Source: Acetobacter pasteurianus subsp. pasteurianus LMG 1262 = NBRC 106471 (GTDB lineage Bacteria > Pseudomonadota > Alphaproteobacteria > Acetobacterales > Acetobacteraceae). Taken from it: 64,000 nt of DNA. Shown one piece after another: positions 1 through 64,000 of this stretch. The notes beneath the pieces are model-generated. The model searched no databases. It was not told the DNA's origin and worked only from the letters and a program-made list of their open reading frames with translations. The stretch is taken from assembly GCF_000285275.1 (NCBI RefSeq), contig NZ_CADO01000139.1:248001-312000 (forward strand), given 5' to 3'. A program made the position numbers and the translations under genes. The stretch's first letter is position 1, and each line of letters begins with the position of its first letter.

Positions 1-1068
1 AAACTGGTTGATCTTGTCCTGAAACAGTTCCTTTACGGGAAAAGCTATCAGAGCCAGATCAGATAGCGGCGTGCCATCATCTTTTTCCGGTGGGCGCAAA
101 ATGGTGAAGTGAATCAGATCCACTGCGGGGTCGGCCTTCAGCAACCGGCGCCAGACACGTTCCCCCTGATTGGGTGTGCCGGAAATCAGCAGCACCCGCA
201 GCCTGTCCCGAATGCCCATAATATGGGTGATGCTCTGATTATTCAGCTGAGAGACTTCTCCCGCCAAAGGAGAAACCGAAAGGCTGATGAGCATCTGCCC
301 CGGCCGTGCAACGGGGATACTGATATCCTGCGGCGTGCCTGTAACAACGGGCATAACCACAGGTTCTTCCCCATTCACGCGCAGGGTCAGTTCCGCTGGC
401 GTGCCGGCGTGCGTGCTGGGGCCGGAATCTTCGGCCAATACGCGCAAATGTGCCGGTTGTCCGGCAATAGCGTAGGGCGGTGCTTCCAGTATCTGGAGCT
501 TGCGGTCTGTTTCCTCACCTTTGGCAGTTAGCAATACATGCAGGGGTAGGGTGGTTTGTTCCCCCGTAGCGGCGGTGCGTGGGCGCAGGCGATCAGGTAG
601 GTTGGCGGGAACATCAGCAACCTGACCGTCTGTGACCATCATGGCCCCAGCAAGCTGATCGGGCGGGATATCTGCGGCAGCCTGATCTAATGCTTCAAAC
701 AGGCGGGTACCGTCATGCCCGTTTTGGCGGACTGTAATGGTGCGGATATTCAGCCCATCCACCTGCATATGCGCCAATGCATCCGCAGCCTGCCGGGCAA
801 TAGCCGCCCGCTGCTCGATGGCCATGGAGGGGGACTGATCTACCAGCATAAGGGCAGTTTGGGGCAGGCTATGCCAGCTTTCGCGCAGATGCTGCGGGCC
901 CGCCAACCAGAACAGAAGTGAGGCAAGTGCCGCCAGACGCAACAAGGCCCCGCGCGCACCGTTATACAGGCTCCATGCACAAAGCAGCACGCCCGCAACA
1001 CCAAGTAGAGCCAACAGCCATAAAGGCAGCAGTGGCGCAAAACCGATGGATTGCATCAAACTGTTCAT
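1..1068 (-). CDS. Membrane protein with VWA-like and glutamine amidotransferase-like domains (3' end outside window)
   Basis: The reading frame is open from an ATG at 1068 to the window edge, so only the N-terminal 356 residues are visible. Two hydrophobic segments lie at about residues 9-27 and 32-46. A VWA-like part follows, with LVDQSPS giving the DxSxS metal-site pattern and a later MMVTDG segment. Near the edge the frame reads VLLISGTPNQGERVW and then a stretch containing RPPEKDDGTPLS and FPVKELFQDKI. I recognise that stretch from alphaproteobacterial proteins annotated as glutamine amidotransferase-like, encoded beside DUF4159 genes. The start overlaps the stop of the DUF4159 gene (TGATG), so it is the last visible gene of the moxR-type operon. 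No amidotransferase catalytic cysteine is visible, and catalysis is doubtful in this family. The specific function is unknown. Confidence 0.75.
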   Translation of the reverse strand, partial: MNSLMQSIGFAPLLPLWLLALLGVAGVLLCAWSLYNGARGALLRLAALASLLFWLAGPQHLRESWHSLPQTALMLVDQSPSMAIEQRAAIARQAADALAHMQVDGLNIRTITVRQNGHDGTRLFEALDQAAADIPPDQLAGAMMVTDGQVADVPANLPDRLRPRTAATGEQTTLPLHVLLTAKGEETDRKLQILEAPPYAIAGQPAHLRVLAEDSGPSTHAGTPAELTLRVNGEEPVVMPVVTGTPQDISIPVARPGQMLISLSVSPLAGEVSQLNNQSITHIMGIRDRLRVLLISGTPNQGERVWRRLLKADPAVDLIHFTILRPPEKDDGTPLSDLALIAFPVKELFQDKINQF

Positions 1069-3863
1069 CATGGCCGGTCTTCCAGCCGTTTCAGCAGCAT
1101 GGGCACGTGTACCTGGTCCGCCTTATAGCTGCCGGTAAGCGCGTAAATGACAATATTCAGCCCAAAGCGGTAGGTCAGCAAACGCTGTTCCGCCCCACCA
1201 GGAATAACAGCAAAGGGCGTGTTGCCAGATGCATCAACCGCCCACGCATGCGCCCAATCTGCCGAGCCGATAATAATGGGGCTAACTTCATCATTCCCGG
1301 CATCGCCTTCACGCGCCACCCAAATGGGCTGGCCCGCATAACGGCCCGGAAAATCATGCAGCAGGTAAAAGGTATGCGCCAGCAGGTGGTGGTCATTCAT
1401 GGTCACAAGTGGTGGCACTGTCAGCCCTGTTGTGGCGCGGCGCAGGGCAGCGCGTGTGCCCGGGGCATCACCAGCAAAACTGGCGTCATCTGTGGCATTA
1501 TCTGGTGTGTCCTGCCCTTGGGTATCAATCAGCAAGATACCACCATGCGCCATAAAGCGGTTGAGCGCGGCTATCATGGCGGGGGAGGCATGGGCATCTG
1601 GCGTAATGGGCCAGTATAGCAATGGATAATACGCCAGATCATCCGTTTCCGGGTGCACGCCATCGGGGTGGCCCAGCACGGCAGATGTGCGGGCATTGGT
1701 GAAATCCGCCAACCCCTGAAGCCCTTGGCGCGAGGCCTCATCTACATCTGCATGCCCTGTTAAAACGTAGGCCAGACGTGTTTCAAGTGCCGCTCCGGGT
1801 ACGGAGAGGGTAGCTTGCGGCGTTAGAACTGCGGGCTGTGTATCTGCAGCATAAGCAGGAGCAGCCATACCAAGCAGCATGCCCCCCATAACCAAGGTGG
1901 CCACATTGATGTGTTTGGGTGTCAAAAATCCCTTACGCATCAGCAACGCCAAAGCACCATCGAGCAACAATAGAACAAGAGCAGCCAACAGGCAGAAGCG
2001 CCCAAGAGGCACATCCGGCTGTTGGCCTGCGGGGTCTGTAATAACCCCCACGGCACTTTCCGGATGCAACGCGGTAACGTGATCTGCGGCATTCAAGGCG
2101 CGGCGGCCAGAGCCGGGGCCATACAGGCCCGGTGGGTGCGCGGGTGATACATCCGTGGTGGCAAAGTCGGAGGCTTTCAGGCCGCGTGCATATGGTGGCG
2201 GAGGGCCAGCAACGCCTGCGCCATCTAGTGTTAAGGCTGGTTGCAATATGGCATCATCCGCAGGTACGCTCACGCCATTTGCGTGGTCTGTCAGCCTTTG
2301 CAGCATGGAGACAAACAACCCCGAAAGCGGCAGGTTGGACCAATCCGTTGTGCTGCTAACGTGGAACAGCACAATCTCCCCTTTGCCCAGTGCGGCGTGC
2401 GTAACCAGCGGCGTGCCATCTGCCAGCCGTGCCCATGTATGCTCGGTCAGTGTGGCAGAGGGACGGGCCAGAACCTGCCGTGAGACCGTAACATCATTGG
2501 GGGGTACCAACCCGGCAAATGGGGAGGCTGCATCAAACTGGGCAAGTTTTTGTGGTGTGCCCCATGTCATGGAGCCGCCAAGCTGGCGTGCGCCATCCAG
2601 CAAAGTAACGGGCAGCAGATCTTGCGTAGGTGGCTGGGTGTTTTCGCTTTCGGTGGTTTCAGCAGCTTCATCATGCTGGGCACCGGCAAGGGTTGGGCCA
2701 GCAAAGCGGATAAGCGTGCCGCCATTTTTCACCCATTCGCGCACTTTTTCCCGTGTTTCGGGGTCTGCCAGCGTGCCATCAGGTGCGATTAAAATAGAAA
2801 GTGGGCGGCTTAAAAGAGTTGTTGGCGTGCCTTCATGCAATTCGGCAGAAGGCGCAAGGGCGCGGCGCAGATAGAACAAAGACCCCACCAAAGGTGTATC
2901 CGCACCACCAGAAGCCAGAAGGCCGACCGGGTGGAGGCGGCTGCTTTCATCCATCAGCACCGTGGTGGCGGCACTGGCTGAGCCTGCAAGTGTGAGCGTG
3001 TCTATACGGTTGCGCACGGCTGCTGGCAGGTTCACAGAAATATCGGCATAAGCGGATTGTGCTGGTAGGGTTACGGGCACAACGGCCAGAGTGCCGCCAT
3101 CTTGAGTATGCGCAATAACATTAAAGGCCCGTGGAGCTGCCGTCGGCATCGCCACCAAGCGCGCCATGACGGTACTGCCTTTATCGGCCATTGGCGCCAA
3201 AGCCACAGCATTTTGGTGCGGAAAACGCACTTCGCGCACATGGCCTAAACTTTGCAGTGCGTGCCTAAAGGCATCATCGCCGGGGGTGGCAATGCCATCT
3301 GCCAGATACAAAACGCTGCCAAATGTCTGTGATGTCAGATGTTCAAGTGTGTGAGCGGAAGCTGATCGATCCACTTGCCAAGGTTCTGGGCGCAGTGCGT
3401 TCAGATGCTGCCGTACCTGCGTAACGGGTAGGGGAGTAAGGTTTTCTGCAACCGCTGTTTCTGCTTCTGATGCGGTTGTCAGCAACAGCACAGGGCGTTT
3501 GGCGCGTTCGGCATCATCCAGAAGGTTTTGTGCAGCAGCGAGCCGCTCGTTCCAGTCTGCGGCGCTGAACATGCCGTTATCTATAACAAGCAGCACCGGG
3601 CCAGAGCCTTGCTGGGCAGCATTATGCCCCGGCAGCACAGGCCGGGCGAGGCCAAGCACCAACAAGGTAACAGCTAAAAGACGCAACAGCAGCAACCAGA
3701 GCGGAGAGCGTGCGGCTTCGGTCTGGCGTGGTTTCAGGCTGGCCAGCAGCTTTACGGGCGGAAATACCTGTTGGCGTGGGCGCGGCGGTGTTGCCCGGAC
3801 AAGCCACCACACCAACGGCAGCGTAAGAAGCCCCAGCAGGGCAAGAGGAGCCAGAAATATCAT
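1068..3863 (-). CDS. BatA-like N-terminal / DUF4159 C-terminal membrane protein
   Basis: Protein of 931 residues. The N-terminus has the two-helix signature of the BatA/aerotolerance N-terminal family (residues 1-25 and about 55-78, with a Pro/Arg-rich loop between). A VWA-like segment follows (LLVIDNG), but its DxSxS metal motif is degenerate (DNGMF). A further hydrophobic stretch near residues 625-645 precedes a DUF4159 domain of about 220 residues (YPLLYWPITP, then HGGILLIDTQG). The start ATG overlaps the stop of the DUF58 gene by four bases and the stop overlaps the next start, which implies translational coupling. The family role is unknown; by analogy with MoxR-VWA systems it may help assemble or insert cofactors in envelope proteins, which is inference. 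Confidence 0.85.
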   Translation of the reverse strand: MIFLAPLALLGLLTLPLVWWLVRATPPRPRQQVFPPVKLLASLKPRQTEAARSPLWLLLLRLLAVTLLVLGLARPVLPGHNAAQQGSGPVLLVIDNGMFSAADWNERLAAAQNLLDDAERAKRPVLLLTTASEAETAVAENLTPLPVTQVRQHLNALRPEPWQVDRSASAHTLEHLTSQTFGSVLYLADGIATPGDDAFRHALQSLGHVREVRFPHQNAVALAPMADKGSTVMARLVAMPTAAPRAFNVIAHTQDGGTLAVVPVTLPAQSAYADISVNLPAAVRNRIDTLTLAGSASAATTVLMDESSRLHPVGLLASGGADTPLVGSLFYLRRALAPSAELHEGTPTTLLSRPLSILIAPDGTLADPETREKVREWVKNGGTLIRFAGPTLAGAQHDEAAETTESENTQPPTQDLLPVTLLDGARQLGGSMTWGTPQKLAQFDAASPFAGLVPPNDVTVSRQVLARPSATLTEHTWARLADGTPLVTHAALGKGEIVLFHVSSTTDWSNLPLSGLFVSMLQRLTDHANGVSVPADDAILQPALTLDGAGVAGPPPPYARGLKASDFATTDVSPAHPPGLYGPGSGRRALNAADHVTALHPESAVGVITDPAGQQPDVPLGRFCLLAALVLLLLDGALALLMRKGFLTPKHINVATLVMGGMLLGMAAPAYAADTQPAVLTPQATLSVPGAALETRLAYVLTGHADVDEASRQGLQGLADFTNARTSAVLGHPDGVHPETDDLAYYPLLYWPITPDAHASPAMIAALNRFMAHGGILLIDTQGQDTPDNATDDASFAGDAPGTRAALRRATTGLTVPPLVTMNDHHLLAHTFYLLHDFPGRYAGQPIWVAREGDAGNDEVSPIIIGSADWAHAWAVDASGNTPFAVIPGGAEQRLLTYRFGLNIVIYALTGSYKADQVHVPMLLKRLEDRP

Positions 3864-4843
3864 ACTCGGTGGCCCATCAGGTTATGCAGGGCCAGCAAGG
3901 TGGGTGTGGCTGGGGTATCGGTAACGTGGCAAAGATAATCATGCCCAAGGCTTACGGCCATGTGTTCAATCTGGCTGCTGCGTGCTGATGCCAGATGGGT
4001 GTAATCTGCACGCAATGTTTGCACATGCGGCAGTTCTATGGGGTGTTCACCTTCCAGCCCCGTAAATTCAACACGCCCTTCATAGGGGAGTGAAAGTTCT
4101 GCCGGGTCTGCAATATGCAGCACATGCGTGCGCACACCACGGGCCGCGCATTGATGGAGCAGCCCGCGCAGGGTTTCTGTTTCGCACAGCAGATCACTGG
4201 TCAGCAGCAAATGCGCGTGGCGCGGCAATGCGGCAGCTGCGGGCAGGGCGTTTTTTTGCGGTGTAGATGCCTGAAACACCAAGGCCAATGCCAGACGCTC
4301 CAGCAGGCTGCCACCAGCAGGCAAGTGCACCATGCCGGATGATGAAAGCAGGCGAATACGTTCTCCCCCACGGGCAAGGGCTGCGGCCATTGCCAGCGTG
4401 AGCAGAATGGCGCTTTCCAACTTGGTGGGAATGTTGGTGCGGGATTGCCAGTTCATGGAGCCGGAAAGATCGCACCAGAGCAGAATGGTTTGCGCGCTTT
4501 CGGCTTCTGTTTCACGCACATAGGCGTGGGTGCTGCGGGCAGATTGCCGCCAGTCTATGTGCGCGGCAGGTTCCCCCGGTTGAGCCGGGCGATATTGCCA
4601 GAAGGTATCACCCCATCCTGCACGATGCTGTGGATGTTGCCCGGCTGCCAGCGTGGCGGTTGTGCGGTTGGCTTGCACAATCAGATCGGGCATGCGCGCT
4701 GCCAAAGCCTGCGCCTGTTGGGTAAGGGTGGCAGGTTGCTCAATGGCAACAGACTCATCCGCCTGCGTAGCAAAATGCGGAGCCCGAGTGGTGCCAGCCT
4801 TATTGCGGCGGAATGCGGCGGTAAGAAAAGATGGGCCGCGCAA
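3860..4843 (-). CDS. DUF58 domain protein (VWA-like partner of MoxR)
   Basis: Protein of 327 residues. The DUF58 hallmark is visible as IDWRQSAR followed about 25 residues later by LLWCDLSGSMNW, whose DLSGS is an intact DxSxS metal-site motif. There is no signal peptide or obvious membrane span, so it is probably cytosolic. The start is inferred as TTG at 4843, five bases after the MoxR stop; no ATG occurs upstream of the conserved region, and the next internal ATG (residue 51, ARMPDL) would cut into it. It overlaps the DUF4159 gene by ATGA. MoxR and DUF58 proteins commonly form chaperone pairs, so this is the likely direct partner of the upstream ATPase. Its substrate is unknown. Confidence 0.85.
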   Translation of the reverse strand: MRGPSFLTAAFRRNKAGTTRAPHFATQADESVAIEQPATLTQQAQALAARMPDLIVQANRTTATLAAGQHPQHRAGWGDTFWQYRPAQPGEPAAHIDWRQSARSTHAYVRETEAESAQTILLWCDLSGSMNWQSRTNIPTKLESAILLTLAMAAALARGGERIRLLSSSGMVHLPAGGSLLERLALALVFQASTPQKNALPAAAALPRHAHLLLTSDLLCETETLRGLLHQCAARGVRTHVLHIADPAELSLPYEGRVEFTGLEGEHPIELPHVQTLRADYTHLASARSSQIEHMAVSLGHDYLCHVTDTPATPTLLALHNLMGHRV

Positions 4844-4848
4844 TGGCT

Positions 4849-5868
4849 TTAACCCAACTGTTGCAGAAGGCGAGAGATCACATCCTGAATCTGCACACCT
4901 TCAGCACGGGCGGCAAAAGTCAGCGCCATACGGTGGGCCAGAACGGGCTGTGCCAGTGCGGCAACATCATCAAGGCTGGGGGAAAGTCTGCCATCCAGCA
5001 AAGCGCGCGCACGCGTGGCCAGCATAAGCGTTTGCGCAGCACGCGGGCCGGGGCCCCATGCAATTTGTTCACGCAAGGTGGCATCCTGCGTGGTTTCTGG
5101 CCGCGCGTTGCGTACCAGATTGAGAATGGCATCCAGCACTTTTTCACCCACCGGAATACGGCGCACCAGTGCCTGTGCTTCCAGTAGGCTTGTGGCATCC
5201 ATAAGGGTTTGGGGTTGCTCTGTTTGTGCGCCAGTGGTGGCCAGCAGCATCTGCCGTTCCGCTGCTTCATCGGGGAAGGAGAGCGGAATTTGCAGCATAA
5301 AGCGGTCAAGCTGCGCTTCTGGCAGCGGGTAGGTGCCTTCCTGCTCCATAGGGTTCTGGGTGGCCAGAACATGGAAGGGGCGCGGCAGGGGGTATTCCGT
5401 GCCGGCCACGCTTACGCGGTGTTCCTGCATGGCCTGCAATAGGGCAGACTGCGTGCGTGGGCTGGCACGGTTGATTTCATCCGCCATTAACAGTTGGCAG
5501 AACACAGGGCCAGGCACAAAGCGAAAGCTGCGATGGCCTGATGCATCTTCATCCAGAATTTCACTACCCGTAATGTCGGAGGGCATAAGGTCTGGCGTAA
5601 ACTGCACGCGGCGCGAATCAAGCCCCAGCACTGTTCCCAAAGTTGTGACCAGCAATGTTTTGCCCAAGCCGGGCGCGCCCACCAAAAGCGCATGCCCACC
5701 TGCCAGAATGGTGGCAAGTGTTTGGCGGATAACCTGTTTTTGGCCAAAAACAATGCGAGAGGTTTCCTGCTGCACGGCTTGCAGCCGTTCGCAGATACGG
5801 TCTGCCTCCCGCACTTCGGGAGGAGAGGAGGGCTGTTGCGCGGGCTGCGATGCGTCTGATGCGGTCAT
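4849..5868 (-). CDS. MoxR-family AAA+ ATPase
   Basis: Protein of 339 residues. Walker A is GAPGLGKT (about residues 64-71) and Walker B is LLMADEINR (about 127-135), followed by the SPRTQSALLQAMQEH segment typical of MoxR AAA+ proteins and the sensor-like ATQNPMEQEGTYPLPEAQLDRF. MoxR ATPases act as chaperones with VWA-domain partners, which fits the DUF58 and DUF4159 genes immediately downstream. I chose the ATG at 5868 (MTASDAS); an in-frame GTG at 5886 would add six residues. It is the first gene of the four-gene minus-strand operon, and it diverges from the DUF1285 gene across about 100 bases that must hold both promoters. Confidence 0.93.
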   Translation of the reverse strand: MTASDASQPAQQPSSPPEVREADRICERLQAVQQETSRIVFGQKQVIRQTLATILAGGHALLVGAPGLGKTLLVTTLGTVLGLDSRRVQFTPDLMPSDITGSEILDEDASGHRSFRFVPGPVFCQLLMADEINRASPRTQSALLQAMQEHRVSVAGTEYPLPRPFHVLATQNPMEQEGTYPLPEAQLDRFMLQIPLSFPDEAAERQMLLATTGAQTEQPQTLMDATSLLEAQALVRRIPVGEKVLDAILNLVRNARPETTQDATLREQIAWGPGPRAAQTLMLATRARALLDGRLSPSLDDVAALAQPVLAHRMALTFAARAEGVQIQDVISRLLQQLG

Positions 5869-5968
5869 GGTTCCAGTGTGAAGCACATACGGGGCTTACA
5901 TCAAGCGGGGTATCATCCCTATATCATCAGGATGACGGTATGGACACGTATTACAGGATGGTAGGCCA

Positions 5969-6574
5969 GTGAAAGGCGAACACGCAGTGAGTGGCGACAG
6001 TCTTGCCTGTTCGGGGCATCAGGAAAGCCCGGAAAGAAAAAGGCATGACTTGGGATATCTGCCTTTTCTGGTGCGGCGCGATGGCGTGTGGCTTTATCGG
6101 GGCACCCCCATAAAGCGTAAGGCCATGCTGTGCATGTTTGGCTCCATGCTCACGCGGGATGAAAATGGGGCATACCTGCTGCGCTCCCCGTTTGAGACCG
6201 GGTATATTGAGGTGGAAGACGTGCCTTTTCTGGCGGTAGAGCTGGATTGGACGGGCTGTGGCAAAATGCAGCGGCTGTGTTTTCGCACCAATATGGATGA
6301 AGTGGTGGTAGCTGGGCCGGAACATCCGATTCGGACAGATTGGAACATGCCACCAGAGGCCTGCCCGGAGAGTTGCCCCCCCTATATCCGGCTGCGGGAA
6401 GGCGATAACAGGCATTTTCCGCTAGAGGCGCGTTTATCTCGTCCAGTGTGGTACGAGCTGGCAGCCTTGGCGGAGCCGGGCATGTGCCAGGGTATCCCCT
6501 GCATGGGGGTTTGGAGCTGTGGCTGCTTTTTTCCACTTGCCAGACAAACATCCGGCACAGACTGCGACGTATGA
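5969..6574 (+). CDS. DUF1285 domain-containing protein
   Basis: Protein of 201 residues. The DUF1285 signature is clear in the N-terminal half: LPFLVRRDGVWLYRGTPIKRKAM is split over residues 30-52, followed by IEVEDVPFLAVEL at about 80-92. There is no signal peptide or membrane span. The start is GTG at 5969 with GGATGG about six bases upstream; no in-frame ATG is better placed. The stop overlaps the ATG of the CCA transferase gene (ATGA), so the two are coupled. In other alphaproteobacteria DUF1285 genes often lie between a moxR operon and the CCA transferase, as here. The C-terminal end is Cys-rich and unlike the family core. The biochemical role is not known. Confidence 0.85.
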   Translation: MKGEHAVSGDSLACSGHQESPERKRHDLGYLPFLVRRDGVWLYRGTPIKRKAMLCMFGSMLTRDENGAYLLRSPFETGYIEVEDVPFLAVELDWTGCGKMQRLCFRTNMDEVVVAGPEHPIRTDWNMPPEACPESCPPYIRLREGDNRHFPLEARLSRPVWYELAALAEPGMCQGIPCMGVWSCGCFFPLARQTSGTDCDV

Positions 6575-7764
6575 CCCGTAATTTATTGGACCGCTTGGAA
6601 CCCACGCGCCTGCACGCGCTGGAGGAGATATGGGCCGTGCTGCCCGAGGCGCGTCTTGTCGGCGGTGCGGTGCGTGATCTGATGGTGGAGCGCCCTATTG
6701 CGGACATTGATCTGGCAGTGCCCCAACCGCCCGAGGAGGTGATGCAGCGCCTGAAGGCGCAGGGTATGACAGTGGTGCCCACAGGGCTGGCGCATGGCAC
6801 GGTTACGGCGGTGATCGATTCCGCACCCTATGAAATCACCACCCTGCGGCGAGATGTGGAAACAGACGGACGCCACGCCGTCGTGTGCTGGACAGACAAC
6901 TGGCAGGAAGACGCCGCGCGCCGTGATTTTACAATCAATGCCATGTCCTGTGACAGCACGGGTACTGTGCATGATTATTTTGGCGGCCAGCATGATCTGG
7001 CAAATGGAAGTGTGCGCTTTGTAGGCGATGCCACGCTGCGGATACAGGAAGATGCCCTGCGTATTCTGCGGTTTTTTCGCTTCTGGGGTCGCTATGGGCG
7101 TGGGCAGGCAGATGCACAGGCCATGCACGCCATTACCACACAGGCAGAGTTGTTGAACGGCTTGTCTGTTGAGCGCATATGGTCTGAACTCAAGCGTATT
7201 CTGGCTGGGCCGAAGGTGCTGGACGTTGTGTATCTGATGCAGCAGGCCGGTATCCTGCCTGTTTTGCTGCCAGAAGGTGCGCATGTGCCTTTGTTTGCGC
7301 AGTTAATGACGTTTAATCCGCCAGCAGATGCCCTGTTGCGGCTGGCAGCTTTGGTGCCAGACAAAAGTGCGGATCTGGCGCGCCGCCTTAAATTCTCCCG
7401 TGCTGAAGCCGCGCGTCTGAAAGCTATGCAGGCTGAACCCGTGCCTTTGCCCGATATGTCTGATGCGCAATTACGCCACTTATTGGCAGATACCTCGCCA
7501 GATATTTTAACAGCACGCAGTTGGCTGTATCAGGCGCGGCATGCTGATGTTTTGGGCACAGAACTGCGCCAGCGTTTGGCGCAGCTTGAAATACCAGTGT
7601 TTCCGCTAGCAGGGCGAGACCTGCTGGATGCAGGCTGCCAGCCGGGGCCGCATGTTGGGCAAGTTCTGAAAGATGTGCGCAACTGGTGGCAACAGGGCGG
7701 TTGCACTGCGGATAAACAGACCTGTTTGGCCCATGCGTTAGGGCTGGCTAAAGCGTTGCCATAA
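6571..7764 (+). CDS. cca: CCA tRNA nucleotidyltransferase (class II)
   Basis: Adds or repairs the 3' CCA end of tRNAs from CTP and ATP in the cytosol. The protein has 397 residues. The nucleotidyltransferase core shows VGGAVRD (residues 30-36), the metal-binding DID (45-47) and RRDFTINAM (117-126); QEDALRILRFFRFWGRYG then marks the RNA/nucleotide-binding helices. I chose the ATG at 6571 because it begins just before the conserved head domain and overlaps the DUF1285 stop; longer in-frame extensions upstream would read through DUF1285 in another frame. The C-terminal third is variable and shows no HD domain. An ABC exporter gene follows after 57 bases. Confidence 0.93.
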   Translation: MTRNLLDRLEPTRLHALEEIWAVLPEARLVGGAVRDLMVERPIADIDLAVPQPPEEVMQRLKAQGMTVVPTGLAHGTVTAVIDSAPYEITTLRRDVETDGRHAVVCWTDNWQEDAARRDFTINAMSCDSTGTVHDYFGGQHDLANGSVRFVGDATLRIQEDALRILRFFRFWGRYGRGQADAQAMHAITTQAELLNGLSVERIWSELKRILAGPKVLDVVYLMQQAGILPVLLPEGAHVPLFAQLMTFNPPADALLRLAALVPDKSADLARRLKFSRAEAARLKAMQAEPVPLPDMSDAQLRHLLADTSPDILTARSWLYQARHADVLGTELRQRLAQLEIPVFPLAGRDLLDAGCQPGPHVGQVLKDVRNWWQQGGCTADKQTCLAHALGLAKALP

Positions 7765-7777
7765 TAAAACCATGCGT

Positions 7778-7807
7778 CAGCCTCTTACGTGAAAGGGTGG
7801 GAGGCTG
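7778..7807 (+). other. Inverted repeat before the ABC exporter gene
   Basis: CAGCCTC (7778-7784) and GAGGCTG (7801-7807) can pair across a 16-base loop in the 57-base gap between cca and the exporter. No T-run follows, so it is not a standard intrinsic terminator; it ends about 15 bases before the chosen start and could affect mRNA stability or translation. Confidence 0.4.
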
Positions 7808-7821
7808 TTAGAGAAGAGCGC

Positions 7822-9615
7822 ATGACGTCACAAGCATCTGCTTCCTCTACCCGTTCGTCCCGTTCATCCCGCGATTTGTTGCCGGATGATACCCGCGTGC
7901 TTCTGAGGAGGTTATGGCGGGGGCAGGTGCGCCGTTATCCCGGCAATCTTACGGCTGTTGTGCTGCTTACGGTGTTAACCGCCGGGCTTACAGCATTGTA
8001 TCCGCTGGTTATCCAGCGCGCGCTGGATATGTTTTCCAGCCACGATTCCCGCATTCTGTACCAGGTACCGCTGCTGGTGGTGCTGATTACGGTTGCCAAA
8101 TCCATCTCCCAATACGCGCAAACGCTGGCGTCTCAGGGTTTGGTGCTCAAGGTTATTCGCGGTTTGCAAAGCGAGATGTTCGCACATCTGATGCAGGCAG
8201 ACATTACCGATGTAGAGCGTGAAGCCCCGGCCAAACTGGCCGCACGTTTTACCACGGATGCCGTTTCCATTCGTGAAGCCATGATCCGGGCTGTGAACTC
8301 GCTGGGTGATGTTGTTACCGTGGTGGGGCTGATTGCCTCCATGTTCTATATGGATTGGGAACTCAGCCTGATAGCCGGTCTGCTTTATCCCATTGCTGCA
8401 GTGCCTATCCAAAAACTGGGCAAGCGCGTGCGCCGCGCATCTGGCGGGATGCAGGAGCGGATTGGGGAAACCGCTGCTTTTCTCACTGAAAGTTTCAGTC
8501 AGGCCCGCACCGTGCGCGTGTATCGGCTTGAACAGCGTGAGGAAGAACGCGCCGCCACATCGTTCGATCATCTGCATCAGGCTATGTTGCGCATTACGCG
8601 GGGCCGTGCGCGTGTTGACCCCTTGTTGGAAGCACTGGGTGGCTCAGCCGTGGCTGCCGTACTGGGTTTTGCAGGGTGGCGTGCTGCTATGGGGGGCGCC
8701 ACATTGGGGGATTTTTCCGGCTTTGTAGCGGCATTGTTGCTGGCAGCACGCCCACTGCGTGCATTGGGGGCCTTGAACGCTGCTTTGCAGGAAGGTCTGG
8801 CCGGGCTTGTGCGTATTTTTGAAATTATTGATGAAAAGCCTGCTGTGGCAGATTGTCCGAACGCAGTGCCCCTTTGTGCCGGACAGGGTGATCTGGTTTT
8901 TGAGAATGTAGGCTTTGTTTACCCAGATGGGCGGGTTGGCCTTTCTGGCCTGAATTTTGAGGCCAAGCCGGGCTTTACCGTGGCCTTGGTGGGGCCTTCT
9001 GGGGCAGGTAAATCTACCGCACTTTCGCTGGTGCCGCGCCTGCACGATGTGACATCAGGCCGTATTTTGCTGGATGGGCAGGAACTGCGTGATCTCACGC
9101 TGGCCAGCCTGCGAGATGCCATTGCTTATGTAAGCCAGGATCCGCTGCTGTTTGATCTTTCTGTGCGCGATAACATTCTGATAGGCCGCCCCTCTGCCAC
9201 GGAAGAAGAAGTACAAGCAGCAGCCAAGGCCGCAGCGGCTGAAAAGTTTATTCTGGCCCTGCCCGCAGGCTATGAAACCACAGTGGGGCCGGGTGGGCAG
9301 CGGCTTTCTGGCGGCCAAAGGCAGCGTGTGGCCTTGGCGCGGGCACTACTGCGCAACCCGCGCCTTCTGCTGTTGGATGAAGCCACAAGTGCGCTGGATA
9401 GTGAGAACGAAGCCGCAGTGCAGGATGCCTTGGCAACCTTGCGCAAGGGGCGCACCACGCTTGTTGTGGCGCACCGTCTTTCCACCGTGCGTTCGGCTGA
9501 TCTGGTGGTGGTGATGCAGGAAGGCCATGCTGTGGAATGCGGAAACCATGATGAACTTATGGCGCAAAATGGCCTGTATGCGCGTCTGGTCAGAACGCAG
9601 GGGCTGGAACGCTAA
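7822..9615 (+). CDS. ABC exporter half-transporter (permease fused to ATPase, MsbA/ATM-like)
   Basis: Protein of 597 residues with an N-terminal six-helix membrane domain (about residues 35-320) and a C-terminal ATPase. The ATPase shows Walker [10 protein letters not shown] near residue 391, the signature LSGGQRQR near 495, Walker B LLLLDEATSAL, and the switch histidine in VVAHRLSTV. It probably acts as a homodimer in the inner membrane exporting a lipid or hydrophobic compound; the substrate cannot be read from sequence. The start is taken as the ATG at 7822 because AGAGAAGAG lies just upstream; an in-frame GTG at 7789 would add 11 residues. A strong terminator follows at 9633, so the unit ends here. 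Confidence 0.9.
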   Translation: MTSQASASSTRSSRSSRDLLPDDTRVLLRRLWRGQVRRYPGNLTAVVLLTVLTAGLTALYPLVIQRALDMFSSHDSRILYQVPLLVVLITVAKSISQYAQTLASQGLVLKVIRGLQSEMFAHLMQADITDVEREAPAKLAARFTTDAVSIREAMIRAVNSLGDVVTVVGLIASMFYMDWELSLIAGLLYPIAAVPIQKLGKRVRRASGGMQERIGETAAFLTESFSQARTVRVYRLEQREEERAATSFDHLHQAMLRITRGRARVDPLLEALGGSAVAAVLGFAGWRAAMGGATLGDFSGFVAALLLAARPLRALGALNAALQEGLAGLVRIFEIIDEKPAVADCPNAVPLCAGQGDLVFENVGFVYPDGRVGLSGLNFEAKPGFTVALVGPSGAGKSTALSLVPRLHDVTSGRILLDGQELRDLTLASLRDAIAYVSQDPLLFDLSVRDNILIGRPSATEEEVQAAAKAAAAEKFILALPAGYETTVGPGGQRLSGGQRQRVALARALLRNPRLLLLDEATSALDSENEAAVQDALATLRKGRTTLVVAHRLSTVRSADLVVVMQEGHAVECGNHDELMAQNGLYARLVRTQGLER

Positions 9616-9632
9616 GGCCAGCGCAGCAGATC

Positions 9633-9657
9633 AGACGTAGCAAACTGCGTCTTTTTT
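9633..9657 (+). terminator. Intrinsic terminator of the ABC exporter gene
   Basis: AGACGTAG (9633-9640) pairs with CTGCGTCT (9645-9652) with one G-T wobble around a CAAA loop and is followed by a run of T. It lies 17 bases after the exporter stop. Confidence 0.85.
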
Positions 9658-9738
9658 ACAGCAAAACATTAAAAACCCAGCTTGCACATGCGCTGAATGC
9701 CATGTGCGACTTGATGCCTGCTTGTGAACATGCCACAA

Positions 9739-9763
9739 CTCTGACCGACCAGTTCGGTCAGAG
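9739..9763. promoter_or_regulatory. Perfect palindrome, candidate TetR-type operator for the efflux pair
   Basis: Ten-base arms CTCTGACCGA (9739-9748) and TCGGTCAGAG (9754-9763) flank the five bases CCAGT. A further partial copy, TGACCGA, starts at 9770. The size and symmetry match operators of TetR/AcrR repressors, which often control EmrAB-type pumps. The site lies about 60 bases before the emrA-like start. No TetR gene is present within the window, so the repressor would act in trans. Confidence 0.6.
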
Positions 9764-9820
9764 AAAGAGTGACCGAAAAAGCAGGGTATGCGCCGTGCGT
9801 TTGAGATGGCAGGGAACAGT

Positions 9821-10993
9821 ATGACAGACGACCACAACGACCAGTCTTCCGCAAATACCGGCGCACCAGCCAAGCCAGAAGAAAAGAAAAAAGAGAATCC
9901 CCGCCGCAAGATTATTCTCACTGGGGTTATTGCCGTACTGGCTGTGGGTGCCGGTGTGTACTGGTTTATGACTCGCAATGAAGTTGAAACGGATGATGCC
10001 TTTACTGCCGGGCGCGCCATTACCATTGCACCGCATGTAAGCGGGTATGTGACAGAACTGCTGGTGAACGATAACCAGTTTGTACGCAAAGGCCAGCTTT
10101 TGGCCCGCATAGACCCGCGAGACTGGAAAGCTGCGCGAGATCAGGCCGCCGCACAGGTTGAAAGTGCGCAAGCCTCCAAGAACGCCAGTGACATGATGCA
10201 CATGGTGGCCATGCTGGAGTTCCCCGGTAAGCTGTTGCAGGCAAAAGGTCAGCTAGAAGCTGCCAAAGCGCAGGAATTTAAGGCGCAAACAGATTTCCGC
10301 CGCCAGCATGTGGTGGAACGTGCAGCAACATCGCAGCAGGATATAGATTCCGCTCGTGCTGCGTTGGATGCCGCCAAGGCCCGCGTGATAGCCGCGCAGG
10401 GTGCCGTGCAGATGGCCATGCCCGTGCAGCCCAACATCCAGAACGCCGCCATTCAGATCAGTCAGGAAGAAGCAGCGGTTAAAACTGCACAGGCTCGGCT
10501 GGAAACCGCAAACCTGAATCTGGAATGGACAGAAATTCGTGCTCCGCATGATGGCTGGATTTCCCAGCGTAATCTGGAGCAGGGCAATTACGTGCAGCAG
10601 GGGCAGAATATACTGTCCATTGTAGAGCCGGAAGTGTGGGTGGTAGCCAACTACAAGGAAACCCAGATTACCCGCATGAAGCCCGGCCAAAAGGTGGATA
10701 TCAAGGTAGATGCCTATCCATCTCTCAAGGTGCATGGGCATATTGATTCACTGCAAAAAGGCACGGGCGCGCAGTTCAGTGCCTTCCCGCCAGAAAACGC
10801 AACAGGCAACTACGTAAAAATCGTGCAGCGTGTGCCTGTTAAAATCCTGATTGATGATGGTCTGGACCCCAACCAGCCGCTGGCCCTTGGCATGTCCGTG
10901 GTGCCAACAGTGCATGTGGATACACAAGGCCATTCTGATGCAGCGCCGCGTGATGGGGCAGAACCCGCAACTCCGGCCCCGGCTGCGCAATGA
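9821..10993 (+). CDS. HlyD/EmrA-family membrane fusion protein
   Basis: Periplasmic adaptor of a tripartite drug or acid efflux pump, 390 residues. A charged cytosolic head (residues 1-30) precedes one membrane helix (about 33-50), then ETDDAFT and APHVSGYVTELLVNDNQFVRKGQLL, which is the first half of the lipoyl/barrel-sandwich domain. A long alpha-hairpin rich in Ala/Gln follows, then the second lipoyl half (IRAPHDGWIS) and a beta-barrel. I chose the ATG at 9821 because AGGGA lies six bases upstream; earlier in-frame ATGs at 9788 and 9806 lack a comparable site. Its stop overlaps the start of the MFS gene by ATGA, which implies a coupled pump operon under the palindrome at 9739. Confidence 0.9.
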   Translation: MTDDHNDQSSANTGAPAKPEEKKKENPRRKIILTGVIAVLAVGAGVYWFMTRNEVETDDAFTAGRAITIAPHVSGYVTELLVNDNQFVRKGQLLARIDPRDWKAARDQAAAQVESAQASKNASDMMHMVAMLEFPGKLLQAKGQLEAAKAQEFKAQTDFRRQHVVERAATSQQDIDSARAALDAAKARVIAAQGAVQMAMPVQPNIQNAAIQISQEEAAVKTAQARLETANLNLEWTEIRAPHDGWISQRNLEQGNYVQQGQNILSIVEPEVWVVANYKETQITRMKPGQKVDIKVDAYPSLKVHGHIDSLQKGTGAQFSAFPPENATGNYVKIVQRVPVKILIDDGLDPNQPLALGMSVVPTVHVDTQGHSDAAPRDGAEPATPAPAAQ

Positions 10994-12567
10994 GCACACA
11001 GGCCGAAGTAGCCCCCGGCGGGTGGAAGCCAAAGCATAATCCGTGGACTGTCGCCTTTGTAGTTACCATGGCGGCGTTCATGGAAATTCTGGATACAACC
11101 ATCGTGAACGTCTCCCTGCCACATATCGCAGGGAGCCTATCCAGCACGTATGATGATGCGACGTGGACACTCACGGCCTATCTGGTCGCCAACGGGATTG
11201 TGCTGACAATTTCTGGTTGGCTGGGTAAGGTTTTTGGCCGCAAGAACTACTTTCTTATCTGTATTGTTATGTTCACCGTATCGTCGTTTTTGTGCGGTAC
11301 GGCTACCAGCCTTGCTGAACTGGTGATTTTCCGTCTGATGCAGGGCTTTTTTGGCGGAGGGCTTCAGCCCAACCAGCAGTCCATTATTCTGGATAGCTTC
11401 CCGCCCGAAAAGCGTGCCGCAGCATTTGGCCTTACCGCCATTGCTGCCGTTGTGGGGCCGGTTATTGGCCCAACGCTGGGTGGGTGGATTACCGATAACT
11501 TCTCATGGCGCTGGATCTTTTTCATCAACGTGCCATTCGGGTTTCTTACAACCGTTGGCGTGATGGCGCTGGTGGAGGACCCGCCGTGGGCGCGCAAGCA
11601 GAAAGCCCCGGTGGATGCCATAGGCATCAGCCTGATTACCATTGGCTTTGCCAGTCTTGAAGTGATGGTGGACCGTGGTGAGGATGCAGACTGGTTTGGT
11701 TCCACCTTCATCCGCATTATGGGTGTTCTGGCGTTTTTGGGCATTGGTGGCGCTATTTTGTGGCTGCTGCATGCCAAAAACCCGGCGGTGGATTTGCGCG
11801 TGTTCAAGGACCGCAACTTTGCGGTAGGCACGGCACTTATGGGGGCAATGGGCGCGCTGCTTTATGCATCCGCTATTATTGTTCCGCAGTTTGCCCAGCA
11901 GGTTATGGGGTACACGGCCACAATTTCCGGTTTGCTGCTTTCTCCGGGTGGGATTGCCGTTATCTTCCTTATCCCGATTGTGGGTAAGCTGATGACGCTC
12001 ATGCCCGTGCGCAATGTGATTGCACTGGGTTTTGGGCTTATGGGCATAGCTCTGTTCTGGTCCGCCCATTTGCTACCGTTGCTGGACTTCCATCACCTCA
12101 TGCTGTTCCGCATGAGCCAGACAGCCTGCTTGGCCTTTCTGTTTGTGCCCCTTTCCACTATTGCGTATTCCACCATTCCCGAAAGGCTGAATGCAGATGC
12201 CTCGGCGCTGTTTAGTATGGCGCGTAACGTGTTGGGCTCTTTGGCTATTTCCGGTGCTACGGCATTGCTTACAGAGCGGCGGCAGGCGCATCAGTCTTAC
12301 ATGGTGCAGTGGATGACGCCGTATCATCAGCCGTATAATGATTATCTGGCGCAGGCCAAAGGCGTTGCCTCAGCCCACGGATACGCCCCTGGTGCGGCAC
12401 AGGCCATTGCCCAGCACACCCTGTTTCAGGAATTTACCCGGCAGGTGGCCATGCTCTCTTACAATGAAGTGTTTATGATCTTGGGTATAGGCTCGTTTTT
12501 GTGTGTGCCGTTCTGTTTCCTGTTTTCTGCCATTACAGGCAGCGGCAAAACGACGGGCGCACACTAA
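10990..12567 (+). CDS. DHA2-family MFS efflux permease (EmrB-like)
   Basis: Inner-membrane proton antiporter of 525 residues with about 14 predicted helices, the length and layout of EmrB/DHA2 drug transporters. Early helices carry EILDTTIVNVSLPHIAG, the DHA2 motif around helix 1. The antiporter motif C appears as GPVIGPTLGGW followed by WRWIFFINVPFG. It overlaps the adaptor gene by four bases, so the pair should form a pump with an outer-membrane channel encoded elsewhere. Substrates are unknown; in acetic acid bacteria candidates include organic acids and aromatic compounds, which is inference. A bidirectional terminator follows. Confidence 0.92.
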   Translation: MSTQAEVAPGGWKPKHNPWTVAFVVTMAAFMEILDTTIVNVSLPHIAGSLSSTYDDATWTLTAYLVANGIVLTISGWLGKVFGRKNYFLICIVMFTVSSFLCGTATSLAELVIFRLMQGFFGGGLQPNQQSIILDSFPPEKRAAAFGLTAIAAVVGPVIGPTLGGWITDNFSWRWIFFINVPFGFLTTVGVMALVEDPPWARKQKAPVDAIGISLITIGFASLEVMVDRGEDADWFGSTFIRIMGVLAFLGIGGAILWLLHAKNPAVDLRVFKDRNFAVGTALMGAMGALLYASAIIVPQFAQQVMGYTATISGLLLSPGGIAVIFLIPIVGKLMTLMPVRNVIALGFGLMGIALFWSAHLLPLLDFHHLMLFRMSQTACLAFLFVPLSTIAYSTIPERLNADASALFSMARNVLGSLAISGATALLTERRQAHQSYMVQWMTPYHQPYNDYLAQAKGVASAHGYAPGAAQAIAQHTLFQEFTRQVAMLSYNEVFMILGIGSFLCVPFCFLFSAITGSGKTTGAH

Positions 12568-12588
12568 AAAGCACGGCAAAAACCCAAC

Positions 12589-12628
12589 AAAAAAGCTCCC
12601 TGACTATGGTTGGTCAGGGAGCTTTTTT
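12589..12628. terminator. Bidirectional intrinsic terminator between emrB-like gene and rppH
   Basis: AAAAAGCTCCCTGAC pairs with GTCAGGGAGCTTTTT around a short loop, with an A-run on one side and a T-run on the other. It sits between two converging genes and should stop transcription from both sides. Confidence 0.9.
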
Positions 12629-12642
12629 ATTGTGCGTTATGT

Positions 12643-13155
12643 TTATGCGCGAGGTTTTGCAAACTGTGCAAAATCCTGCACCAAGCGTTCGTAAATCGGT
12701 TTTTTAAACCCCACATTCTGCTGGGGCAGGGTGGCAAGATCTATCCATTGCCAAGCATCAAATTCCGCTGGGGTTTGGGCATCCAGCCGGATATCGGCAT
12801 CTGTGCCCTCAAAAGCCAGGGCAAACCATTTTTGTGTCTGGCCCCGATACTTCCCACCCAATGCACGGCCTATAAGGTGCTGGGGCAGATCATACGTAAT
12901 CCATTCTGGATGTTCGGCCAGAATACGCACTTTGTCTGTGCCAATTTCTTCTGCCACTTCGCGCAGTACGGCTTTTTTTGGGTCTTCTCCGGCATCAATG
13001 CCGCCTTGGGGGCATTGCCATGTGCCTTCGCTTAATGGGCCGCCAGCGCCGGGCATATCCGTGCGCCGGGCAATAAAAATGCGTCCATCAGCATGAAAGA
13101 TCATGGCTCCAACATTAGGGCGATACGGAAGGGACGGAGAGCTTGCGTCTGTCAT
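12643..13155 (-). CDS. rppH: RNA pyrophosphohydrolase (Nudix family)
   Basis: Removes pyrophosphate from the 5' triphosphate end of mRNAs, which starts RNase E-dependent decay. The protein has 170 residues. It begins YRPNVGAMIFHADGRIFIARR and contains a full Nudix box, G-G-I-D-A-G-E followed by REVAEEIGT, with the catalytic glutamates. WQCPQGG just before it and the C-terminal FKKPIYERLV are typical of RppH. I chose the ATG at 13155, which overlaps the stop of the yibQ-like gene; a longer in-frame ORF upstream is only an antisense shadow. It is the last gene of the gpmI-envC-ctpA-yibQ-rppH operon. Confidence 0.93.
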   Translation of the reverse strand: MTDASSPSLPYRPNVGAMIFHADGRIFIARRTDMPGAGGPLSEGTWQCPQGGIDAGEDPKKAVLREVAEEIGTDKVRILAEHPEWITYDLPQHLIGRALGGKYRGQTQKWFALAFEGTDADIRLDAQTPAEFDAWQWIDLATLPQQNVGFKKPIYERLVQDFAQFAKPRA

Positions 13156-14243
13156 TGTTGCGGCTGGCCTTGCTGCTGCACACGTGGGTTGGAGAGGTTC
13201 ACATGCATGCTGCCATCTGCGGCGGCTGGGCCATAGGCGGACATATCCGGCGGCAGAACAATCTGGCTGACAGGCACCAACGCAATGCCCATATCTTTGA
13301 GGTGCGGCAACCATGCGCGCAGGCAGGCCATGGCTACAGGCCGCAATGGCCCCAAAATGCCAATGGCGCGCCCGTTCTGCCGTGCCAATTGCTGGAGTTT
13401 CAGCAACTGGATATCAATGTTGACAATATCCGTATCCGTGTTCACCACCACATCAGCGGTGGCAGTGCTGCTAGCACCTTCGGTTTGCGTGCCGGGTGTG
13501 GCGTCCAGATAAAGCAGGCCACGCTGGTCTATGGCCTTTACCAGAGATTTAAAGCTTTCAGATTGCGGGAAGCTGCCACCATTCTGCCCGGCAAAGGCAT
13601 TGGTAACACCCACATACCCTGCCAGATGAGAAAGTGCCCAGTTTAGATTATCCATGTTCTGCTGGGGTGAAAGTAGCAGCCCAAGTGCTTTGGGCCCGGC
13701 ATCTGTGTTCTTGGTGGCGTTATCCTGAATGGGGAGAGAAAGCAGCGTTTCATGCCGGTGCTGGCGTGCTGCGTTCATCAGTTCTTCAGGGTTGGCGGCA
13801 TAAGGTGAAATACCCAGAGAAACCGGGCCGGGCAGGGAGTTTATGGCTTCGGTTGTCAGGTCATCTGTCTGGTCTATGCCATCAATCAGCAAAGCCACCA
13901 TGGGGGTGCCGGGCGGTACATCCACCGCAGGGGCGGCATAAACCTTTTTGGGCGTGCGATCATGCGCACCCACTTTGGGGAGGGGAAAGCCCCCTGGCCC
14001 ATTCTTGCTTTCCAGCAGATCAGCCTGCGGCCCCGGAATGGTGGTGCGCTGTGCGGGGGAGGATTGTTTGGCAGCAGAATCTGCCGAAACATCAATATCC
14101 TGCCCCTCAATGGAAAGTCCGGGCGGCCCCATAACCTGCAACCCTATGGCAAGCGCCACAGCGGCTGTGGCGCACCCACCCCAGAAGCGGATAAAGGCGC
14201 GCCCGTTAGAGGGCAGTTGCTGCCAGAGCGATGGAGTGTGCAT
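13152..14243 (-). CDS. Divergent polysaccharide deacetylase family protein (YibQ-like)
   Basis: Protein of 363 residues with one N-terminal membrane helix (about residues 22-38), so the domain lies in the periplasm. The divergent polysaccharide deacetylase core starts at VALLIDGIDQTDDL and continues with PVSLGISPYA and HETLLSLPIQ. Many family members read I-I-x-D-D-L-G at the first motif; here it is LIDGID, so metal binding may be altered. In E. coli yibQ also follows gpmI and envC, so the position supports the call. The 20-base spacing from ctpA suggests one transcript. Its role in envelope polysaccharide or peptidoglycan remodelling is inferred. Confidence 0.85.
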   Translation of the reverse strand: MHTPSLWQQLPSNGRAFIRFWGGCATAAVALAIGLQVMGPPGLSIEGQDIDVSADSAAKQSSPAQRTTIPGPQADLLESKNGPGGFPLPKVGAHDRTPKKVYAAPAVDVPPGTPMVALLIDGIDQTDDLTTEAINSLPGPVSLGISPYAANPEELMNAARQHRHETLLSLPIQDNATKNTDAGPKALGLLLSPQQNMDNLNWALSHLAGYVGVTNAFAGQNGGSFPQSESFKSLVKAIDQRGLLYLDATPGTQTEGASSTATADVVVNTDTDIVNIDIQLLKLQQLARQNGRAIGILGPLRPVAMACLRAWLPHLKDMGIALVPVSQIVLPPDMSAYGPAAADGSMHVNLSNPRVQQQGQPQQ

Positions 14244-14263
14244 GGCCTTTCCCTTTCGCGCCC

Positions 14264-15709
14264 TTAGTGGTGCGTTGCACTATCCGTTTTGGCGGGTTGC
14301 TTGGCAGGCGGCAGAGATGCAGCCGGATCTGGAGAAGGCAGGCCAGCCATAAAGCGCACAATGCGCAGGCCTTCCTGAAGCTGGAAGTCTGTTGCGGGCT
14401 TGTCGTATTCAAACTCCGGCCAGTTTGCTGGCGGTTCGTTTGGAATATCCTTGGCAATGGCAGGCAGATCCGTGCGGGGCTGCGCCTTGGTCTGGTTGCC
14501 GCCCTGATTTTTCAGAATATGTTCCAGATCAGCTTCGCGCAGGCTGAAAGCTGGGTCTTCGCGCGTTTCCTTCACCACAATATCAGGTGTGATGCCCAGC
14601 GCCTGAATGGAGCGGCCAGAAGGGGTATAGTAACGCGCGGTGGTCAGCCGCACGGCACCATTACCCGGAATGGGGATAATGGACTGCACAGACCCCTTAC
14701 CGAAGGAACGTGTGCCAACCAGCACCGCCCGGTGATGATCCTGCAATGCGCCGGAAACAATTTCGGAAGCAGAAGCGGAGCCACCGTTAATGAGCACTAC
14801 CAGTGGCAGGCCATCTGTAATGTCGGTGCCGTGGGCATCCCAACGCTGGCTGTCTTTGGGGTTGCGCGAGCGGGTGGAAACAATTTCGCCCGAGCGGATG
14901 AAGTTGGAAGAGACATCCACAGCCTGATCTAACAGACCACCCGGATCATTCCGCAGATCCAGCACCAGCCCGGCTAGCTTGCCACCAGCCTGCTGCTTGA
15001 GGCTGTTATAAGCCTTCAGCAGTTCTTTTTCGGTGGTTTCGTTAAATTGTGCCACGCGGATGTAACCCACCCGGTCATACAGCGCAGATTTCACCACATC
15101 AATGTGAATCACTTCACGCGTTAGCGTCACCACAATCGGTTTGGGTGTTTTTTCGCGCACCAGTGTCAGGGTAATTTTGGTGTTGGCCTTGCCGCGCATT
15201 TTCTTCACGGCTTCATCCAGCGGTGTGCCGTCAATTGGGTGGCCATCTACGGCAATAATGTAATCACCCGGCTTGATGCCAGCCCGAAAACCCGGTGTGC
15301 CATCAATGGGGGACACAACGCGGATATGCCCATCCTGCTGCTGAAGCTCCAGACCAAGGCCGCCGAACTCGCCCTTCATCTGCACCATCATGTCATCATA
15401 CTGTTTTTGCGTCATGTAGGAGCTGTGCGGGTCCAGCCCGCTCAACATGCCATTCAGCGCATTTGTAATCAGATCACGGTCTGAAACAGGTTCCACATAC
15501 TGTTGGCGGATCATGTCCATAACCGTGCCAAACAGTGTGAGCAGCCGGTATGTTTCAGCATGGTTTGTGGTGGGTGTGGCATCTGGCGCAGTGGCAGCCT
15601 GCGCGGGGGAAGCTACAAGGGCAGAGCCAGAAAAGTGGCCCGGATGAAAAGCCAGGGCAAGGCCGGTTAAGGCAGTGGCGCCGAACATCAGACCTGTGCG
15701 GAACTTCAT
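14264..15709 (-). CDS. ctpA: S41 family C-terminal processing peptidase
   Basis: Periplasmic serine protease that trims or degrades envelope proteins, 481 residues. A signal sequence or anchor lies at residues 1-38. A PDZ domain spans about 105-195 (GLGLELQQQDGHIRVVSPIDGTP split across it). The peptidase domain shows GLVLDLRNDPGGLLDQAV, the catalytic serine in NGGSASASE (Ser313) and the lysine in FGKGSVQ (Lys338), which are 25 residues apart as in Prc/CtpA. The start ATG at 15709 has GGAGAG eight bases upstream. A 178-base gap separates it from envC, so it may also have its own promoter. CtpA proteases are known to control peptidoglycan hydrolases, which suits the neighbouring envC. Confidence 0.93.
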   Translation of the reverse strand: MKFRTGLMFGATALTGLALAFHPGHFSGSALVASPAQAATAPDATPTTNHAETYRLLTLFGTVMDMIRQQYVEPVSDRDLITNALNGMLSGLDPHSSYMTQKQYDDMMVQMKGEFGGLGLELQQQDGHIRVVSPIDGTPGFRAGIKPGDYIIAVDGHPIDGTPLDEAVKKMRGKANTKITLTLVREKTPKPIVVTLTREVIHIDVVKSALYDRVGYIRVAQFNETTEKELLKAYNSLKQQAGGKLAGLVLDLRNDPGGLLDQAVDVSSNFIRSGEIVSTRSRNPKDSQRWDAHGTDITDGLPLVVLINGGSASASEIVSGALQDHHRAVLVGTRSFGKGSVQSIIPIPGNGAVRLTTARYYTPSGRSIQALGITPDIVVKETREDPAFSLREADLEHILKNQGGNQTKAQPRTDLPAIAKDIPNEPPANWPEFEYDKPATDFQLQEGLRIVRFMAGLPSPDPAASLPPAKQPAKTDSATHH

Positions 15710-15887
15710 GCGATCGTCTCTCCTGTCGCAGGGCTGTATGTGGCCCTTGCGTGTTCTTCCTGTCTTTTCAGCCAGCACAATAGGGGTGTGGCCAAGGTTT
15801 TACGCGCATAACCAGATGTTCTGGCGTTGGTTGGGCAGAGTAACCTTTGTGCTCCGGCTTGGCAAAGTGCCAGCGTGTTTTCTGCCA

Positions 15888-17354
15888 TTACAGAAACGGC
15901 GCGGGATTGATGGTTTTCTGCCCATGGCGCAACTGAATGAACAGCGTGCCAGAGCCTCTGGAACTGCCCATCTGTCCTATAGGTGCGCCCTTTGTCAAAC
16001 TCTGGCCCATATCTACGGCCAGTCCGCTCAGGCCCGCCATGATAAAGCGGTAATGGCGGCCGCAATTTAAAATAAGCATTTGCCCATAGGTGCGGAACGG
16101 GGCTGCAAAATCCACAGTGCCAGCACAGGGGGCGCGCACACTGGCACCGGGAGGGGTGCGATATGTCATACCCGTAGCAGGGCCAGATTCGGTAGCAGAC
16201 CCCCAAGTGGAAATAAGTGTGCCCGCAACGGGCCGCAGGCCAGACCCAGCAGAAGGATGTTCGGCCAGCCCAGGCCCCTGTGTTTTTACCATAGCGGCCA
16301 TTTTACGGCGTGCGGCTTTTGCCCGCGCGGCCTCATGCGCGCGTTCTGCGGCAGCTATTTCCTTTTGCAGGGCAGATTCGGCCTGTGCCTGAAGGGCATC
16401 CAGTTTGGAAACAGCATCCTGCAAACTGGCCGCGCGTTGTGTTGCGGCCTGTAGCTGATGCGTGGTGCTGATGGCAGTGGCAGACGCCTGTTTTTGTGCT
16501 TCCCGCGCAAGGGCAGCTTGTTGGCGCACGGTATCGCGTTGGTGGGTTTGGGTTTGCTCAAGCTGGTTTAATTCAGCCAGCTTGTTTGTAAGCGTGGTAT
16601 TTAATGCAGTCAGCCGCGCCTGACGGGCGCGCATGCCTTCGGCTTCCTGCTCCATCTGCCGCGAAAGCCCGCGCAAAACCAGAAAGCCGGTAATGGCATC
16701 ACCCTGCGGCATGGGGGCAGCCAGCAAGGTATCCGATGGATAAAGGGAAAGACGCTCCGCCAAAGGCAGAATAGGGGCAAGCGCATGGGCATCTTGCACC
16801 AGGGCGGCCTGAAGGGATGCCTGCTCCTTTTTGACATCCGAAATCTGGTCTTGCAGATCAGCAATCTGCTGTTCTGTGCTTTGAAGTTGCGATGTGGCAC
16901 TTACCGTTGCAGCAGAAAGTGAAAGCGCACGGTTTTTGGCTTCTGCCGCTGCGGCCTGAGCTGCCTCATTCTGGCTGCGAGATTGCGCAACTGCAGCAGC
17001 CTGTCGGGCTTTTTCCTGCTCCATGGCCTCATGCTGTGCATGGGCTGCATTGACGGCAGCCTGAGCTTCCCGCACCGATCGATCGGACATGACGGAAGGT
17101 TCTGCAGCCATTTTGCTTTTGCGCGTATGTGTGCTGCGGGTTTTGTTTTCCCGCGCAGATGTTTTGGCTGCAGTTTGTGTGGAATGATGTGCCGTAGCTG
17201 CTTTTTTATGGTGTGTGGTTGCAGCCTGTAAGGGCATTGCCGGATAGCCCGCCAGCAAAGTAGGGACTGCAACCAGAAGCGCCGTATATCCGGCCAGTTT
17301 TCCCCAGTGGGAAGAAGGGCAGACAGGGGAAGAAAAAGGCCGGATATGTTTCAT
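15888..17354 (-). CDS. envC: EnvC-like murein hydrolase activator (degenerate LytM/M23 domain)
   Basis: Protein of 488 residues. A signal sequence ends near residue 45. A Lys/Ala-rich stretch and a long coiled coil (about 95-345) follow, then a C-terminal LytM fold (about 375-488). In active M23 peptidases the zinc ligands are HxxxD and HxH. Here the first is replaced by TGMTYRTPPG and the second reads FIQLRH, so the domain should activate amidases rather than cut peptidoglycan itself. This matches EnvC, which links FtsEX to septal amidases; ftsE and ftsX lie about 40 kb away in this window. The ATG directly follows the gpmI stop (TGAATG), which fits the E. coli gpmI-envC-yibQ order. Confidence 0.9.
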   Translation of the reverse strand: MKHIRPFSSPVCPSSHWGKLAGYTALLVAVPTLLAGYPAMPLQAATTHHKKAATAHHSTQTAAKTSARENKTRSTHTRKSKMAAEPSVMSDRSVREAQAAVNAAHAQHEAMEQEKARQAAAVAQSRSQNEAAQAAAAEAKNRALSLSAATVSATSQLQSTEQQIADLQDQISDVKKEQASLQAALVQDAHALAPILPLAERLSLYPSDTLLAAPMPQGDAITGFLVLRGLSRQMEQEAEGMRARQARLTALNTTLTNKLAELNQLEQTQTHQRDTVRQQAALAREAQKQASATAISTTHQLQAATQRAASLQDAVSKLDALQAQAESALQKEIAAAERAHEAARAKAARRKMAAMVKTQGPGLAEHPSAGSGLRPVAGTLISTWGSATESGPATGMTYRTPPGASVRAPCAGTVDFAAPFRTYGQMLILNCGRHYRFIMAGLSGLAVDMGQSLTKGAPIGQMGSSRGSGTLFIQLRHGQKTINPAPFL

Positions 17355-18893
17355 TCAGCGTTCAAGCAGGGAAGAACCCGTCATTTCCGCAGGTTTTGGC
17401 AGGTTGAGAAGAGCCAGCAGCGTGGGGGCAATATCTGCCAGCCTACCGCCATCGCGCAGGGCGGATGCACCCGAACCATAGGCAATAAAGGGCACAAGGT
17501 TAAGTGTGTGCGATGTATGTGGCCCGCCGGTTTTTGGGTCTTTCATGGTTTCGCAGTTGCCATGATCCGCCGTGACCAATAGCGCGCCATGTTCTTCTGC
17601 TATGGCCTGCGCAATACGGCCCAAACCGGTATCCACGGCTTCCACTGCCTTTACGGCGGCATCCAGCTTGCCCGTATGCCCGACCATATCCGGGTTGGCA
17701 AAGTTGAGAACAAGCAAGTCGTATTCACCACTTTTAATGGCGGCTACGGCTTTGTCCGTCAGTTCCGGGGCAGACATTTCTGGCTGAAGATCATACGTGG
17801 CTACTTTGGGGGATGGCACCAGAATACGATCTTCCCCTTCAAACAGCATTTCGCGTCCACCGTTCATGAAGTAGGTGACGTGTGGGTATTTTTCTGTTTC
17901 CGCCATGCGGATTTGCTTGAGGCCTGCGCGGGAGACAACTTCGCCCAACAGGTTTGTCAGTTCCTCTGGCGGGAACAGAATGGACATGCGTTTGGAAAGC
18001 GTATCGCTGTAATGCGTCATGGCCACAGCAGCAGCAAACTGCACAACCTTGCCACGCGCAAAGCCATCGAAATCAGGCTCCAGCAGGGCGTCCATCAACT
18101 GGCGGATACGGTCTGCACGGAAGTTGAAGGAGAGAATGCCATCTCCATCCTTCATGCCGGTGTAGCCTTCCAGCACGGTGGGGATGATGAACTCATCCGA
18201 AATATCTGCCTGATAGGCGGCGTTTACCACATCTTCCGGCGTGGCAGCTTGCGGGCCTTCTGCGCTGACAATGGCGTTGTAGGCTTTTTCTACCCGGTCC
18301 CACCGTTTATCGCGGTCCATGGCGTAATAGCGGCCGGAAATGGTGGCGAGCTTTACGGAAGAAGGTAGATCAGCGCGGAGTTTTTTCAAAAACTCCTGCG
18401 CGGAGCGTGGGGCGGTATCGCGCCCATCTGTAAACAGGTGGAACGCCACTGGCACACCGGCTTGGGCAATAATATGCGCAAGAGCCGCAGCATGATCCTG
18501 ATGAGAATGTACACCACCGGGAGAAACAAGGCCCATCAGGTGGCAGGTGCCGCCGGTTTTTTTTAGGGTGGCAATAAAGTTTTCCATCACCGGGTTGCGG
18601 GCAAGGTTGCCATCCCGGATGGCGGTGAAAATGCGCGGCAGTTCCTGCATCACCACACGGCCTGCACCAATATTCAGGTGCCCAACTTCGGAATTGCCCA
18701 TTTGGCCTTCAGGCAGGCCAACATCTTCACCACTGGTGCGTACAAAGCTGTGCGGGCTGTTTTGCCACAGCTTATCAAAATTGGGGGTGCGAGCAATCTT
18801 CACCGCGTTGTCTGATTGATCCTCTCGCCATCCAAACCCATCAAGGATGACAAGCATAACTGGTCTTTTCTGTGGGTGCGATGTGGAGGTCAT
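17355..18893 (-). CDS. gpmI: 2,3-bisphosphoglycerate-independent phosphoglycerate mutase
   Basis: Glycolytic and gluconeogenic enzyme that interconverts 3- and 2-phosphoglycerate using two Mn ions. The protein has 512 residues, the usual family length. MLVILDGFGW (near residue 13) supplies a metal-binding Asp, and GNSEVGHLNIGAGR (near residue 66) holds the phosphorylated Ser. Later metal motifs include DGRDTAPRS, FNFRADRIRQ, NPDMVGHTG and TADHGN. The start is the ATG at 18893. It heads the five-gene minus operon that runs to rppH; no strong ribosome-binding site is visible. Confidence 0.96.
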   Translation of the reverse strand: MTSTSHPQKRPVMLVILDGFGWREDQSDNAVKIARTPNFDKLWQNSPHSFVRTSGEDVGLPEGQMGNSEVGHLNIGAGRVVMQELPRIFTAIRDGNLARNPVMENFIATLKKTGGTCHLMGLVSPGGVHSHQDHAAALAHIIAQAGVPVAFHLFTDGRDTAPRSAQEFLKKLRADLPSSVKLATISGRYYAMDRDKRWDRVEKAYNAIVSAEGPQAATPEDVVNAAYQADISDEFIIPTVLEGYTGMKDGDGILSFNFRADRIRQLMDALLEPDFDGFARGKVVQFAAAVAMTHYSDTLSKRMSILFPPEELTNLLGEVVSRAGLKQIRMAETEKYPHVTYFMNGGREMLFEGEDRILVPSPKVATYDLQPEMSAPELTDKAVAAIKSGEYDLLVLNFANPDMVGHTGKLDAAVKAVEAVDTGLGRIAQAIAEEHGALLVTADHGNCETMKDPKTGGPHTSHTLNLVPFIAYGSGASALRDGGRLADIAPTLLALLNLPKPAEMTGSSLLER

Positions 18894-18996
18894 AGGTTAA
18901 GCCTTTTTATGTTTTTTGTTTATGCGTGAATAATGCCACCAAATTGCATGAAGACAAAGAGGGCAAGTGCAGCAGGTGCCCGTATGCCCAAACACA

Positions 18997-19026
18997 AAGG
19001 GCAGCCCCAATACTGGAGCTGCCCTT
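18997..19026 (-). terminator. Intrinsic terminator downstream of ilvA
   Basis: Read on the minus strand, AAGGGCAGC pairs with GCTGCCCTT across a 12-base loop and is followed by the T-rich TGTGTTTGG. It lies 26 bases after the ilvA stop and separates it from gpmI. The T-run is weak. Confidence 0.7.
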
Positions 19027-19052
19027 GTAAAAGCCTCAACACCTAAAAGTTT

Positions 19053-20249
19053 TCAGGCGCGGCGCACAATGTAAGATTTACCCAGTTCCTGCGTGATAAG
19101 GGCAGCGTGTTCTGGGTCTCGCGCTTCTATCATCACTTCCAACTGTGCTGCCTGCACGGAAGGTGCTGCAAACAGGCGCTGGTGCGAAACTTCGATAATA
19201 TTGCCGCCAGCTTCCCCGATGCTTTTGGAAATATCGGCCAGAACACCGGGGCGGTCTGGAATTTCCATAATCAGGCGCAAAATGCGGCCATCACGCAGCA
19301 TGGCGCGCAGCAGAGTGTTGGCCAGAATACGGCTATCAATGTTTCCGCCAGAAACAGGCAGGGCAACCTTTTTACCGCGGAACATATCCGGGTAAGTTAG
19401 CAGGGCAGCAAGCCCGGCAGCGCCTGCGCCTTCACTGACCTGCTTGGCACCTTCAGCCAGCAGGGTAATGGCGTTTTCAATAGCGGATTCAGAAACAACC
19501 AGAACCTGATCAACCAGCTTGCGGATGACTTCATCCGTCTGGCGGCCAATTTGCAGAACGGCAATACCTTCCGCAATGGTGGCGCCACCATTGGGGCGCG
19601 TGGCCGGGCCGGGGAAGGCACACAGGGAATCATACTTTTCCACCTGCACGCCAATCAGCTTGATATCCGGGCGCATGGCGCGGGCCGCCACAGCGCAGCC
19701 AGAAAGCAGGCCCCCACCACCAATAGGCACCACCAGCGCATCCAGCGGCCCAGCATCCTGGAAAAGCTCCAGCGCGCAGGTGCCTTGGCCCGCCATAACT
19801 GCGGGGTCATCATACGGGTGGATAAAGGTGCGGCCTTCACGCGCTTGCAGGTCTTCTGCAAACATCAGGGCTTCTGCAAAGCTTTCGCCTTCCAGAATAA
19901 CACGGGCCCCCCAGTTGCGGGTACGCACCACTTTACCTGCCGGCGTAAACTTGGGCATGACAATAACGGCATCAATACCCAGCAGGCTGGCATGGCGGGC
20001 CACACCCTGCGCATGGTTGCCAGCGGATACGGCAATGACACCACGGCTGCGCTCTTCGGGGGAAAGCAGTGCCAGCTTGTTGGCGGCACCACGCTCCTTG
20101 AACGACCCGACAGCCTGAAGGTTTTCAAGCTTAAGGGTAATATCAGCCCCGGTTGCCTTGGAAAGCGCATGGGAAGCAATGGTGGGCGTGCGGATCACAT
20201 TGCCACGGATACGATCTGCCGCGGCTGTGACATCCTCAAACGTGATCAT
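19053..20249 (-). CDS. ilvA: Threonine ammonia-lyase (threonine deaminase) with C-terminal ACT-like domain
   Basis: PLP enzyme that converts threonine to 2-oxobutanoate and ammonia, the entry to isoleucine synthesis. The protein has 398 residues. PLP binds at Lys51 in GSFKERGAANKL and the phosphate at the glycine-rich IGGGGLLSG. The last 80 residues (starting LRLIMEIPDRPGVLADISKSI) form one ACT-like domain, so this is the shorter class rather than the 510-residue IlvA with two ACT-like repeats. I chose the ATG at 20249, one base after the greA stop; a longer ORF upstream is not supported by the family. It is probably co-transcribed with greA. Confidence 0.93.
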   Translation of the reverse strand: MITFEDVTAAADRIRGNVIRTPTIASHALSKATGADITLKLENLQAVGSFKERGAANKLALLSPEERSRGVIAVSAGNHAQGVARHASLLGIDAVIVMPKFTPAGKVVRTRNWGARVILEGESFAEALMFAEDLQAREGRTFIHPYDDPAVMAGQGTCALELFQDAGPLDALVVPIGGGGLLSGCAVAARAMRPDIKLIGVQVEKYDSLCAFPGPATRPNGGATIAEGIAVLQIGRQTDEVIRKLVDQVLVVSESAIENAITLLAEGAKQVSEGAGAAGLAALLTYPDMFRGKKVALPVSGGNIDSRILANTLLRAMLRDGRILRLIMEIPDRPGVLADISKSIGEAGGNIIEVSHQRLFAAPSVQAAQLEVMIEARDPEHAALITQELGKSYIVRRA

Positions 20250-20250
20250 A

Positions 20251-20724
20251 TTAGATGAATTTGACGGAAAGGATTTCGTAAGTCCGATCTCCGCCCGGTG
20301 CGGGCACAGAAACGGTATCGCCTTCTTCCTTGCCAATCAGCGCCTTGGCAAGTGGGGAGGAAATGGAAATTTTATGCTGTTTGATGTCTGCTTCGTGCAG
20401 GCCAACAATCTGGTACGTAATTTCCTTGTCCGTATCTTCGTCCACAAGGCACACAGTAGCCCCAAACTTGACCTGTTTGCCGGAAAGGGAAGTGGGCTCA
20501 ATAACTTCTGCAGTGGAAATAAGTTCTTCCAGTTCCAGAATACGGCCTTCAATAAAGGACTGTCGTTCTCGTGCTGCGTGATATTCCGCATTTTCAGAAA
20601 GATCGCCGTGGCTACGGGCTTCCGCAATGGCGCGGATAACTGCCGGACGTTCTTCTGATTTCAGCTTGCGCAGCTCATCTTCTAGCTGCAGCAGGCCCTT
20701 GCCCGTCATTGGAGTTTTCTGCAA
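20251..20724 (-). CDS. greA: Transcription elongation factor GreA
   Basis: Rescues backtracked RNA polymerase by stimulating transcript cleavage. The protein has 157 residues, with an N-terminal coiled-coil ([21 protein letters not shown], positions split near 36-56) that carries the acidic tip residues D and E, and a C-terminal FKBP-like domain ([18 protein letters not shown]). I chose TTG at 20724, giving MQKTPMT, because most GreA proteins start with a short MxxxPMT head and GGGGA lies six bases upstream; the ATG at 20709 is the alternative. The leader upstream is highly structured (see 20742-20875). Confidence 0.95.
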
Positions 20725-20741
20725 GACGCATCCCCAGACTT

Positions 20742-20772
20742 AAAAAAGCAGCCGGAACCAGCGGGTTCCGGC
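20742..20772 (-). terminator. Intrinsic terminator between carB and greA
   Basis: On the minus strand GCCGGAACC pairs with GGTTCCGGC around a CGCT loop and is followed by TGC and six T. It lies about 100 bases after the carB stop and only about 18 bases before the greA start, so it could act as an attenuator for greA as well as a carB terminator. Confidence 0.9.
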
Positions 20773-20800
20773 GCAAAAGTTAAACAGTTACACGGGCAAG

Positions 20801-20875
20801 GCATAACCTGCAAAAGCAGGCTGCCACCCGAACATGGCTAAGGAGGCGCGGGCAGGTTATGCTCGCGCCTTTAGC
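20801..20875 (-). other. Structured RNA region between carB and greA with competing pairings
   Basis: Read on the minus strand, three structures are possible. A long hairpin runs from GCTAA (20875-20871) to TTAGC (20841-20837) with AGGCGCG/CGCGCCT inside. A small hairpin is CCTGC-TTTT-GCAGG (20820-20807). A long-range pairing of GCATAACCTGC (20862-20852) with GCAGGTTATGC (20811-20801) would break both. This lies between the carB stop and the terminator at 20742, in the layout of an attenuator or riboswitch. No known riboswitch class was recognised. Confidence 0.5.
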
Positions 20876-23800
20876 TTAGAATGTTCCACTAAAGTATGAC
20901 TGAAGTGGCGCAACATCAAGCGGTCCTTCACGCATTGCCGCAATTGCATGAATTGCAGCCCGCGCGCCGGCCATCGTGGTGTAGTGCGGAATACCCAGCA
21001 CAAGGGCAGAGCGGCGGATATCAAAACTGTCTGCCACAGACTGCGCACCCTGTGCCGTGTTGATAACCATCTGCACCTCACCAGAGCGAATGGCATCCAC
21101 ACAATGTGGGCGGCCTTCCAGCACCTTGTTCACAAGGTTCACCTCAATACCGGAATCGCGCAGCTTTTTGGCTGTGCCGCGGGTGGCCATAATACGGAAA
21201 CCCATGGAAGCCAGCAGGCGGCCCAGCGGTGGCAGTTGGGGCTTGTCACTTTCACGCACGGAAAGGAACACCGTGCCGGAGGTTGGCAGCTTAACGCCAG
21301 CCCCAAGCTGGGATTTGGCAAAGGCGCGCTCGAAGGATGTATCCAGCCCCATGACTTCACCCGTGGAGCGCATTTCTGGCCCCAGAATGGTGTCCACTTC
21401 CGCAAAGCGGTTGAAGGGGAATACGGCTTCCTTCACCGCAACATGCGGCACCACGGCTCGGTCATCCAGATTGAAGCCGGAAAGTTTGGCGCCTGCCATA
21501 ACGCGCGCACCAATCTTGGCCACCGGCACACCCGTTGCCTTGGCCACAAATGGCACGGTGCGGGATGCGCGTGGGTTTACCTCAAGAACAAAGATTTCCT
21601 GATCCTTGATGGCGTACTGCACGTTCATCAGGCCCACAATGCCCAGTTCCCGCGCCATGGCTTCTGTCTGGGCTTTCAGCTCAGTTACAATCGCGGGGGA
21701 GAGGGTATAGGGCGGCAGGGCGCAAGCACTATCGCCAGAGTGGATGCCTGCTTCTTCAATGTGTTCCATCACGCCAGCCACATACACATCCGTGCCGTCT
21801 GCAATGCAGTCCACATCAGCTTCAATGGCTTCGTTCAGGTAACGATCAAGCAGGATCGGGCCGGAGGAAATATCGTGCCCGGCCATTGTCAGCACATCGC
21901 GCATGTAGCGCTGCAGGCCGTTACGGTCGTACACAATTTCCATGGCGCGGCCACCCAGCACGTAGGAAGGGCGCACCACAACCGGATAGCCAACTTTTTC
22001 GGCCACGGCTTCGGCTTCTTCCGGCGTACGGGCAATGCCGTTTTCTGGCTGGCGCAGGCCCAGCTTGTGCAGCATGGTCTGGAAGCGTTCACGGTCTTCC
22101 GCCCGGTCAATGGCATCTGCCGGGGTGCCCAGCAGCGGAATACCTGCGGCTTCCAGAGCGCGGGAAAGTTTAAGAGGTGTCTGCCCGCCATACTGCACAA
22201 TGCAGCCCTTAACCGTACCTTTCTGCTGTTCGCAGCGGATAAGGGAGATCACGTCTTCAGCCGTCAGTGGTTCAAAATACAGACGGTCGGAGGTGTCATA
22301 GTCGGTAGAAACCGTTTCCGGGTTACAGTTGACCATGATGGTTTCATAACCGGCTTCACGCAGGGCGTAAGCGGCATGAACACAGCAGTAATCGAACTCA
22401 ATACCCTGCCCGATACGGTTGGGGCCACCACCCAGAATAACAATCTTTTCCCGGTCTGTCGGGTTGGATTCACAGGTTGGCGGCGCAAACTGCCCTTCGT
22501 AGGTGGAATACATATACGGGGTGGAGGATGCGAACTCACCCGCACAGGTATCAATGCGCTTGTAAACCGGTGTCACACCAGCTTCCGCCCGCAGTTTGGC
22601 CACTTCTTCAGGCTGCGTGCCAGACAGGCGGGAAAGCTGCACGTCTGAGAAGCCAAGGGCCTTCAGGTGGCGCAGGCTCTGGGCATCCTTCGGCAGGCCG
22701 TGGTTTTCCACTTCCCGTTCTGCGTGAATGATTTTTTCCATTTCACGCAGGAACCAAGGCTCAAACTTGCAGGCTTCGTGGATGTCATCCACGGAAAGGC
22801 CCGCACGCAGCGCCTGTGCCGCCATAAGGATACGTTCTGGCTTGGGCTGGGAAAGAGCCGCGCGGAAGGCATCTTCTCCACCATCACCGGGCTGTTCCAC
22901 TGGGTCCAGCCCGTGCAGGCCGGTTTCCATGGAGCGCAGACCTTTCTGCAAGGCTTCAGGGAAGGAGCGGCCAATGGCCATGGCTTCCCCAACCGATTTC
23001 ATGGAGGTGGAGAGCAGAGCCGGTGCGCCGGGGAACTTTTCAAACGTAAAGCGCGGGATCTTCACCACCACATAGTCAATGGTGGGTTCGAAGGAGGCCG
23101 GGGTGGTGCGCGTGATGTCGTTTTTTAGCTCATCCAGCGTGTAGCCAACGGCCAGCTTGGCCGCCACTTTGGCAATGGGGAAGCCCGTTGCCTTGGATGC
23201 CAGCGCAGAGGAGCGAGACACACGGGGGTTCATTTCAATCACCACCATGCGGCCGTCTTTGGGGTTGATCCCAAACTGCACGTTGGAACCACCCGTTTCC
23301 ACGCCAATGGCCCGCAGGCAGGCAATGGAGGCATCACGCATGCGCTGATATTCTTTGTCAGTCAGCGTGAGTGCCGGGGCAACTGTGATGGAATCACCCG
23401 TATGCACACCCATTGGGTCAATGTTTTCAATAGAGCAGATGATAATGCAGTTGTCCGCCTTATCGCGCACAACTTCCATTTCATACTCTTTCCAGCCCAG
23501 CACGGATTCTTCCACCAGTACTTCCGTGGTGGGGGAGGCATCCAGCCCGGAAAGCACGATCTGGTCGAACTCTTCACGGTTATAGGCAATGCCACCGCCG
23601 GAACCACCCATGGTGAAGGATGGGCGGATAATGGACGGAAAGCCAATCTGCTTGAGCGCATCGTGCGCTTCTGCCAGCGTGTGGGCAATAAAGCTGCGCG
23701 GGCTTTCAATGCCAATGGCATCCATGGTTTCGCGGAACTTCTGACGGTCTTCCGCCCGGTCAATCACCTCGGCGTCTGCGCCAATCAGTTCCACGTTGTG

Positions 23801-24130
23801 CTTGGTTAAAAAGCCCGAAGCATGCAGCGCCATAGCGGTGTTCAGCGCTGTCTGGCCACCCATGGTGGGCAGCACGGCATCTGGCTTTTCCTTAAGGATA
23901 ATGCGTTCCACCACTTCCGGCGTAATGGGTTCCACATAGGTGGCGTCCGCAAGGCCGGGGTCTGTCATAATGGTGGCTGGGTTGGAGTTTACCAGAATAA
24001 CCCGGTAGCCTTCTTCCCGCAGGGCCTTACAGGCCTGTGCGCCAGAGTAATCGAACTCGCACGCCTGCCCGATAACAATAGGGCCAGCGCCGATGATGAG
24101 GATGGAGCGGATGTCTGTCCGTTTGGGCAT
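20876..24130 (-). CDS. carB: Carbamoyl-phosphate synthase large subunit
   Basis: Makes carbamoyl phosphate from bicarbonate, ammonia and two ATP for pyrimidine and arginine synthesis; ammonia comes from CarA. The protein has 1084 residues, full family length. It begins [21 protein letters not shown] and holds two homologous ATP-grasp halves ([15 protein letters not shown] in the first, [16 protein letters not shown] in the second) with the oligomerisation region between. The last 140 residues form an allosteric MGS-like domain. The ATG at 24130 follows carA by 16 bases, so the two are one operon. It ends in a structured spacer before greA. Confidence 0.98.
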
Positions 24131-24146
24131 GATACGTTCGTTCCCG

Positions 24147-25547
24147 TTATTTCTTGGCGCTGTTAAGGTCGATCAGGGTGACAAAGCGTTTGAACAGATA
24201 GAAGCTGTCAGACGGGCCGGGGCTGGCTTCGGGGTGATACTGCACGGAAAACGCCGGATACTTGTCTGATGCCAGGCCTTCGTTTGATCCATCAAACAGG
24301 CTGACATGCGTGACGTGAGCATCGGCTGGCAGGGTGTCGGCATCCACGGCAAAACCGTGGTTCTGGCTGGTAATTTCCACCCGTTTGGTGGCCAGATCCT
24401 GCACCGGCTGGTTGGCCCCGCGGTGGCCGCGTTCCATCTTGTAGGTTTTTGCACCCAGTGCACGGGCCAGAAGCTGATGGCCCAGGCAGATGCCAAACAG
24501 TGGCACACCGGCATCCAGCACAGCTTTAATGGCAGGTACGGCATATGTAGCTGTTGCTGCCGGATCACCCGGGCCGTTGGAAAGGAACACACCTTCCGGC
24601 TTAAGGGCCAGAATTTCTTCACCCGTGGTGGTGGCGGGCACAACGGTTACATCACATCCAGCAGCCACAAGGCAGCGCAGGATGTTACGTTTTGCACCGT
24701 AATCCACAGCCACAACCTTGCGGCGGTTTGTGGGGGCTTCCTTGCTGCCTGTGGGCCATTCCCACACGCTTTCTGTCCATGCATATGGGGTAGAGCAGGT
24801 AACTTCCTTGGCAAGATCCATGCCTTCAAGGCCGGGCCATGCTTTGGCTTCTGCCAAAACAGCGTCCAGATCAAACTTGCCATCCTGCGGGAAAACCAGC
24901 GCGGCTGTTTGCGCACCCTTGTCCCGGATTTTCAGGGTGAGGGAACGGGTATCCACACCAGCAATGCCGGAAACACCGCGTTCCTTCAGCCACGCATCAA
25001 GGCTTTCTGTTGCGCGCCAGTTGGCCGGTGCTGTGGGGTCTTCCTTCACTACAAGGCCGCGGGCAAACACTTTTGCGGCTTCATCATCTTCAGCATTCGC
25101 GCCCACATTGCCGATATGGGGGAAGGTGAAGGTAATGATCTGCCCGGCAAAAGATGGATCAGTCAGTGTTTCCTGATACCCGGTCATGCCGGTTGAAAAG
25201 CAGATTTCGCCAATGGAGGGTTTGGAGGTAAAAGCGCCAAAGCCTTTCCCCCACAATACGGTTCCATCTGCGAGAACAAGCGCGGCGGTGGCGCCATCGG
25301 GGCGGGCGTCGGGCATGGATGATCCTGTCTTGCTGTCTCCCGCATGGGGGGAGGGTCGGTCTGTCGGAATGGGCTGGAGGTCTTCCAGGGAAAGGCCTGT
25401 GGCCTGCGCAATAACTGGCCAATGGCGGGGCGGAATAGCCTGCGCCTGCCGCCATTTGCGGATGGCTTCTGTGCCAACGCCTGTCAGCTTGGCTGTGGCG
25501 TCTGGGCCGCCAATCCGGGCGATAATGGTATCTATGGACAAGGGCAT
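24147..25547 (-). CDS. carA: Carbamoyl-phosphate synthase small subunit with N-terminal helix-turn-helix extension
   Basis: Hydrolyses glutamine and passes ammonia to CarB. The continuous frame is 466 residues. Residues 78-466 are a normal CarA: the N-terminal domain begins [16 protein letters not shown], and the class I amidotransferase triad is Cys354 in FGICLGHQ, His438 and Glu440 in QYHPEA. Residues 1-60 are extra and resemble a small Cro/CI-like helix-turn-helix ([18 protein letters not shown], then AIRKWRQ, then [16 protein letters not shown]), joined by a Pro-rich linker. I recall similar N-terminal domains reported on alphaproteobacterial CarA proteins (the carph-isopro domain). A second start, ATG at 25316 with AGGA seven bases upstream, would give the canonical 389-residue protein, so two products are possible. 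Two tandem palindromes lie 50-112 bases upstream. Confidence 0.93.
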
Positions 25548-25596
25548 GTGCGTGCTTGTGCCTCCCGAAGCCGTCTTCTAGCACTCGATTTCCTAG

Positions 25597-25615
25597 GTGG
25601 GAAGAAATTTCCCAC
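25597..25615. promoter_or_regulatory. Palindrome GTGGGAA-N5-TTCCCAC upstream of carA (proximal copy)
   Basis: Seven-base perfect arms around GAAAT, 50-68 bases upstream of the carA ATG. A second copy with the same spacing occurs 44 bases away, about four helical turns, so both would lie on the same DNA face. No known operator was matched with certainty; a CarA HTH or a separate regulator could bind it. Confidence 0.6.
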
Positions 25616-25640
25616 GCGCAAGATGCAGTGGTGTAAGTGG

Positions 25641-25659
25641 GTGGGAAGTTTTTTCCCGC
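25641..25659. promoter_or_regulatory. Palindrome GTGGGAA-N5-TTCCCGC upstream of carA (distal copy)
   Basis: This copy repeats the 25597 site with one changed base in the right arm (T opposite G) and the same five-base spacer length. It lies 94-112 bases before carA and 118-136 bases before yqeY, so it could serve either gene of the divergent pair. Confidence 0.55.
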
Positions 25660-25776
25660 AGTGTTGCATACGTGCCGCGCAGGGCGGAGTGGCACTTTAA
25701 TTTCCAGCCTGAATGTTCTTTTTACGAAACCCAGTGATATGGTGCGCCCGATTGCAGCACAGAAAGAGCGGAGCAT

Positions 25777-26238
25777 ATGGAAATGACATTACGTGAACGC
25801 CTGATGGCAGACCTGAAAACAGCCATGAAAGCAGGCGAAAGCGCCCGTGTGGCCACAATCCGGATGATTACGGCCAAGCTGAAGGATGTGGAAATTGCAG
25901 GCCGTGCCAAAGGGCAGGAAGGTCTGAATGAAAACGAAGCCATTGCCGCATTGCGCGGAATGGTAAAGTCTCGCACGGAATCTGCTGGCATGTGCCGTGA
26001 TGGCGGTCGCCCCGAACTGGCGGAAAAGGAAGAGGCGGAAATTGACGTTATCCGTGGCTATCTGCCGCCAGAAATGGATGAAGCTTCCCTGAAGGCCGCG
26101 GTGGATGAAGCCGTTGCTACCGTAAAAGCCGAAAGCCTGAAGGATATGGGCAAGGTGATGGCGGAACTTAAAAACAAGTTCGGCGTAGCGCTGGATATGG
26201 GCAAAGCCAGTGCTGCTGTCAAAGCGCGTCTGGGCTAA
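25777..26238 (+). CDS. GatB/YqeY domain-containing protein
   Basis: Protein of 153 residues made entirely of a GatB/YqeY domain: RERLMADLKTAMKAGE at the N-terminus, RVATIRMITAKLKDVEI, then EIDVIRGYLPPEMDE and KDMGKVMAELKNKF. The domain resembles the tRNA-binding tail of the GatB amidotransferase subunit, but free-standing YqeY proteins have no settled function. It opens the yqeY-dnaG-rpoD operon, taking the place that rpsU has in E. coli. Two starts are possible: ATG at 25777 (used here) or at 25783, which is better spaced from the GGAG at 25770-25773. The gene diverges from carA across 229 bases with two palindromes. Confidence 0.9.
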   Translation: MEMTLRERLMADLKTAMKAGESARVATIRMITAKLKDVEIAGRAKGQEGLNENEAIAALRGMVKSRTESAGMCRDGGRPELAEKEEAEIDVIRGYLPPEMDEASLKAAVDEAVATVKAESLKDMGKVMAELKNKFGVALDMGKASAAVKARLG

Positions 26239-26273
26239 GCGTTTTTTAACGTCATATTGCAGAAATTAAGTAT

Positions 26274-26314
26274 CGGCCCGATCTGGGGTGGCTTTGTGCT
26301 GCTTGGTCGGGCCG
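26274..26314 (+). other. Inverted repeat in the yqeY-dnaG spacer
   Basis: CGGCCCGA (26274-26281) and TCGGGCCG (26307-26314) can pair across 25 bases, ending about 20 bases before the dnaG start. No T-run follows. It may be an mRNA processing or stability element within the operon. Confidence 0.45.
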
Positions 26315-26334
26315 CTTGATGAAACGGACAGTCA

Positions 26335-28176
26335 ATGGCGATTGATTCAGCTTTTCTGGATGAATTGCGGGCCCGCACGCCCATTGCGTCCGTTGTGGGG
26401 CGCAGGGTCAAGCTGGCCCGCTCCGGGCGGAACTGGAAAGGGTGCTGCCCCTTCCACGGTGAAAAAACACCTTCCTTTTATGTTTATGATGATCACTTCC
26501 ACTGCTTTGGCTGCGGTGTGCATGGAGATGTCATCTCCTTTGTCATGCAGATGGAGGGCAAGAACTTCCCCGAGGCTGTAGAGGAATTAGCCTCCAGCGC
26601 GGGCATGGAAGTGCCAAAGGATACGCGCCGTACGCAGGAAGAAGTGGCGCATGTGCGCTCGCTGGAAGACGTGTTGGCTGCTACGCAGGAAATCTGGTCT
26701 CACGCTTTATACAAACCGGAGGGCCGCGCCGGGTTGGATTACCTGCTGGGGCGTGGCCTCACGCGGGAAACGCTGGAAACCTTCGGCTTGGGTTGGGCGA
26801 GTGAGAGACGGGGAGAACTGGTTTCTGCTCTCGCACCCAAAGGCATTACGCCCGAGATGATGGCCGAAGCCGGCCTGATGCGGGTGGATGAGCACGGGCA
26901 CCCCAAGGGTGAGTTGTTCTGGGGGCGCGTTACTTTTCCCATTCGGGATCGCAAAGGGCGGCTGGTTTCCTTTGGTGGGCGTATTCTGGGTGATGGGCAG
27001 CCCAAATACCTCAATGGGCCGGAAACCCCTGTTTTTTCCAAGCGGCGGTTGTTGTTCGGGTTGGACCGTGCCCGTGCGGCTGTGCGTGCGCCACGCCCCA
27101 AAGGTATGTTGGCGCCGGATCTGGTGGTGGTGGAAGGGTATATGGATGTTATTGCCCTGCATCAGGCCGGTTTTACGGGGGCCGTGGCCCCGCTGGGTAC
27201 GGCGCTCACGCCTGAGCAGCTAGAGGCGCTCTGGCAGGTCGATCGGGCACCCATCCTGTGTTTTGATGGGGATGCAGCCGGACGCAGGGCGGCAGTTAAG
27301 GCGGCAGAAACGGGCTTGCCACTGCTCAAGCAGGATTACTTCCTGCGCATTTGCCTGCTGCCAGATGGGGAAGATCCAGACAGTCTGGTGCGCACGCGCG
27401 GGCGGCAGGCTGTTGCAGAGATGTTTGCCGCAGCGCAGCCTTTATCCGAAGTGCTGTTTGATCTGCTGAGCGCTGGCATTAACAATCCGGGGCCAGAAGA
27501 ACGCGCAGCCCTGCGGCGCAGGCTGACGGAAGTTGCCGCCCTTATTCCAGATAAAATGCTGGCGTCTGAATATCGCTCCACATTGCTGGATCGGTTTTTT
27601 ACAACTTTCCGGCGTGGCGGTGGCGGTAAATGGAATGGGCCGCAGGGGCGCAAAAGCAATGCACCTGCCTCGGTGCCCGGTGCTGTGCCTGTCAATATGG
27701 ACCAAACACGGGAGCGCCAGCGCCTGATGCTGGAGTTGCTGCTGTTTCATCCTGTGTTGGTGCCGGAGGTGGAGGAAGCTCTGTGCCGGCTGGATTTACC
27801 CGAAGAATTTGCCGAGGTGCGCGCTCTTTTGCTGGACCTTTCTGCCGAGGGTGAGTTGCCAGACAATGCTGCGGCACTATATGCATGGTTACAGGCGGAA
27901 GGGGCGGAGGAAACCATTCGCGCTGTCATGCGTGAAAGCTACTCTGCGATGTCGGAAAGTGATGCAGAAGACCCTGCGCACACTGTTGCGGCAAGAACAC
28001 AGTGGTGGCATTTTTATGGTTTGCTCTACGGGCCGCAATTTATTCAGGAAGTAAATCGTGAGATTGCGCGTTTTGTTGAAAAAGGCGGAGATTCCGCTGA
28101 ATGGCAACGGTTACAGGCGCGGCTAGAGGCAATGGAACGCCTGAAACGCGGCGGTGTGGACGACACCGAGCTATAA
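26335..28176 (+). CDS. dnaG: DNA primase
   Basis: Makes RNA primers at the replication fork together with DnaB. The protein has 613 residues. The N-terminal zinc finger is visible as CPFHGEKTPSF (Cys38, His41) and CFGCG (Cys57, Cys60). The TOPRIM core follows, with VVVEGYMDVIALHQAG (catalytic Glu) and CFDGDAAGRRAA (DxD). The C-terminal part is the helicase-binding domain, whose sequence is less conserved, after a basic Gly-rich linker near residues 430-450. The ATG at 26335 matches the family start. It sits between yqeY and rpoD in one operon. Confidence 0.96.
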   Translation: MAIDSAFLDELRARTPIASVVGRRVKLARSGRNWKGCCPFHGEKTPSFYVYDDHFHCFGCGVHGDVISFVMQMEGKNFPEAVEELASSAGMEVPKDTRRTQEEVAHVRSLEDVLAATQEIWSHALYKPEGRAGLDYLLGRGLTRETLETFGLGWASERRGELVSALAPKGITPEMMAEAGLMRVDEHGHPKGELFWGRVTFPIRDRKGRLVSFGGRILGDGQPKYLNGPETPVFSKRRLLFGLDRARAAVRAPRPKGMLAPDLVVVEGYMDVIALHQAGFTGAVAPLGTALTPEQLEALWQVDRAPILCFDGDAAGRRAAVKAAETGLPLLKQDYFLRICLLPDGEDPDSLVRTRGRQAVAEMFAAAQPLSEVLFDLLSAGINNPGPEERAALRRRLTEVAALIPDKMLASEYRSTLLDRFFTTFRRGGGGKWNGPQGRKSNAPASVPGAVPVNMDQTRERQRLMLELLLFHPVLVPEVEEALCRLDLPEEFAEVRALLLDLSAEGELPDNAAALYAWLQAEGAEETIRAVMRESYSAMSESDAEDPAHTVAARTQWWHFYGLLYGPQFIQEVNREIARFVEKGGDSAEWQRLQARLEAMERLKRGGVDDTEL

Positions 28177-28189
28177 GACAACAAATGTG

Positions 28190-28249
28190 TTCAGGGCGTG
28201 TTCCCCTTGACTTCACGCGCAGGATATCCCACGTCCTGCCCGCCCTGAA
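28190..28249 (+). other. Nested inverted repeats in the dnaG-rpoD spacer
   Basis: TTCAGGGCG (28190-28198) pairs with CGCCCTGAA (28241-28249), and inside it CAGGA pairs with TCCTG across nine bases. There is no T-run, so it is unlikely to be a simple terminator. In E. coli the dnaG-rpoD junction is an RNA processing point, and this structure could serve a similar purpose here. Confidence 0.45.
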
Positions 28250-28321
28250 AAGAGAGCAGTACATAGTAAACTGGTCGTTCTGCATTCTGTTCGGATGCGG
28301 GCGGGGAGGAGCAGGTCTGGC

Positions 28322-30313
28322 ATGGCGACAAAAACGGCATCAACCAACGCAGCGCAGGAACAGGATGGTGATACCACCCTGCTTGATACGCGGTCTTCTG
28401 CAGTCAAAAAACTGATTGCCAAAGGGCGTGAGCGCGGGTGCATCACGTTTGATGAGCTAAATGCCGTTCTCCCGCAGGACAAAATGTCTTCTGAGCAGAT
28501 TGAAGACATTATGGCCGTGCTGTCTGAAATGGGTATTCAGGTTGTCGAGAACGAAGATAACGACAACGAGGAAACTGAACCCAAGAAAGCCGCTGCTGAA
28601 AGCGATGACGCAGAGGAAGAAGCCGAGGCTGAAACCGAAGCGGAAGCCGAAAGCCCAACCGGTAATGTAAATGCCGAAAGCGTAGGCCGTACGGATGACC
28701 CCGTGCGTATGTATCTGCGTGAAATGGGCACGGTGGAACTGCTCTCTCGTGAGGGCGAAATTGCCATTGCCAAGCGGATTGAGGCTGGCCGTGATGAAAT
28801 GATTGGCGGCTTGTGTGAAAGCCCGCTGACATTCCGCGCCATCATCTCTTGGCATGAGATGATCCGTAACAATGAAATGCTGCTGCGTGACATTGTGGAT
28901 CTGGAAGCCATGCAAAGTGGTGGCAACCCGCTGGAAGAGGGCGGAGACGGCACGTTTAACGAAGCCGAATCCGATTCTGAAGCGGAAGAAGCCGAAGAGC
29001 CAGAAGCCGAGGGCGAAGGCGATATTGAGAGCGAAGGCAGTGGCCTTTCCCTTTCTGCGCTGGAAGAAAAGCTCAAGCCGGAAATTCTTGCGCATTTTGA
29101 TGAGATCGAACCGCTTTATGCCGAACTGCGCAAGTTGCAGGTGCAGCGGATTGAAGCCCTGACATCTGGTGAAGATGTTGATGGCAATTTTGAAGAAAGT
29201 TACGTTGCCCTGCGTGAAAAGCTGGTGGGCAAGGTAGAGCAGGTTCACCTGCACAATAACCGGATTGAAGATCTGGTGGCCCAGCTCAAGCAGATGTTCC
29301 AGAAGCTGAACATGCTGGAAGGGCGTATGCTGCGTCTGGCAGAAAGCTGCCGTGTCTCACGTGAAGATTTCTTGCTGAAATACCGTGGCCGTGAGCTTGA
29401 TCCGGGCTGGATGGACATGGTTTCCGGCCTGTCTGGTCGTTCATGGAAGAACTTTGTGGCCAAGCACGCCAATACGGTGGTTGGTCTGCGTGATCAGGTT
29501 GCACAGTTGGCGCAGGAAACGGGTTTGCCAATTGGTGAATTCCGCCGTGTGTATGCAACGGTTGCGCGTGGTGAGCGTGATTCTGCGCGTGCTAAAAAGG
29601 AAATGATTGAAGCCAACCTGCGCTTGGTTATTTCCATTGCCAAAAAATACACCAACCGCGGCCTTCAATTCCTTGATCTGATTCAGGAAGGCAATATCGG
29701 CCTGATGAAGGCGGTGGATAAGTTTGAATACCGCCGTGGTTACAAGTTCTCCACCTATGCAACGTGGTGGATCAGGCAGGCGATTACGCGCTCCATTGCG
29801 GATCAGGCCCGTACAATCCGTATTCCGGTGCATATGATCGAAACGATCAATAAGCTGGTGCGCACCTCTCGCCAGATGCTGCATGAAATCGGGCGTGAAC
29901 CTGCACCGGAAGAGCTGGCTGAAAAGCTGGGTATGCCGCTGGAAAAAGTGCGCAAGGTGCTGAAAATTGCCAAGGAGCCCATCTCCCTCGAAACCCCGAT
30001 CGGGGATGAGGAAGATAGCCATCTGGGTGATTTCATCGAGGATAAAACAGCTATTATCCCGCTGGATGCCGCTATCCAGACCAATCTGCGTGAAGCCACA
30101 ACCCGCGTTCTGGCCTCTCTTACTCCGCGTGAAGAACGCGTGCTGCGTATGCGTTTTGGTATTGGCATGAACACCGATCATACGCTGGAAGAAGTTGGCC
30201 AGCAGTTTAACGTAACGCGTGAACGTATCCGCCAGATTGAAGCCAAGGCTCTGCGTAAGCTCAAACATCCAAGCCGTAGCCGTAAGCTGCGTTCCTTCCT
30301 GGATGATAACTGA
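28322..30313 (+). CDS. rpoD: RNA polymerase primary sigma factor RpoD
   Basis: Housekeeping sigma factor, 663 residues. Region 1.1 lies at the N-terminus, followed by an acidic stretch (about residues 78-115). Region 1.2 appears as [23 protein letters not shown] non-conserved region with a second Glu-rich block separates it from region 2 ([33 protein letters not shown], the core-binding part, then the -10 recognition helix containing [10 protein letters not shown]). Region 3 and region 4 ([23 protein letters not shown], the -35 helix-turn-helix) complete it. I chose ATG at 28322, with GGAGGAG about ten bases before it, over ATG at 28295. A hairpin follows the stop. Confidence 0.97.
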
Positions 30314-30340
30314 TCTAAACTTTAACGCCGAATCCACAAC

Positions 30341-30377
30341 GCGCATGAAGGTGGTTGTTACCTTCATGCGCATGTTT
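30341..30377 (+). terminator. Hairpin after rpoD overlapping the GNAT gene start region
   Basis: GCGCATGAAGGT (30341-30352) pairs perfectly with ACCTTCATGCGC (30360-30371) across a seven-base loop, followed by ATGTTTTC. The T-run is short. The stem contains an in-frame ATG, the AAGGTGG that would serve as ribosome-binding site, and the likely start codons of the next gene, so it may also control that gene's translation. Confidence 0.65.
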
Positions 30378-30884
30378 TCTCCGCCCCGACACGCACCTCT
30401 GGCTTTGCCAGAAGGATGGCATGTGCAGGAGCATCTTCGGCCCGATGTGGCTGGGTATCGGCTTTTGCAGGATCGGGTGGGGCGAGACTATTGCTGGTGG
30501 ATGCGGCAGGCAGCATCAGATGCCACCTTGGCGCGTTTTCTGGAAACAGCGCCTGTAAACATTGGCCTGTTGCGGCAAAAACAGCAGATCCGAGGTTTTT
30601 TTGAGCTGGATCTGGCAGACCCGCAATCTGTAAACCTTTCTTATTTCGGTCTTTTTCCCGAAGCGATTGGCCAAGGGGTCGGGCGCGCTTTTCTGGATAA
30701 TGTGCTGCGTTTAGCATGGCAGGGTGGCCCGCACTCTGTGCGCGTGAACACCTGCACGGCAGATCATCCGCGGGCTTTGGCGCTGTATCAGCAGGCAGGC
30801 TTCAAGGTTATGCGCCGCGTGCAAGAGATATGGGATGTGCCAGATCGGCTTGGCATTCCCGTTCCTCAGCATTTGCGTGTGTGA
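30366..30884 (+). CDS. GNAT-family acetyltransferase
   Basis: Protein of 172 residues from the chosen start. The acetyl-CoA binding motif A is visible as YFGLFPEAIGQGVGRAFLDNVL, split around residue 100, with the Q-x-x-G-x-G-type turn GQGVGRA. VNTCTADHPRALALYQQAGFKV is the C-terminal GNAT motif B region. The N-terminal half is variable, and the substrate cannot be told. Starts at 30345, 30366 and 30372 are all in frame; 30366 is used because AAGGTGG lies 11 bases before it. All of these lie in the hairpin after rpoD, so expression may be low or regulated. An upstream in-frame extension through rpoD is rejected. Confidence 0.8.
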   Translation: MRMFSPPRHAPLALPEGWHVQEHLRPDVAGYRLLQDRVGRDYCWWMRQAASDATLARFLETAPVNIGLLRQKQQIRGFFELDLADPQSVNLSYFGLFPEAIGQGVGRAFLDNVLRLAWQGGPHSVRVNTCTADHPRALALYQQAGFKVMRRVQEIWDVPDRLGIPVPQHLRV

Positions 30885-30992
30885 ATCTCTCTTGCTTTTG
30901 CCGCGTAAATATGATTGAGACTGCTCTTTCCCTGCCGGGTTCATGGCATTGGCCCGGCTATACCCGCAGCTTCAGATTTTAAAACTCTGTAG

Positions 30993-31023
30993 CACCGTAG
31001 GCCGGAACGGTTCGGCACGGGTG
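30993..31023 (+). promoter_or_regulatory. Candidate S6:S18-binding leader RNA of the rpsF operon
   Basis: CACCG (30993-30997) is followed by a hairpin GCCGGA-ACGG-TTCGGC (31001-31016) and then ACGGGTG (31017-31023), which can pair with CACCGT. This gives a stem with an exposed CCG and a bulge, 28 bases before rpsF. A leader motif with a CCG-containing bulge that binds the S6:S18 protein complex is known upstream of many bacterial rpsF genes and provides autoregulation. The match is by eye and the fold was not computed. Confidence 0.6.
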
Positions 31024-31050
31024 GGTTGATTGTATCCGAAGGGAGTCAAC

Positions 31051-31512
31051 ATGCCACTTTATGAAACCGTGCTGATTGCGCGGAATGATATTTCCCAGCA
31101 GCAGGTGGATGCCATTCTTGATGGTATTGCCGCCCAGATCGAAGCCGATGGCGGTGCCGTGCGCAAGCGCGAGTACTGGGGCCTGCGTAGCCTTGCCTAT
31201 CGTATCAAAAAGAACCGCAAGGGCCACTATGCCCTTCTGGGTCTGGAAGCACGTTCCGAACTGGTGAAAGAAATTGAACGCCAGCTCGCTCTGAACGAAG
31301 ACGTTCTGCGTCTGATGACCCTGCGCGTTGAAGAAATCGACGAAACTCCGTCTCCGGTTCTGTCCCGCAAGGGTGATGACCGTGGTGACCGTGGCGGCTT
31401 CCGTGGTCCCAAGCAGGCCGGTGGTCGTTTTGAAAGTGGCCGTGGCCGTCGCAGCGGTGGTGAAGACCGCAGCAACGCCGAACAGCCAGCTGACAACGCA
31501 GCAGCGGAGTAA
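31051..31512 (+). CDS. rpsF: 30S ribosomal protein S6
   Basis: Binds 16S rRNA with S18 in the platform of the small subunit. The protein has 153 residues. It begins [20 protein letters not shown] and contains [21 protein letters not shown], the S6 RNA-binding region. A low-complexity Gly/Arg/Asp-rich tail of about 45 residues follows the S6 fold, longer than in E. coli and variable in alphaproteobacteria. The start at 31051 has GGGAG six bases upstream. It opens the rpsF-rpsR-rplI operon behind the leader at 30993. Confidence 0.97.
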
Positions 31513-31518
31513 TCCAGA

Positions 31519-31794
31519 ATGTCTGATACAATGGAAGTAAACCCCGCCGCCCGTCGCCCGGCTGTGGGTGCGCGTCGTCCGTTCTACCGTCGTCGCAAGT
31601 CTTGCCCGTTCTCCGGCCCCAACGAGCCGAAGATCGATTATAAAGACGTGCGTCTGCTCAGCCGCTTCCTGTCCGAACGTGGCAAGATCGTGCCGAGCCG
31701 CATCACGGCGGTTTCCGCAAAGAAGCAGCGTGAACTGGCACAGGCTATCAAGCGTGCCCGCTTCCTGGCTCTGCTTCCCTACGTTGTAAGCTGA
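31519..31794 (+). CDS. rpsR: 30S ribosomal protein S18
   Basis: Small-subunit protein that pairs with S6. The protein has 91 residues. The core is [22 protein letters not shown] (split) then [33 protein letters not shown] and [14 protein letters not shown]. The start ATG at 31519 has GGAG ten bases upstream; an ATG at 31531 is a weaker alternative. It lies six bases after rpsF and 11 before rplI. Confidence 0.97.
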
Positions 31795-31805
31795 GGGAGC
31801 GATCA

Positions 31806-32411
31806 ATGGCTGCTACAGAAGTAATCCTGCTTCAGCGCGTCGAACATCTGGGTCAGATGGGCGATGTGGTGAAGGTACGTCCGGGTTTTGCCCGTAACTA
31901 TCTGCTGCCACAGGGCAAGGCTATCCGTGCAAACGATGATAACCGTGCCCGTTTTGAGCGTGAACGCGCTCAGCTGGAAGCACAGAACATCAAGCGTCGT
32001 GAAGAAGCTGAACGTCTGTCCGAACGGATGGAAGGTCTGGCTGTCATCCTGATCCGTCAGGCTGGCGATAGCGGCAGCCTGTATGGTTCCGTCAGCACGC
32101 GCGATGTTGCGCAGGCTGTTACGGAAGCAGGCTTCACCATTTCCCGTCAGCAGGTTTTTCTTGCACACCCCATTAAGTCTTTGGGGCTGTATGAAGTGAA
32201 AATTGCGCTGCACCCGGAAGTGGTTGTGCCGGTTATCATCAACGTGGCACGTTCTGAAGAAGAAGCAGAACGTCAGGCACGTGGTGAAGCTGCTTCTCCT
32301 GAAGAAGAAGCTGAAATTGCTGGTGATGATGCCGTTGTTGAAGGCGAACTCATTACCGACCCAGCAGAAATTGCTGAAGCAGAAGCTGCACCGGCAGAAG
32401 CTAACGCTTAA
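31806..32411 (+). CDS. rplI: 50S ribosomal protein L9
   Basis: Large-subunit protein with an N-terminal rRNA-binding domain ([20 protein letters not shown], then [15 protein letters not shown]), a long connecting helix ([21 protein letters not shown]) and a C-terminal domain ([24 protein letters not shown]). The protein has 201 residues, about 50 more than E. coli L9, because of a Glu/Ala-rich acidic tail from about residue 150. The start has GGGAG eight bases before it. A strong terminator follows. Confidence 0.97.
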
Positions 32412-32438
32412 TTTGCCGTTTGCATTTTCATGCGGAAG

Positions 32439-32472
32439 AAGCCCGGAAAATTCTTTTCCGGGCTTTTTTTTT
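32439..32472 (+). terminator. Intrinsic terminator of the rpsF-rpsR-rplI operon
   Basis: AAGCCCGGAAAA (32439-32450) pairs with TTTTCCGGGCTT (32454-32465) around TTC, followed by a T-run to 32472. Confidence 0.93.
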
Positions 32473-32511
32473 GCGCGTATGCTGCAATCAATTTTCTGAA
32501 GGAGACGCGGC

Positions 32512-33723
32512 ATGAAGCAAGTTCTTGATCGCATTCTGCAACACTTTATCGCAGATGGTCGGTTGCAGGTGCGCTGGCCGGATGGAAGTACAAGCCTTTA
32601 TAAAGGGCACAATCCCGGCCCTTCAGCAGGCGTGGTCCTGCATAATCAGGCTGCCGTGCGGGCAATGGTGATAAATCCGGGGCTTGGTTTTGGTGAAGCC
32701 TATATGGACTCTCACCTCGATCCGCTGGATTGCACACTTTACAATCTGCTGGATGTGTTAATGCTTAATGCCATGCGCCCCGGTGGCCATGTGGCAGAAC
32801 GTCTGGCATCGGCCCTACGGTATGTGCGCCGTGGGTGGATTCAGTTTAATCCTATCAAGCGTGCGCAGCAGAATGTAGCGCATCATTATGATTTGGATAA
32901 CCGCCTGTATTCTTTGTTTTTAGATAAAGACTGGCAATATTCCTGCGCTTATTTCCGACATGGCACAGAAACGCTGGATGAGGCGCAAGAGGCCAAAAAG
33001 CACCATATTGCAGCCAAACTGTTACTAGATCGGCCGGGTTTGGAAGTGCTGGATATTGGGTGTGGTTGGGGCGGTATGGCCCTTACGCTGGCCAAGGATT
33101 ACGGCGCTATTGTTACCGGCATCACCCTTTCTCAGGAACAATTGGCTTTTGCACGCCAACGCGCCAAGGATGAGGGGCTAGAGGGGCGCGTACGGTTTGA
33201 GTTGCTGGATTACCGCAACCTGCACCGGCAGTTTGACCGTATTGTCTCCGTTGGCATGTTTGAGCATGTGGGTGTTGGGCATTATCGCCAGTTCTTTGAT
33301 GTTATCAAAAACGCACTTGTGGAAGATGGTGTGGCCCTTGTGCATTCCATTGGCCGCAGTGATGGACCGGGCACAACAAACCCGTGGGTGAACAAATATA
33401 TTTTCCCCGGTGGGTATTCTCCGGCACTCAGCGAGGTTTTTGCCGCAGTTGAGCCTACTGGCCTGTGGGTGACGGATTGCGAAATCCTGCGCCTGCATTA
33501 CGCAAAAACCATTGCCATCTGGCGTGAGCGGTTTGAGGCCAAGCGTGCAGAAGCTGTTGCGCTGTATGATGAACGCTTTGCGCGGATGTTTGAATTTTAC
33601 CTTAACGCCGCTGAACTGGCTTTCCGTGTGCAGGGGCACATGAACTTCCAGCTCCAGCTTTCACGCTCTATTTCTGCTGTACCGTTTACGCGGGATTACA
33701 TTGCCGCAGCAGAAAAAGAATAA
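32512..33723 (+). CDS. cfa: Cyclopropane-fatty-acyl-phospholipid synthase family protein
   Basis: Transfers a methylene group from S-adenosylmethionine to unsaturated phospholipid chains, giving cyclopropane fatty acids that help acid and solvent tolerance. The protein has 403 residues. The SAM site is VLDIGCGWGGMAL (near residue 178), with GITLSQEQLAFA after it. HHYDLDNRLYSLFLDKDWQYSCAYF matches the family, and FPGGYSPALSE lies in the C-terminal half. The start at 32512 has AAGGAG about seven bases upstream. It ends five bases before the converging rsmA stop, with no terminator between them, so the two transcripts probably overlap. Confidence 0.94.
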   Translation: MKQVLDRILQHFIADGRLQVRWPDGSTSLYKGHNPGPSAGVVLHNQAAVRAMVINPGLGFGEAYMDSHLDPLDCTLYNLLDVLMLNAMRPGGHVAERLASALRYVRRGWIQFNPIKRAQQNVAHHYDLDNRLYSLFLDKDWQYSCAYFRHGTETLDEAQEAKKHHIAAKLLLDRPGLEVLDIGCGWGGMALTLAKDYGAIVTGITLSQEQLAFARQRAKDEGLEGRVRFELLDYRNLHRQFDRIVSVGMFEHVGVGHYRQFFDVIKNALVEDGVALVHSIGRSDGPGTTNPWVNKYIFPGGYSPALSEVFAAVEPTGLWVTDCEILRLHYAKTIAIWRERFEAKRAEAVALYDERFARMFEFYLNAAELAFRVQGHMNFQLQLSRSISAVPFTRDYIAAAEKE

Positions 33724-33728
33724 GCCTT

Positions 33729-34559
33729 TTATTGAGCAGATAGGGCAAAATGCGCGCGTGCCAAGCGGTCAAACTCTGCAACATCCAGAGTTTCCGCGCG
33801 GCGCGTGCCATCTATGTCTGCTGCCGCCAAAAGCTTATCACCGTTCAGGCCTTTTAAGGCCCCGCGCAGCATTTTGCGCCGCTGCCCAAAGGCTGCTGCC
33901 GTTACCCGCTCCATTGCTTTAAAAAGCGCAGGCTCAGGCTGCTGGGCATGAGGCGTAATGCTGGCAACGGCAGACCATACCGCTGGAGGGGGTGAAAACG
34001 CACCCGGCGGCAGCTTCATAACAATCGCACAATCTGCACACCATTGGGCCAGTACAGCCAAGCGCCCGTAATGTTCGCTGTTAGGGGCGGCGCAAATGCG
34101 CTCTGCCACTTCCAACTGGAACATGAGTGTTAGCCGTTCCCACGCGTTACCTTGCCGCAGCCAGCCAATAAGCAAAGGGGTGGCCACATTGTAGGGCAGA
34201 TTGGCAATAATCTGCCGTGGTGCGGGGCACAGTTCTGTAAGGTCACACTTGAGCGCATCGGCTTCCACCACCTTTAGGCGGTTGGGGTAAAAGCCTGCCA
34301 GTTCCTGAATAACCAGCACTGCGCGGCTATCAAGCTCCACCGCTGTTACGGATTCTGCCGGGCCGTTCAGCAAAGCGCGTGTTAGCCCGCCGGGGCCGGG
34401 GCCAACTTCTACAACGTGGCGGCCTTTCAGGTTGCCTGCCAGTGTTGCAATACGTTCTGTTACACCCGGATCAAGCAGAAAGTGCTGGCCAAGGGCTTTG
34501 CGTGCATCCAGCCCGTGCCGATGGATAACATCGCGCAGGCTCTCCAGTGGGGCAGACAG
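33729..34559 (-). CDS. rsmA: 16S rRNA dimethyladenosine transferase, apparent CTG start
   Basis: Dimethylates two adenines in the 3' hairpin of 16S rRNA, a late step of small-subunit assembly. From CTG at 34559 the protein is 276 residues, the normal length. It reads DVIHRHGLDARKALGQHFLLD, split near residues 10-30, then the SAM motif VEVGPGPGGLT, and later ANLPYN, the catalytic motif IV. No ATG, GTG or TTG occurs in frame between the upstream stop (34577-34575) and a TTG at 34373, which would remove the SAM-binding motif. CTG at 34559 has AAGGGGG nine bases upstream, so CTG initiation is the best reading. The surA stop overlaps this ribosome-binding region. Confidence 0.9.
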   Translation of the reverse strand: MSAPLESLRDVIHRHGLDARKALGQHFLLDPGVTERIATLAGNLKGRHVVEVGPGPGGLTRALLNGPAESVTAVELDSRAVLVIQELAGFYPNRLKVVEADALKCDLTELCPAPRQIIANLPYNVATPLLIGWLRQGNAWERLTLMFQLEVAERICAAPNSEHYGRLAVLAQWCADCAIVMKLPPGAFSPPPAVWSAVASITPHAQQPEPALFKAMERVTAAAFGQRRKMLRGALKGLNGDKLLAAADIDGTRRAETLDVAEFDRLARAHFALSAQ

Positions 34560-34563
34560 GGCC

Positions 34564-35928
34564 TTATACCCCCTTCAGCTTGATGTGCTTGTCAATAATA
34601 GCGCGACGGTGCAGGTCACTATCCAACTGGCGGGCAGCCTGTTCCACACGTTCATTCATCAACTGGTCAGCAATTTCGCTGGGTGAGCGGTTGGAAAAGT
34701 TCTTTTCCTTTTTGGTGCACACCATCAGCAGATCGATCCCATCGCGCGAGACCAGAGGGCGCGAGACCTTGCCTTCGGGCAGATCGGCCAGCAGAGACTG
34801 CATTTGAGGGTTCAGGCGTTCCAGCGGCATTTCACCCGGATCTGTGGGGCGCTTTTCACCTTCGGCCTTGTTAAGGGCCTCCATTTCCGTGCAGCTATGG
34901 GTGTTCTGGATAACCTGCATGGCCTTTTGCAGCGTAGATTCCTGCTGTGGCGTAATGTGCTGCGGGTCTAGCGGTGTATCAAAGGAAAGGAACACCTGCC
35001 GAATGGTAATCAGGTGGCCCATTTCGTGCCCGATAACACGCTTGCCATTAAGGGTGATGATAACATACCCGCCCGGCACCTTGATGGGGTTGGAAATAGC
35101 CCCAACGCCCACAGGCATCTGCCGCACCACCTGAACCACTGCGGGGTCAAGCTCATCTTCCTGCACCCAGCCCATGGACCCACCATCCAGCGCTGTCTGA
35201 CTTTGAGAAAACTGAGCTGCCACAATGGGGAAGGGCGCACCCTTACGCAGTTCCTGAATAACGGTGTTGGTGAAATCCAGCTCTTCCTGATCGTGCCGGG
35301 GATCTTCAACTTTTACAAAAATTTCGGCCAGTTCGTATTCCGTACGGCCTTCTTCACGCTTGAGCGCAGCCTGACGCTGGGCAATATCCTGCGCAGATAC
35401 GCGAGAGCGCGCGCCCAGTTCCTGCCGGAGCACCTGAATCCAGCCAATCTGCACCCGGATCTGATCGATCAACGTGGTGAGGGATACGCCATCTTGCGCC
35501 AGATGCTCACGCAATGTGCCTTCGGGCATGCCGTTGCGCCGCTCAATATTGGTAATGGCGCCTGCAATCTGTTCCGGCGGCACGTTGATATGGCGGCTGA
35601 GAATTTCCTGCGTGCGCAGGCGTTCATCAATAAGCTGGCGGATAATCTGGGGCCGTAGCCGTGCCATCAGGTCAGGCGTAAGGGGCAGGCCGGTAGAAAG
35701 GGCAAACAGTTTGCCGCGGTTATCAACATCGCGCTTGGTCAGCGGAATACTGTTGATAACAGCCAGAATCATGTCATCCGGTTCTGGCTGGGCAGGTGTT
35801 GCTGTTTGCTGCGTTGCCGCGCTGGAGGTGTGCCGTGTTGCTGCCTGCGCATACGGTGCGCCAGCAATGGCGGGAACAGTAAGCGCGGCAAGGGAACAAC
35901 AGGCCAGTGCAAGGGAACGCAGGCGCAT
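34564..35928 (-). CDS. surA: Periplasmic chaperone and peptidyl-prolyl isomerase SurA
   Basis: Guides outer-membrane proteins such as LptD to the BAM complex. The protein has 454 residues. A signal peptide ends near ALA/GAPYAQA (about residue 28). The N-terminal chaperone domain follows (about 55-190, with RPQIIRQLIDERL). The first parvulin domain (about 193-300) shows YELAEIFVKV, then FSQSQTALDGGSMGWVQEDELDP and PGGYVIITL. The second parvulin domain (about 305-425) is divergent. The start is ATG at 35928, 82 bases after lptD. This lptD-surA-rsmA order is conserved, but pdxA, often found between surA and rsmA, is absent. Confidence 0.93.
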   Translation of the reverse strand: MRLRSLALACCSLAALTVPAIAGAPYAQAATRHTSSAATQQTATPAQPEPDDMILAVINSIPLTKRDVDNRGKLFALSTGLPLTPDLMARLRPQIIRQLIDERLRTQEILSRHINVPPEQIAGAITNIERRNGMPEGTLREHLAQDGVSLTTLIDQIRVQIGWIQVLRQELGARSRVSAQDIAQRQAALKREEGRTEYELAEIFVKVEDPRHDQEELDFTNTVIQELRKGAPFPIVAAQFSQSQTALDGGSMGWVQEDELDPAVVQVVRQMPVGVGAISNPIKVPGGYVIITLNGKRVIGHEMGHLITIRQVFLSFDTPLDPQHITPQQESTLQKAMQVIQNTHSCTEMEALNKAEGEKRPTDPGEMPLERLNPQMQSLLADLPEGKVSRPLVSRDGIDLLMVCTKKEKNFSNRSPSEIADQLMNERVEQAARQLDSDLHRRAIIDKHIKLKGV

Positions 35929-36009
35929 ACGGAACAGTCTTTCAGCTTTCTGCCAGATCGGGAACTCTGTTCCCTGATACCGGAGCGCGAGGCATTTTTG
36001 AAGCAGTTC

Positions 36010-38343
36010 TTACTTAAGGCCGAAAGACCCAAGCGTTTTCAGGCTAAGGGTGAACAGGAAGGTGGAGTTACGCTGCTGCCCACCAATGGTGGTGTACTGC
36101 TTGAGATACATGAAATCGAGGCCGAAGCAGTCATTCGTATATCCGATATCCCCACCCAGAGAGACAAATTCACGACGGGAGAGGCTGCGGCGTGCAAAGC
36201 CGGAAAGATGCCAGTTATCCCAATCGGAAGAGAAGCCGCCGCTGATTTCGTTTGTGCGTACGGTGTACAGCTGGTTGGGGTTATAGGAACGATAGTTGGT
36301 GGCGAAGTAGTAATAGGGTGTCACCGGCTCATACACATACCCGCCACGGATACGGAAATGCGGCACCCCGGCGCTGAACAGGGCATCACCAAAGTTGAAC
36401 TTGCCGGTGTAGGGGTCAAGCCGCATGCGGGCGTTGAAGTCAAAATACTCGTTGGGCGAAACGCGGGCGCGCGCCACAATATCCGAGGCATGATGGTCTA
36501 GCCCAGAATAGGGCAGGCGGTCATGCTCGATATGTTCCTGGAAGCTTTCACCGGCCAGAAGGTCAACTTCGTGGCCATCCCATGTCCAGTTGGCATGCAC
36601 CCCAATGTTGCCGCGCAGGCCGCCATCCAGCCTGTCTGTGCCCTGATAGCGGTTGAGCGAGAACAGCGTTGAATCCGTAAATTCATAGGCCATACTGTCT
36701 TCGTTCGGGATCAGATCATTAGATCCCATACCCGTATTGGGGGCGTAAATGGCCTGCACAATGGGTTCTATCAGCTGCGTGCCACGGCCATGTTCAAAGC
36801 TGCGGACAAACGGCCAGTTTGTTTTTAACGCAATGGTTGGCAGAACCTGCCCGCTTACAACTGTACGGGCTGTTTTGTAGTAGTTGGGCTGCTGGTACAG
36901 CTTGCGGGCGCGGTAGACCATGGAATCAAGCCGCAATGTCAGCAGGAATTGCTGCCCTTGGCGGGAACGCCACAGCCTATCCCAATTCAGCTGCAATTCA
37001 CCGCGTTGATCGGCAGACCCGTTTTCACGATACACGTAAAAATCGGTGGTGTTTACGCTGGTGCGGCCGCCCAACGCATCTGGCTGGCCAACAAAGCTAT
37101 ACGTATAACGCGGCAGCGCCCACGGCAGATCGGTGTTGTGAATGACACCTTTGTTCAAGCCCTGATAGTACTGCCCATCAATGCGGGAGTAAGAACCTGT
37201 GCCAAAGCCTTCAATATAGGCGTTGGAGTTCAGGGTATCAGACCCATAACCCTGCACACGGTAATCGCGCATATAGTCAGCAGAGGTGGCCAGATTGATG
37301 TTGGCGCCAGCACGCCAGTGCTTGTCTATGGAGAACTGGCCGCGCGCAAACAGATAGCCCTGTACACCATGGTTGCCGCCACGGCCCACATCATCACCAA
37401 AGCCGTTGGTGTAGCTGTTACTGCGGTGCGTATCGTAAGCCAGACCACCCTGAATGTTGATTTTGCCGAAGTTAAAGAAGTTGCGATACTGCGCGCTGAT
37501 CTGAGGCCCTGTTTTGGTGGAGAACAGGCCCTGCACGGTCAGGTCAGATTGATCATCAATCACCCAGTAATACGGGATGGTGAAATACGTGCCCAAGTAA
37601 CGGTCATGTGGCGTAATGCCGGGCATAAGGAACCCGCTGTGCCGCTTGGCTGAAGGATCCGTCATGGAGAAATAGGGCAGGTAGATTACCGGAATGCCCA
37701 AGATATCCAGATAGGCATCACGGAAGTCGATCTTCTGGTGTTCCAGATCCTGCGTGGCGTCATAGGCGCGGAACTGCCAGAAGGGCGCGCGAGTTTTATC
37801 TTTTTCGCAAATTTCGCAGGCCGTATAAACGGCGCGGCTCATCACGTTAATCTTGCCTGCAGTGCGGCGCAGGCCATTGGCTGCCAGTTTGGCGTTGTCC
37901 TGCATGGTGGCATTCACGTGCATCATGATGCCATCCTTCATGCCGCCCGAAAGCTCGGCATAATGGGTGTACAGCACGGAGCCATCTGGCTGAATGGTGG
38001 CTACATTTCCGCGCGCGGCCATAACGCCGGTATCGCGGTCATATACAATGCGGTCTGCTCGCAGCACATGGTCGCCCTGCCAGACCTGGACATTGCCAGT
38101 CCAGGTAACGGTGTGCTCAACATCGTTATAGTCAACCTTGTCGGCCTGAAAGGTTGCCGGTTCATCGGGAGATGTCGGGCGGCCGGTATCAAGATGCATC
38201 ACCTGCGGGCGGAACTGCGCGTGCGCATGTTTGGGCAGGCTGAAAAGAAGGCACGCGGCCATGCTCCCCAATGCGGTGGCCGCACTGAGGGTGGAACGAC
38301 GGCGCAGCAAAGGGCTGCGGAAAGGCCGGCGGGCCACGGTCAA
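36010..38343 (-). CDS. lptD: LPS-assembly outer-membrane protein LptD
   Basis: Final barrel of the Lpt machine that places lipopolysaccharide in the outer leaflet. The protein has 777 residues: a signal sequence to about residue 42 (ending KHAHA), an N-terminal jellyroll (FQADKVDYNDVEHTVTWTGNVQVWQGDHVLRADRIVYD, split, about 65-110) and a large beta-barrel (about 200-777). CEICEKDKTRAPFW supplies Cys residues expected for its disulfides. The start is TTG at 38343, directly after the lptG stop, with GGAGG eight bases upstream; GTG at 38337 is an alternative but is poorly spaced. It is probably translated coupled to lptG. Confidence 0.93.
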   Translation of the reverse strand: MTVARRPFRSPLLRRRSTLSAATALGSMAACLLFSLPKHAHAQFRPQVMHLDTGRPTSPDEPATFQADKVDYNDVEHTVTWTGNVQVWQGDHVLRADRIVYDRDTGVMAARGNVATIQPDGSVLYTHYAELSGGMKDGIMMHVNATMQDNAKLAANGLRRTAGKINVMSRAVYTACEICEKDKTRAPFWQFRAYDATQDLEHQKIDFRDAYLDILGIPVIYLPYFSMTDPSAKRHSGFLMPGITPHDRYLGTYFTIPYYWVIDDQSDLTVQGLFSTKTGPQISAQYRNFFNFGKINIQGGLAYDTHRSNSYTNGFGDDVGRGGNHGVQGYLFARGQFSIDKHWRAGANINLATSADYMRDYRVQGYGSDTLNSNAYIEGFGTGSYSRIDGQYYQGLNKGVIHNTDLPWALPRYTYSFVGQPDALGGRTSVNTTDFYVYRENGSADQRGELQLNWDRLWRSRQGQQFLLTLRLDSMVYRARKLYQQPNYYKTARTVVSGQVLPTIALKTNWPFVRSFEHGRGTQLIEPIVQAIYAPNTGMGSNDLIPNEDSMAYEFTDSTLFSLNRYQGTDRLDGGLRGNIGVHANWTWDGHEVDLLAGESFQEHIEHDRLPYSGLDHHASDIVARARVSPNEYFDFNARMRLDPYTGKFNFGDALFSAGVPHFRIRGGYVYEPVTPYYYFATNYRSYNPNQLYTVRTNEISGGFSSDWDNWHLSGFARRSLSRREFVSLGGDIGYTNDCFGLDFMYLKQYTTIGGQQRNSTFLFTLSLKTLGSFGLK

Positions 38344-39456
38344 TCAGCCATCCTCCAAATGAAGCAGCAACGAAACAGCCAGACACAACCCAGCCAGCGT
38401 AGGCGCCCATGCAGCCAGCATTGGAGGAAGTGCCCCCGAATTACCGAACTGCTCTGCAACCTTGGATACGGTGAAAAGCAGAAAACCCGCCGCAACGCCA
38501 GACCCGATCATGCGGGCAACGCCTCCGCGCCGTGATGGACGCATGGAAAAACCCGCCGCAACCAGTGCCATTGTGCCTGCCAGCATAGGCAATGCCAGCA
38601 GGGATTGAAAATGAATACGATGCCGAATGGATGAGAAACCAGAGCGATCAAGCAGGGAAATAAAGCCCGGCAGCGCCCAGACAGAAAGCGTTTCGGGGGA
38701 GGAAAAACTTTCCTGCACACGGTTAACCGTTAAATCTGTGGGCAGATCAATCTGGCCAACGTGGTGCAGCAAATCATTTGGCCGCACGACCGAGGCATCA
38801 CTTAAAATCCATTTCAATGTTCCCAGATAGCCCTCTGGGGCTTCGATTCGCATCATCAGCTTGTCCTGATGATCAAGACGGAACACGCTCACATTACGGA
38901 TACGGAGCAACCCATCCTTAAGCTGCACGCCACGCGCATGCAGCATGGCCACGCCGTGCGGATCGTACTGGCTATCTGATTGCCGCAACCATAAGGACCC
39001 ACTGGAGAGGCTAAGTGGCCCACCGCCGGTACGCAGATATTGCTGATCCAGTTCTTCCGCCCGGCGGTACATGGATGAAGATACTGGGGAAATCAGGGTG
39101 GTGAAAACAGCGCCAATCAGCATGGCGCAGGCCACCGGGGCGGTTAGAAACTGCCATGCGGAAATGCCAGCCGCACGTGCCACAATCAGTTCGGAAGAAC
39201 GGGTCAGGCGCCAGAAGCACACAATCCCGCCCAGCAGCATGCCAAAAGGCAGAATTTCCGTGGCAAAATAAGGCACATGCAGCGCTGCAATTTCTGTCAC
39301 CACATTGGTGGAAACATCTGGCTTGGTGGCCACGCGGCGCAACAGGTCAATAAAGTCAAACAGGCAGACAATACCGGTAAGGGAGGCAATCATTGCCACA
39401 ACAGAAAACACAAACTGCCGCGCGATATAGCGGGAGAGGGTAACGGCAACAATCAT
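38344..39456 (-). CDS. lptG: LPS export ABC transporter permease LptG
   Basis: One of two permeases of the LptB2FG complex that extracts LPS from the inner membrane. The protein has 370 residues with three N-terminal helices, a large periplasmic beta-jellyroll (about residues 130-265), and three C-terminal helices. The region ELIVARAAGISAWQFLTAP near residue 88 is the coupling helix that contacts LptB. The start ATG is at 39456, 16 bases after lptF. Confidence 0.93.
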   Translation of the reverse strand: MIVAVTLSRYIARQFVFSVVAMIASLTGIVCLFDFIDLLRRVATKPDVSTNVVTEIAALHVPYFATEILPFGMLLGGIVCFWRLTRSSELIVARAAGISAWQFLTAPVACAMLIGAVFTTLISPVSSSMYRRAEELDQQYLRTGGGPLSLSSGSLWLRQSDSQYDPHGVAMLHARGVQLKDGLLRIRNVSVFRLDHQDKLMMRIEAPEGYLGTLKWILSDASVVRPNDLLHHVGQIDLPTDLTVNRVQESFSSPETLSVWALPGFISLLDRSGFSSIRHRIHFQSLLALPMLAGTMALVAAGFSMRPSRRGGVARMIGSGVAAGFLLFTVSKVAEQFGNSGALPPMLAAWAPTLAGLCLAVSLLLHLEDG

Positions 39457-39472
39457 CAGGCCGGAAGCCCCT

Positions 39473-40627
39473 TCAGTTGTGTGTCAGGCGGGCAGAGGCG
39501 CGGTCTGCCAGCATTTCCGGAATGAACAGTATGCCTGCGCATATCAGCCCCGGCAGTAATGCCACAAGCGGAATAAGCGGGATAAGGGCCATGTTTCGGC
39601 TGGCCAGATTTTGCAGCAACAGGTTGATGGCCAATAGCCCCACAACTGTCAGCACCGCGGCAAGGGGCCGCTTGATATTGCCGTAGCGGGAAAAAGCCCC
39701 GCGCAGCACGGCAACCAGCCCCACCATGGCAAAGGAAAAGCAGGTAAGGGGGGATGTCAGGCGGCGCCAGCCTTCTACCTTGAACTTGCCGGTATCGCGT
39801 TCAGAAACCTGCTGCGGATCTGGGTGCAGCAGTTCCCCCAAAGACATTTCAGCAGCATCCCGAAAGCGGGCGTCTTCCTGATGTGCGGAAGACAAATCCA
39901 TGGAATCCTGCTTGAAAACCAGCATGTTCAGGCGGCCTGTCTTATGGTCGATCACCTGTCTGGAACCATCATACAGGATCACGCGTGGGGTATCATTCAC
40001 GATCATCATGGACCCATGATTGGCCAGAATTGTGGCCTGATTACCCGGTTGCCGATCATCTTCCACCATAATGCCGTGCAGCGTGCCATCGTGGCTGCGA
40101 GAGCGGATATAGACCGTCATGGCATCCGAAACCTTGGTGAACACACCTTCTTGCAGCATGAAGGCAGCCATCTTGTTGCGGATATCAAATTCGTATTGCC
40201 GGAAGGCATGGTAGGATGTGGGAACAATCCACAAATTCAGCAAAAAGCCCATAATGGTGGCCATAAGCGCGCAGCCAAGCCCCGCCCTTGCCAGTGCGAA
40301 CTGTGAAAGGCCCGCTGCCTGCATAACAGTAAGCTCACGGTCTCCCGCCAGCCGCTGATAGACAAACAGGCTCACCACAAAAGTGGTAATAGGCAGCACC
40401 ACAGCTACAAAGGAGGGGATGAGCAGGCTGGTGAGTTCAATGAACACGCGCAGCGAAAGCCCTCTATCCACAACCAGAGAGACAAAGCGCAAAGACTGCA
40501 TAAGCCAGATGAGCGCGGCCAACCCCCCGGTGGTTGCCAGCAGTGCCACCAGAAGCTGGTGGAACACATACCTGTCCAGCGTGAGGAAACGCGATTTCAG
40601 CCAAGACTGAAGTGAACGGACGGTCAT
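39473..40627 (-). CDS. lptF: LPS export ABC transporter permease LptF
   Basis: Partner permease of LptG. The protein has 384 residues with the same layout: helices near residues 20-40, 55-75 and 100-120, a periplasmic domain, and three helices at the end. RELTVMQAAGLSQFALARAG is the coupling-helix region. I chose the ATG at 40627 (MTVRSLQSW), because an ORF from 40678 adds 17 residues that do not look like the family. It opens the lptF-lptG-lptD-surA-rsmA operon. LptB and other Lpt parts are not in the window. Confidence 0.92.
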   Translation of the reverse strand: MTVRSLQSWLKSRFLTLDRYVFHQLLVALLATTGGLAALIWLMQSLRFVSLVVDRGLSLRVFIELTSLLIPSFVAVVLPITTFVVSLFVYQRLAGDRELTVMQAAGLSQFALARAGLGCALMATIMGFLLNLWIVPTSYHAFRQYEFDIRNKMAAFMLQEGVFTKVSDAMTVYIRSRSHDGTLHGIMVEDDRQPGNQATILANHGSMMIVNDTPRVILYDGSRQVIDHKTGRLNMLVFKQDSMDLSSAHQEDARFRDAAEMSLGELLHPDPQQVSERDTGKFKVEGWRRLTSPLTCFSFAMVGLVAVLRGAFSRYGNIKRPLAAVLTVVGLLAINLLLQNLASRNMALIPLIPLVALLPGLICAGILFIPEMLADRASARLTHN

Positions 40628-40750
40628 ACGTCTGTTATCTACTTCACCTGTGCGGGAGGCAACAGCCTTATCATGCATAAAGCAGGTGGAGGCATGTTGC
40701 TCCGGCGCGGTTTTTCTTGAAAAGTGACAGTTTTATTGGCGCAAACTCTC

Positions 40751-40789
40751 AAAATTCTGCGTTTTCTTTTTTCGGTTTCCGCAGAATTT
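40751..40789 (-). terminator. Intrinsic terminator of the porin gene
   Basis: On the minus strand AAATTCTGCG, starting directly after the stop codon, pairs with CGCAGAATTT across an 18-base A-rich loop, with an extra T following. It separates the porin from lptF. Confidence 0.75.
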
Positions 40790-42445
40790 CTAGAATAGAA
40801 GAATCACACCACCAGCAGCCGTGTTGTCGCTTTCCTTGTAGGGGCCGTGGGCGGCAGACGATGTATGTGTGTATTCGCCCACCAGATTCAGCCAGTCTGT
40901 CAGCTTGTAAAAGACAGCGCCAACTTCAGATTGGTTGCGCCGCACAAGGGTAGGGCTGTTTTCGCCCGGAGCCTGGTACAGATTACTCACACCGTAACTG
41001 CCCACCAGCTTAAGCCTTTTGGTCACGTGGTAGGCGCCCTGCACGTAATACCCTTCGGATGCGCGTTTGCGGCCATTTTGCCCAACGCCATCAAAGAACA
41101 GCCCGGTGGTGCCCAGCCCGCTGCCGCGATAGTAGTAGGCCACACCTTCAAGCGGCCCATAGGTAACCTTGGTGCCGATATCGCCCGCTTCGGCCATGGC
41201 GCCTTTGCGGCTGTCTGTATTCAGCAACGTGCTTTGCAGACCCTGCTGATGCTGGATCAGGAAGCTGGCCCAGATGCGTGTCTGCACCTCGCCAACCTTG
41301 AAATCATACGTAACCTTGCCCTGCACCATGGGGGAAGAGTGATGCTCGGAAGAGGCAGACAGATCGCCCCCGGCAAAATTGAACTCATCCAGCGGCTGGA
41401 AAATACCAACGGTGCCCTGAAAGCCGTGGATTGTAGGTGAGGCATAGGAAATCTGCGGAATCCAGTCTGCATACACATAGCCGACACCAATACGGCCCAG
41501 AGATGTGTTGCCCGGAGCAGCGTTGTTGCCAGAGGCACCTACGCTTAGCAGTGTTGCATCATTCAGGATAGCGTCGGAGCCAAACAGTGCCAGATCACGC
41601 CCGACCTTGAACGTGCCGATATTCTTGTTGCCAAATGTGACGTAAACCTGACGAAGGTCGATACCAGCAGTGCCAAGCCCAACGGGGCTGCCGCCTGTGT
41701 TGGCGTTAAAGGCCCCGTTCTTGGCGTTATCAATGCCCGGATACATGCCCAGAACAGCAGAAATATCCATGCCGCGCTGTACGGTGCTCAGCTTGAGCAC
41801 AAAGCCAGCGGGCAGCAGGCCGTTACGCACGGCGGAAGAATCAAACCCGCTGGAACCGGTAGAAACACCCCCCGCTACAGCTTGGCCGCCAGCGGGGCTG
41901 TTATAGGTGTAAAACCCGTTCACAAAGCCAGAAAGGTTGATGTTGATGGGGCCTGCCATAAAGGTAAGGCCTTTGCCGGGCACGTATTTTGCCACGCGCA
42001 CCACATCGTTGCCTTTAAGGGATTTGGCAGCTTCTTCAGCCGAGCGTGCACTGGCTTCTGCGCGTTCTGCTGCACTTTCGGCCCGCATACCGGAATCTTC
42101 TGCGCCGGGGTCAAACTTAATGCCGGGTTCGTATTCATCACCCCCCGCACCGTGTCCGGCATGGGCCACCATGCGGTGCCGCGTGCCTGCCGCTGCCGTG
42201 CGGCCAGAGCCCGAACCACCTCTCCCGCCGGAAGATGCACGCTCGGTTTGTGCCGGGGCGGAGTGACGCACGTGCTTGGCAAGGAGTGTATCGTATTCAT
42301 GCTTGGTCAGGCTGCCTTTGGCGCGCAGCACGTCCAGCAGATCGCTGTAATCATCGGCTAGAGCAGCTTTTGGCAGCATGGCAGGCGAACCAGCAACCGA
42401 TGCGGCCATAACCGTGGCAACCAGCGCCTTTTTTCCCGATGCCAT
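40790..42445 (-). CDS. Outer-membrane porin with N-terminal coiled-coil segment
   Basis: Protein of 551 residues. A signal peptide runs to about residue 30 (PKAALA/DDY). A short segment SDLLDVLRAKGSLTKHEYDTLL follows, of the kind found at the start of some alphaproteobacterial porins. A Gly/Ser/Arg-rich linker and an Ala/Glu-rich helix (AESAAERAEASARSAEEAAKSL, split, about 135-160) come next, perhaps a periplasmic coiled coil. The rest (about 185-551) is a beta-barrel ending in an aromatic residue (ILLF), the usual C-terminal sorting signal. It presumably forms a general diffusion or substrate channel. ATG at 42445 has AGGGGAG about nine bases upstream. Confidence 0.88.
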   Translation of the reverse strand: MASGKKALVATVMAASVAGSPAMLPKAALADDYSDLLDVLRAKGSLTKHEYDTLLAKHVRHSAPAQTERASSGGRGGSGSGRTAAAGTRHRMVAHAGHGAGGDEYEPGIKFDPGAEDSGMRAESAAERAEASARSAEEAAKSLKGNDVVRVAKYVPGKGLTFMAGPININLSGFVNGFYTYNSPAGGQAVAGGVSTGSSGFDSSAVRNGLLPAGFVLKLSTVQRGMDISAVLGMYPGIDNAKNGAFNANTGGSPVGLGTAGIDLRQVYVTFGNKNIGTFKVGRDLALFGSDAILNDATLLSVGASGNNAAPGNTSLGRIGVGYVYADWIPQISYASPTIHGFQGTVGIFQPLDEFNFAGGDLSASSEHHSSPMVQGKVTYDFKVGEVQTRIWASFLIQHQQGLQSTLLNTDSRKGAMAEAGDIGTKVTYGPLEGVAYYYRGSGLGTTGLFFDGVGQNGRKRASEGYYVQGAYHVTKRLKLVGSYGVSNLYQAPGENSPTLVRRNQSEVGAVFYKLTDWLNLVGEYTHTSSAAHGPYKESDNTAAGGVILLF

Positions 42446-43030
42446 AAAACTTGCTCCCCTAAAAACCTGCTCTCTCTTACTGTGGATCAGACTTCCTGCC
42501 GTCAATACGGCGTAAAAAGGCAGCAGATGTGTGAGCTAAGGGGAAAGGATGCAGCAAAACCGAATGCATTGGTAGAAATTTCCCGACCATGCGCTGCTGC
42601 GTGAACGGGAAAACGTATTGGTTTCATAACGGAGTGGAATAAATAATAATTTTTAATATCAAGGAATTATAAGTTGATTCTCTGTGTTGGAAGCAGAGCG
42701 GAAAACAGTATGAATTAAAAATGACGTAAGCAGTTTTGGCTATAAAATGCTATACACACAGCACAAAAAGTGAAGAAAAGTGCACTTACAAAAGTTCCCA
42801 CCATCACGGAATTTTTATTGTTATAACAATAATTTACATCACCTCCTGTCTCTGTTTTCGAGTGGTGGCGCAAAAGGGTGCAGGAATTCTTCCGTAATTG
42901 CAGTACCTTGCATCATGCTTTGCCATTATGCCGCCGTGTTCGCGCTGCACAGCACATTTTGGTGTCCTGAATTCAAACTTAGCCGGGCAGGGCGTGTTGT
43001 TCTGCCAAATCAGTAACGAAAGCAAACACG
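42446..43030. other. 585-base AT-rich intergenic region between porin and ABC exporter
   Basis: Divergent region with no convincing gene. A possible porin promoter on the minus strand is TTGACG (42505-42500) with CAGTAA 17 bases on, a weak -10. The middle is A/T-rich (about 42640-42850). It holds the 10-base palindrome AAGTGCACTT (42778-42787) and an 18-base palindrome at 42815-42832. Two short ORFs here, at 42780-43016 (plus) and 42834-43025 (minus), look like chance. Confidence 0.6.
42815..42832. promoter_or_regulatory. Perfect 18-base palindrome, candidate operator
   Basis: TTATTGTTATAACAATAA is symmetric across all 18 bases. It lies about 200 bases before the ABC exporter start and 370 before the porin start. 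AT-rich palindromes of this size are bound by Fur/Zur or MarR-type regulators, but no specific match is claimed. Confidence 0.45.
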
Positions 43031-44881
43031 GTGTCGGCGGAAAAAGAAAAACACAGTCAGGCTTTGCCTCAAGGCGCTCAGCAGCAAGCTGTTTCTGCTC
43101 AGCCTGTCATAACTGTGCCGGATGAGGAGTTACCGCACTATGCCGGGCGGCCCGTAGCCTTTCTGCTGCGTTACATGCGGCACCGGCCTGTAGGGCATGC
43201 GTTGGTGTTTGGCTCCGTAGGGCTGGCCATTGGCTGCATTGTGCTTTCATCCAACGGTATCCGCCGCTTGGTGGACCTTATGACAGGCACATCCCCTACG
43301 GGGGATGTTATGGCCGTATGGTCTGCTGTTGGGGTGTTGATCGGCCTGATTGTAGCAGACAATATCTCCTGGCGTATTGCCGGGTGGTTTGCTGCCCGCA
43401 CTTTTGTGGCGGTTACGGGGGATATCCGGCAGGATCTGTTCCGTTTTCTAACAGGCCATTCTCCGGCTTATTTTGCAGACCGCATGCCCACATCCCTTGC
43501 TGCGCGTATCGCCACTGCTGGCAATGTAAGCTTCACCATAGAAAACCTGCTGGCATGGAGCGTGCTGCCCCCTAGCTTGAATGTTCTGCTTTCTGTTGCG
43601 CTGATGTTGTCTGTCAGCACCATTATGGGCAGCGTAACGGTGGTTTTGGCCATAGGTCTGTGTTTTCTCATGTTTCGTCTGGCTGTAAGGGGCCGCAAGT
43701 TGCATGGAGATTACGCAGCCGCAGCCGCCGGGCTGGAAGGTGAAACACTGGATGTAATGGGCAACATCGCGCTGGTGCGGGCCTTTGGTATGCGCAACCG
43801 TGAGCGTGAACGGTTTAATGCCCTGACTCAACGGGAAATGGGCGAACGCCTGAAATCTCTGCGCTATATGGAAAAGCTGCGCATGATCCATGCGTTGTTA
43901 ACAGCTGTGCTCACCACGGGTTTGCTTATCTGGGCTGTGTTGCTGTGGCAATGGCAGCAGGCAACCGTGGGGCAGGTGGTCATGATTATCACGCTGGGCT
44001 TTGCCATTCTGCACGGCACGCGGGATCTGGCTTTGTCTATGGTGGAAACCATCCAGCATAATGCCCGGCTTTCCGAAGTTCTTTCCTCGCTGCTGGTGCC
44101 ACATGATATGCCAGATGCCGAAAACGCCGTGCCGATGAAAGGCCCTGTGCTGGGTGATGTGCAGTTTCGGGACGTGGTGTTTGCGTATCCGGGTGGTGCT
44201 GCGGTGCTGGACCATTTCAACCTGCATATTCAGGCAGGCACCCGTGTGGGGCTGGTGGGGCGTTCGGGATCTGGCAAAAGCACGGTGTTGGCCCTGTTGC
44301 AGCGCATGCGCTTTGTGCAGTCTGGCAGTGTGCTGATAGACGGGCAGGATATTCGTGATCTTACAGAAGATGCGCTGCGGGCCTGCCTTTCCATTGTCCC
44401 GCAGGATGTTTCCCTATTGCATCGCTCTGTGATGGAAAACATCCGCTACGGTAGGCCAGATGCTACGGATGCAGAGGTGCGTGCCGCCGCAGCGGCAGCC
44501 GGATGTGCTGCATTTATTGAGGAACTGTCTGAAGGGTTTGATACCATTGTGGGGGACAGGGGCGTAAAGCTCTCTGGTGGGCAGCGCCAACGTATTGCCA
44601 TTGCACGTGCTTTTTTACGCAATGCCCCCATTCTTATTTTGGATGAAGCCACCAGTGCGCTGGATACGGAAAGTGAACAACACGTACAGCAAGCACTGGA
44701 TAGGTTGATGGTTGGACGCACGGTTATTGCTGTAGCGCACCGGCTTTCCACCTTACAAAATTTTGACAGAATCGTTGTGATGCAGGAAGGCAGGATTATC
44801 GAGGATGGTTCTCCTGCACAGCTTGAACAGCAGGATGGCCCTTACAGACAGTTTCTTAACAGGCAGATGACACACGCATAA
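43031..44881 (+). CDS. ABC exporter half-transporter (permease fused to ATPase)
   Basis: Protein of 616 residues. The membrane domain (about residues 50-340) has six helices and the ATPase follows. Walker A is GRSGSGKST near residue 411, the signature is LSGGQRQR near 514, Walker B is LILDEATSAL, and the switch histidine is in VAHRLSTL. The substrate is unknown. The start is GTG at 43031 with no strong ribosome-binding site. Its stop overlaps the ATG of the next gene by one base (TAATG), so exporter and GntR regulator are translated together. It is the second exporter of this class in the window, distinct from that at 7822. Confidence 0.88.
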   Translation: MSAEKEKHSQALPQGAQQQAVSAQPVITVPDEELPHYAGRPVAFLLRYMRHRPVGHALVFGSVGLAIGCIVLSSNGIRRLVDLMTGTSPTGDVMAVWSAVGVLIGLIVADNISWRIAGWFAARTFVAVTGDIRQDLFRFLTGHSPAYFADRMPTSLAARIATAGNVSFTIENLLAWSVLPPSLNVLLSVALMLSVSTIMGSVTVVLAIGLCFLMFRLAVRGRKLHGDYAAAAAGLEGETLDVMGNIALVRAFGMRNRERERFNALTQREMGERLKSLRYMEKLRMIHALLTAVLTTGLLIWAVLLWQWQQATVGQVVMIITLGFAILHGTRDLALSMVETIQHNARLSEVLSSLLVPHDMPDAENAVPMKGPVLGDVQFRDVVFAYPGGAAVLDHFNLHIQAGTRVGLVGRSGSGKSTVLALLQRMRFVQSGSVLIDGQDIRDLTEDALRACLSIVPQDVSLLHRSVMENIRYGRPDATDAEVRAAAAAAGCAAFIEELSEGFDTIVGDRGVKLSGGQRQRIAIARAFLRNAPILILDEATSALDTESEQHVQQALDRLMVGRTVIAVAHRLSTLQNFDRIVVMQEGRIIEDGSPAQLEQQDGPYRQFLNRQMTHA

Positions 44882-45600
44882 TGATAACCACACAAACACC
44901 ACAGGCGTGGACCAACCTGCGACCCGAAGGGCGGGGCGAGGCGCGAGGAGCCCTTGCTGCCTACGCTTACCAGCAGATACGTGACAGGCTGATTTACTGC
45001 CATTATCAAGGTGGTGAGCGCTTGGTTTTACGCCCGCTTGCAGCTTCCTTGGGGTTGAGCCCAACCCCGGTGCGTGAGGCGTTGTTGCGCTTGGTTTCAG
45101 AGCAGGCGCTGGAACTGGATGAACGCAATACGGCCCGTGTACCCACCACCACGCGTACGCTGTTTTTGGAAATTCATGGCGTGCGGGGAGATCTGGAAGG
45201 GCGCATCACCCGAGATCTGGCTGCGCATATTACCCCCGAACAAATTGCGGTGCTGCGAGAAAAGCATCGGGATTTCATTGTAGCCTATGAAAATGCAGAT
45301 CCACACGCCACGGCTGTGGCCAACGCCATTTTCCACAGTACGGCAGCTGGTTTTTCCCGCCTGTTGTTTACGGTGGGGATTATCCGTGGGCTATGGGCGC
45401 GTATGGGGCCAATTTATGCGGCAGCTAACAGTTTGCCTACACTTAGTCCGGCAGATCCCAACCACCCACATTTGCAAATTCTGGCCGCGTTTGAAAAGCG
45501 GGATGTAGATGCCGCAACAGATGCCTTGCAGCGTGATTTTCTACAAGCCAGAGAATGGCTGGAGCCTTTGCTGCCAGAAGAACAGCCTGTAACAATTTGA
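44881..45600 (+). CDS. GntR-family (FadR/FCD-type) transcriptional regulator
   Basis: DNA-binding regulator of 239 residues. The winged helix-turn-helix is visible as QQIRDRLIYCHYQGGERLVLRPLAASLGLSPTPVREALLRL, split over about residues 30-72. The ligand-binding FCD domain follows, with NAIFHSTAAGFSRLL (metal-site His) and HPHLQILAAFEKRDVDAA near the end. Family members usually bind organic acids. The one-base overlap with the ABC exporter implies it is co-expressed with it, so it may report on the exported compound. A strong two-way terminator follows. Confidence 0.9.
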   Translation: MITTQTPQAWTNLRPEGRGEARGALAAYAYQQIRDRLIYCHYQGGERLVLRPLAASLGLSPTPVREALLRLVSEQALELDERNTARVPTTTRTLFLEIHGVRGDLEGRITRDLAAHITPEQIAVLREKHRDFIVAYENADPHATAVANAIFHSTAAGFSRLLFTVGIIRGLWARMGPIYAAANSLPTLSPADPNHPHLQILAAFEKRDVDAATDALQRDFLQAREWLEPLLPEEQPVTI

Positions 45601-45611
45601 AATTGAAATAA

Positions 45612-45660
45612 AAATATACAAGCCTGCCACGCCGTTAAGATGGGGCAGGCTTGTATATTT
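45612..45660. terminator. Bidirectional intrinsic terminator between gntR-type gene and minE
   Basis: Two 17-base arms, at 45612-45628 and 45644-45660, pair perfectly around a 15-base loop. Both genes converge on it. Flanking A- and T-runs fit termination from both sides. Confidence 0.9.
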
Positions 45661-45697
45661 ATGTGTGGGCAAGCAGCCCTACACAAGAGCTAGACCA

Positions 45698-46024
45698 TCA
45701 GGCCGGTTTGGTTTTGCCGCCAGCCGAAGGTTTGCCCGCTGCAGCATTTTTGGCCTTGTCTGCTTTGTCAGACAGACCGGGTACTTCCACATCAATTTCC
45801 AGCATGGAACAATGTGCCCCACGGTCCAGCTTGATCTGAACCTTGTCCTGATCCACTGCAACGTGCCGCTTGATAACTTCCATGATCTCGCGGTGCAGCT
45901 GAGCCAGCAAGTCATCCTTGCCGTCACCCACACTGATGCGTTCATGCGCCAGCAAAATCTGCAACCGGTCCCGCGCAACGGGAGCGGAGGAGCGGCGCTT
46001 AAAGAGGTTGGAGAGGAAGGTCAT
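45698..46024 (-). CDS. minE: Cell division topological specificity factor MinE
   Basis: Drives pole-to-pole oscillation of MinCD by stimulating MinD ATPase. The protein has 108 residues. The N-terminal anti-MinCD and membrane-binding region is [30 protein letters not shown], split. The topological domain continues with [29 protein letters not shown] Lys/Ala-rich tail ends the protein, longer than in E. coli. The start overlaps the minD stop by four bases. Confidence 0.93.
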
Positions 46025-46836
46025 GAGACTCTCCGTTTGAACAGCCAGTCAAACAGGCCTTTGCGTTCAGTTGGAATGGTAACTTCCACTTTTTCGCCCA
46101 ACAGGCGGCGCGCTGCTTCTGCATAGGCGCGGGCCGGGGCGCTTTCCGGTTCAGCAATGGTAACAGGGGCACCCACGTTAGATGCTTTCAGAACATCCGG
46201 GCTTTCTGGAATAATGCCAAGCAGTGGAATGGAAAGAATTTCAAGCACGTCATCCGTTGCCAGCATGTCACCGCGTGCGGCGCGCTGGGGGTCATAACGT
46301 GTCAGCAGCAGGTGTTTCTCAATTTTCTTGCCGCTTTTGGCTTTTTCCGTTGTGCTGTCCAGCATGCCAATCATGCGGTCACTGTCTCGCACAGAGGAGA
46401 CTTCCGGGTTGGTGACAATAACAGCCATATCTGCATGGTGCATGGCCATTTGTGCGCCGCGTTCAATACCTGCGGGGCTATCACAGATCACCCAGTCAAA
46501 CTTTTTGCGGAGTTCTTCAATAACCTTGGCAACGCCCTCTGTTGTCAGGGCATCTTTGTCACGCGTCTGGGAGGCTGGCAGAAGGGAGAGGGTATCAATC
46601 CGCTTATCCTTGATAAGCGCCTGTGCCAGATTGGCGTCACCCTGAATAACGTTAATCAGGTCAAACACCACGCGGCGTTCCGCCCCCATAACCAGATCAA
46701 GGTTACGCAGCCCGACGTCAAAATCTACCAGCACAACTTTCTGGCCGGTTTTGGCCAGTGCGGCTCCCAAGGCTGCGGAAGTTGTGGTTTTACCCACACC
46801 ACCTTTGCCTGACGTGACGACCAGAACCTTTGCCAT
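46021..46836 (-). CDS. minD: Septum site-determining ATPase MinD
   Basis: Membrane-bound ATPase that recruits MinC and MinE. The protein has 271 residues. The deviant Walker A is [19 protein letters not shown] near residue 5, and later motifs include [17 protein letters not shown] and [13 protein letters not shown]. The C-terminal amphipathic helix that binds membrane reads [12 protein letters not shown]. The gene overlaps minE by ATGA and lies 140 bases after minC, with a hairpin between. Confidence 0.96.
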
Positions 46837-46921
46837 CAGTATTCCTTTTTATATCTCTGCGGGATCATCAGGATTGAAGCCATGATGACCTTGTATGGCG
46901 ATAACATGATAAGCTGCATCT

Positions 46922-46965
46922 AAAAAGAAAACTGCCAATATCCATTTGGTGTTAGTTTTCTTTTT
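46922..46965 (-). terminator. Hairpin with T-run between minC and minD
   Basis: On the minus strand AAAAAGAAAACT (46965-46954, complement) pairs with AGTTTTCTTTTT (46933-46922) as a 12-base stem that begins 11 bases after the minC stop. The A/T-rich arms give a run of U on the 3' side. It may partly terminate minC transcripts before minDE, or it may separate two promoters. Confidence 0.6.
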
Positions 46966-46976
46966 CTTTACGTTTT

Positions 46977-47675
46977 TTAGGGCAGCGGACGGAACAAAAG
47001 GGCTTCCCCCGAAAGCAGAACCTGCGCGGGCTTTTCTGTGCAGGCGGGGTCCATTTCCTCCGCCGTGGCATAGAATCCATCTATGGCAACAAGCTCGGCT
47101 GCCAGATTGCGGGTATAAATCCGGGCATTGCCGTGCCCGCCAATGCCAGCAATGGCCCGCCCGCGCAGGGCGCCATAAACATGGATAGACCCGCCAGCAG
47201 AAACTTCTGCTCCAGAGGCCACAGCCCCCAGAATAACCACATCGCCATCTGGCCAGACAATGTGCTGGCCGGAGCGCACGGGGTCTTCTATCAGCAGGGT
47301 TGTGGGTTCTGGCGGGCCTTCGGGTTCTTCTTCCGGCGCGGTAATGGGGCCGGAGGAACGGCCACCTACCGGGCTTTCTGGCCATTCCCAATCAGCCACG
47401 GCTGGCCATGAGCAATCACCGTTTTCTATGCCCAGCACGCGTACGCCGCGTTCTTTAAGCGCTGGCAGCAGAAAGGCAAGGTTAGGTGTATCGGCCTGCA
47501 TCATGCTCAGATCAAGAATAACGGGCTTGCCAGCAAAAAAGCCAACAGACCGCGTGATCTGATGATCCAGCGCCACCAGCCAATCTTCCAGCGGGGCTTC
47601 CGGCGTGAGGGTGAGCGCCAGAAAAGAGCGCCCGGACATACGGATACGGGGGAGTGGGGGATGTGTGCCGGACAA
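46977..47675 (-). CDS. minC: Septum site-determining protein MinC
   Basis: Inhibitor of FtsZ assembly, held at the poles by MinD. The protein has 232 residues. The N-terminal domain begins RIRMSGRSFLALTLTPEAPLEDW and includes KPVILDLSMMQ. A Pro/Glu-rich linker (about 103-120) leads to the C-terminal beta-helix (VRSGQHIVWPDGDVVILGAVASGAEVSAGGSIHVYGALRGRAIAG, split), which holds the conserved G-D-V-x-I-x-G motif. I used TTG at 47675 because the RIRMSGRSF segment is conserved; ATG at 47639 is the alternative. It diverges from a GST gene. Confidence 0.92.
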   Translation of the reverse strand: MSGTHPPLPRIRMSGRSFLALTLTPEAPLEDWLVALDHQITRSVGFFAGKPVILDLSMMQADTPNLAFLLPALKERGVRVLGIENGDCSWPAVADWEWPESPVGGRSSGPITAPEEEPEGPPEPTTLLIEDPVRSGQHIVWPDGDVVILGAVASGAEVSAGGSIHVYGALRGRAIAGIGGHGNARIYTRNLAAELVAIDGFYATAEEMDPACTEKPAQVLLSGEALLFRPLP

Positions 47676-47859
47676 GAACAGCCGCTCTCGAAATAAAGAT
47701 CAGGAATAACAGATGCACAGGATAATGGCGTTACAGTGCAGTTGGGAAGTGTCTGTTACGCATTGGATGCATGAAGGCAAGGGGATGGTGGGAATTTGAT
47801 GTGCTTTCATGCTGTTTTCCCTCTGGCGCTGAGGCAGGCAATGGCATAAATCATCGGGT

Positions 47860-48528
47860 ATGCGTACCCTCTTTCATTTTCCCCTCTCTCCTGCCAGCCG
47901 TACTGTTCGGCTTGTACTGGCGGAAAAGCGCCTGCCGTTTGAGGCCATTATTGAACGGGCATGGGAACACCGGCCCGAATTTCTGGCCATGAACCCAGCA
48001 GGTGATGTGCCGGTTCTGGTGGAAGATAACGGGCTGATTGTGCCGGATTCGTATGTGATCTGCGAATATCTGGAAGAAGCATATTCCGATACGCCGCTGC
48101 TGGGGCGTACGCTGGCAGAACGTGTGGAAGTGCGCCGTGTGATGGCGTGGTTTGATACGCTGTTTGCGCGCGAAGTTTCTGGCCGGTTTATTGATGAACG
48201 GGTGATGAAGCGCCTGAGCGGTCGCGGTAACCCCGATGGCACTGCGCTGCGTGAGGCCTATGCCGCCATGCGCCCGCTTATGAAATACGTGAACGATCTG
48301 GCAGAAAACCGGAACTGGCTTGCAGGTAATTTTCTGTCTCTGGCAGATTTTACGGCAGCCGGGCATCTGTCCTGCCTGGATTTTATTGGAGATATTGACT
48401 GGAGCAAGGTGCCTGCCGTGCGCGATTGGTACGCACGCATGAAGTCTCGCCCCTGTTTCCGTCCGCTTCTGGCTGATCGGGTTTCTGGCATAACGCCGCC
48501 TGAATATTACACCAACCTGGATTTCTGA
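47860..48528 (+). CDS. Glutathione S-transferase family protein
   Basis: Protein of 222 residues with the GST fold. The N-terminal thioredoxin-like domain begins RTLFHFPLSPASRTVRLVLAEKRLPF, where a Ser near residue 9 or 12 may activate glutathione, and continues with AMNPAGDVPVLVEDNGLIVPDSYVICEYLEEA, the glutathione site (split). The C-terminal helical domain includes FLSLADFTAAGHLSCLDFIG. The role is probably detoxification; the subclass was not determined. It ends four bases before the flavoprotein start, so the two form a pair. Confidence 0.9.
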   Translation: MRTLFHFPLSPASRTVRLVLAEKRLPFEAIIERAWEHRPEFLAMNPAGDVPVLVEDNGLIVPDSYVICEYLEEAYSDTPLLGRTLAERVEVRRVMAWFDTLFAREVSGRFIDERVMKRLSGRGNPDGTALREAYAAMRPLMKYVNDLAENRNWLAGNFLSLADFTAAGHLSCLDFIGDIDWSKVPAVRDWYARMKSRPCFRPLLADRVSGITPPEYYTNLDF

Positions 48529-48532
48529 TCTT

Positions 48533-49747
48533 TTGAAACACCAAACGGCGTGGCACGCGCCAGATGTGCTGGTTATTGGCGGCGGGGCCGCAGGGCTTAT
48601 GGCCGCCATAACGGCAGGCCAGCGCGGGTGCAGCGTTGTTGTGGTGGAACACGGGCCGGAGGTGGGGCGCAAAATCCTTATTTCCGGCGGTGGGCGCTGT
48701 AATTTCACCAATACGGAAATGCGAGCAGATCGGTTTTTGTCTGCCAACCGGCATTTCGTAAAATCAGCACTCAGCCGCTATAAGCCAGAAGATTTTCTGG
48801 CTCTGTTGGCCAAACATTCCATTGCATGGCACGAGAAAAAGCTGGGCCAGCTTTTTTGCGATCATTCAGCGCGGGATATTGTGTCCATGCTGTTGGCGGA
48901 ATGTGCGGCAGCGGGTGTGCGTATTCTTACAGACACACGTATTCGCCACGTCAGCCGCTCTGGTGATGCTTTCCGGGTAGATAGCTCTGCTGGTGAGTTT
49001 CAGCCAAAGGCCGTTATTTTGGCCTCAGGTGGGCTTTCTATTCCCAAATTGGGGGCCAGCAGCTTTGCGTATGATGTGGCCCGGCAGTTTGATGTGCCCG
49101 TTATCAAACCAGAACCCGCGCTTGTTCCGCTAGTGTTTGATCAGCCTCAGGATGGTTGGTTGAAAACACTGGCAGGTGTTTCTCTGCCCGTGCGTGTGAG
49201 CTGTGGCAAAACAGCGTTTGATGAGGCCTTGCTGTTCACGCATCGGGGGCTTTCTGGCCCGGCCTTGTTGCAGATTTCCTCCTATTGGCAGGCGGGGCAG
49301 GCCGTAAAGGTGGATATGCTGCCGGGGCAGGATTTGGCAGCATTGTTGATGGGGCTGAAAAAAGCTGGTTCAAAAGCCAAGGCCCCAGCAGCTTTGGCCC
49401 GATGGTTGCCCCAGCGTTTGGCTGCGGCCTTGGCGGCGCAAAAGGCATCTGATCGGCCTATGGCAGAATGGGCAGATAAAGATGTTCAGGCCTTGGCGCA
49501 GCGTGCGCAGAACATGCAGCTTTACCCTACAGGCACAGAAGGCTTTGCCAAGGCAGAGGTAACGCGTGGTGGGGTGGATACGTGTGCACTGTCTTCCCGT
49601 ACCATGCAGGTAGAAGCTGTGCCCGGCCTGTTTATGGTGGGTGAGGCTGTGGATGTTACGGGCTGGCTTGGTGGCTATAACTTCCACTGGGCATGGGCCA
49701 GCGGCCACGCTGCGGGGGAAGCCGCAGCGCAGTTTCGTGCCATATAG
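48533..49747 (+). CDS. HI0933-family NAD(P)/FAD-dependent oxidoreductase
   Basis: Flavoprotein of 404 residues. The FAD Rossmann motif is VLVIGGGAAGLMAAI near residue 12. The family hallmarks GRKILISGGGRCNFTN and CDHSARDIVSMLL follow, and the C-terminus carries GEAVDVTGWLGGYNFHWAWASGHAAG. The natural reaction of this family is not settled. The start is TTG at 48533, four bases after the GST stop; no ATG is near. The stop is three bases from that of the converging rsmI. Confidence 0.9.
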   Translation: MKHQTAWHAPDVLVIGGGAAGLMAAITAGQRGCSVVVVEHGPEVGRKILISGGGRCNFTNTEMRADRFLSANRHFVKSALSRYKPEDFLALLAKHSIAWHEKKLGQLFCDHSARDIVSMLLAECAAAGVRILTDTRIRHVSRSGDAFRVDSSAGEFQPKAVILASGGLSIPKLGASSFAYDVARQFDVPVIKPEPALVPLVFDQPQDGWLKTLAGVSLPVRVSCGKTAFDEALLFTHRGLSGPALLQISSYWQAGQAVKVDMLPGQDLAALLMGLKKAGSKAKAPAALARWLPQRLAAALAAQKASDRPMAEWADKDVQALAQRAQNMQLYPTGTEGFAKAEVTRGGVDTCALSSRTMQVEAVPGLFMVGEAVDVTGWLGGYNFHWAWASGHAAGEAAAQFRAI

Positions 49748-49750
49748 GTT

Positions 49751-50719
49751 TTAGCTTTTTGCAATCTTAATTTCGGCGGCCAGCTCCAGAGCGCGTGTGT
49801 AAACAGTGCGCTTTGGCAAGCCCGCTGCCGTTGCTGCCAGTGCTGCGGCATCTTTAACAGAATGTGTTTCCAGCAGGCTGCGCAGGGTGGTGTCCAGATC
49901 ATCTTCAGATGTCTGCTCCGGCTCGGCTGGGCCAAGCAATACGGTTATTTCTCCGCGTGGCGGGGTGGTGGCGTAAAAAGCGGCCAGTTCACCTACGGTA
50001 TCGCGCCGCACTTCCTCAAACTTCTTGGTCAGTTCCCGCGCTACGGCACAAGGGCGGGTGGGACCAAAAATTTCTGCCATATCGGCCAGAGTTTCAGCCA
50101 GCCTGTGCGGGGCTTCGTGCCAGATCAGGGTGGCGCTCAGGCCAGCACGCTCAGCTGCATGCAGCTTGGCAAAGCTTTCCTTACGGGCTGATGAGCGCGG
50201 AGGCGGAAAGCCAATAAACATGAACGGATGCGGTGGCAGGCCAGAAAGCACAAGCGCTGTAAGTGCCGCGTTAGGGCCGGGCACGACCGTAACCGGCACG
50301 TTGGCTTCTATGGCGGCCCGTACAAGGCGAAAGCCGGGGTCTGATAACAGGGGCATACCTGCATCAGAAACCAGTGCAATATTGGCACCATCCTGCAGGC
50401 GGGCAATCAGGCCGGGAATACGCTGGCGCTCATTGTGCTCATGCAAGGCTTCTGTGCGGGCAGAAATACTGCGTTCCGTCAGCAGCCGGGCTGTAGTGCG
50501 CGTATCTTCGCACAGAATCAGATCAGCACTGGCAAGGGCTTCGGCGCCACGTGGGCTGAAGTCCCCCAAATTGCCAATGGGTGTGGCAACCAGCGTAAGG
50601 CCGGGGGAAGAAGGCGCATGACTTGGCGGCTTTCCTTCGCTATGGAGGGGAGAAGTCCGGTCGCGGTGTTCATCAGGCCGGTTGTTTGTGGAGGACGATC
50701 TTGATGATGACGCGTGCAT
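49751..50719 (-). CDS. rsmI: 16S rRNA 2'-O-ribose C1402 methyltransferase
   Basis: SAM-dependent methyltransferase of the tetrapyrrole methylase fold, which modifies the decoding centre of 16S rRNA. The protein has 322 residues. A Ser-rich head of about 45 residues precedes LTLVATPIGNLGDFSPRG, followed by CEDTRTTARLL, VSDAGMPLLSDPG and LTALVLSGLP. I chose ATG at 50719, with AGGAG six bases before it; a longer ORF to 51034 is antisense to the next gene. Its start overlaps that of the lipoprotein gene on the other strand by 16 bases. In E. coli rsmI and lpoA also diverge. Confidence 0.93.
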   Translation of the reverse strand: MHASSSRSSSTNNRPDEHRDRTSPLHSEGKPPSHAPSSPGLTLVATPIGNLGDFSPRGAEALASADLILCEDTRTTARLLTERSISARTEALHEHNERQRIPGLIARLQDGANIALVSDAGMPLLSDPGFRLVRAAIEANVPVTVVPGPNAALTALVLSGLPPHPFMFIGFPPPRSSARKESFAKLHAAERAGLSATLIWHEAPHRLAETLADMAEIFGPTRPCAVARELTKKFEEVRRDTVGELAAFYATTPPRGEITVLLGPAEPEQTSEDDLDTTLRSLLETHSVKDAAALAATAAGLPKRTVYTRALELAAEIKIAKS

Positions 50720-52095
50720 GTTCGCTCCTGTCTGGACTTGCCAGCCAAGGTCTGGCGGGAAAACAGACATGGCGCAAGGCCGGTCTGGCTGCGTTGGGCA
50801 TAACGGGCATGGCTTTGGCTGGCTGTGCAGACCAATCTCCCTCTGCTGGCGGTGGGGTTCCCAAGCCTGTTGGTAGCCATAAAATTGGGGTTTTATTGCC
50901 TCTGAGCGGGCCAAACGCCGGGTTGGGGCATGAATTGCTGGCAGGTGCACAGCTTGCAGTCGGCACAAATGCATCAACAGACCCAACCGGGCTACAGTTG
51001 GATGTGCATGACACAGCCGCAGCCGGTGGCGCATCTGGTGCAGCCACTGCCGCAGTAAGTGCCGGAGATGGCCTGCTGCTTGGCCCGCTCACCAGTGGTG
51101 ATACCGCAGTGGCCGCCCCAGCCGCACAATCAGCCGGTATTCCGGTGCTGGCGTTTACCAGCGATATTTCGCAAGCCCGTTCTGGTGTGTGGATTATGGG
51201 TATCACGCCGGAAGATCAGGTGCAGCGGCTGGTAGAACAGGCGCGGCAGGATGGGCGGCGCAAGTTTGCAGCACTTTTGCCCAACAATCCGCTGGGCCAT
51301 GCTTTGGGTAATGGTTTGCAGTCTGCTTGCCATGATCAGGGTCTGGCAGCGCCTACCATTGTGTATCACTCCGGTACGGCGGCCAGCATTTCGCAGAGCC
51401 TGCGTGATATTTCCAATTACGATACGCGCCTGCAGGCGGCTAAGGGTAGCAGCAGTGAGCCTGCTCCTTACACGCCAGATGCCACCACGGCAGATGCAGA
51501 TGCCGCCAAAACGGCAGACAAGCTGCCTTCCAATCTGGCGGCTGCATTGGGCACGGATGGTAGCTCCCCCGCGCCAACAGATGCCCTCAAGGCGGATACT
51601 CCCAAGCTGGAAGCACCACCTTTTGATGCGTTGCTGCTGGGAGATACCGGCCTGAACCTGCGAAACGTGATTGTGGCGTTGAACGAAACCCAGATCAATC
51701 TGCCATCCGTGCGGATTATGGGGCCGGGCCTGTGGGCTGCGTTTGCTACCAAATTGGGGGCCATTAAAGGCGCATGGTATGCCGCGCCAGATCCTTCATC
51801 CCGTCAGGCTTTTGTAACGCGCTTTATGGCGGTTAACCACCATATGCCCAAGCCATTGGCTGATTTGTCTTACGATGCAGCCAATGTGGCTAAAACCGTG
51901 GCGCAGAGCGGAGTTTCTGGCTATCCGGCAAATGCACTTACACGGCCGGATGGGTTTTCTGGTGTAAATGGTCCGTTCACGCTGCTGCCTGATGGGCGCG
52001 TGCGCCGCGCTTTGGGTGTGTTTGAAGTGATTGGTGGTGGTAGCCCTGCCAAAATGCAGAGCGCTCCAGCAAAGGCCAGCGCAATATCTGGCTAA
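50704..52095 (+). CDS. Penicillin-binding protein activator lipoprotein (LpoA/LppC-like)
   Basis: Outer-membrane lipoprotein of 463 residues that may stimulate peptidoglycan synthase PBP1a. A signal peptide ends in a lipobox, MALAGC with Cys41. The rest is the type I periplasmic-binding fold of the LppC family: KIGVLLPLSGPNAGLGHELLAGAQLA (split), LLLGPLTSGDTAVAAPAAQSAGIPVLAFT, and AVNHHMPKPLADLSYDAANVAKTVA. A Lys/Ala/Pro-rich insert occupies about residues 255-310. The N-terminal TPR domain of E. coli LpoA is absent. ATG at 50704 follows GGAGG by nine bases; ATG at 50707 is equally close. The start lies inside the rsmI 5' end. Confidence 0.88.
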   Translation: MMTRACSLLSGLASQGLAGKQTWRKAGLAALGITGMALAGCADQSPSAGGGVPKPVGSHKIGVLLPLSGPNAGLGHELLAGAQLAVGTNASTDPTGLQLDVHDTAAAGGASGAATAAVSAGDGLLLGPLTSGDTAVAAPAAQSAGIPVLAFTSDISQARSGVWIMGITPEDQVQRLVEQARQDGRRKFAALLPNNPLGHALGNGLQSACHDQGLAAPTIVYHSGTAASISQSLRDISNYDTRLQAAKGSSSEPAPYTPDATTADADAAKTADKLPSNLAAALGTDGSSPAPTDALKADTPKLEAPPFDALLLGDTGLNLRNVIVALNETQINLPSVRIMGPGLWAAFATKLGAIKGAWYAAPDPSSRQAFVTRFMAVNHHMPKPLADLSYDAANVAKTVAQSGVSGYPANALTRPDGFSGVNGPFTLLPDGRVRRALGVFEVIGGGSPAKMQSAPAKASAISG

Positions 52096-52121
52096 TCTGG
52101 GTGTATTTGCAATAAATGCTC

Positions 52122-52159
52122 AAAAGGGCTGCCTGATGTATTTTCAGGCAGCCCTTTTT
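52122..52159. terminator. Bidirectional intrinsic terminator after the PBP-activator gene
   Basis: AAAAGGGCTGCCTGA (52122-52136) pairs with TCAGGCAGCCCTTTT (52144-52158) around a seven-base loop. It lies between two converging genes and works in either direction. Confidence 0.92.
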
Positions 52160-52178
52160 ACTTGTGATGTATGAAAAA

Positions 52179-53783
52179 TTATTTCTTGTGCTGTGCCAGA
52201 ATAGTTAAAACCTCGGCAACACGTTCCACCACATCATCCCACTTCCGCGGGGTTGTTTGGCGGATAATCTGCAAGGTGGGGTACCACGGGCTATCTGTGC
52301 GCCCGTTCAGCCAGCGCCAGCAGTTATCATACCGGTCCATCAGCAAAACCGGTTTGCCCAAGCCACCAGCCAGATGCACCACAGAGGTATCTACCGTAAC
52401 CACCACATCAAGAGACATGATGAAGGCTGCGGTATCATCCATATTGTGGAAGTGGTGTGTGGGGTCGTACAGCACCATGTTGGGTGGTGGGTCATTCATC
52501 TGCTCGGCATAGGGGCCTTTTTGCAAGCTGATGAGATTGACGCCTTCTACATTTCCCAAGGGTGAGAGCGTATGCAGGTTTAAAGAACGCCTGCGATCTA
52601 CAATATGGGCGGAAATGGTATTGGGCCGTGGTGCGCCACCCCATACCAGCCCCACATTCAGATTATCATTTTCAGGCAGGAACTGTGCCAGTTCGCGCAT
52701 TTTTAGGGTGTCTGCGCGCAAATAGGGCACAGGTGCGCCCATGGCATCCGGCGTAGCAGAAAAAACGCGCGGCAGGCTAATAAACGGGCAGTGCCAATCA
52801 AACGGTGGCGTGGTGCCGCCAACCTGCACAATTTGTGCGCCAATAACTCGCTTGGAAAGTTCGCTGAGCGTTTCAGGCACCCATAGATGGGGAATGGCCC
52901 CCCGATCTGAAAGTGGCTTGATATAACGCAGATACATTAAGGTATCGCCAAGCCCTTCTTCCTGCGTAATCAGAATACGCTTGCCCCGAATATCCGTATT
53001 CGGCCCAAGCGAAGGCATAAGAGTGCTTGGCGGTAGGCTGGTATGGCCGGGCAGGCGCAGGCGCCATTCATGTTCTGCCCAACCCTGTGCATAACGCCCG
53101 GCTTTAAGCAGCGTGATGGAGTGGTTTAGGCGGATTTGCGGTTCCGTAGGGCGGAGGGAGATAGCCCGGCGGTAGTAATCCAGTGCTTCATCCAAACGCC
53201 CTTTTCCTGCCAGTATACATCCGATGTTGGAGAGCGTGCCGGCATGATCTGGCTGCGTTTCCAAAACACTTTGCAGATGTTCCAAGGATTCATCAAAACA
53301 GCCTTTTTCAAGCAGAGCCATCGCCAACAGGTTGTGGGAGTGCATGCTGTTAGGCCGCAGTGTAATGGCTTGGTGTAGCAGGCTAATGGCTTCATCAAAC
53401 TGCCCATATTGCACCAGCAGATTGCCCAGAATCTCATAGATACGGGCATCCTGCGGTGTTCGCTTAAGAGCAGCACGGCAAGTGGCTTCTGCCAGAGGGC
53501 GTTTATTCAGCTCCGCCATCAGGTCACTCAGTGCCTGTAATGGATGTTCCGTGCCCGCATGGCGGGAGGCAATATCACACAGAATTTCTGCGGCTTCTTC
53601 TGGCTGGCCAATTCCGGCAAGGCAATAGGCGTACAGGGTTTTGGCCAGATCATTCTCGCTGGTGCTGAACGGCTCCAGAACAGCACGCATTTCATTGAAA
53701 TGGCCCATAATAATTTCTGCACGTGCGCGCCGCAACGTCAGTTGATCGGGCAGGGGAGGGGCAGAAGCAGCAGGAGTATTCAT
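52179..53783 (-). CDS. TPR protein with glycosyltransferase-9-like domain
   Basis: Protein of 534 residues. About six tetratricopeptide repeats occupy residues 15-235 (units such as AEATCRAALKRTPQDARIYEILGNLLVQYGQFDEAI, split, and LEHLQSVLETQPDHAGTLSNIGCILAGKGRLDEALDYYRRAISLRP, split). The C-terminal half (about 265-525) resembles glycosyltransferase family 9/heptosyltransferase-like domains: GKRILITQEEGLGDTLMYLRYI, NVGLVWGGAP and VVTVDTSVVHLAGGLGKPVLLM. Such fusions are common in alphaproteobacteria and may modify surface polysaccharide or protein. The target is unknown. No signal peptide is seen, so it is cytosolic. The C-terminal motif DTSVVHLAG is typical of the nucleotide-sugar site. Confidence 0.85.
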   Translation of the reverse strand: MNTPAASAPPLPDQLTLRRARAEIIMGHFNEMRAVLEPFSTSENDLAKTLYAYCLAGIGQPEEAAEILCDIASRHAGTEHPLQALSDLMAELNKRPLAEATCRAALKRTPQDARIYEILGNLLVQYGQFDEAISLLHQAITLRPNSMHSHNLLAMALLEKGCFDESLEHLQSVLETQPDHAGTLSNIGCILAGKGRLDEALDYYRRAISLRPTEPQIRLNHSITLLKAGRYAQGWAEHEWRLRLPGHTSLPPSTLMPSLGPNTDIRGKRILITQEEGLGDTLMYLRYIKPLSDRGAIPHLWVPETLSELSKRVIGAQIVQVGGTTPPFDWHCPFISLPRVFSATPDAMGAPVPYLRADTLKMRELAQFLPENDNLNVGLVWGGAPRPNTISAHIVDRRRSLNLHTLSPLGNVEGVNLISLQKGPYAEQMNDPPPNMVLYDPTHHFHNMDDTAAFIMSLDVVVTVDTSVVHLAGGLGKPVLLMDRYDNCWRWLNGRTDSPWYPTLQIIRQTTPRKWDDVVERVAEVLTILAQHKK

Positions 53784-53848
53784 GATGGCATTAAGTATCG
53801 TTCAAAACAGATGAATGAATAACATAAGGCAGGATATGCGGAGGCAAG

Positions 53849-53881
53849 AAAAAACCCGACACGATAGTGTATCATGCCGGG
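53849..53881 (-). terminator. Intrinsic terminator of the carD-type gene
   Basis: On the minus strand CCCGGCATGATA pairs with TATCGTGTCGGG around CAC, with two mismatches, and is followed by six T. Confidence 0.8.
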
Positions 53882-53921
53882 CGATGAACCTGAATGTATA
53901 AAGTAACGGAATATAAAAGGT

Positions 53922-54512
53922 TCAGGCAGCTTTCATAACTGCTGTCAGGGATTCCAGAACTTCAGTCGGGTCTTTATTTTCCAAAACGGCCACTTCGGCC
54001 ACAAAACGTTCCTGTGCAGCTTCAAACAGCTTGCGTTCGCTAAAGCTGCCATCCAAACTATCAACATTGCGGCGCAGATCACGCAGCACTTCAGCAATCT
54101 GGACCAGATCACCCGAGTTGATTTTTTCCTGATAAGCTACGGCGCGGCGGGCCCACATGCCTTTGCTGACATGCGGCTTGCCCTTGATAATGGCCATGGC
54201 CTTATCCACAATCTCGCGCGAGACAATTTTGCGCAGGCCAGCCTTACGGGCCTTGCTGAGCGGGATGCGCAGTGTCATCTGGTTGCCGGGGAAGGAAATC
54301 TGGATCACTTCCAGCTTCGTTCCGGCAATTTCATCAACCCCTATCCGGTCTACCCGCCCCACGCCATGGGCGGCATAGACAATGGCATCGCCTTCCTCAA
54401 AAGGATCTTCATCCTTTACTTTTGTTTTTGCCTGGGCTGCCGTAGCAGCTGCAGCGGTGCGTGCCATGGCGTCTGTCACGCCGCCTTTAGGAGGTGCTCT
54501 GAACGTGTTCAT
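53922..54512 (-). CDS. carD: CarD/CdnL-family transcription regulator
   Basis: Binds the RNA polymerase beta subunit and steadies open promoter complexes, notably at rRNA promoters. The protein has 196 residues. After an Ala-rich N-terminal extension of about 35 residues, the Tudor-like interaction domain reads EGDAIVYAAHGVGRVDRIGVDEIAG, followed by LRIPLSKARKAGLRKIVS. The C-terminal helical DNA-binding part includes MWARRAVAYQEKINSGDLVQIAEVLRDL (split). The ATG at 54512 has GAGCACCTCC-like Shine-Dalgarno weakness, so the start is less certain than the domain. It ends in a terminator at 53849. Confidence 0.92.
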   Translation of the reverse strand: MNTFRAPPKGGVTDAMARTAAAATAAQAKTKVKDEDPFEEGDAIVYAAHGVGRVDRIGVDEIAGTKLEVIQISFPGNQMTLRIPLSKARKAGLRKIVSREIVDKAMAIIKGKPHVSKGMWARRAVAYQEKINSGDLVQIAEVLRDLRRNVDSLDGSFSERKLFEAAQERFVAEVAVLENKDPTEVLESLTAVMKAA

Positions 54513-54529
54513 AGCGATAGCTTATAGCA

Positions 54530-54570
54530 TAAAACCGCAGCGTTGTCTTGTAAAAGAGAAAACTGCGGTT
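54530..54570 (-). terminator. Hairpin downstream of the bestrophin gene
   Basis: On the minus strand AACCGCAG (54570-54563) pairs with CTGCGGTT (54540-54533) across a 22-base loop, followed by TTATGC. It begins eight bases after the bestrophin stop. The long loop and short T-run make it a weak terminator. Confidence 0.5.
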
Positions 54571-54577
54571 CTGCTAT

Positions 54578-55453
54578 TCAGTATTGTACGCCGTTTACAG
54601 CGCCAAGTGGTGGGGCTGTTGGGTCTCCGGTAGGCTGGGTGACATCAATTTCAATATTTCGTGCCATTGTTGCCATGGGCAGCGCGTGCGGTGTGCCAGA
54701 AAAAGGTTCCTGCAGGTCATTCGCACTTTTATCCAGCACCAAAAACAGACACCCCACTAGCGATGACCCCAGCGGGGTAATCCATTCCAGTGTCTGCACC
54801 ATAGAAAGGGGCAGTACGATGCAAAAGATGTTCACCAATGTGCGTGGCAAAGCCGAAAACTGCATGGGCAAAGGTGTGTTGCGAATACGTTCCAACCCAC
54901 CTTGAGCGTTGGCGATATCGGACAAAATGCGGTCAATCTGCCCGTGCACTGCGCCATCAATGCCCTTTTTATTCACTTCCTCCGTAACACCCAGCCCAAT
55001 CTGATACAAAATGGCGTTGGGTTTGTTCCGGTAATTAACAATGGCATCCTGCATATAAGGTGGCAGCAGGCGTTGAATATCGGCCGAAGCATCTTCCTTT
55101 CCCAAAGCCATGCGCAGGGCATGGGGGTAGGCGGCAATGGCGTACATCAGATCATGCCGGTCTCCCAGTAATGTGCCAGCCTGTCGGCCAAAGGAGCGGC
55201 AGTTGTTGGTAATGGCCCCCCACAATGTGCGGGCTTCCCACCAGCGGGCATAGGCGCTGTTGCTGCGGAACCCCATAAACAATGCCAGTGCAGACCCGAT
55301 AAGAGAAACCGGCAGGCTGGGCTGTTCCATCCATTCCTGATGGAACACCTGAAAAAGCACAACTACAATTAAATCCCACCCTGCCATCAGCAGGATAACA
55401 CCTAGAATTTCTTTCCCGATAATGCGTAGCCCGACCCTTTGGTCAACAATCAT
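54578..55453 (-). CDS. Bestrophin-family membrane channel
   Basis: Membrane protein of 291 residues with four predicted helices, at about residues 15-35, 46-60, 205-225 and 230-248. The pairing of SALALFMGFRSNSAYARWWEAR (split) with LWGAITNNCRSFGRQ after the second helix is typical of bacterial bestrophins (YneE family), pentameric anion or cation channels. The segment LVGCLFLVLDKSANDLQEPF near residue 240 is the conserved loop next to the pore. The physiological ion is unknown. It diverges from the S-formylglutathione hydrolase gene across an AT-rich 145-base region. Confidence 0.88.
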   Translation of the reverse strand: MIVDQRVGLRIIGKEILGVILLMAGWDLIVVVLFQVFHQEWMEQPSLPVSLIGSALALFMGFRSNSAYARWWEARTLWGAITNNCRSFGRQAGTLLGDRHDLMYAIAAYPHALRMALGKEDASADIQRLLPPYMQDAIVNYRNKPNAILYQIGLGVTEEVNKKGIDGAVHGQIDRILSDIANAQGGLERIRNTPLPMQFSALPRTLVNIFCIVLPLSMVQTLEWITPLGSSLVGCLFLVLDKSANDLQEPFSGTPHALPMATMARNIEIDVTQPTGDPTAPPLGAVNGVQY

Positions 55454-55598
55454 TCACAAATCTCCGCGTGTCAGAAAAGCGTTCTTGCCTGAACCTATAT
55501 CAACATGGCACGAAAAAAGGAGTTTCTTAACAATACATATATTTATTTCATATTTTTCAGCGTGATTGCGGATTTTTGAAGGGATCAGGAGGGTGGAG

Positions 55599-56465
55599 AT
55601 GACAACACAACCAACCGGCTTGAAGCTGCGTGAAGAGCATCTGTGCCACGGTGGCAAGATACAGTTTTACGAGCATTTTTCTCATACTCTTGCGCTTCCA
55701 GCCCGGTTTGGTGTGTTCCTGCCGCCAGCAGCCTGTGCCGGGCAAAAGGTGCCTGTTGTGTATGCACTGGCTGGCCTAACCTGCACGGAAGAAACATTCC
55801 TTATCAAATCCACAGCATTGGCAGAGGCAGCACGTTTGGGGCTGGCATTGGTGGCGCCGGATACATCACCACGTGGTGCCGGTGTGCCGGAAGAAGATAA
55901 GGATTGGGATTTAGGCACGGGTGCCGGTTTTTATCTGGATGCCACGCGGCAGCCTTGGAGCACACATTACCGCATGGGCAGTTACATTGCGCAGGAACTG
56001 CCAGAAATTGTAGAGCAAGCCTTACCCTTAGATAGCGCACGGCGTGGCATTATGGGCCATTCCATGGGTGGGCATGGGGCGCTGATACATGGTTTGCGCG
56101 CACCAACATTCTGGAAATCCATATCGGCTTTTGCGCCCATAGTGCATCCAGCGGCTGTGCCGTGGGGGAAAAAGGTATTTACTGCGTATCTGGGGCCAGA
56201 TCAGGCTGCTTGGCGCGCGTATGATGCAGTGTGCTTGTTAGAAGATGGCCACAAACACCCCAATACCATTCTGGTTGACCAAGGTGAGGCTGACCAGTTT
56301 TTGCAACGCGAACTTCAGCCTTGGCACCTGCAGCAGGCAGCGGAACAGGTTGGGCAAAAGCTGAACCTACGCCAGCACGCTGGGTATGATCATTCCTATT
56401 GGTTTGTGCAAAGCTTTGTGGCCGACCATTTGCGCCACCATGCAGCAAACCTAAAAGCAGGCTGA
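55599..56465 (+). CDS. fghA: S-formylglutathione hydrolase
   Basis: Serine hydrolase that splits S-formylglutathione to formate and glutathione in formaldehyde detoxification. The protein has 288 residues. The nucleophile elbow is GHSMGGHGA with Ser near residue 150. Asp in LVDQGEADQF and His in AGYDHSYWFVQSF complete the triad. PVVYALAGLTCTEETFLIKS near residue 50 is the family oxyanion region. The start is ATG at 55599, with GGAGG about ten bases upstream. The usual partner, formaldehyde dehydrogenase (adhC), is not adjacent. It ends six bases from the converging ydcF-like gene. Confidence 0.93.
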   Translation: MTTQPTGLKLREEHLCHGGKIQFYEHFSHTLALPARFGVFLPPAACAGQKVPVVYALAGLTCTEETFLIKSTALAEAARLGLALVAPDTSPRGAGVPEEDKDWDLGTGAGFYLDATRQPWSTHYRMGSYIAQELPEIVEQALPLDSARRGIMGHSMGGHGALIHGLRAPTFWKSISAFAPIVHPAAVPWGKKVFTAYLGPDQAAWRAYDAVCLLEDGHKHPNTILVDQGEADQFLQRELQPWHLQQAAEQVGQKLNLRQHAGYDHSYWFVQSFVADHLRHHAANLKAG

Positions 56466-56471
56466 ACTTTT

Positions 56472-57122
56472 TCAGGAGTGGAGGGCGCGGCTAAGGCTGG
56501 GAGAGGTAAATCCCCCTAGCGCGCCCAGCCATTTAAGATACTCCAAAGCCAGAAGCCGCAAAGAGGAGCGGCGCAGAGGGTGTTCCATGGCAGGTGGCAA
56601 CACTGGATAAGGATACAGAGTCACATCCGGCAAGGTGCGGCTGAGTTCCAGCAAGGCGCGGCGCATGTGATAACTGGCGGTTACAACGATAAGCGATGTT
56701 ATGTGGTTATCTGCAACCCAAACGGCTGTTTCTGTGGCGTTGCCAATGGTGGAGCGGGCCTGATAGCCCAGAGTAATGCGCTCCGCCAAAGCCGGAGGGG
56801 CGGTGGGTGGTAAAAGCTCACCCAGTGTGGTTTGGGTATCTACTCCTGAAATCAGCAGTTTCTCGCCCTGATTGCGCGCCAGCAGATTAAGCGATGTATC
56901 AATGCGACCTGCGCCACCTGTAAGTGCAACAATGCCATCGGCATGGGGCAAATAGCCCGGTGGGCGCAGGGCATCGTTTACAAACCAGCCAAACCCACCC
57001 GCAAAGGCAAAGCAGGCCAGTAAGATCAGCCGGAATGAAAGCCGTATAAAAAGCATGATCGGGCCAGAAGGGCGCGGCCCGGATGGCTTGCGTTGAGGGA
57101 TTATGGGAGCCGCCGCAGCCAT
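56472..57122 (-). CDS. YdcF/SanA-like DUF218 membrane protein
   Basis: Protein of 216 residues. One membrane helix lies at about residues 27-48, so the DUF218 domain faces the periplasm. It shows ADGIVALTGGAGRIDTSLNLLARNQGEKLLISGV, split, then STIGNATETAVWVADN and SLIVVTASYHMRRALLEL, the family core. DUF218 proteins are linked to envelope carrier lipids or vancomycin sensitivity, but their reaction is unproven. The chosen ATG at 57122 overlaps the end of ftsX by 22 bases, so it may be coupled to the ftsEX operon. Confidence 0.82.
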   Translation of the reverse strand: MAAAAPIIPQRKPSGPRPSGPIMLFIRLSFRLILLACFAFAGGFGWFVNDALRPPGYLPHADGIVALTGGAGRIDTSLNLLARNQGEKLLISGVDTQTTLGELLPPTAPPALAERITLGYQARSTIGNATETAVWVADNHITSLIVVTASYHMRRALLELSRTLPDVTLYPYPVLPPAMEHPLRRSSLRLLALEYLKWLGALGGFTSPSLSRALHS

Positions 57123-58048
57123 AGGCGCACCATGCTCTGTGTTGTAATCCAGCAAATAAAGGCTGCAACAAATGGCAGTGCTGCAAAGGCAACCAGCATA
57201 TCTGTTGGAATAATGTTTTGCAGGGTTTGCCAATCTGGCAGCAACAGCGTGTCAGACTGAAGCGAGATATTGGCAAAAGGCGCGGCCATTCTGAACAGCA
57301 CCAGCAAAGGCACCATGGCCAGAACAGTACCAGCCAAGCTGCCGCCTAACCCCAGCATAGCCGTGCGCCATGCAAAGCGGCCTGCAATATAGCCATCTGA
57401 TGCACCCAGCCCGTGCAGGATTTCAATAATATCGCGCCGGGTTGAAAGGCCTGCCCGTGTGGCAAGGCCGGTTACAAGTGTGGCAATGCCGCCAACAGTA
57501 AGCAACGCCAAACCTGCGCAGGCCAAAAGGCTGTTTGCCAGTGCCTTCAGGCGTTCTCCCCAGCTTGCGTTATGCTCCACAATGGTGCCGGGTACATGCG
57601 CGGTAAGGGTTTGCTCCAAGTCATTGGGCACCTGCGCGTTGTCTGACAAACGAATGCGGATAATGGCAGGCAGAGGGAGGGCGGAATTATCAGCCTCACC
57701 CAGCCAAGGCTCTAAAAGCCGTGCCAGTTCTTCTTTATCCAAACGGTGCATCACCGAGCCGGGGGGCAGGGTGTTGAGATCTGCCAAAACAGCTTCCGCT
57801 CGGGTGGGGCCTGCGGGCTCTTTTTTGCTGGCAGGGGTAAGGGGCTGATCCGGGTCTGGCACCTGCACGGTTACAAGTTGGGCCGCACCTCCGGCCCAAC
57901 GGGCAGAAAGTGCGCGTGCACCAGTTGCGCCTGCAAGCGTTAAGGCTGCCAAAAAGCTCATCATGGCCACAAGCGTAAACAGGCTGCGGTCTGGTAGGGC
58001 TTCGGAAACAGAAAGACCATCCTTACGGCCAGAAAAGGGCATCATCAT
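57101..58048 (-). CDS. ftsX: Cell division ABC permease FtsX
   Basis: Membrane subunit of FtsEX, which couples ATP hydrolysis to periplasmic peptidoglycan amidase activation through EnvC. The protein has 315 residues. One helix (about 26-48) precedes a periplasmic domain (about 55-165) and three C-terminal helices (about 175-200, 225-250, 280-305). The motif [25 protein letters not shown], split, is the FtsX cytosolic loop. The ATG at 58048 overlaps the ftsE stop by four bases. The envC-like gene at 15888 is the expected partner. Confidence 0.9.
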
Positions 58049-58725
58049 ACCGTTGCCCCTTCATCCTGCACCAGTCGGCCGCGTTCCAGATACAGGGCCG
58101 GGCGTTCCAGCCTACGGATCAGGGCTTCGTTATGCGTTGCCACAACCATGGTGGTGCCCATGTCGCTCAGTTCGGCAAACATATCCAGCAGGCGGTGGGC
58201 TTGGCTTTCTTCCAGCGCGTTGGTGGGTTCATCCGCCAAAATCAGGCCGGGGCGGTGGATAATGGCGCGCGCAATGGCTGTACGCTGCTGCTCCCCACCA
58301 GAAAGGCTGGCTGCGGGAGCATTCAGGCGCTCACCCAAACCGACCCATTTCAGAATGGCATGAATTTCATCCTGAATTTCATCTTCAGGGCGTTTTTGCA
58401 GGCGCAAAGGCAGGGCTACATTATCCGCAACACTCAGGCCGGGAATAAGTTTGTAATCCTGATGCACCATGCCGATTCTCTGCCGCAGGCGCACAAAGTG
58501 CGCACGCTTTTCTGCCTTGGAAACAGGCTTGCCCAAAAGCAGCATGCGCCCTTCTGTGGGAAGTGTTTCAAGGTGCAGCAAGCTTAACAGGCTGCTTTTG
58601 CCAGCCCCCGATGGGCCAAGAAGCCAGCGGAATCCACCTTGCGGGATAGAGAAGGAAAGATCGGACAATACCTGCGTATTCTGCTTTTTGCCCCGCCGCC
58701 ATGAAACGTTTTCCAGACGGATCAT
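58045..58725 (-). CDS. ftsE: Cell division ATP-binding protein FtsE
   Basis: ATPase subunit of FtsEX, 226 residues. Walker A is GPSGAGKSS (residues 37-45), the Q-loop is [21 protein letters not shown] (88-108 region), the signature is LSGGEQQR (141-148) and Walker B is LILADEPT. Just after Walker B most FtsE proteins read DEPTGNLD; here it is DEPTNALE, so the D-loop Asp is Glu and the Gly is missing. The switch His is in [11 protein letters not shown] chose ATG at 58725; the longer ORF to 58827 lacks family sequence. Confidence 0.92.
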
Positions 58726-58811
58726 GCTGGAACCATAAAGGACAGAAGTGGCATAAAGCGGAGCAATTGTTGCATGTATGCAGTGTAACCGAGAGGCAGG
58801 GGGAGTGTCGA

Positions 58812-58849
58812 TTGAAAGACACAACATACTGCTTAATAAACGGTATGTT
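58812..58849 (+). promoter_or_regulatory. Candidate promoter and operator before the zinc-ribbon gene
   Basis: TTGAAA (58812-58817) and AATAAA (58835-58840) are separated by 17 bases, a sigma-70-like layout. AACATAC (58823-58829) and GTATGTT (58843-58849) form an inverted repeat around the -10 region, which could be an operator. This would leave a leader of about 150 bases. Confidence 0.45.
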
Positions 58850-58996
58850 CCATCTTTTTGGCGCGATGTCTGGCGCGAACGGGTGATACCTGTGCTAAGG
58901 GAGATGCCAAATCTGTTCTTCCGTTCGATGCCTTAGCCTCGCATCTGCGTGCAGCAGGCGCAGGGAGGAAGGCAGCCTTGTATCAAGAGAGTGTTC

Positions 58997-60058
58997 ATGA
59001 AGATCGTCTGTCCTTCCTGCGGTGTGGCCTATCAGGTTCCAGAGGCTCTTCTTGCCAAAAGGCAAATGCTCAAATGCTCTGCCTGTGGCGTTAAATGGCG
59101 GGTTCAGATCCCGCAACCGCAGCAAGAACCCGTTGCGGAGCCTGTGCCGCATGAACACGCTCAACCGCAATCTGCCCCACCAGAAGCAACAGCACCACAG
59201 CGCGCGGTAGAAGAAAAAGTAGCTCCCGCTCCGGCATCTTCGGAAGCACCCATTGCCGATAAACCGGATTCGGGGTCTTTGCCGACAGCAGAAGCTCTGG
59301 CGCCACAAGCGCCTGCTCCAGAACCTGTTGCCGAGGAAACACCAAAACAGCCTGCGCCGGTTGAACCGCAAGCGCCAGCAGCCCCCGTTCAGCCACAGCC
59401 AGAACCTCAGCCTGTTCCACCATCAGCGGAACCTGCGCCGGAAGTGCCCAGCGCGCCTGCTGTTGAACCGGAACCTGAAGTTGAGCCCGAACAGCCACCA
59501 GCACCAGAGCCGGAAGAACCAGTTGCACCGCAGCCCGTGCCGGAAGTGCCGCAGCCAACAACAGTGCGGCAGGTGCATGTTACGCAAACACCTCCGCCAT
59601 ATGTGCAGCCGCATGTTGAACCAACGCTGTCATCGGTTACAAAACCTTTCGCGCCTTCTGGCCCCGTAGCGGCACCGGAACCGCCAAAGCCAAAAGAAGC
59701 CGCTACACAAACAGGCCAACGTTCTGAACCTTTGCGTAGGGCATCATCACCCGCTGCCACACCTTCTGCACCACAAGTGGGGGCTGCAAACACGCCTCGG
59801 CCTATGGGAATGCCCAAAGTGCGGCCGGAAGTGGCGCAGGCTTATGCTCAAAGTGCAGCGGCGCATGTTGCGCAGCCCAAAGCACAATTGGCGCGTCAGC
59901 TTGATGTGCGTGGGCTGATTTTAACGGAAAAATTCTGGAAAATAGCCTGGATTGTCAGCGTTCTACTGGCTGTTATCGGCTTTGTGGCCATCTGGCATTG
60001 GTGGAATGCCATTGTGCACGCGTGGCCTGCGGCAGCGCGTCTGCATCGGGCCGGTTAA
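58997..60058 (+). CDS. Zinc-ribbon (MJ0042-type) protein with long Pro/Ala-rich linker and C-terminal membrane helix
   Basis: Protein of 353 residues. Residues 1-36 hold a zinc ribbon, with CPSCGVAYQVP and CSACGVKWRV giving two CxxC pairs. About 270 residues rich in Pro, Ala, Gln, Glu and Val follow, with no regular repeat unit. One membrane helix (about residues 317-337) lies near the C-terminus, with about 15 residues after it. MJ0042-type proteins in this group often carry a periplasmic DUF3426-like domain after the helix, and here it is missing. The start at 58997 is the ATG of MKIVCPSCG. The function is unknown; it lies next to ftsEX. Confidence 0.8.
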   Translation: MKIVCPSCGVAYQVPEALLAKRQMLKCSACGVKWRVQIPQPQQEPVAEPVPHEHAQPQSAPPEATAPQRAVEEKVAPAPASSEAPIADKPDSGSLPTAEALAPQAPAPEPVAEETPKQPAPVEPQAPAAPVQPQPEPQPVPPSAEPAPEVPSAPAVEPEPEVEPEQPPAPEPEEPVAPQPVPEVPQPTTVRQVHVTQTPPPYVQPHVEPTLSSVTKPFAPSGPVAAPEPPKPKEAATQTGQRSEPLRRASSPAATPSAPQVGAANTPRPMGMPKVRPEVAQAYAQSAAAHVAQPKAQLARQLDVRGLILTEKFWKIAWIVSVLLAVIGFVAIWHWWNAIVHAWPAAARLHRAG

Positions 60059-60112
60059 GACCAGATACGAAAAAGACGCGCCTAAATTTGTCAGGGTGAG
60101 CTTGCGCAGCTT

Positions 60113-60508
60113 TTACATGCTGCGCCCGGCCAATGTTGCCAGTGTGGCACCTGCGGCAGCCAGAGCCATCAGCATAATACCGTCCCAGATCAGGCCGCTT
60201 GCTGTAAGATCGTGCCCAGCAATAACAAGATGATGCGGAATGGCGGAAGCCACATTGGCAATGGCATCGCGCGCTTGCGGGTCTGCCGATGCGGCTGATT
60301 TGGAAAGTGCGCCAACCAGCGCGGGCAAGGCGGCCCATGCCACACCTGCAATAAGCAGCAGTGGGGCAAACAGTTCTGCAATCTGTTGCACAAAATAGAA
60401 CGCAAAATAACAGACAGACCAGATAGCCGTGCGCACAAGGGCAAAGCCAGAAGTGCTAGATCGGGAGGCAGCAGAAGACTGGGAGGAAAGAGGCATGCGC
60501 GGGTCCAT
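60113..60508 (-). CDS. Small membrane protein of unknown function
   Basis: Protein of 131 residues from ATG at 60508. Two hydrophobic stretches, at about residues 25-65 and 108-128, suggest two or three membrane helices. The middle (SKSAASADPQARDAIANVASAIPHH, split) is polar. I do not recognise a family. It converges with the zinc-ribbon gene with 54 bases between and shares a 236-base divergent region with the kinase gene. The short length and biased composition leave some doubt about its reality. Confidence 0.55.
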   Translation of the reverse strand: MDPRMPLSSQSSAASRSSTSGFALVRTAIWSVCYFAFYFVQQIAELFAPLLLIAGVAWAALPALVGALSKSAASADPQARDAIANVASAIPHHLVIAGHDLTASGLIWDGIMLMALAAAGATLATLAGRSM

Positions 60509-60744
60509 AGGTCGTATTCCTTGCCGGCAGTAAATGGGGCCGAATGGTTGTGTTGTATCCAACCCACAGAGCGCGCAGGCGGACTATTCTTGCCCTGTAT
60601 ATACAGGCACAGGGTAAAGCATGCCAATGGATAGCCATATGACGGATGCAAGACATGTTTTCATACGGGTAACGCATTCGCGATGAGGGTGTGAGGGCAG
60701 AGTTTTGGTAGGGTGCATTTTTTATACTGACCTCTTGGAAGGGC

Positions 60745-62595
60745 ATGTCAGCGGATTTTATGCCGGTGGCCGGTAAAATTATGGATTTTCTTTCCTGCTC
60801 CATCCTGTTTGCCGGGGTGGACGCGGCTTGGCAGGCGCACCTTGAAACCTTGCTGCAGGCGCGTGGGTTGCGTGTAAAAAGCGTGGCGGATGGTCGTTCC
60901 GCCTTTGCCGGGTTTGATGAGGATTTGCCTGATCTTCTGGTCGTGCCCGCACGTTTGCCAGATATGCCAGCAACCCAGCTTTGCCAGCGTTTGCGGTTAA
61001 ACGCAGCCACGCGCGGTATTCCGGTTGTAGTGTTGTTGCCAGAGGCCAACAGTAGGCAGGAAGCCGAAATTCTGGAACGCGGGGCAGATTGCTGCTTCAG
61101 CATGGCGGATAATCCGCTATTGCTGGTTTTCCGTATTTGTGCGCTGCTGCGTGAATATGATGAAGACCTTGCCGGGCGTGAGGGCGTGGTGTTTCGCCAG
61201 CCTCGTATTGTAATCATGACCGCACCGGGCGGTGTGTTATGGGCGTGGTCTGATAGGCAGAAACCCGCAGATTTTGAACCGATCAGAGGCGGTCAGCCTT
61301 ATCTGGTAGAGCTTCTGCAACAGAATGGGGAAGATGCCCTGCTGGTAGAAGACCCGGAAAAGCTGGACCTTTCCGGTATTGCCAGCAGCCGTGCCTGCCC
61401 GGATTGTGTGGTGGTGGATCTGGCTTGCCCGGCATTTGATGGCCTGGCACTTGCCCGCACCATAGCGGCTTTTCGCAGGCGCAGCCGCCAGTGCACACGC
61501 ATTATGGGTATGGTGGAACACGGTGGCCTTTCTGGTGAACAGGTGGCACGCGCATTTCATGCCGGGATAGATGATCTGCTGGATGCCGATACACCCGTAG
61601 ATTTGCTGGTAAGTCGTATTGGCAGCCTTGTGCGGCGCAAGACATTGCAAGATGAAGCCCGGCGTGAGGAAGCACATATAGAAAGTGCCCGTGCACGTAT
61701 GGCGCTGGCCGATGCTCTGCGCCGCGTGAATGCAGATCTGGCGGCCGCCAACCGCAAATTGATAGAGGCGCAGGCCAAATTGGTGCAGTCCGCCAAAATG
61801 GCATCGTTAGGGGAGTTGGCGGCCGGTATCGCGCACGAATTCAACAACCCGCTGGCGTTTGTTCTGGCGCATGAAAACACGGTTAAGCGCAGTATGGTCA
61901 AGGCGTTGCATGCAGTCAGATCGCAAGATCTGGTTACGGCGGAAACCGCATTGCAAAAAGGGAGCGAGCGCCTTTCAGCCTCCCTTATCGGTCTTTCACG
62001 CATGCGGGATCTGGTGGCCAGTCTGCGCCGTTTTTCCCGGCTGGAGGAAGGGGAGTTCCGCCGTCTGGATGTGCCCGAAGCCATAGGTATGGTGCTTACA
62101 TTGCTTGCCCCCAAACTGGGGCAGGATATTGAAGTCACCTGCAAGCTGGAGGCCCCGCCGGAACTGGTGTGTCAGGCGGCGCTGGTCAATCAGGTGGTCA
62201 TGAATATTGTAAGCAATGCCGCAGATGCCATTTTGGACAAACGGCGCGAGACGATTCAGAACTCCGAACCCATGCTTTCACACGCAGATCGTATCCTTAT
62301 CACTTCGTTTTTGGAGCAAGCCGAAAACGGGAAAGGTGAAGAATACGTGATCCAGATAAGCGATACCGGGCCGGGCGTGCCCAAAGAGCTGCAGGAACGT
62401 GTTTTTGAACCGTTTTTTACCACAAAACCTGTAGGGTCTGGTACGGGGCTTGGGCTGGCCACCGCATACGGTGTTGTGCAGGCCCACGGCGGCAATGTTG
62501 TTGTAACCAATGCAAGCACGTTGGGGGGCGCCTGTTTCACCCTTCGCGTGCCATACAGAGCAGGAGAGGAGAGGCGCGGTGATAACGTTGCCTGA
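60745..62595 (+). CDS. Cytosolic histidine kinase with two degenerate receiver-like domains
   Basis: Protein of 616 residues with no membrane helix. Residues about 12-130 fold like a receiver domain but read LLVVPARLPDM, where Pro replaces the phospho-acceptor Asp. A second receiver-like part (about 160-300) keeps VVVDLACPAFDG but has no KPF-type lysine. A coiled coil (about 300-355) leads to HisKA, with SLGELAAGIAHEFNNPLAF (His364), and then an ATPase domain with the N-box NIVSNAADAI and ISDTGPGVPKELQERVFEPFFTT and GTGLGLATAYGVV. The start at 60745 has GGAAGGG just before it. It overlaps the next kinase gene by 17 bases, so the two are co-translated and may form a phosphorelay. Confidence 0.88.
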   Translation: MSADFMPVAGKIMDFLSCSILFAGVDAAWQAHLETLLQARGLRVKSVADGRSAFAGFDEDLPDLLVVPARLPDMPATQLCQRLRLNAATRGIPVVVLLPEANSRQEAEILERGADCCFSMADNPLLLVFRICALLREYDEDLAGREGVVFRQPRIVIMTAPGGVLWAWSDRQKPADFEPIRGGQPYLVELLQQNGEDALLVEDPEKLDLSGIASSRACPDCVVVDLACPAFDGLALARTIAAFRRRSRQCTRIMGMVEHGGLSGEQVARAFHAGIDDLLDADTPVDLLVSRIGSLVRRKTLQDEARREEAHIESARARMALADALRRVNADLAAANRKLIEAQAKLVQSAKMASLGELAAGIAHEFNNPLAFVLAHENTVKRSMVKALHAVRSQDLVTAETALQKGSERLSASLIGLSRMRDLVASLRRFSRLEEGEFRRLDVPEAIGMVLTLLAPKLGQDIEVTCKLEAPPELVCQAALVNQVVMNIVSNAADAILDKRRETIQNSEPMLSHADRILITSFLEQAENGKGEEYVIQISDTGPGVPKELQERVFEPFFTTKPVGSGTGLGLATAYGVVQAHGGNVVVTNASTLGGACFTLRVPYRAGEERRGDNVA

Positions 62596-64000
62596 CCTGA
62601 AACAGCGTCCCATCGTGCTTGTGGTGGATGACGAACCGGAGATTCTGGTTGCGCTGACAGACCTGCTAGAAGGTGCCTACCATGTTCTTTCTGCTTCATC
62701 AGGAGAGCAGGGTCTGGCGTTGCTGCGTGAAAACCCGGATGTGGCGGTTATTATCTCGGACCAGCGTATGCCCGGCATGACGGGTGATGTCTTTTTGGCG
62801 CAGGCGCGGGATATTTCCGGCGCAGGGGCCATTTTGCTCACGGGATATGCCGATATCTCCGCCGTAGAAGCCGCGCTGAACCGGGGGCAGATTTCCTTTT
62901 TTGCGTACAAACCGTGGGACGATGAAACACTGCTTTCCATGGTGGGGCAGGCTGCTGCACGCTATTTTTTGGAAAAAGAACTGGAGTGTGAGCAGCTTTT
63001 GCTACGCGGGCTATTGGAAAACCTGCCATTCGGGCTGGCGTTCAAAGATCAGAACGGCTGCTTTATCCGCCTGAACCAGCAGATGGCGCGGGAATTCGGG
63101 CGCAGCGTTGCCGAATGCCTGGGCCAGAAAGAAGAGGACCTGGTAAACGGCCCGCGGCAGGAAAGTCTGGAAGAAGCGCAGCAGGCGCTGGAAACATCCG
63201 GGCGGGATCAGCAGGTTTTGCAGCTTCCGGGGCCTGATGGACAAAACCGCTGGCATGATCTTACCCGCGTACGGCTAGATAGCCTGCGTAATGCCCCTGT
63301 GCGCTCGGGACTTTTGTCTGATTACTCCATCCTGATTGATCGGGACGTAACAGACCTGCTGGGGCTGGAACAGCGCTTGCGACAGGCCCAGAAAATGCAG
63401 GCCATTGGCACATTGGCTGGCGGCATTGCGCATGATTTCAATAATCTGCTTACCGCCATTCAGGGGTCTTTGGAACTGGTGCAGGATCTGGAGCCTCCGC
63501 GTGAGCCGGGCGTGGCACGGCTGTATCAGAACGCCATGGAAGCCGCACGCCGAGGGGGCACACTTACGCGCAAACTGCTGGACTTCAGCCGTCCGCGCCA
63601 TTTGGTGTGCCAACGGGTGGAAGTGCAGGATGTCATCCAGAACCTTCAGGGCTTTATGAAGCAGGGCAAGGTGCCAGAAGATATCCGCGATGCGCTGGAT
63701 TCCGCCTTGGTGGAAGGTAGTGGGCGCTTTAGCAGCGTGCAGTTTGTGCTGCCCGAAGAACCTCTGCCACCAGTATGGACAGACCCCGTGCAGCTTGAAC
63801 TGGCGGTGTTCAGCCTGTGCATTAACGCTATAGATGCTCAGCCGGAGGGCGGCAAAACCAGCGTTTCCGTGCGGCAGGTTGCACGGCTTTTGGGCCGCCA
63901 TGTGGGCAAGGATCACGCCGGGGCATGGGTGGTTGTGCAGGTTTCGGACAGAGGCGTGGGCATGACGGAAGAAATGCGTGCCCGCATTTTTGATCCGTTC
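62579..64000 (+). CDS. Receiver-PAS-histidine kinase hybrid (3' end outside window)
   Basis: Open from GTG at 62579 to the window edge (474 codons). The receiver domain (about residues 10-125) is complete: VVDDEPE with Asp17 and Asp18, phospho-acceptor Asp61 in [10 protein letters not shown], and Lys111 in AYKPW. A PAS domain (about 140-265, with [21 protein letters not shown]) follows, then HisKA with [18 protein letters not shown] (His285) and the start of the ATPase domain ([23 protein letters not shown]). No membrane helix is seen. GGAGAGG lies about six bases before the GTG. It overlaps the previous kinase, and a C-terminal receiver could lie beyond the edge. Confidence 0.88.

What the first reader, a model, noticed from the sequence alone, without database searches (positions are those of the whole stretch)
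24147..25547. DNA-binding-like domain fused to the N-terminus of CarA
The carA frame is open without a stop through 77 extra codons that look like a compact helix-turn-helix ([11 protein letters not shown], then AIRKWRQ, then [13 protein letters not shown]), then continues as a normal CarA. An enzyme subunit carrying a DNA-binding-like head could regulate its own operon or sense metabolite state. A second in-frame ATG at 25316 with a good ribosome-binding site could also give plain CarA, so two forms are possible. I recall that similar domains have been named for alphaproteobacterial carbamoyl phosphate synthase (carph-isopro), but their function is not, to my knowledge, established.
Basis: partly seen in the sequence, partly recalled or inferred. 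Interest (0 to 1): 0.7.

Follow-up and report, generated by a model that had tools for sequence, protein, structure and literature searches.

The report
Biosynthetic enzyme subunit that self-regulates
In acetic acid bacteria and their relatives the small subunit of carbamoyl phosphate synthase carries a phage-repressor-like DNA-binding head that, by sequence evidence from many genomes, probably binds two mirror-image sites in its own promoter, so that the enzyme controls its own production.

Summary
Confirmed: one open frame (24147-25547, minus strand, 466 aa) joins a Cro-like HTH (NCBIfam NF046037, carph-isopro) to a complete CarA. It is no chance read-through: the fusion occurs through the whole family, and in Acetobacter the head is under stronger purifying selection than the enzyme. 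The finding did not describe the key part: two palindromes (core GGAA-N5-TTCC) upstream of the gene. At least one lies upstream of all 176 complete fusions read (170 without mismatch); 160 have a pair 33-55 bp apart. None of 28 unfused carA genes from other families has one, and three unfused carA genes within the family have none without a mismatch. In 116 loci the near site exactly fills the space between -35-like and -10-like boxes. After correction for relatedness, site bases vary with recognition-helix residues 25, 26, 34 and 36, far more than with the enzyme core. Best reading: CarA is a single-target autorepressor of carAB (inferred; no experiment). An internal ATG with ribosome-binding site recurs in 47 of 92 genera, so two products are plausible. 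HTH-HisZ fusions elsewhere show the same two-site layout with a different site sequence, suggesting a portable enzyme-borne autoregulator.

The parts
24147..25547 (-). carA fused at its N-terminus to a carph-isopro HTH; 466 aa
25374..25535 (-). HTH (carph-isopro, NF046037), residues 5-58; predicted helices 5-12, 15-22, 26-35 (recognition helix), 40-50, 54-57
25287..25373 (-). low-confidence, fast-evolving linker, about residues 59-87
   Evidence: pLDDT below 50 for 63-66 and 68-77; pN/pS 0.637 for residues 59-84
25314..25316 (-). in-frame internal ATG (Met78) that could start plain CarA (389 aa)
25323..25326 (-). AGGA, Shine-Dalgarno-like, 6 nt before ATG 25316
24147..25286 (-). CarA enzyme part; presumed amidotransferase Cys354, His438 and Glu440 are invariant in the 30-row alignment (roles recalled from E. 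coli CarA)
25598..25614 (.). near operator-like palindrome TGGGAAATTTCTTCCCA, centre 25606
25642..25658 (.). far operator-like palindrome CGGGAAAAAACTTCCCA, centre 25650, 44 bp from the near one
25598..25603 (-). TTCCCA, candidate -35 box inside the near palindrome
   Evidence: position taken from the alignment of 60 long-leader loci; no sigma-70 match in the scan of the region
25575..25580 (-). TAGAAG, candidate -10 box, 17 bp after the TTCCCA
   Evidence: weak match to TATAAT, not found
25561..25566 (-). GGGAGG, Shine-Dalgarno-like, 13 nt before ATG 25547
20876..24130 (-). carB, directly downstream of carA
   Evidence: ORF of 1084 aa; identity recalled from its sequence, not searched

Best explanation
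CarA here is an enzyme subunit that is also the transcription factor of its own operon. The N-terminal Cro-like HTH, joined to CarA by a flexible linker, binds as pairs to two palindromes (core GGAA-N5-TTCC) in the carA promoter. The near palindrome covers promoter elements (the whole -35/-10 spacer in most genera, the -35 box in the Acetobacter-like layout), so binding should shut out RNA polymerase: negative autoregulation of carAB by the amount, and perhaps the assembly state, of the enzyme. The far palindrome, most often 37-40 bp away, gives cooperative binding, for which an enzyme holding several CarA subunits is well suited. In about half of the genera an internal start would also give head-less CarA, so that enzyme and repressor doses could be set apart. 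Shown by sequence: the fusion, the sites, their place in the promoter, their absence where the head is absent, the co-variation of recognition-helix residues with site bases. Inferred: binding itself, repression rather than activation, cooperativity, any effector, use of the internal start.
For: Sites: of 176 complete fusions, 176 have at least one GGAA-N5-TTCC with at most 1 mismatch within 300 nt before the head, 170 at least one without mismatch, 162 at least two; 160 have a pair 33-55 bp apart, 129 of these 37-40 bp. Shuffled upstream regions of the first 152 loci hold 0.088 sites on average. Controls: 0 of 28 unfused carA genes of other alphaproteobacterial families have such a site in 450 nt before the core (a differently anchored first count gave 1 of 28 with one mismatch). 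Three genomes of the same family with a head-less carA (L209 of the window's own genus, L212, L376) have no site without mismatch. Co-variation (phylogenetic regression on a CarA-core tree, 176 loci): base +-7 of the site goes with residue 34 (p 8e-10), 25 (7e-7), 36 (1.7e-4), and base +-8 with residue 26 (5e-6); p<1e-5 in 4 of 186 head tests and 0 of 863 core tests for base +-7. The 13 loci in 4 genera with Ser or Ala at 34 have a non-G at +-7 in 98% of half-sites, the 158 with Gln in 10%. The two sites of one promoter change together (p 6e-8). Promoter: in 116 loci TTG stands at -14 to -12 from the near centre (99, 93, 96%), A at +10 (92%), T at +9 (60%), ATG most often at +21 or +22. Single target: in the window's genome the only matches to GTGGGAA-N5-TTCCCAC with 0 or 1 mismatch are these two; in 20 genomes exact YGGGAA-N5-TTCCCR occurs 44 times, 25 of them before carA in 17 genomes, 2 not assigned (G216), 17 elsewhere, against 19 for the reversed control pattern. 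Fold: Cro proteins are the best PDB matches by structure and by profile. Parallel: 15 of 15 HTH-fused loci of family f49, taken to be HisZ, have a pair of TTCATA-N3-TATGAA palindromes exactly 39 bp apart.
Against: No experiment. The same bases could be read by another regulator that co-evolves with the head by indirect routes. Independent changes at residue 34 are few: 5-6 pairs, of which 3-4 go the expected way and 0 (rarely 1) the other; sign test not significant. Counter-rows: Thr34 (L023, L027, L088) and His34 (L093) keep mostly or half G; four Gln34 loci (L044, L049, L166, L200) have mostly non-G; L190 (Ser34, dropped because its carA is cut) has 3 of 4 G. Residue 10, outside the recognition helix, also associates (6e-5), and one core test passes 1e-4. 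16 of 176 loci have no pair at this stringency. Spacing is not strictly phased (37-40, 43-44, 48-50). The head-less L209 still has two one-mismatch sites, one of them 122 nt before the core. No sigma-70 promoter is found in the window's region by the consensus scan. The mitofilin-type carriers of the same domain family seem to lie inside operons without an own promoter, so the domain does not always do this.
Confidence: 0.82

Rival explanations
1. The head binds the palindromes but activates carAB, or acts on the divergent gene (25777-26238, yqeY-like) rather than on carA.
For: The intergenic region is shared with a divergent gene. Direction of regulation cannot be read from sequence.
Against: The near site lies in the core promoter of carA at a fixed distance from its -35 and -10 boxes, a classic place for repression; distances to the divergent gene were not measured.
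Confidence: 0.1
2. Another, unidentified transcription factor binds the palindromes and the CarA head has a different job.
For: Nothing here shows binding; operators of an outside pyrimidine or arginine regulator would also sit before carA.
Against: Site bases follow recognition-helix residues of the head; sites are missing before head-less carA, including one in the window's genus; the site is confined to carA promoters, whereas a pathway regulator would be expected at other genes too.
Confidence: 0.06
3. The extension is not made: translation starts at 25316 and the upstream codons are an open leader.
For: The internal start has a better placed Shine-Dalgarno (6 nt) than the first (13 nt); in the 116 short-leader loci only 7 of 115 first starts have a Shine-Dalgarno core.
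Against: pN/pS of the head is 0.142; the head is kept through 92 genera read; 28 of 176 loci have no ATG, GTG or TTG in the linker; short-leader genes look leaderless, which needs no Shine-Dalgarno.
Confidence: 0.02

Closest known systems
NCBIfam NF046037, carph-isopro domain
   Same: The head is a full-length match well over the cut-off.
   Different: The family is a name without a function in what I could read: 0 papers for 'carph-isopro' and for 'NF046037'. Here it gets a proposed DNA site, target and role. Two subtypes are seen: RKW type on CarA, VQGW type mostly on mitofilin-like and other proteins.
Phage Cro repressors (N15 Cro 2hin/6on0, Xfaso 1 Cro 3bd1, P22 Cro 1rzs)
   Same: Same fold by Foldseek (TM-score up to 0.64, rmsd 1.2, probability 1.00; best E 0.04, none below 0.001) and by profile (3bd1 E 0.001, 2hin E 0.004); palindromic operators near the promoter.
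   Different: Cro is a small free protein; here the domain is the head of a housekeeping enzyme.
Enzymes with their own DNA-binding domain, PutA and BirA (recalled; listing and abstracts only)
   Same: A metabolic enzyme carries a DNA-binding domain and represses genes of its own pathway.
   Different: Other folds, other enzymes; BirA and PutA regulate pathway genes through ligand or redox state, while here the site pattern points to one target, the enzyme's own operon, and no ligand is known.
E. coli carAB regulation by PepA, PyrH, RutR, PurR, IHF, ArgR (PMC6245113: outline, abstract and found passages read)
   Same: Trigger enzymes take part in control of carAB.
   Different: In E. coli the trigger enzymes are other proteins (PepA, PyrH); the passages I saw do not name CPSase itself as a regulator, and E. 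coli had no hit over the family's cut-off (control).

Membership tests
NF046037 carph-isopro | profile score over 38 bits | tested here: met
   64.0 bits whole protein, 69.2 bits head
CarA (TIGR01368) | profile score over 307.35 bits | tested here: met
   462.8 bits
CarA (TIGR01368) | class I amidotransferase Cys-His-Glu triad | tested here: met
   C354, H438, E440 invariant in 30 sequences; that these are the triad is recalled, the spacing is as in E. coli from memory
Pfam YdaS_toxin PF15943 | gathering score 30 | tested here: not met
   22.5 and 25.0 bits
Pfam P22_Cro PF14549 | gathering score 30.2 | tested here: not met
   18.6 and 22.5 bits
Cro-like fold | structural match to solved Cro proteins | tested here: inconclusive
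   top 8 matches are Cro proteins, probability 1.00, but 0 matches with E<=0.001; domain model pLDDT 90.8; profile match to XPH1, a Cro hybrid, E 6e-4
Trigger enzyme / autorepressor | specific DNA site in the own promoter | tested here: met
   (by sequence only)
Trigger enzyme / autorepressor | protein binds that site | tested here: inconclusive
   indirect: co-variation
Trigger enzyme / autorepressor | transcription changes with binding | not testable with these tools
   needs reporter or in vitro transcription

The most novel reading that the evidence does not exclude
Carph-isopro is a portable autorepressor module: different biosynthetic enzymes in different alphaproteobacterial lineages (CarA in Acetobacteraceae, HisZ in at least three other families, perhaps a dehydrogenase E1 subunit) have each taken up the same Cro-like head and each control their own gene through operators in their own promoter, in two of these groups a pair about 39 bp apart, with site sequence following the recognition helix; in many CarA lineages a leaderless start makes the repressor form and an internal start makes the plain enzyme.
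Probability: 0.5. Interest if true: 0.87.

Novelty: new variant of a known kind. Interest (0 to 1): 0.8.

Why it matters
It gives a function, a target and a testable DNA code to a domain that so far has a name only, and it would make a central enzyme of arginine and pyrimidine synthesis the sole dedicated regulator of its own operon in a family of industrial and environmental bacteria. The residue-to-base rule (Gln34 with GGGAA, Ser34 with CGGAA) can be tested directly. If the HisZ parallel holds, it is a general way in which enzymes acquire feedback on their own synthesis.

Tried and rejected
Second targets: the recurrent non-carA match CGGGAA-N5-TTCCCG (L013; also G169 and G060) lies inside a coding frame that looks like a CBS-domain CorC-type protein (identity recalled), so it is not taken as a target. 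Promoter consensus scan: nothing found in 25500-25800. Helical phasing of the two sites: not strict. CarA fusions outside the family: of 84 class genomes with a hit I read 29 further loci (L050-L078) and 8 more (L171-L178); none carries CarA behind the head (L055 was misread by the script and shows the VQGW head); the remaining class hits were not read. Inverted repeats before the other non-CarA carriers read (L171, L172, L178): no perfect 8-bp arms. Effector polarity: E. coli CPSase is tetrameric with ornithine, MgATP and potassium and a heterodimer with UMP (PMC6245113, passages); simple transfer would make UMP relieve repression, which is odd for feedback, so I do not propose an effector.

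Superseded scripts: searches (orientation of loci wrong; linker motif missed 74 of 176 loci; replaced), for the unfused controls (anchor at the open-frame start in part of the rows; replaced).

Searches returned no paper; no listed title in the others describes a DNA-binding CarA. Only open-licence full texts are held. One paper (PMC6245113) was opened: outline, abstract and found passages; the others were seen as search listings with the start of the abstract.

Full report
What is there. The minus-strand frame 24147-25547 is a single 466-aa ORF. Residues 5-58 are a carph-isopro domain (NF046037, 69.2 bits alone, cut-off 38) and residues 88-459 a complete CarA. Pfam's YdaS and P22_Cro models match the head below their cut-offs. 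AlphaFold2 gives five helices in the head (mean pLDDT 90.8; 5-12, 15-22, 26-35, 40-50, 54-57) and, in the full-length model, a low-confidence linker around 63-77 between head and enzyme. The best structural matches are Cro proteins of N15, Xfaso 1 and P22 (probability about 1, TM-score up to 0.64; E-values 0.04 and above); a profile search finds the same proteins (XPH1 6e-4, 3bd1 0.0011, 2hin 0.0042).

Is it real and old? The window is from Acetobacter: its first 63 residues are identical to those of A. pomorum LHT 2458. In 299 genomes of the family, 282 have a hit to the domain, in 99 of 102 genera. I read 183 family loci: 176 complete fusions from 92 genera, 3 cut, 2 with a broken frame, 2 other proteins. 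Of the 17 genomes without a hit, 11 gave no carA either, 4 gave a partial carA lacking the N-terminal part, and 2 (L209 from the window's genus, L212) have a carA without the head; G116, whose only domain hit is another protein, is a third (L376). In 25 Acetobacter ORFs the head has pN/pS 0.142, lower than the enzyme (0.204) and the linker (0.637).

The two palindromes. Before the gene lie TGGGAAATTTCTTCCCA (25598-25614) and CGGGAAAAAACTTCCCA (25642-25658). In the whole genome the pattern GTGGGAA-N5-TTCCCAC matches with 0 or 1 mismatch only there. All 176 fusions have at least one GGAA-N5-TTCC with at most one mismatch in the 300 nt before the head; 170 have one without mismatch, 162 have two or more, 96 have two without mismatch. 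Shuffles of the first 152 regions give 0.088 per region. 160 loci have a pair: 129 with centres 37-40 bp apart, 10 at 43-44, 11 at 48-50, the others between 33 and 55. None of 28 unfused carA genes of other alphaproteobacterial families has a site in 450 nt before the core. Of the three head-less carA genes in the family, L212 and L376 have none and L209 has two one-mismatch sites, perhaps remnants. In 20 near-complete genomes of the family exact YGGGAA-N5-TTCCCR occurs 44 times; by my comparison with the fusion coordinates 25 are before carA (17 genomes), 2 in G216 were not assigned and 17 are elsewhere; the reversed control pattern occurs 19 times. So carA is the only recurrent target seen.

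Promoter layout. Aligned on the near palindrome, the 116 loci with a short leader show TTG at -14 to -12 (99, 93, 96%) and a TA at +9/+10 (60, 92%); the 17-bp palindrome is thus the spacer of a -35/-10 promoter, and the ATG most often stands at +21 or +22, which makes a leaderless messenger likely. In the 60 long-leader loci, the window's among them, TA stands at +26/+27 (73, 75%), so that the palindrome's own TTCCCA is in the -35 position. In the window this would be TTCCCA 25603-25598 and TAGAAG 25580-25575, a weak box that the consensus scan does not report.

Does the head read the sites? A CarA-core tree (head left out; FastTree, 176 rows) was used for phylogenetic regressions of site bases on residues. 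Base +-7 (G or not) goes with residue 34 (8e-10), 25 (7e-7) and 36 (1.7e-4), and with residue 10 (6e-5); base +-8 (T or not) with residue 26 (5e-6). Residues 25, 26, 34 and 36 are in or next to the predicted recognition helix 26-35. For base +-7, 4 of 186 head tests and 0 of 863 core tests pass 1e-5; at 1e-4 it is 5 and 1. With Ser or Ala at 34 (13 loci, 4 genera) 98% of half-sites have a non-G at +-7, with Gln (158 loci) 10%. The far and the near site change together (p 6e-8). Against this: only 5-6 independent pairs exist for residue 34, 3-4 of them concordant, so the pair test is not significant; Thr34 and one His34 lineage keep mostly or half G, four Gln34 loci do not, and the dropped row L190 (Ser34, carA cut) has G in 3 of 4 half-sites.

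Two products. In-frame ATGs are found in the linker of 120 of 176 loci. Met is three times as frequent in the linker as in the core (129 of 4377 against 633 of 66327), and 97 of 129 linker ATGs have a Shine-Dalgarno core against 490 of 4248 other linker codons. This holds in at least one locus of 47 of 92 genera. 28 of 176 loci have no ATG, GTG or TTG in the linker. The counts are not corrected for relatedness.

Mechanism. The most likely reading is negative autoregulation: HTH-CarA binds its own promoter at two sites and blocks it. A flexible linker lets the heads of an oligomer pair up on DNA. E. coli CPSase goes from heterodimer to tetramer with its effectors (PMC6245113, passages), so oligomer state could couple metabolism to binding, but the direction is unknown and E. 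coli's enzyme has no such head. Binding, repression, cooperativity and effectors are inferred.

A wider pattern. Outside the family the same domain family heads other proteins: HisZ-like proteins (L173, L174, L177), a dehydrogenase E1 (L178), a mitofilin-like protein (L171), and in one family genome a TetR-like protein (L233). In family f49, 15 of 18 genomes have a hit, with open frames of 454-466 aa; all 15 loci have a pair of TTCATA-N3-TATGAA palindromes with centres exactly 39 bp apart, 22-25 and 61-64 nt before the head, both without mismatch in 14 of 15; shuffles give 0-0.1 sites. One of these (L329, the place of L174) was identified as HisZ by profile; the others are taken as HisZ from kinship and length. 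L177 (another family) has one perfect site and one with two mismatches, 63 bp apart, and in family f121 a TGTCCTG-N4-CAGGACA palindrome is perfect in one of four genomes and degenerate in two or three. The f49 genomes are related, so this is one case of conservation rather than 15, but it repeats the CarA layout with another enzyme and another site.

Novelty. The domain is named in NCBIfam, and enzyme-borne DNA-binding domains are known in kind (PutA, BirA; recalled, with the listing). A carbamoyl phosphate synthase that regulates itself, its two-site promoter and the residue-to-base rule were not found in the 10 paper searches (listed under Tried and rejected). I therefore rate it a new variant of a known kind.

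Noticed in passing
L174/L329, L325-L328, L330-L339 (family f49): HTH-HisZ-like fusions with paired TTCATA-N3-TATGAA palindromes exactly 39 bp apart before the gene, the CarA layout with another enzyme and another site.
   Followed up: partly
L173, L341-L344 (family f121): HTH-HisZ fusion (L173 by profile) with TGTCCTG-type palindromes before the gene, perfect in one of four genomes.
   Followed up: partly
L178 (G487:C34): Weak carph-isopro head in front of a dehydrogenase E1 component.
   Followed up: no
L050-L078, L171: VQGW-type carph-isopro heads on mitofilin-like proteins (L171 by profile), several near hem genes by eye; they seem to sit inside operons, so the head there may do something else.
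   Followed up: no
L233 (G038:C18): A carph-isopro head in front of a TetR-like regulator in the same family.
   Followed up: no
L209 (G210), L212 (G029), L376 (G116): Three genomes of 1.7-2.1 Mb have lost the CarA head together with the palindromes: natural knock-outs of the proposed circuit.
   Followed up: yes
upstream of 116 fusions, for example L031: carA promoter geometry suggests leaderless messengers in most genera of the family.
   Followed up: partly
window 25777-30313: carAB is divergent from ORFs that look like yqeY, dnaG and rpoD (names recalled from sequence, not searched), sharing the intergenic region with the palindromes.
   Followed up: no
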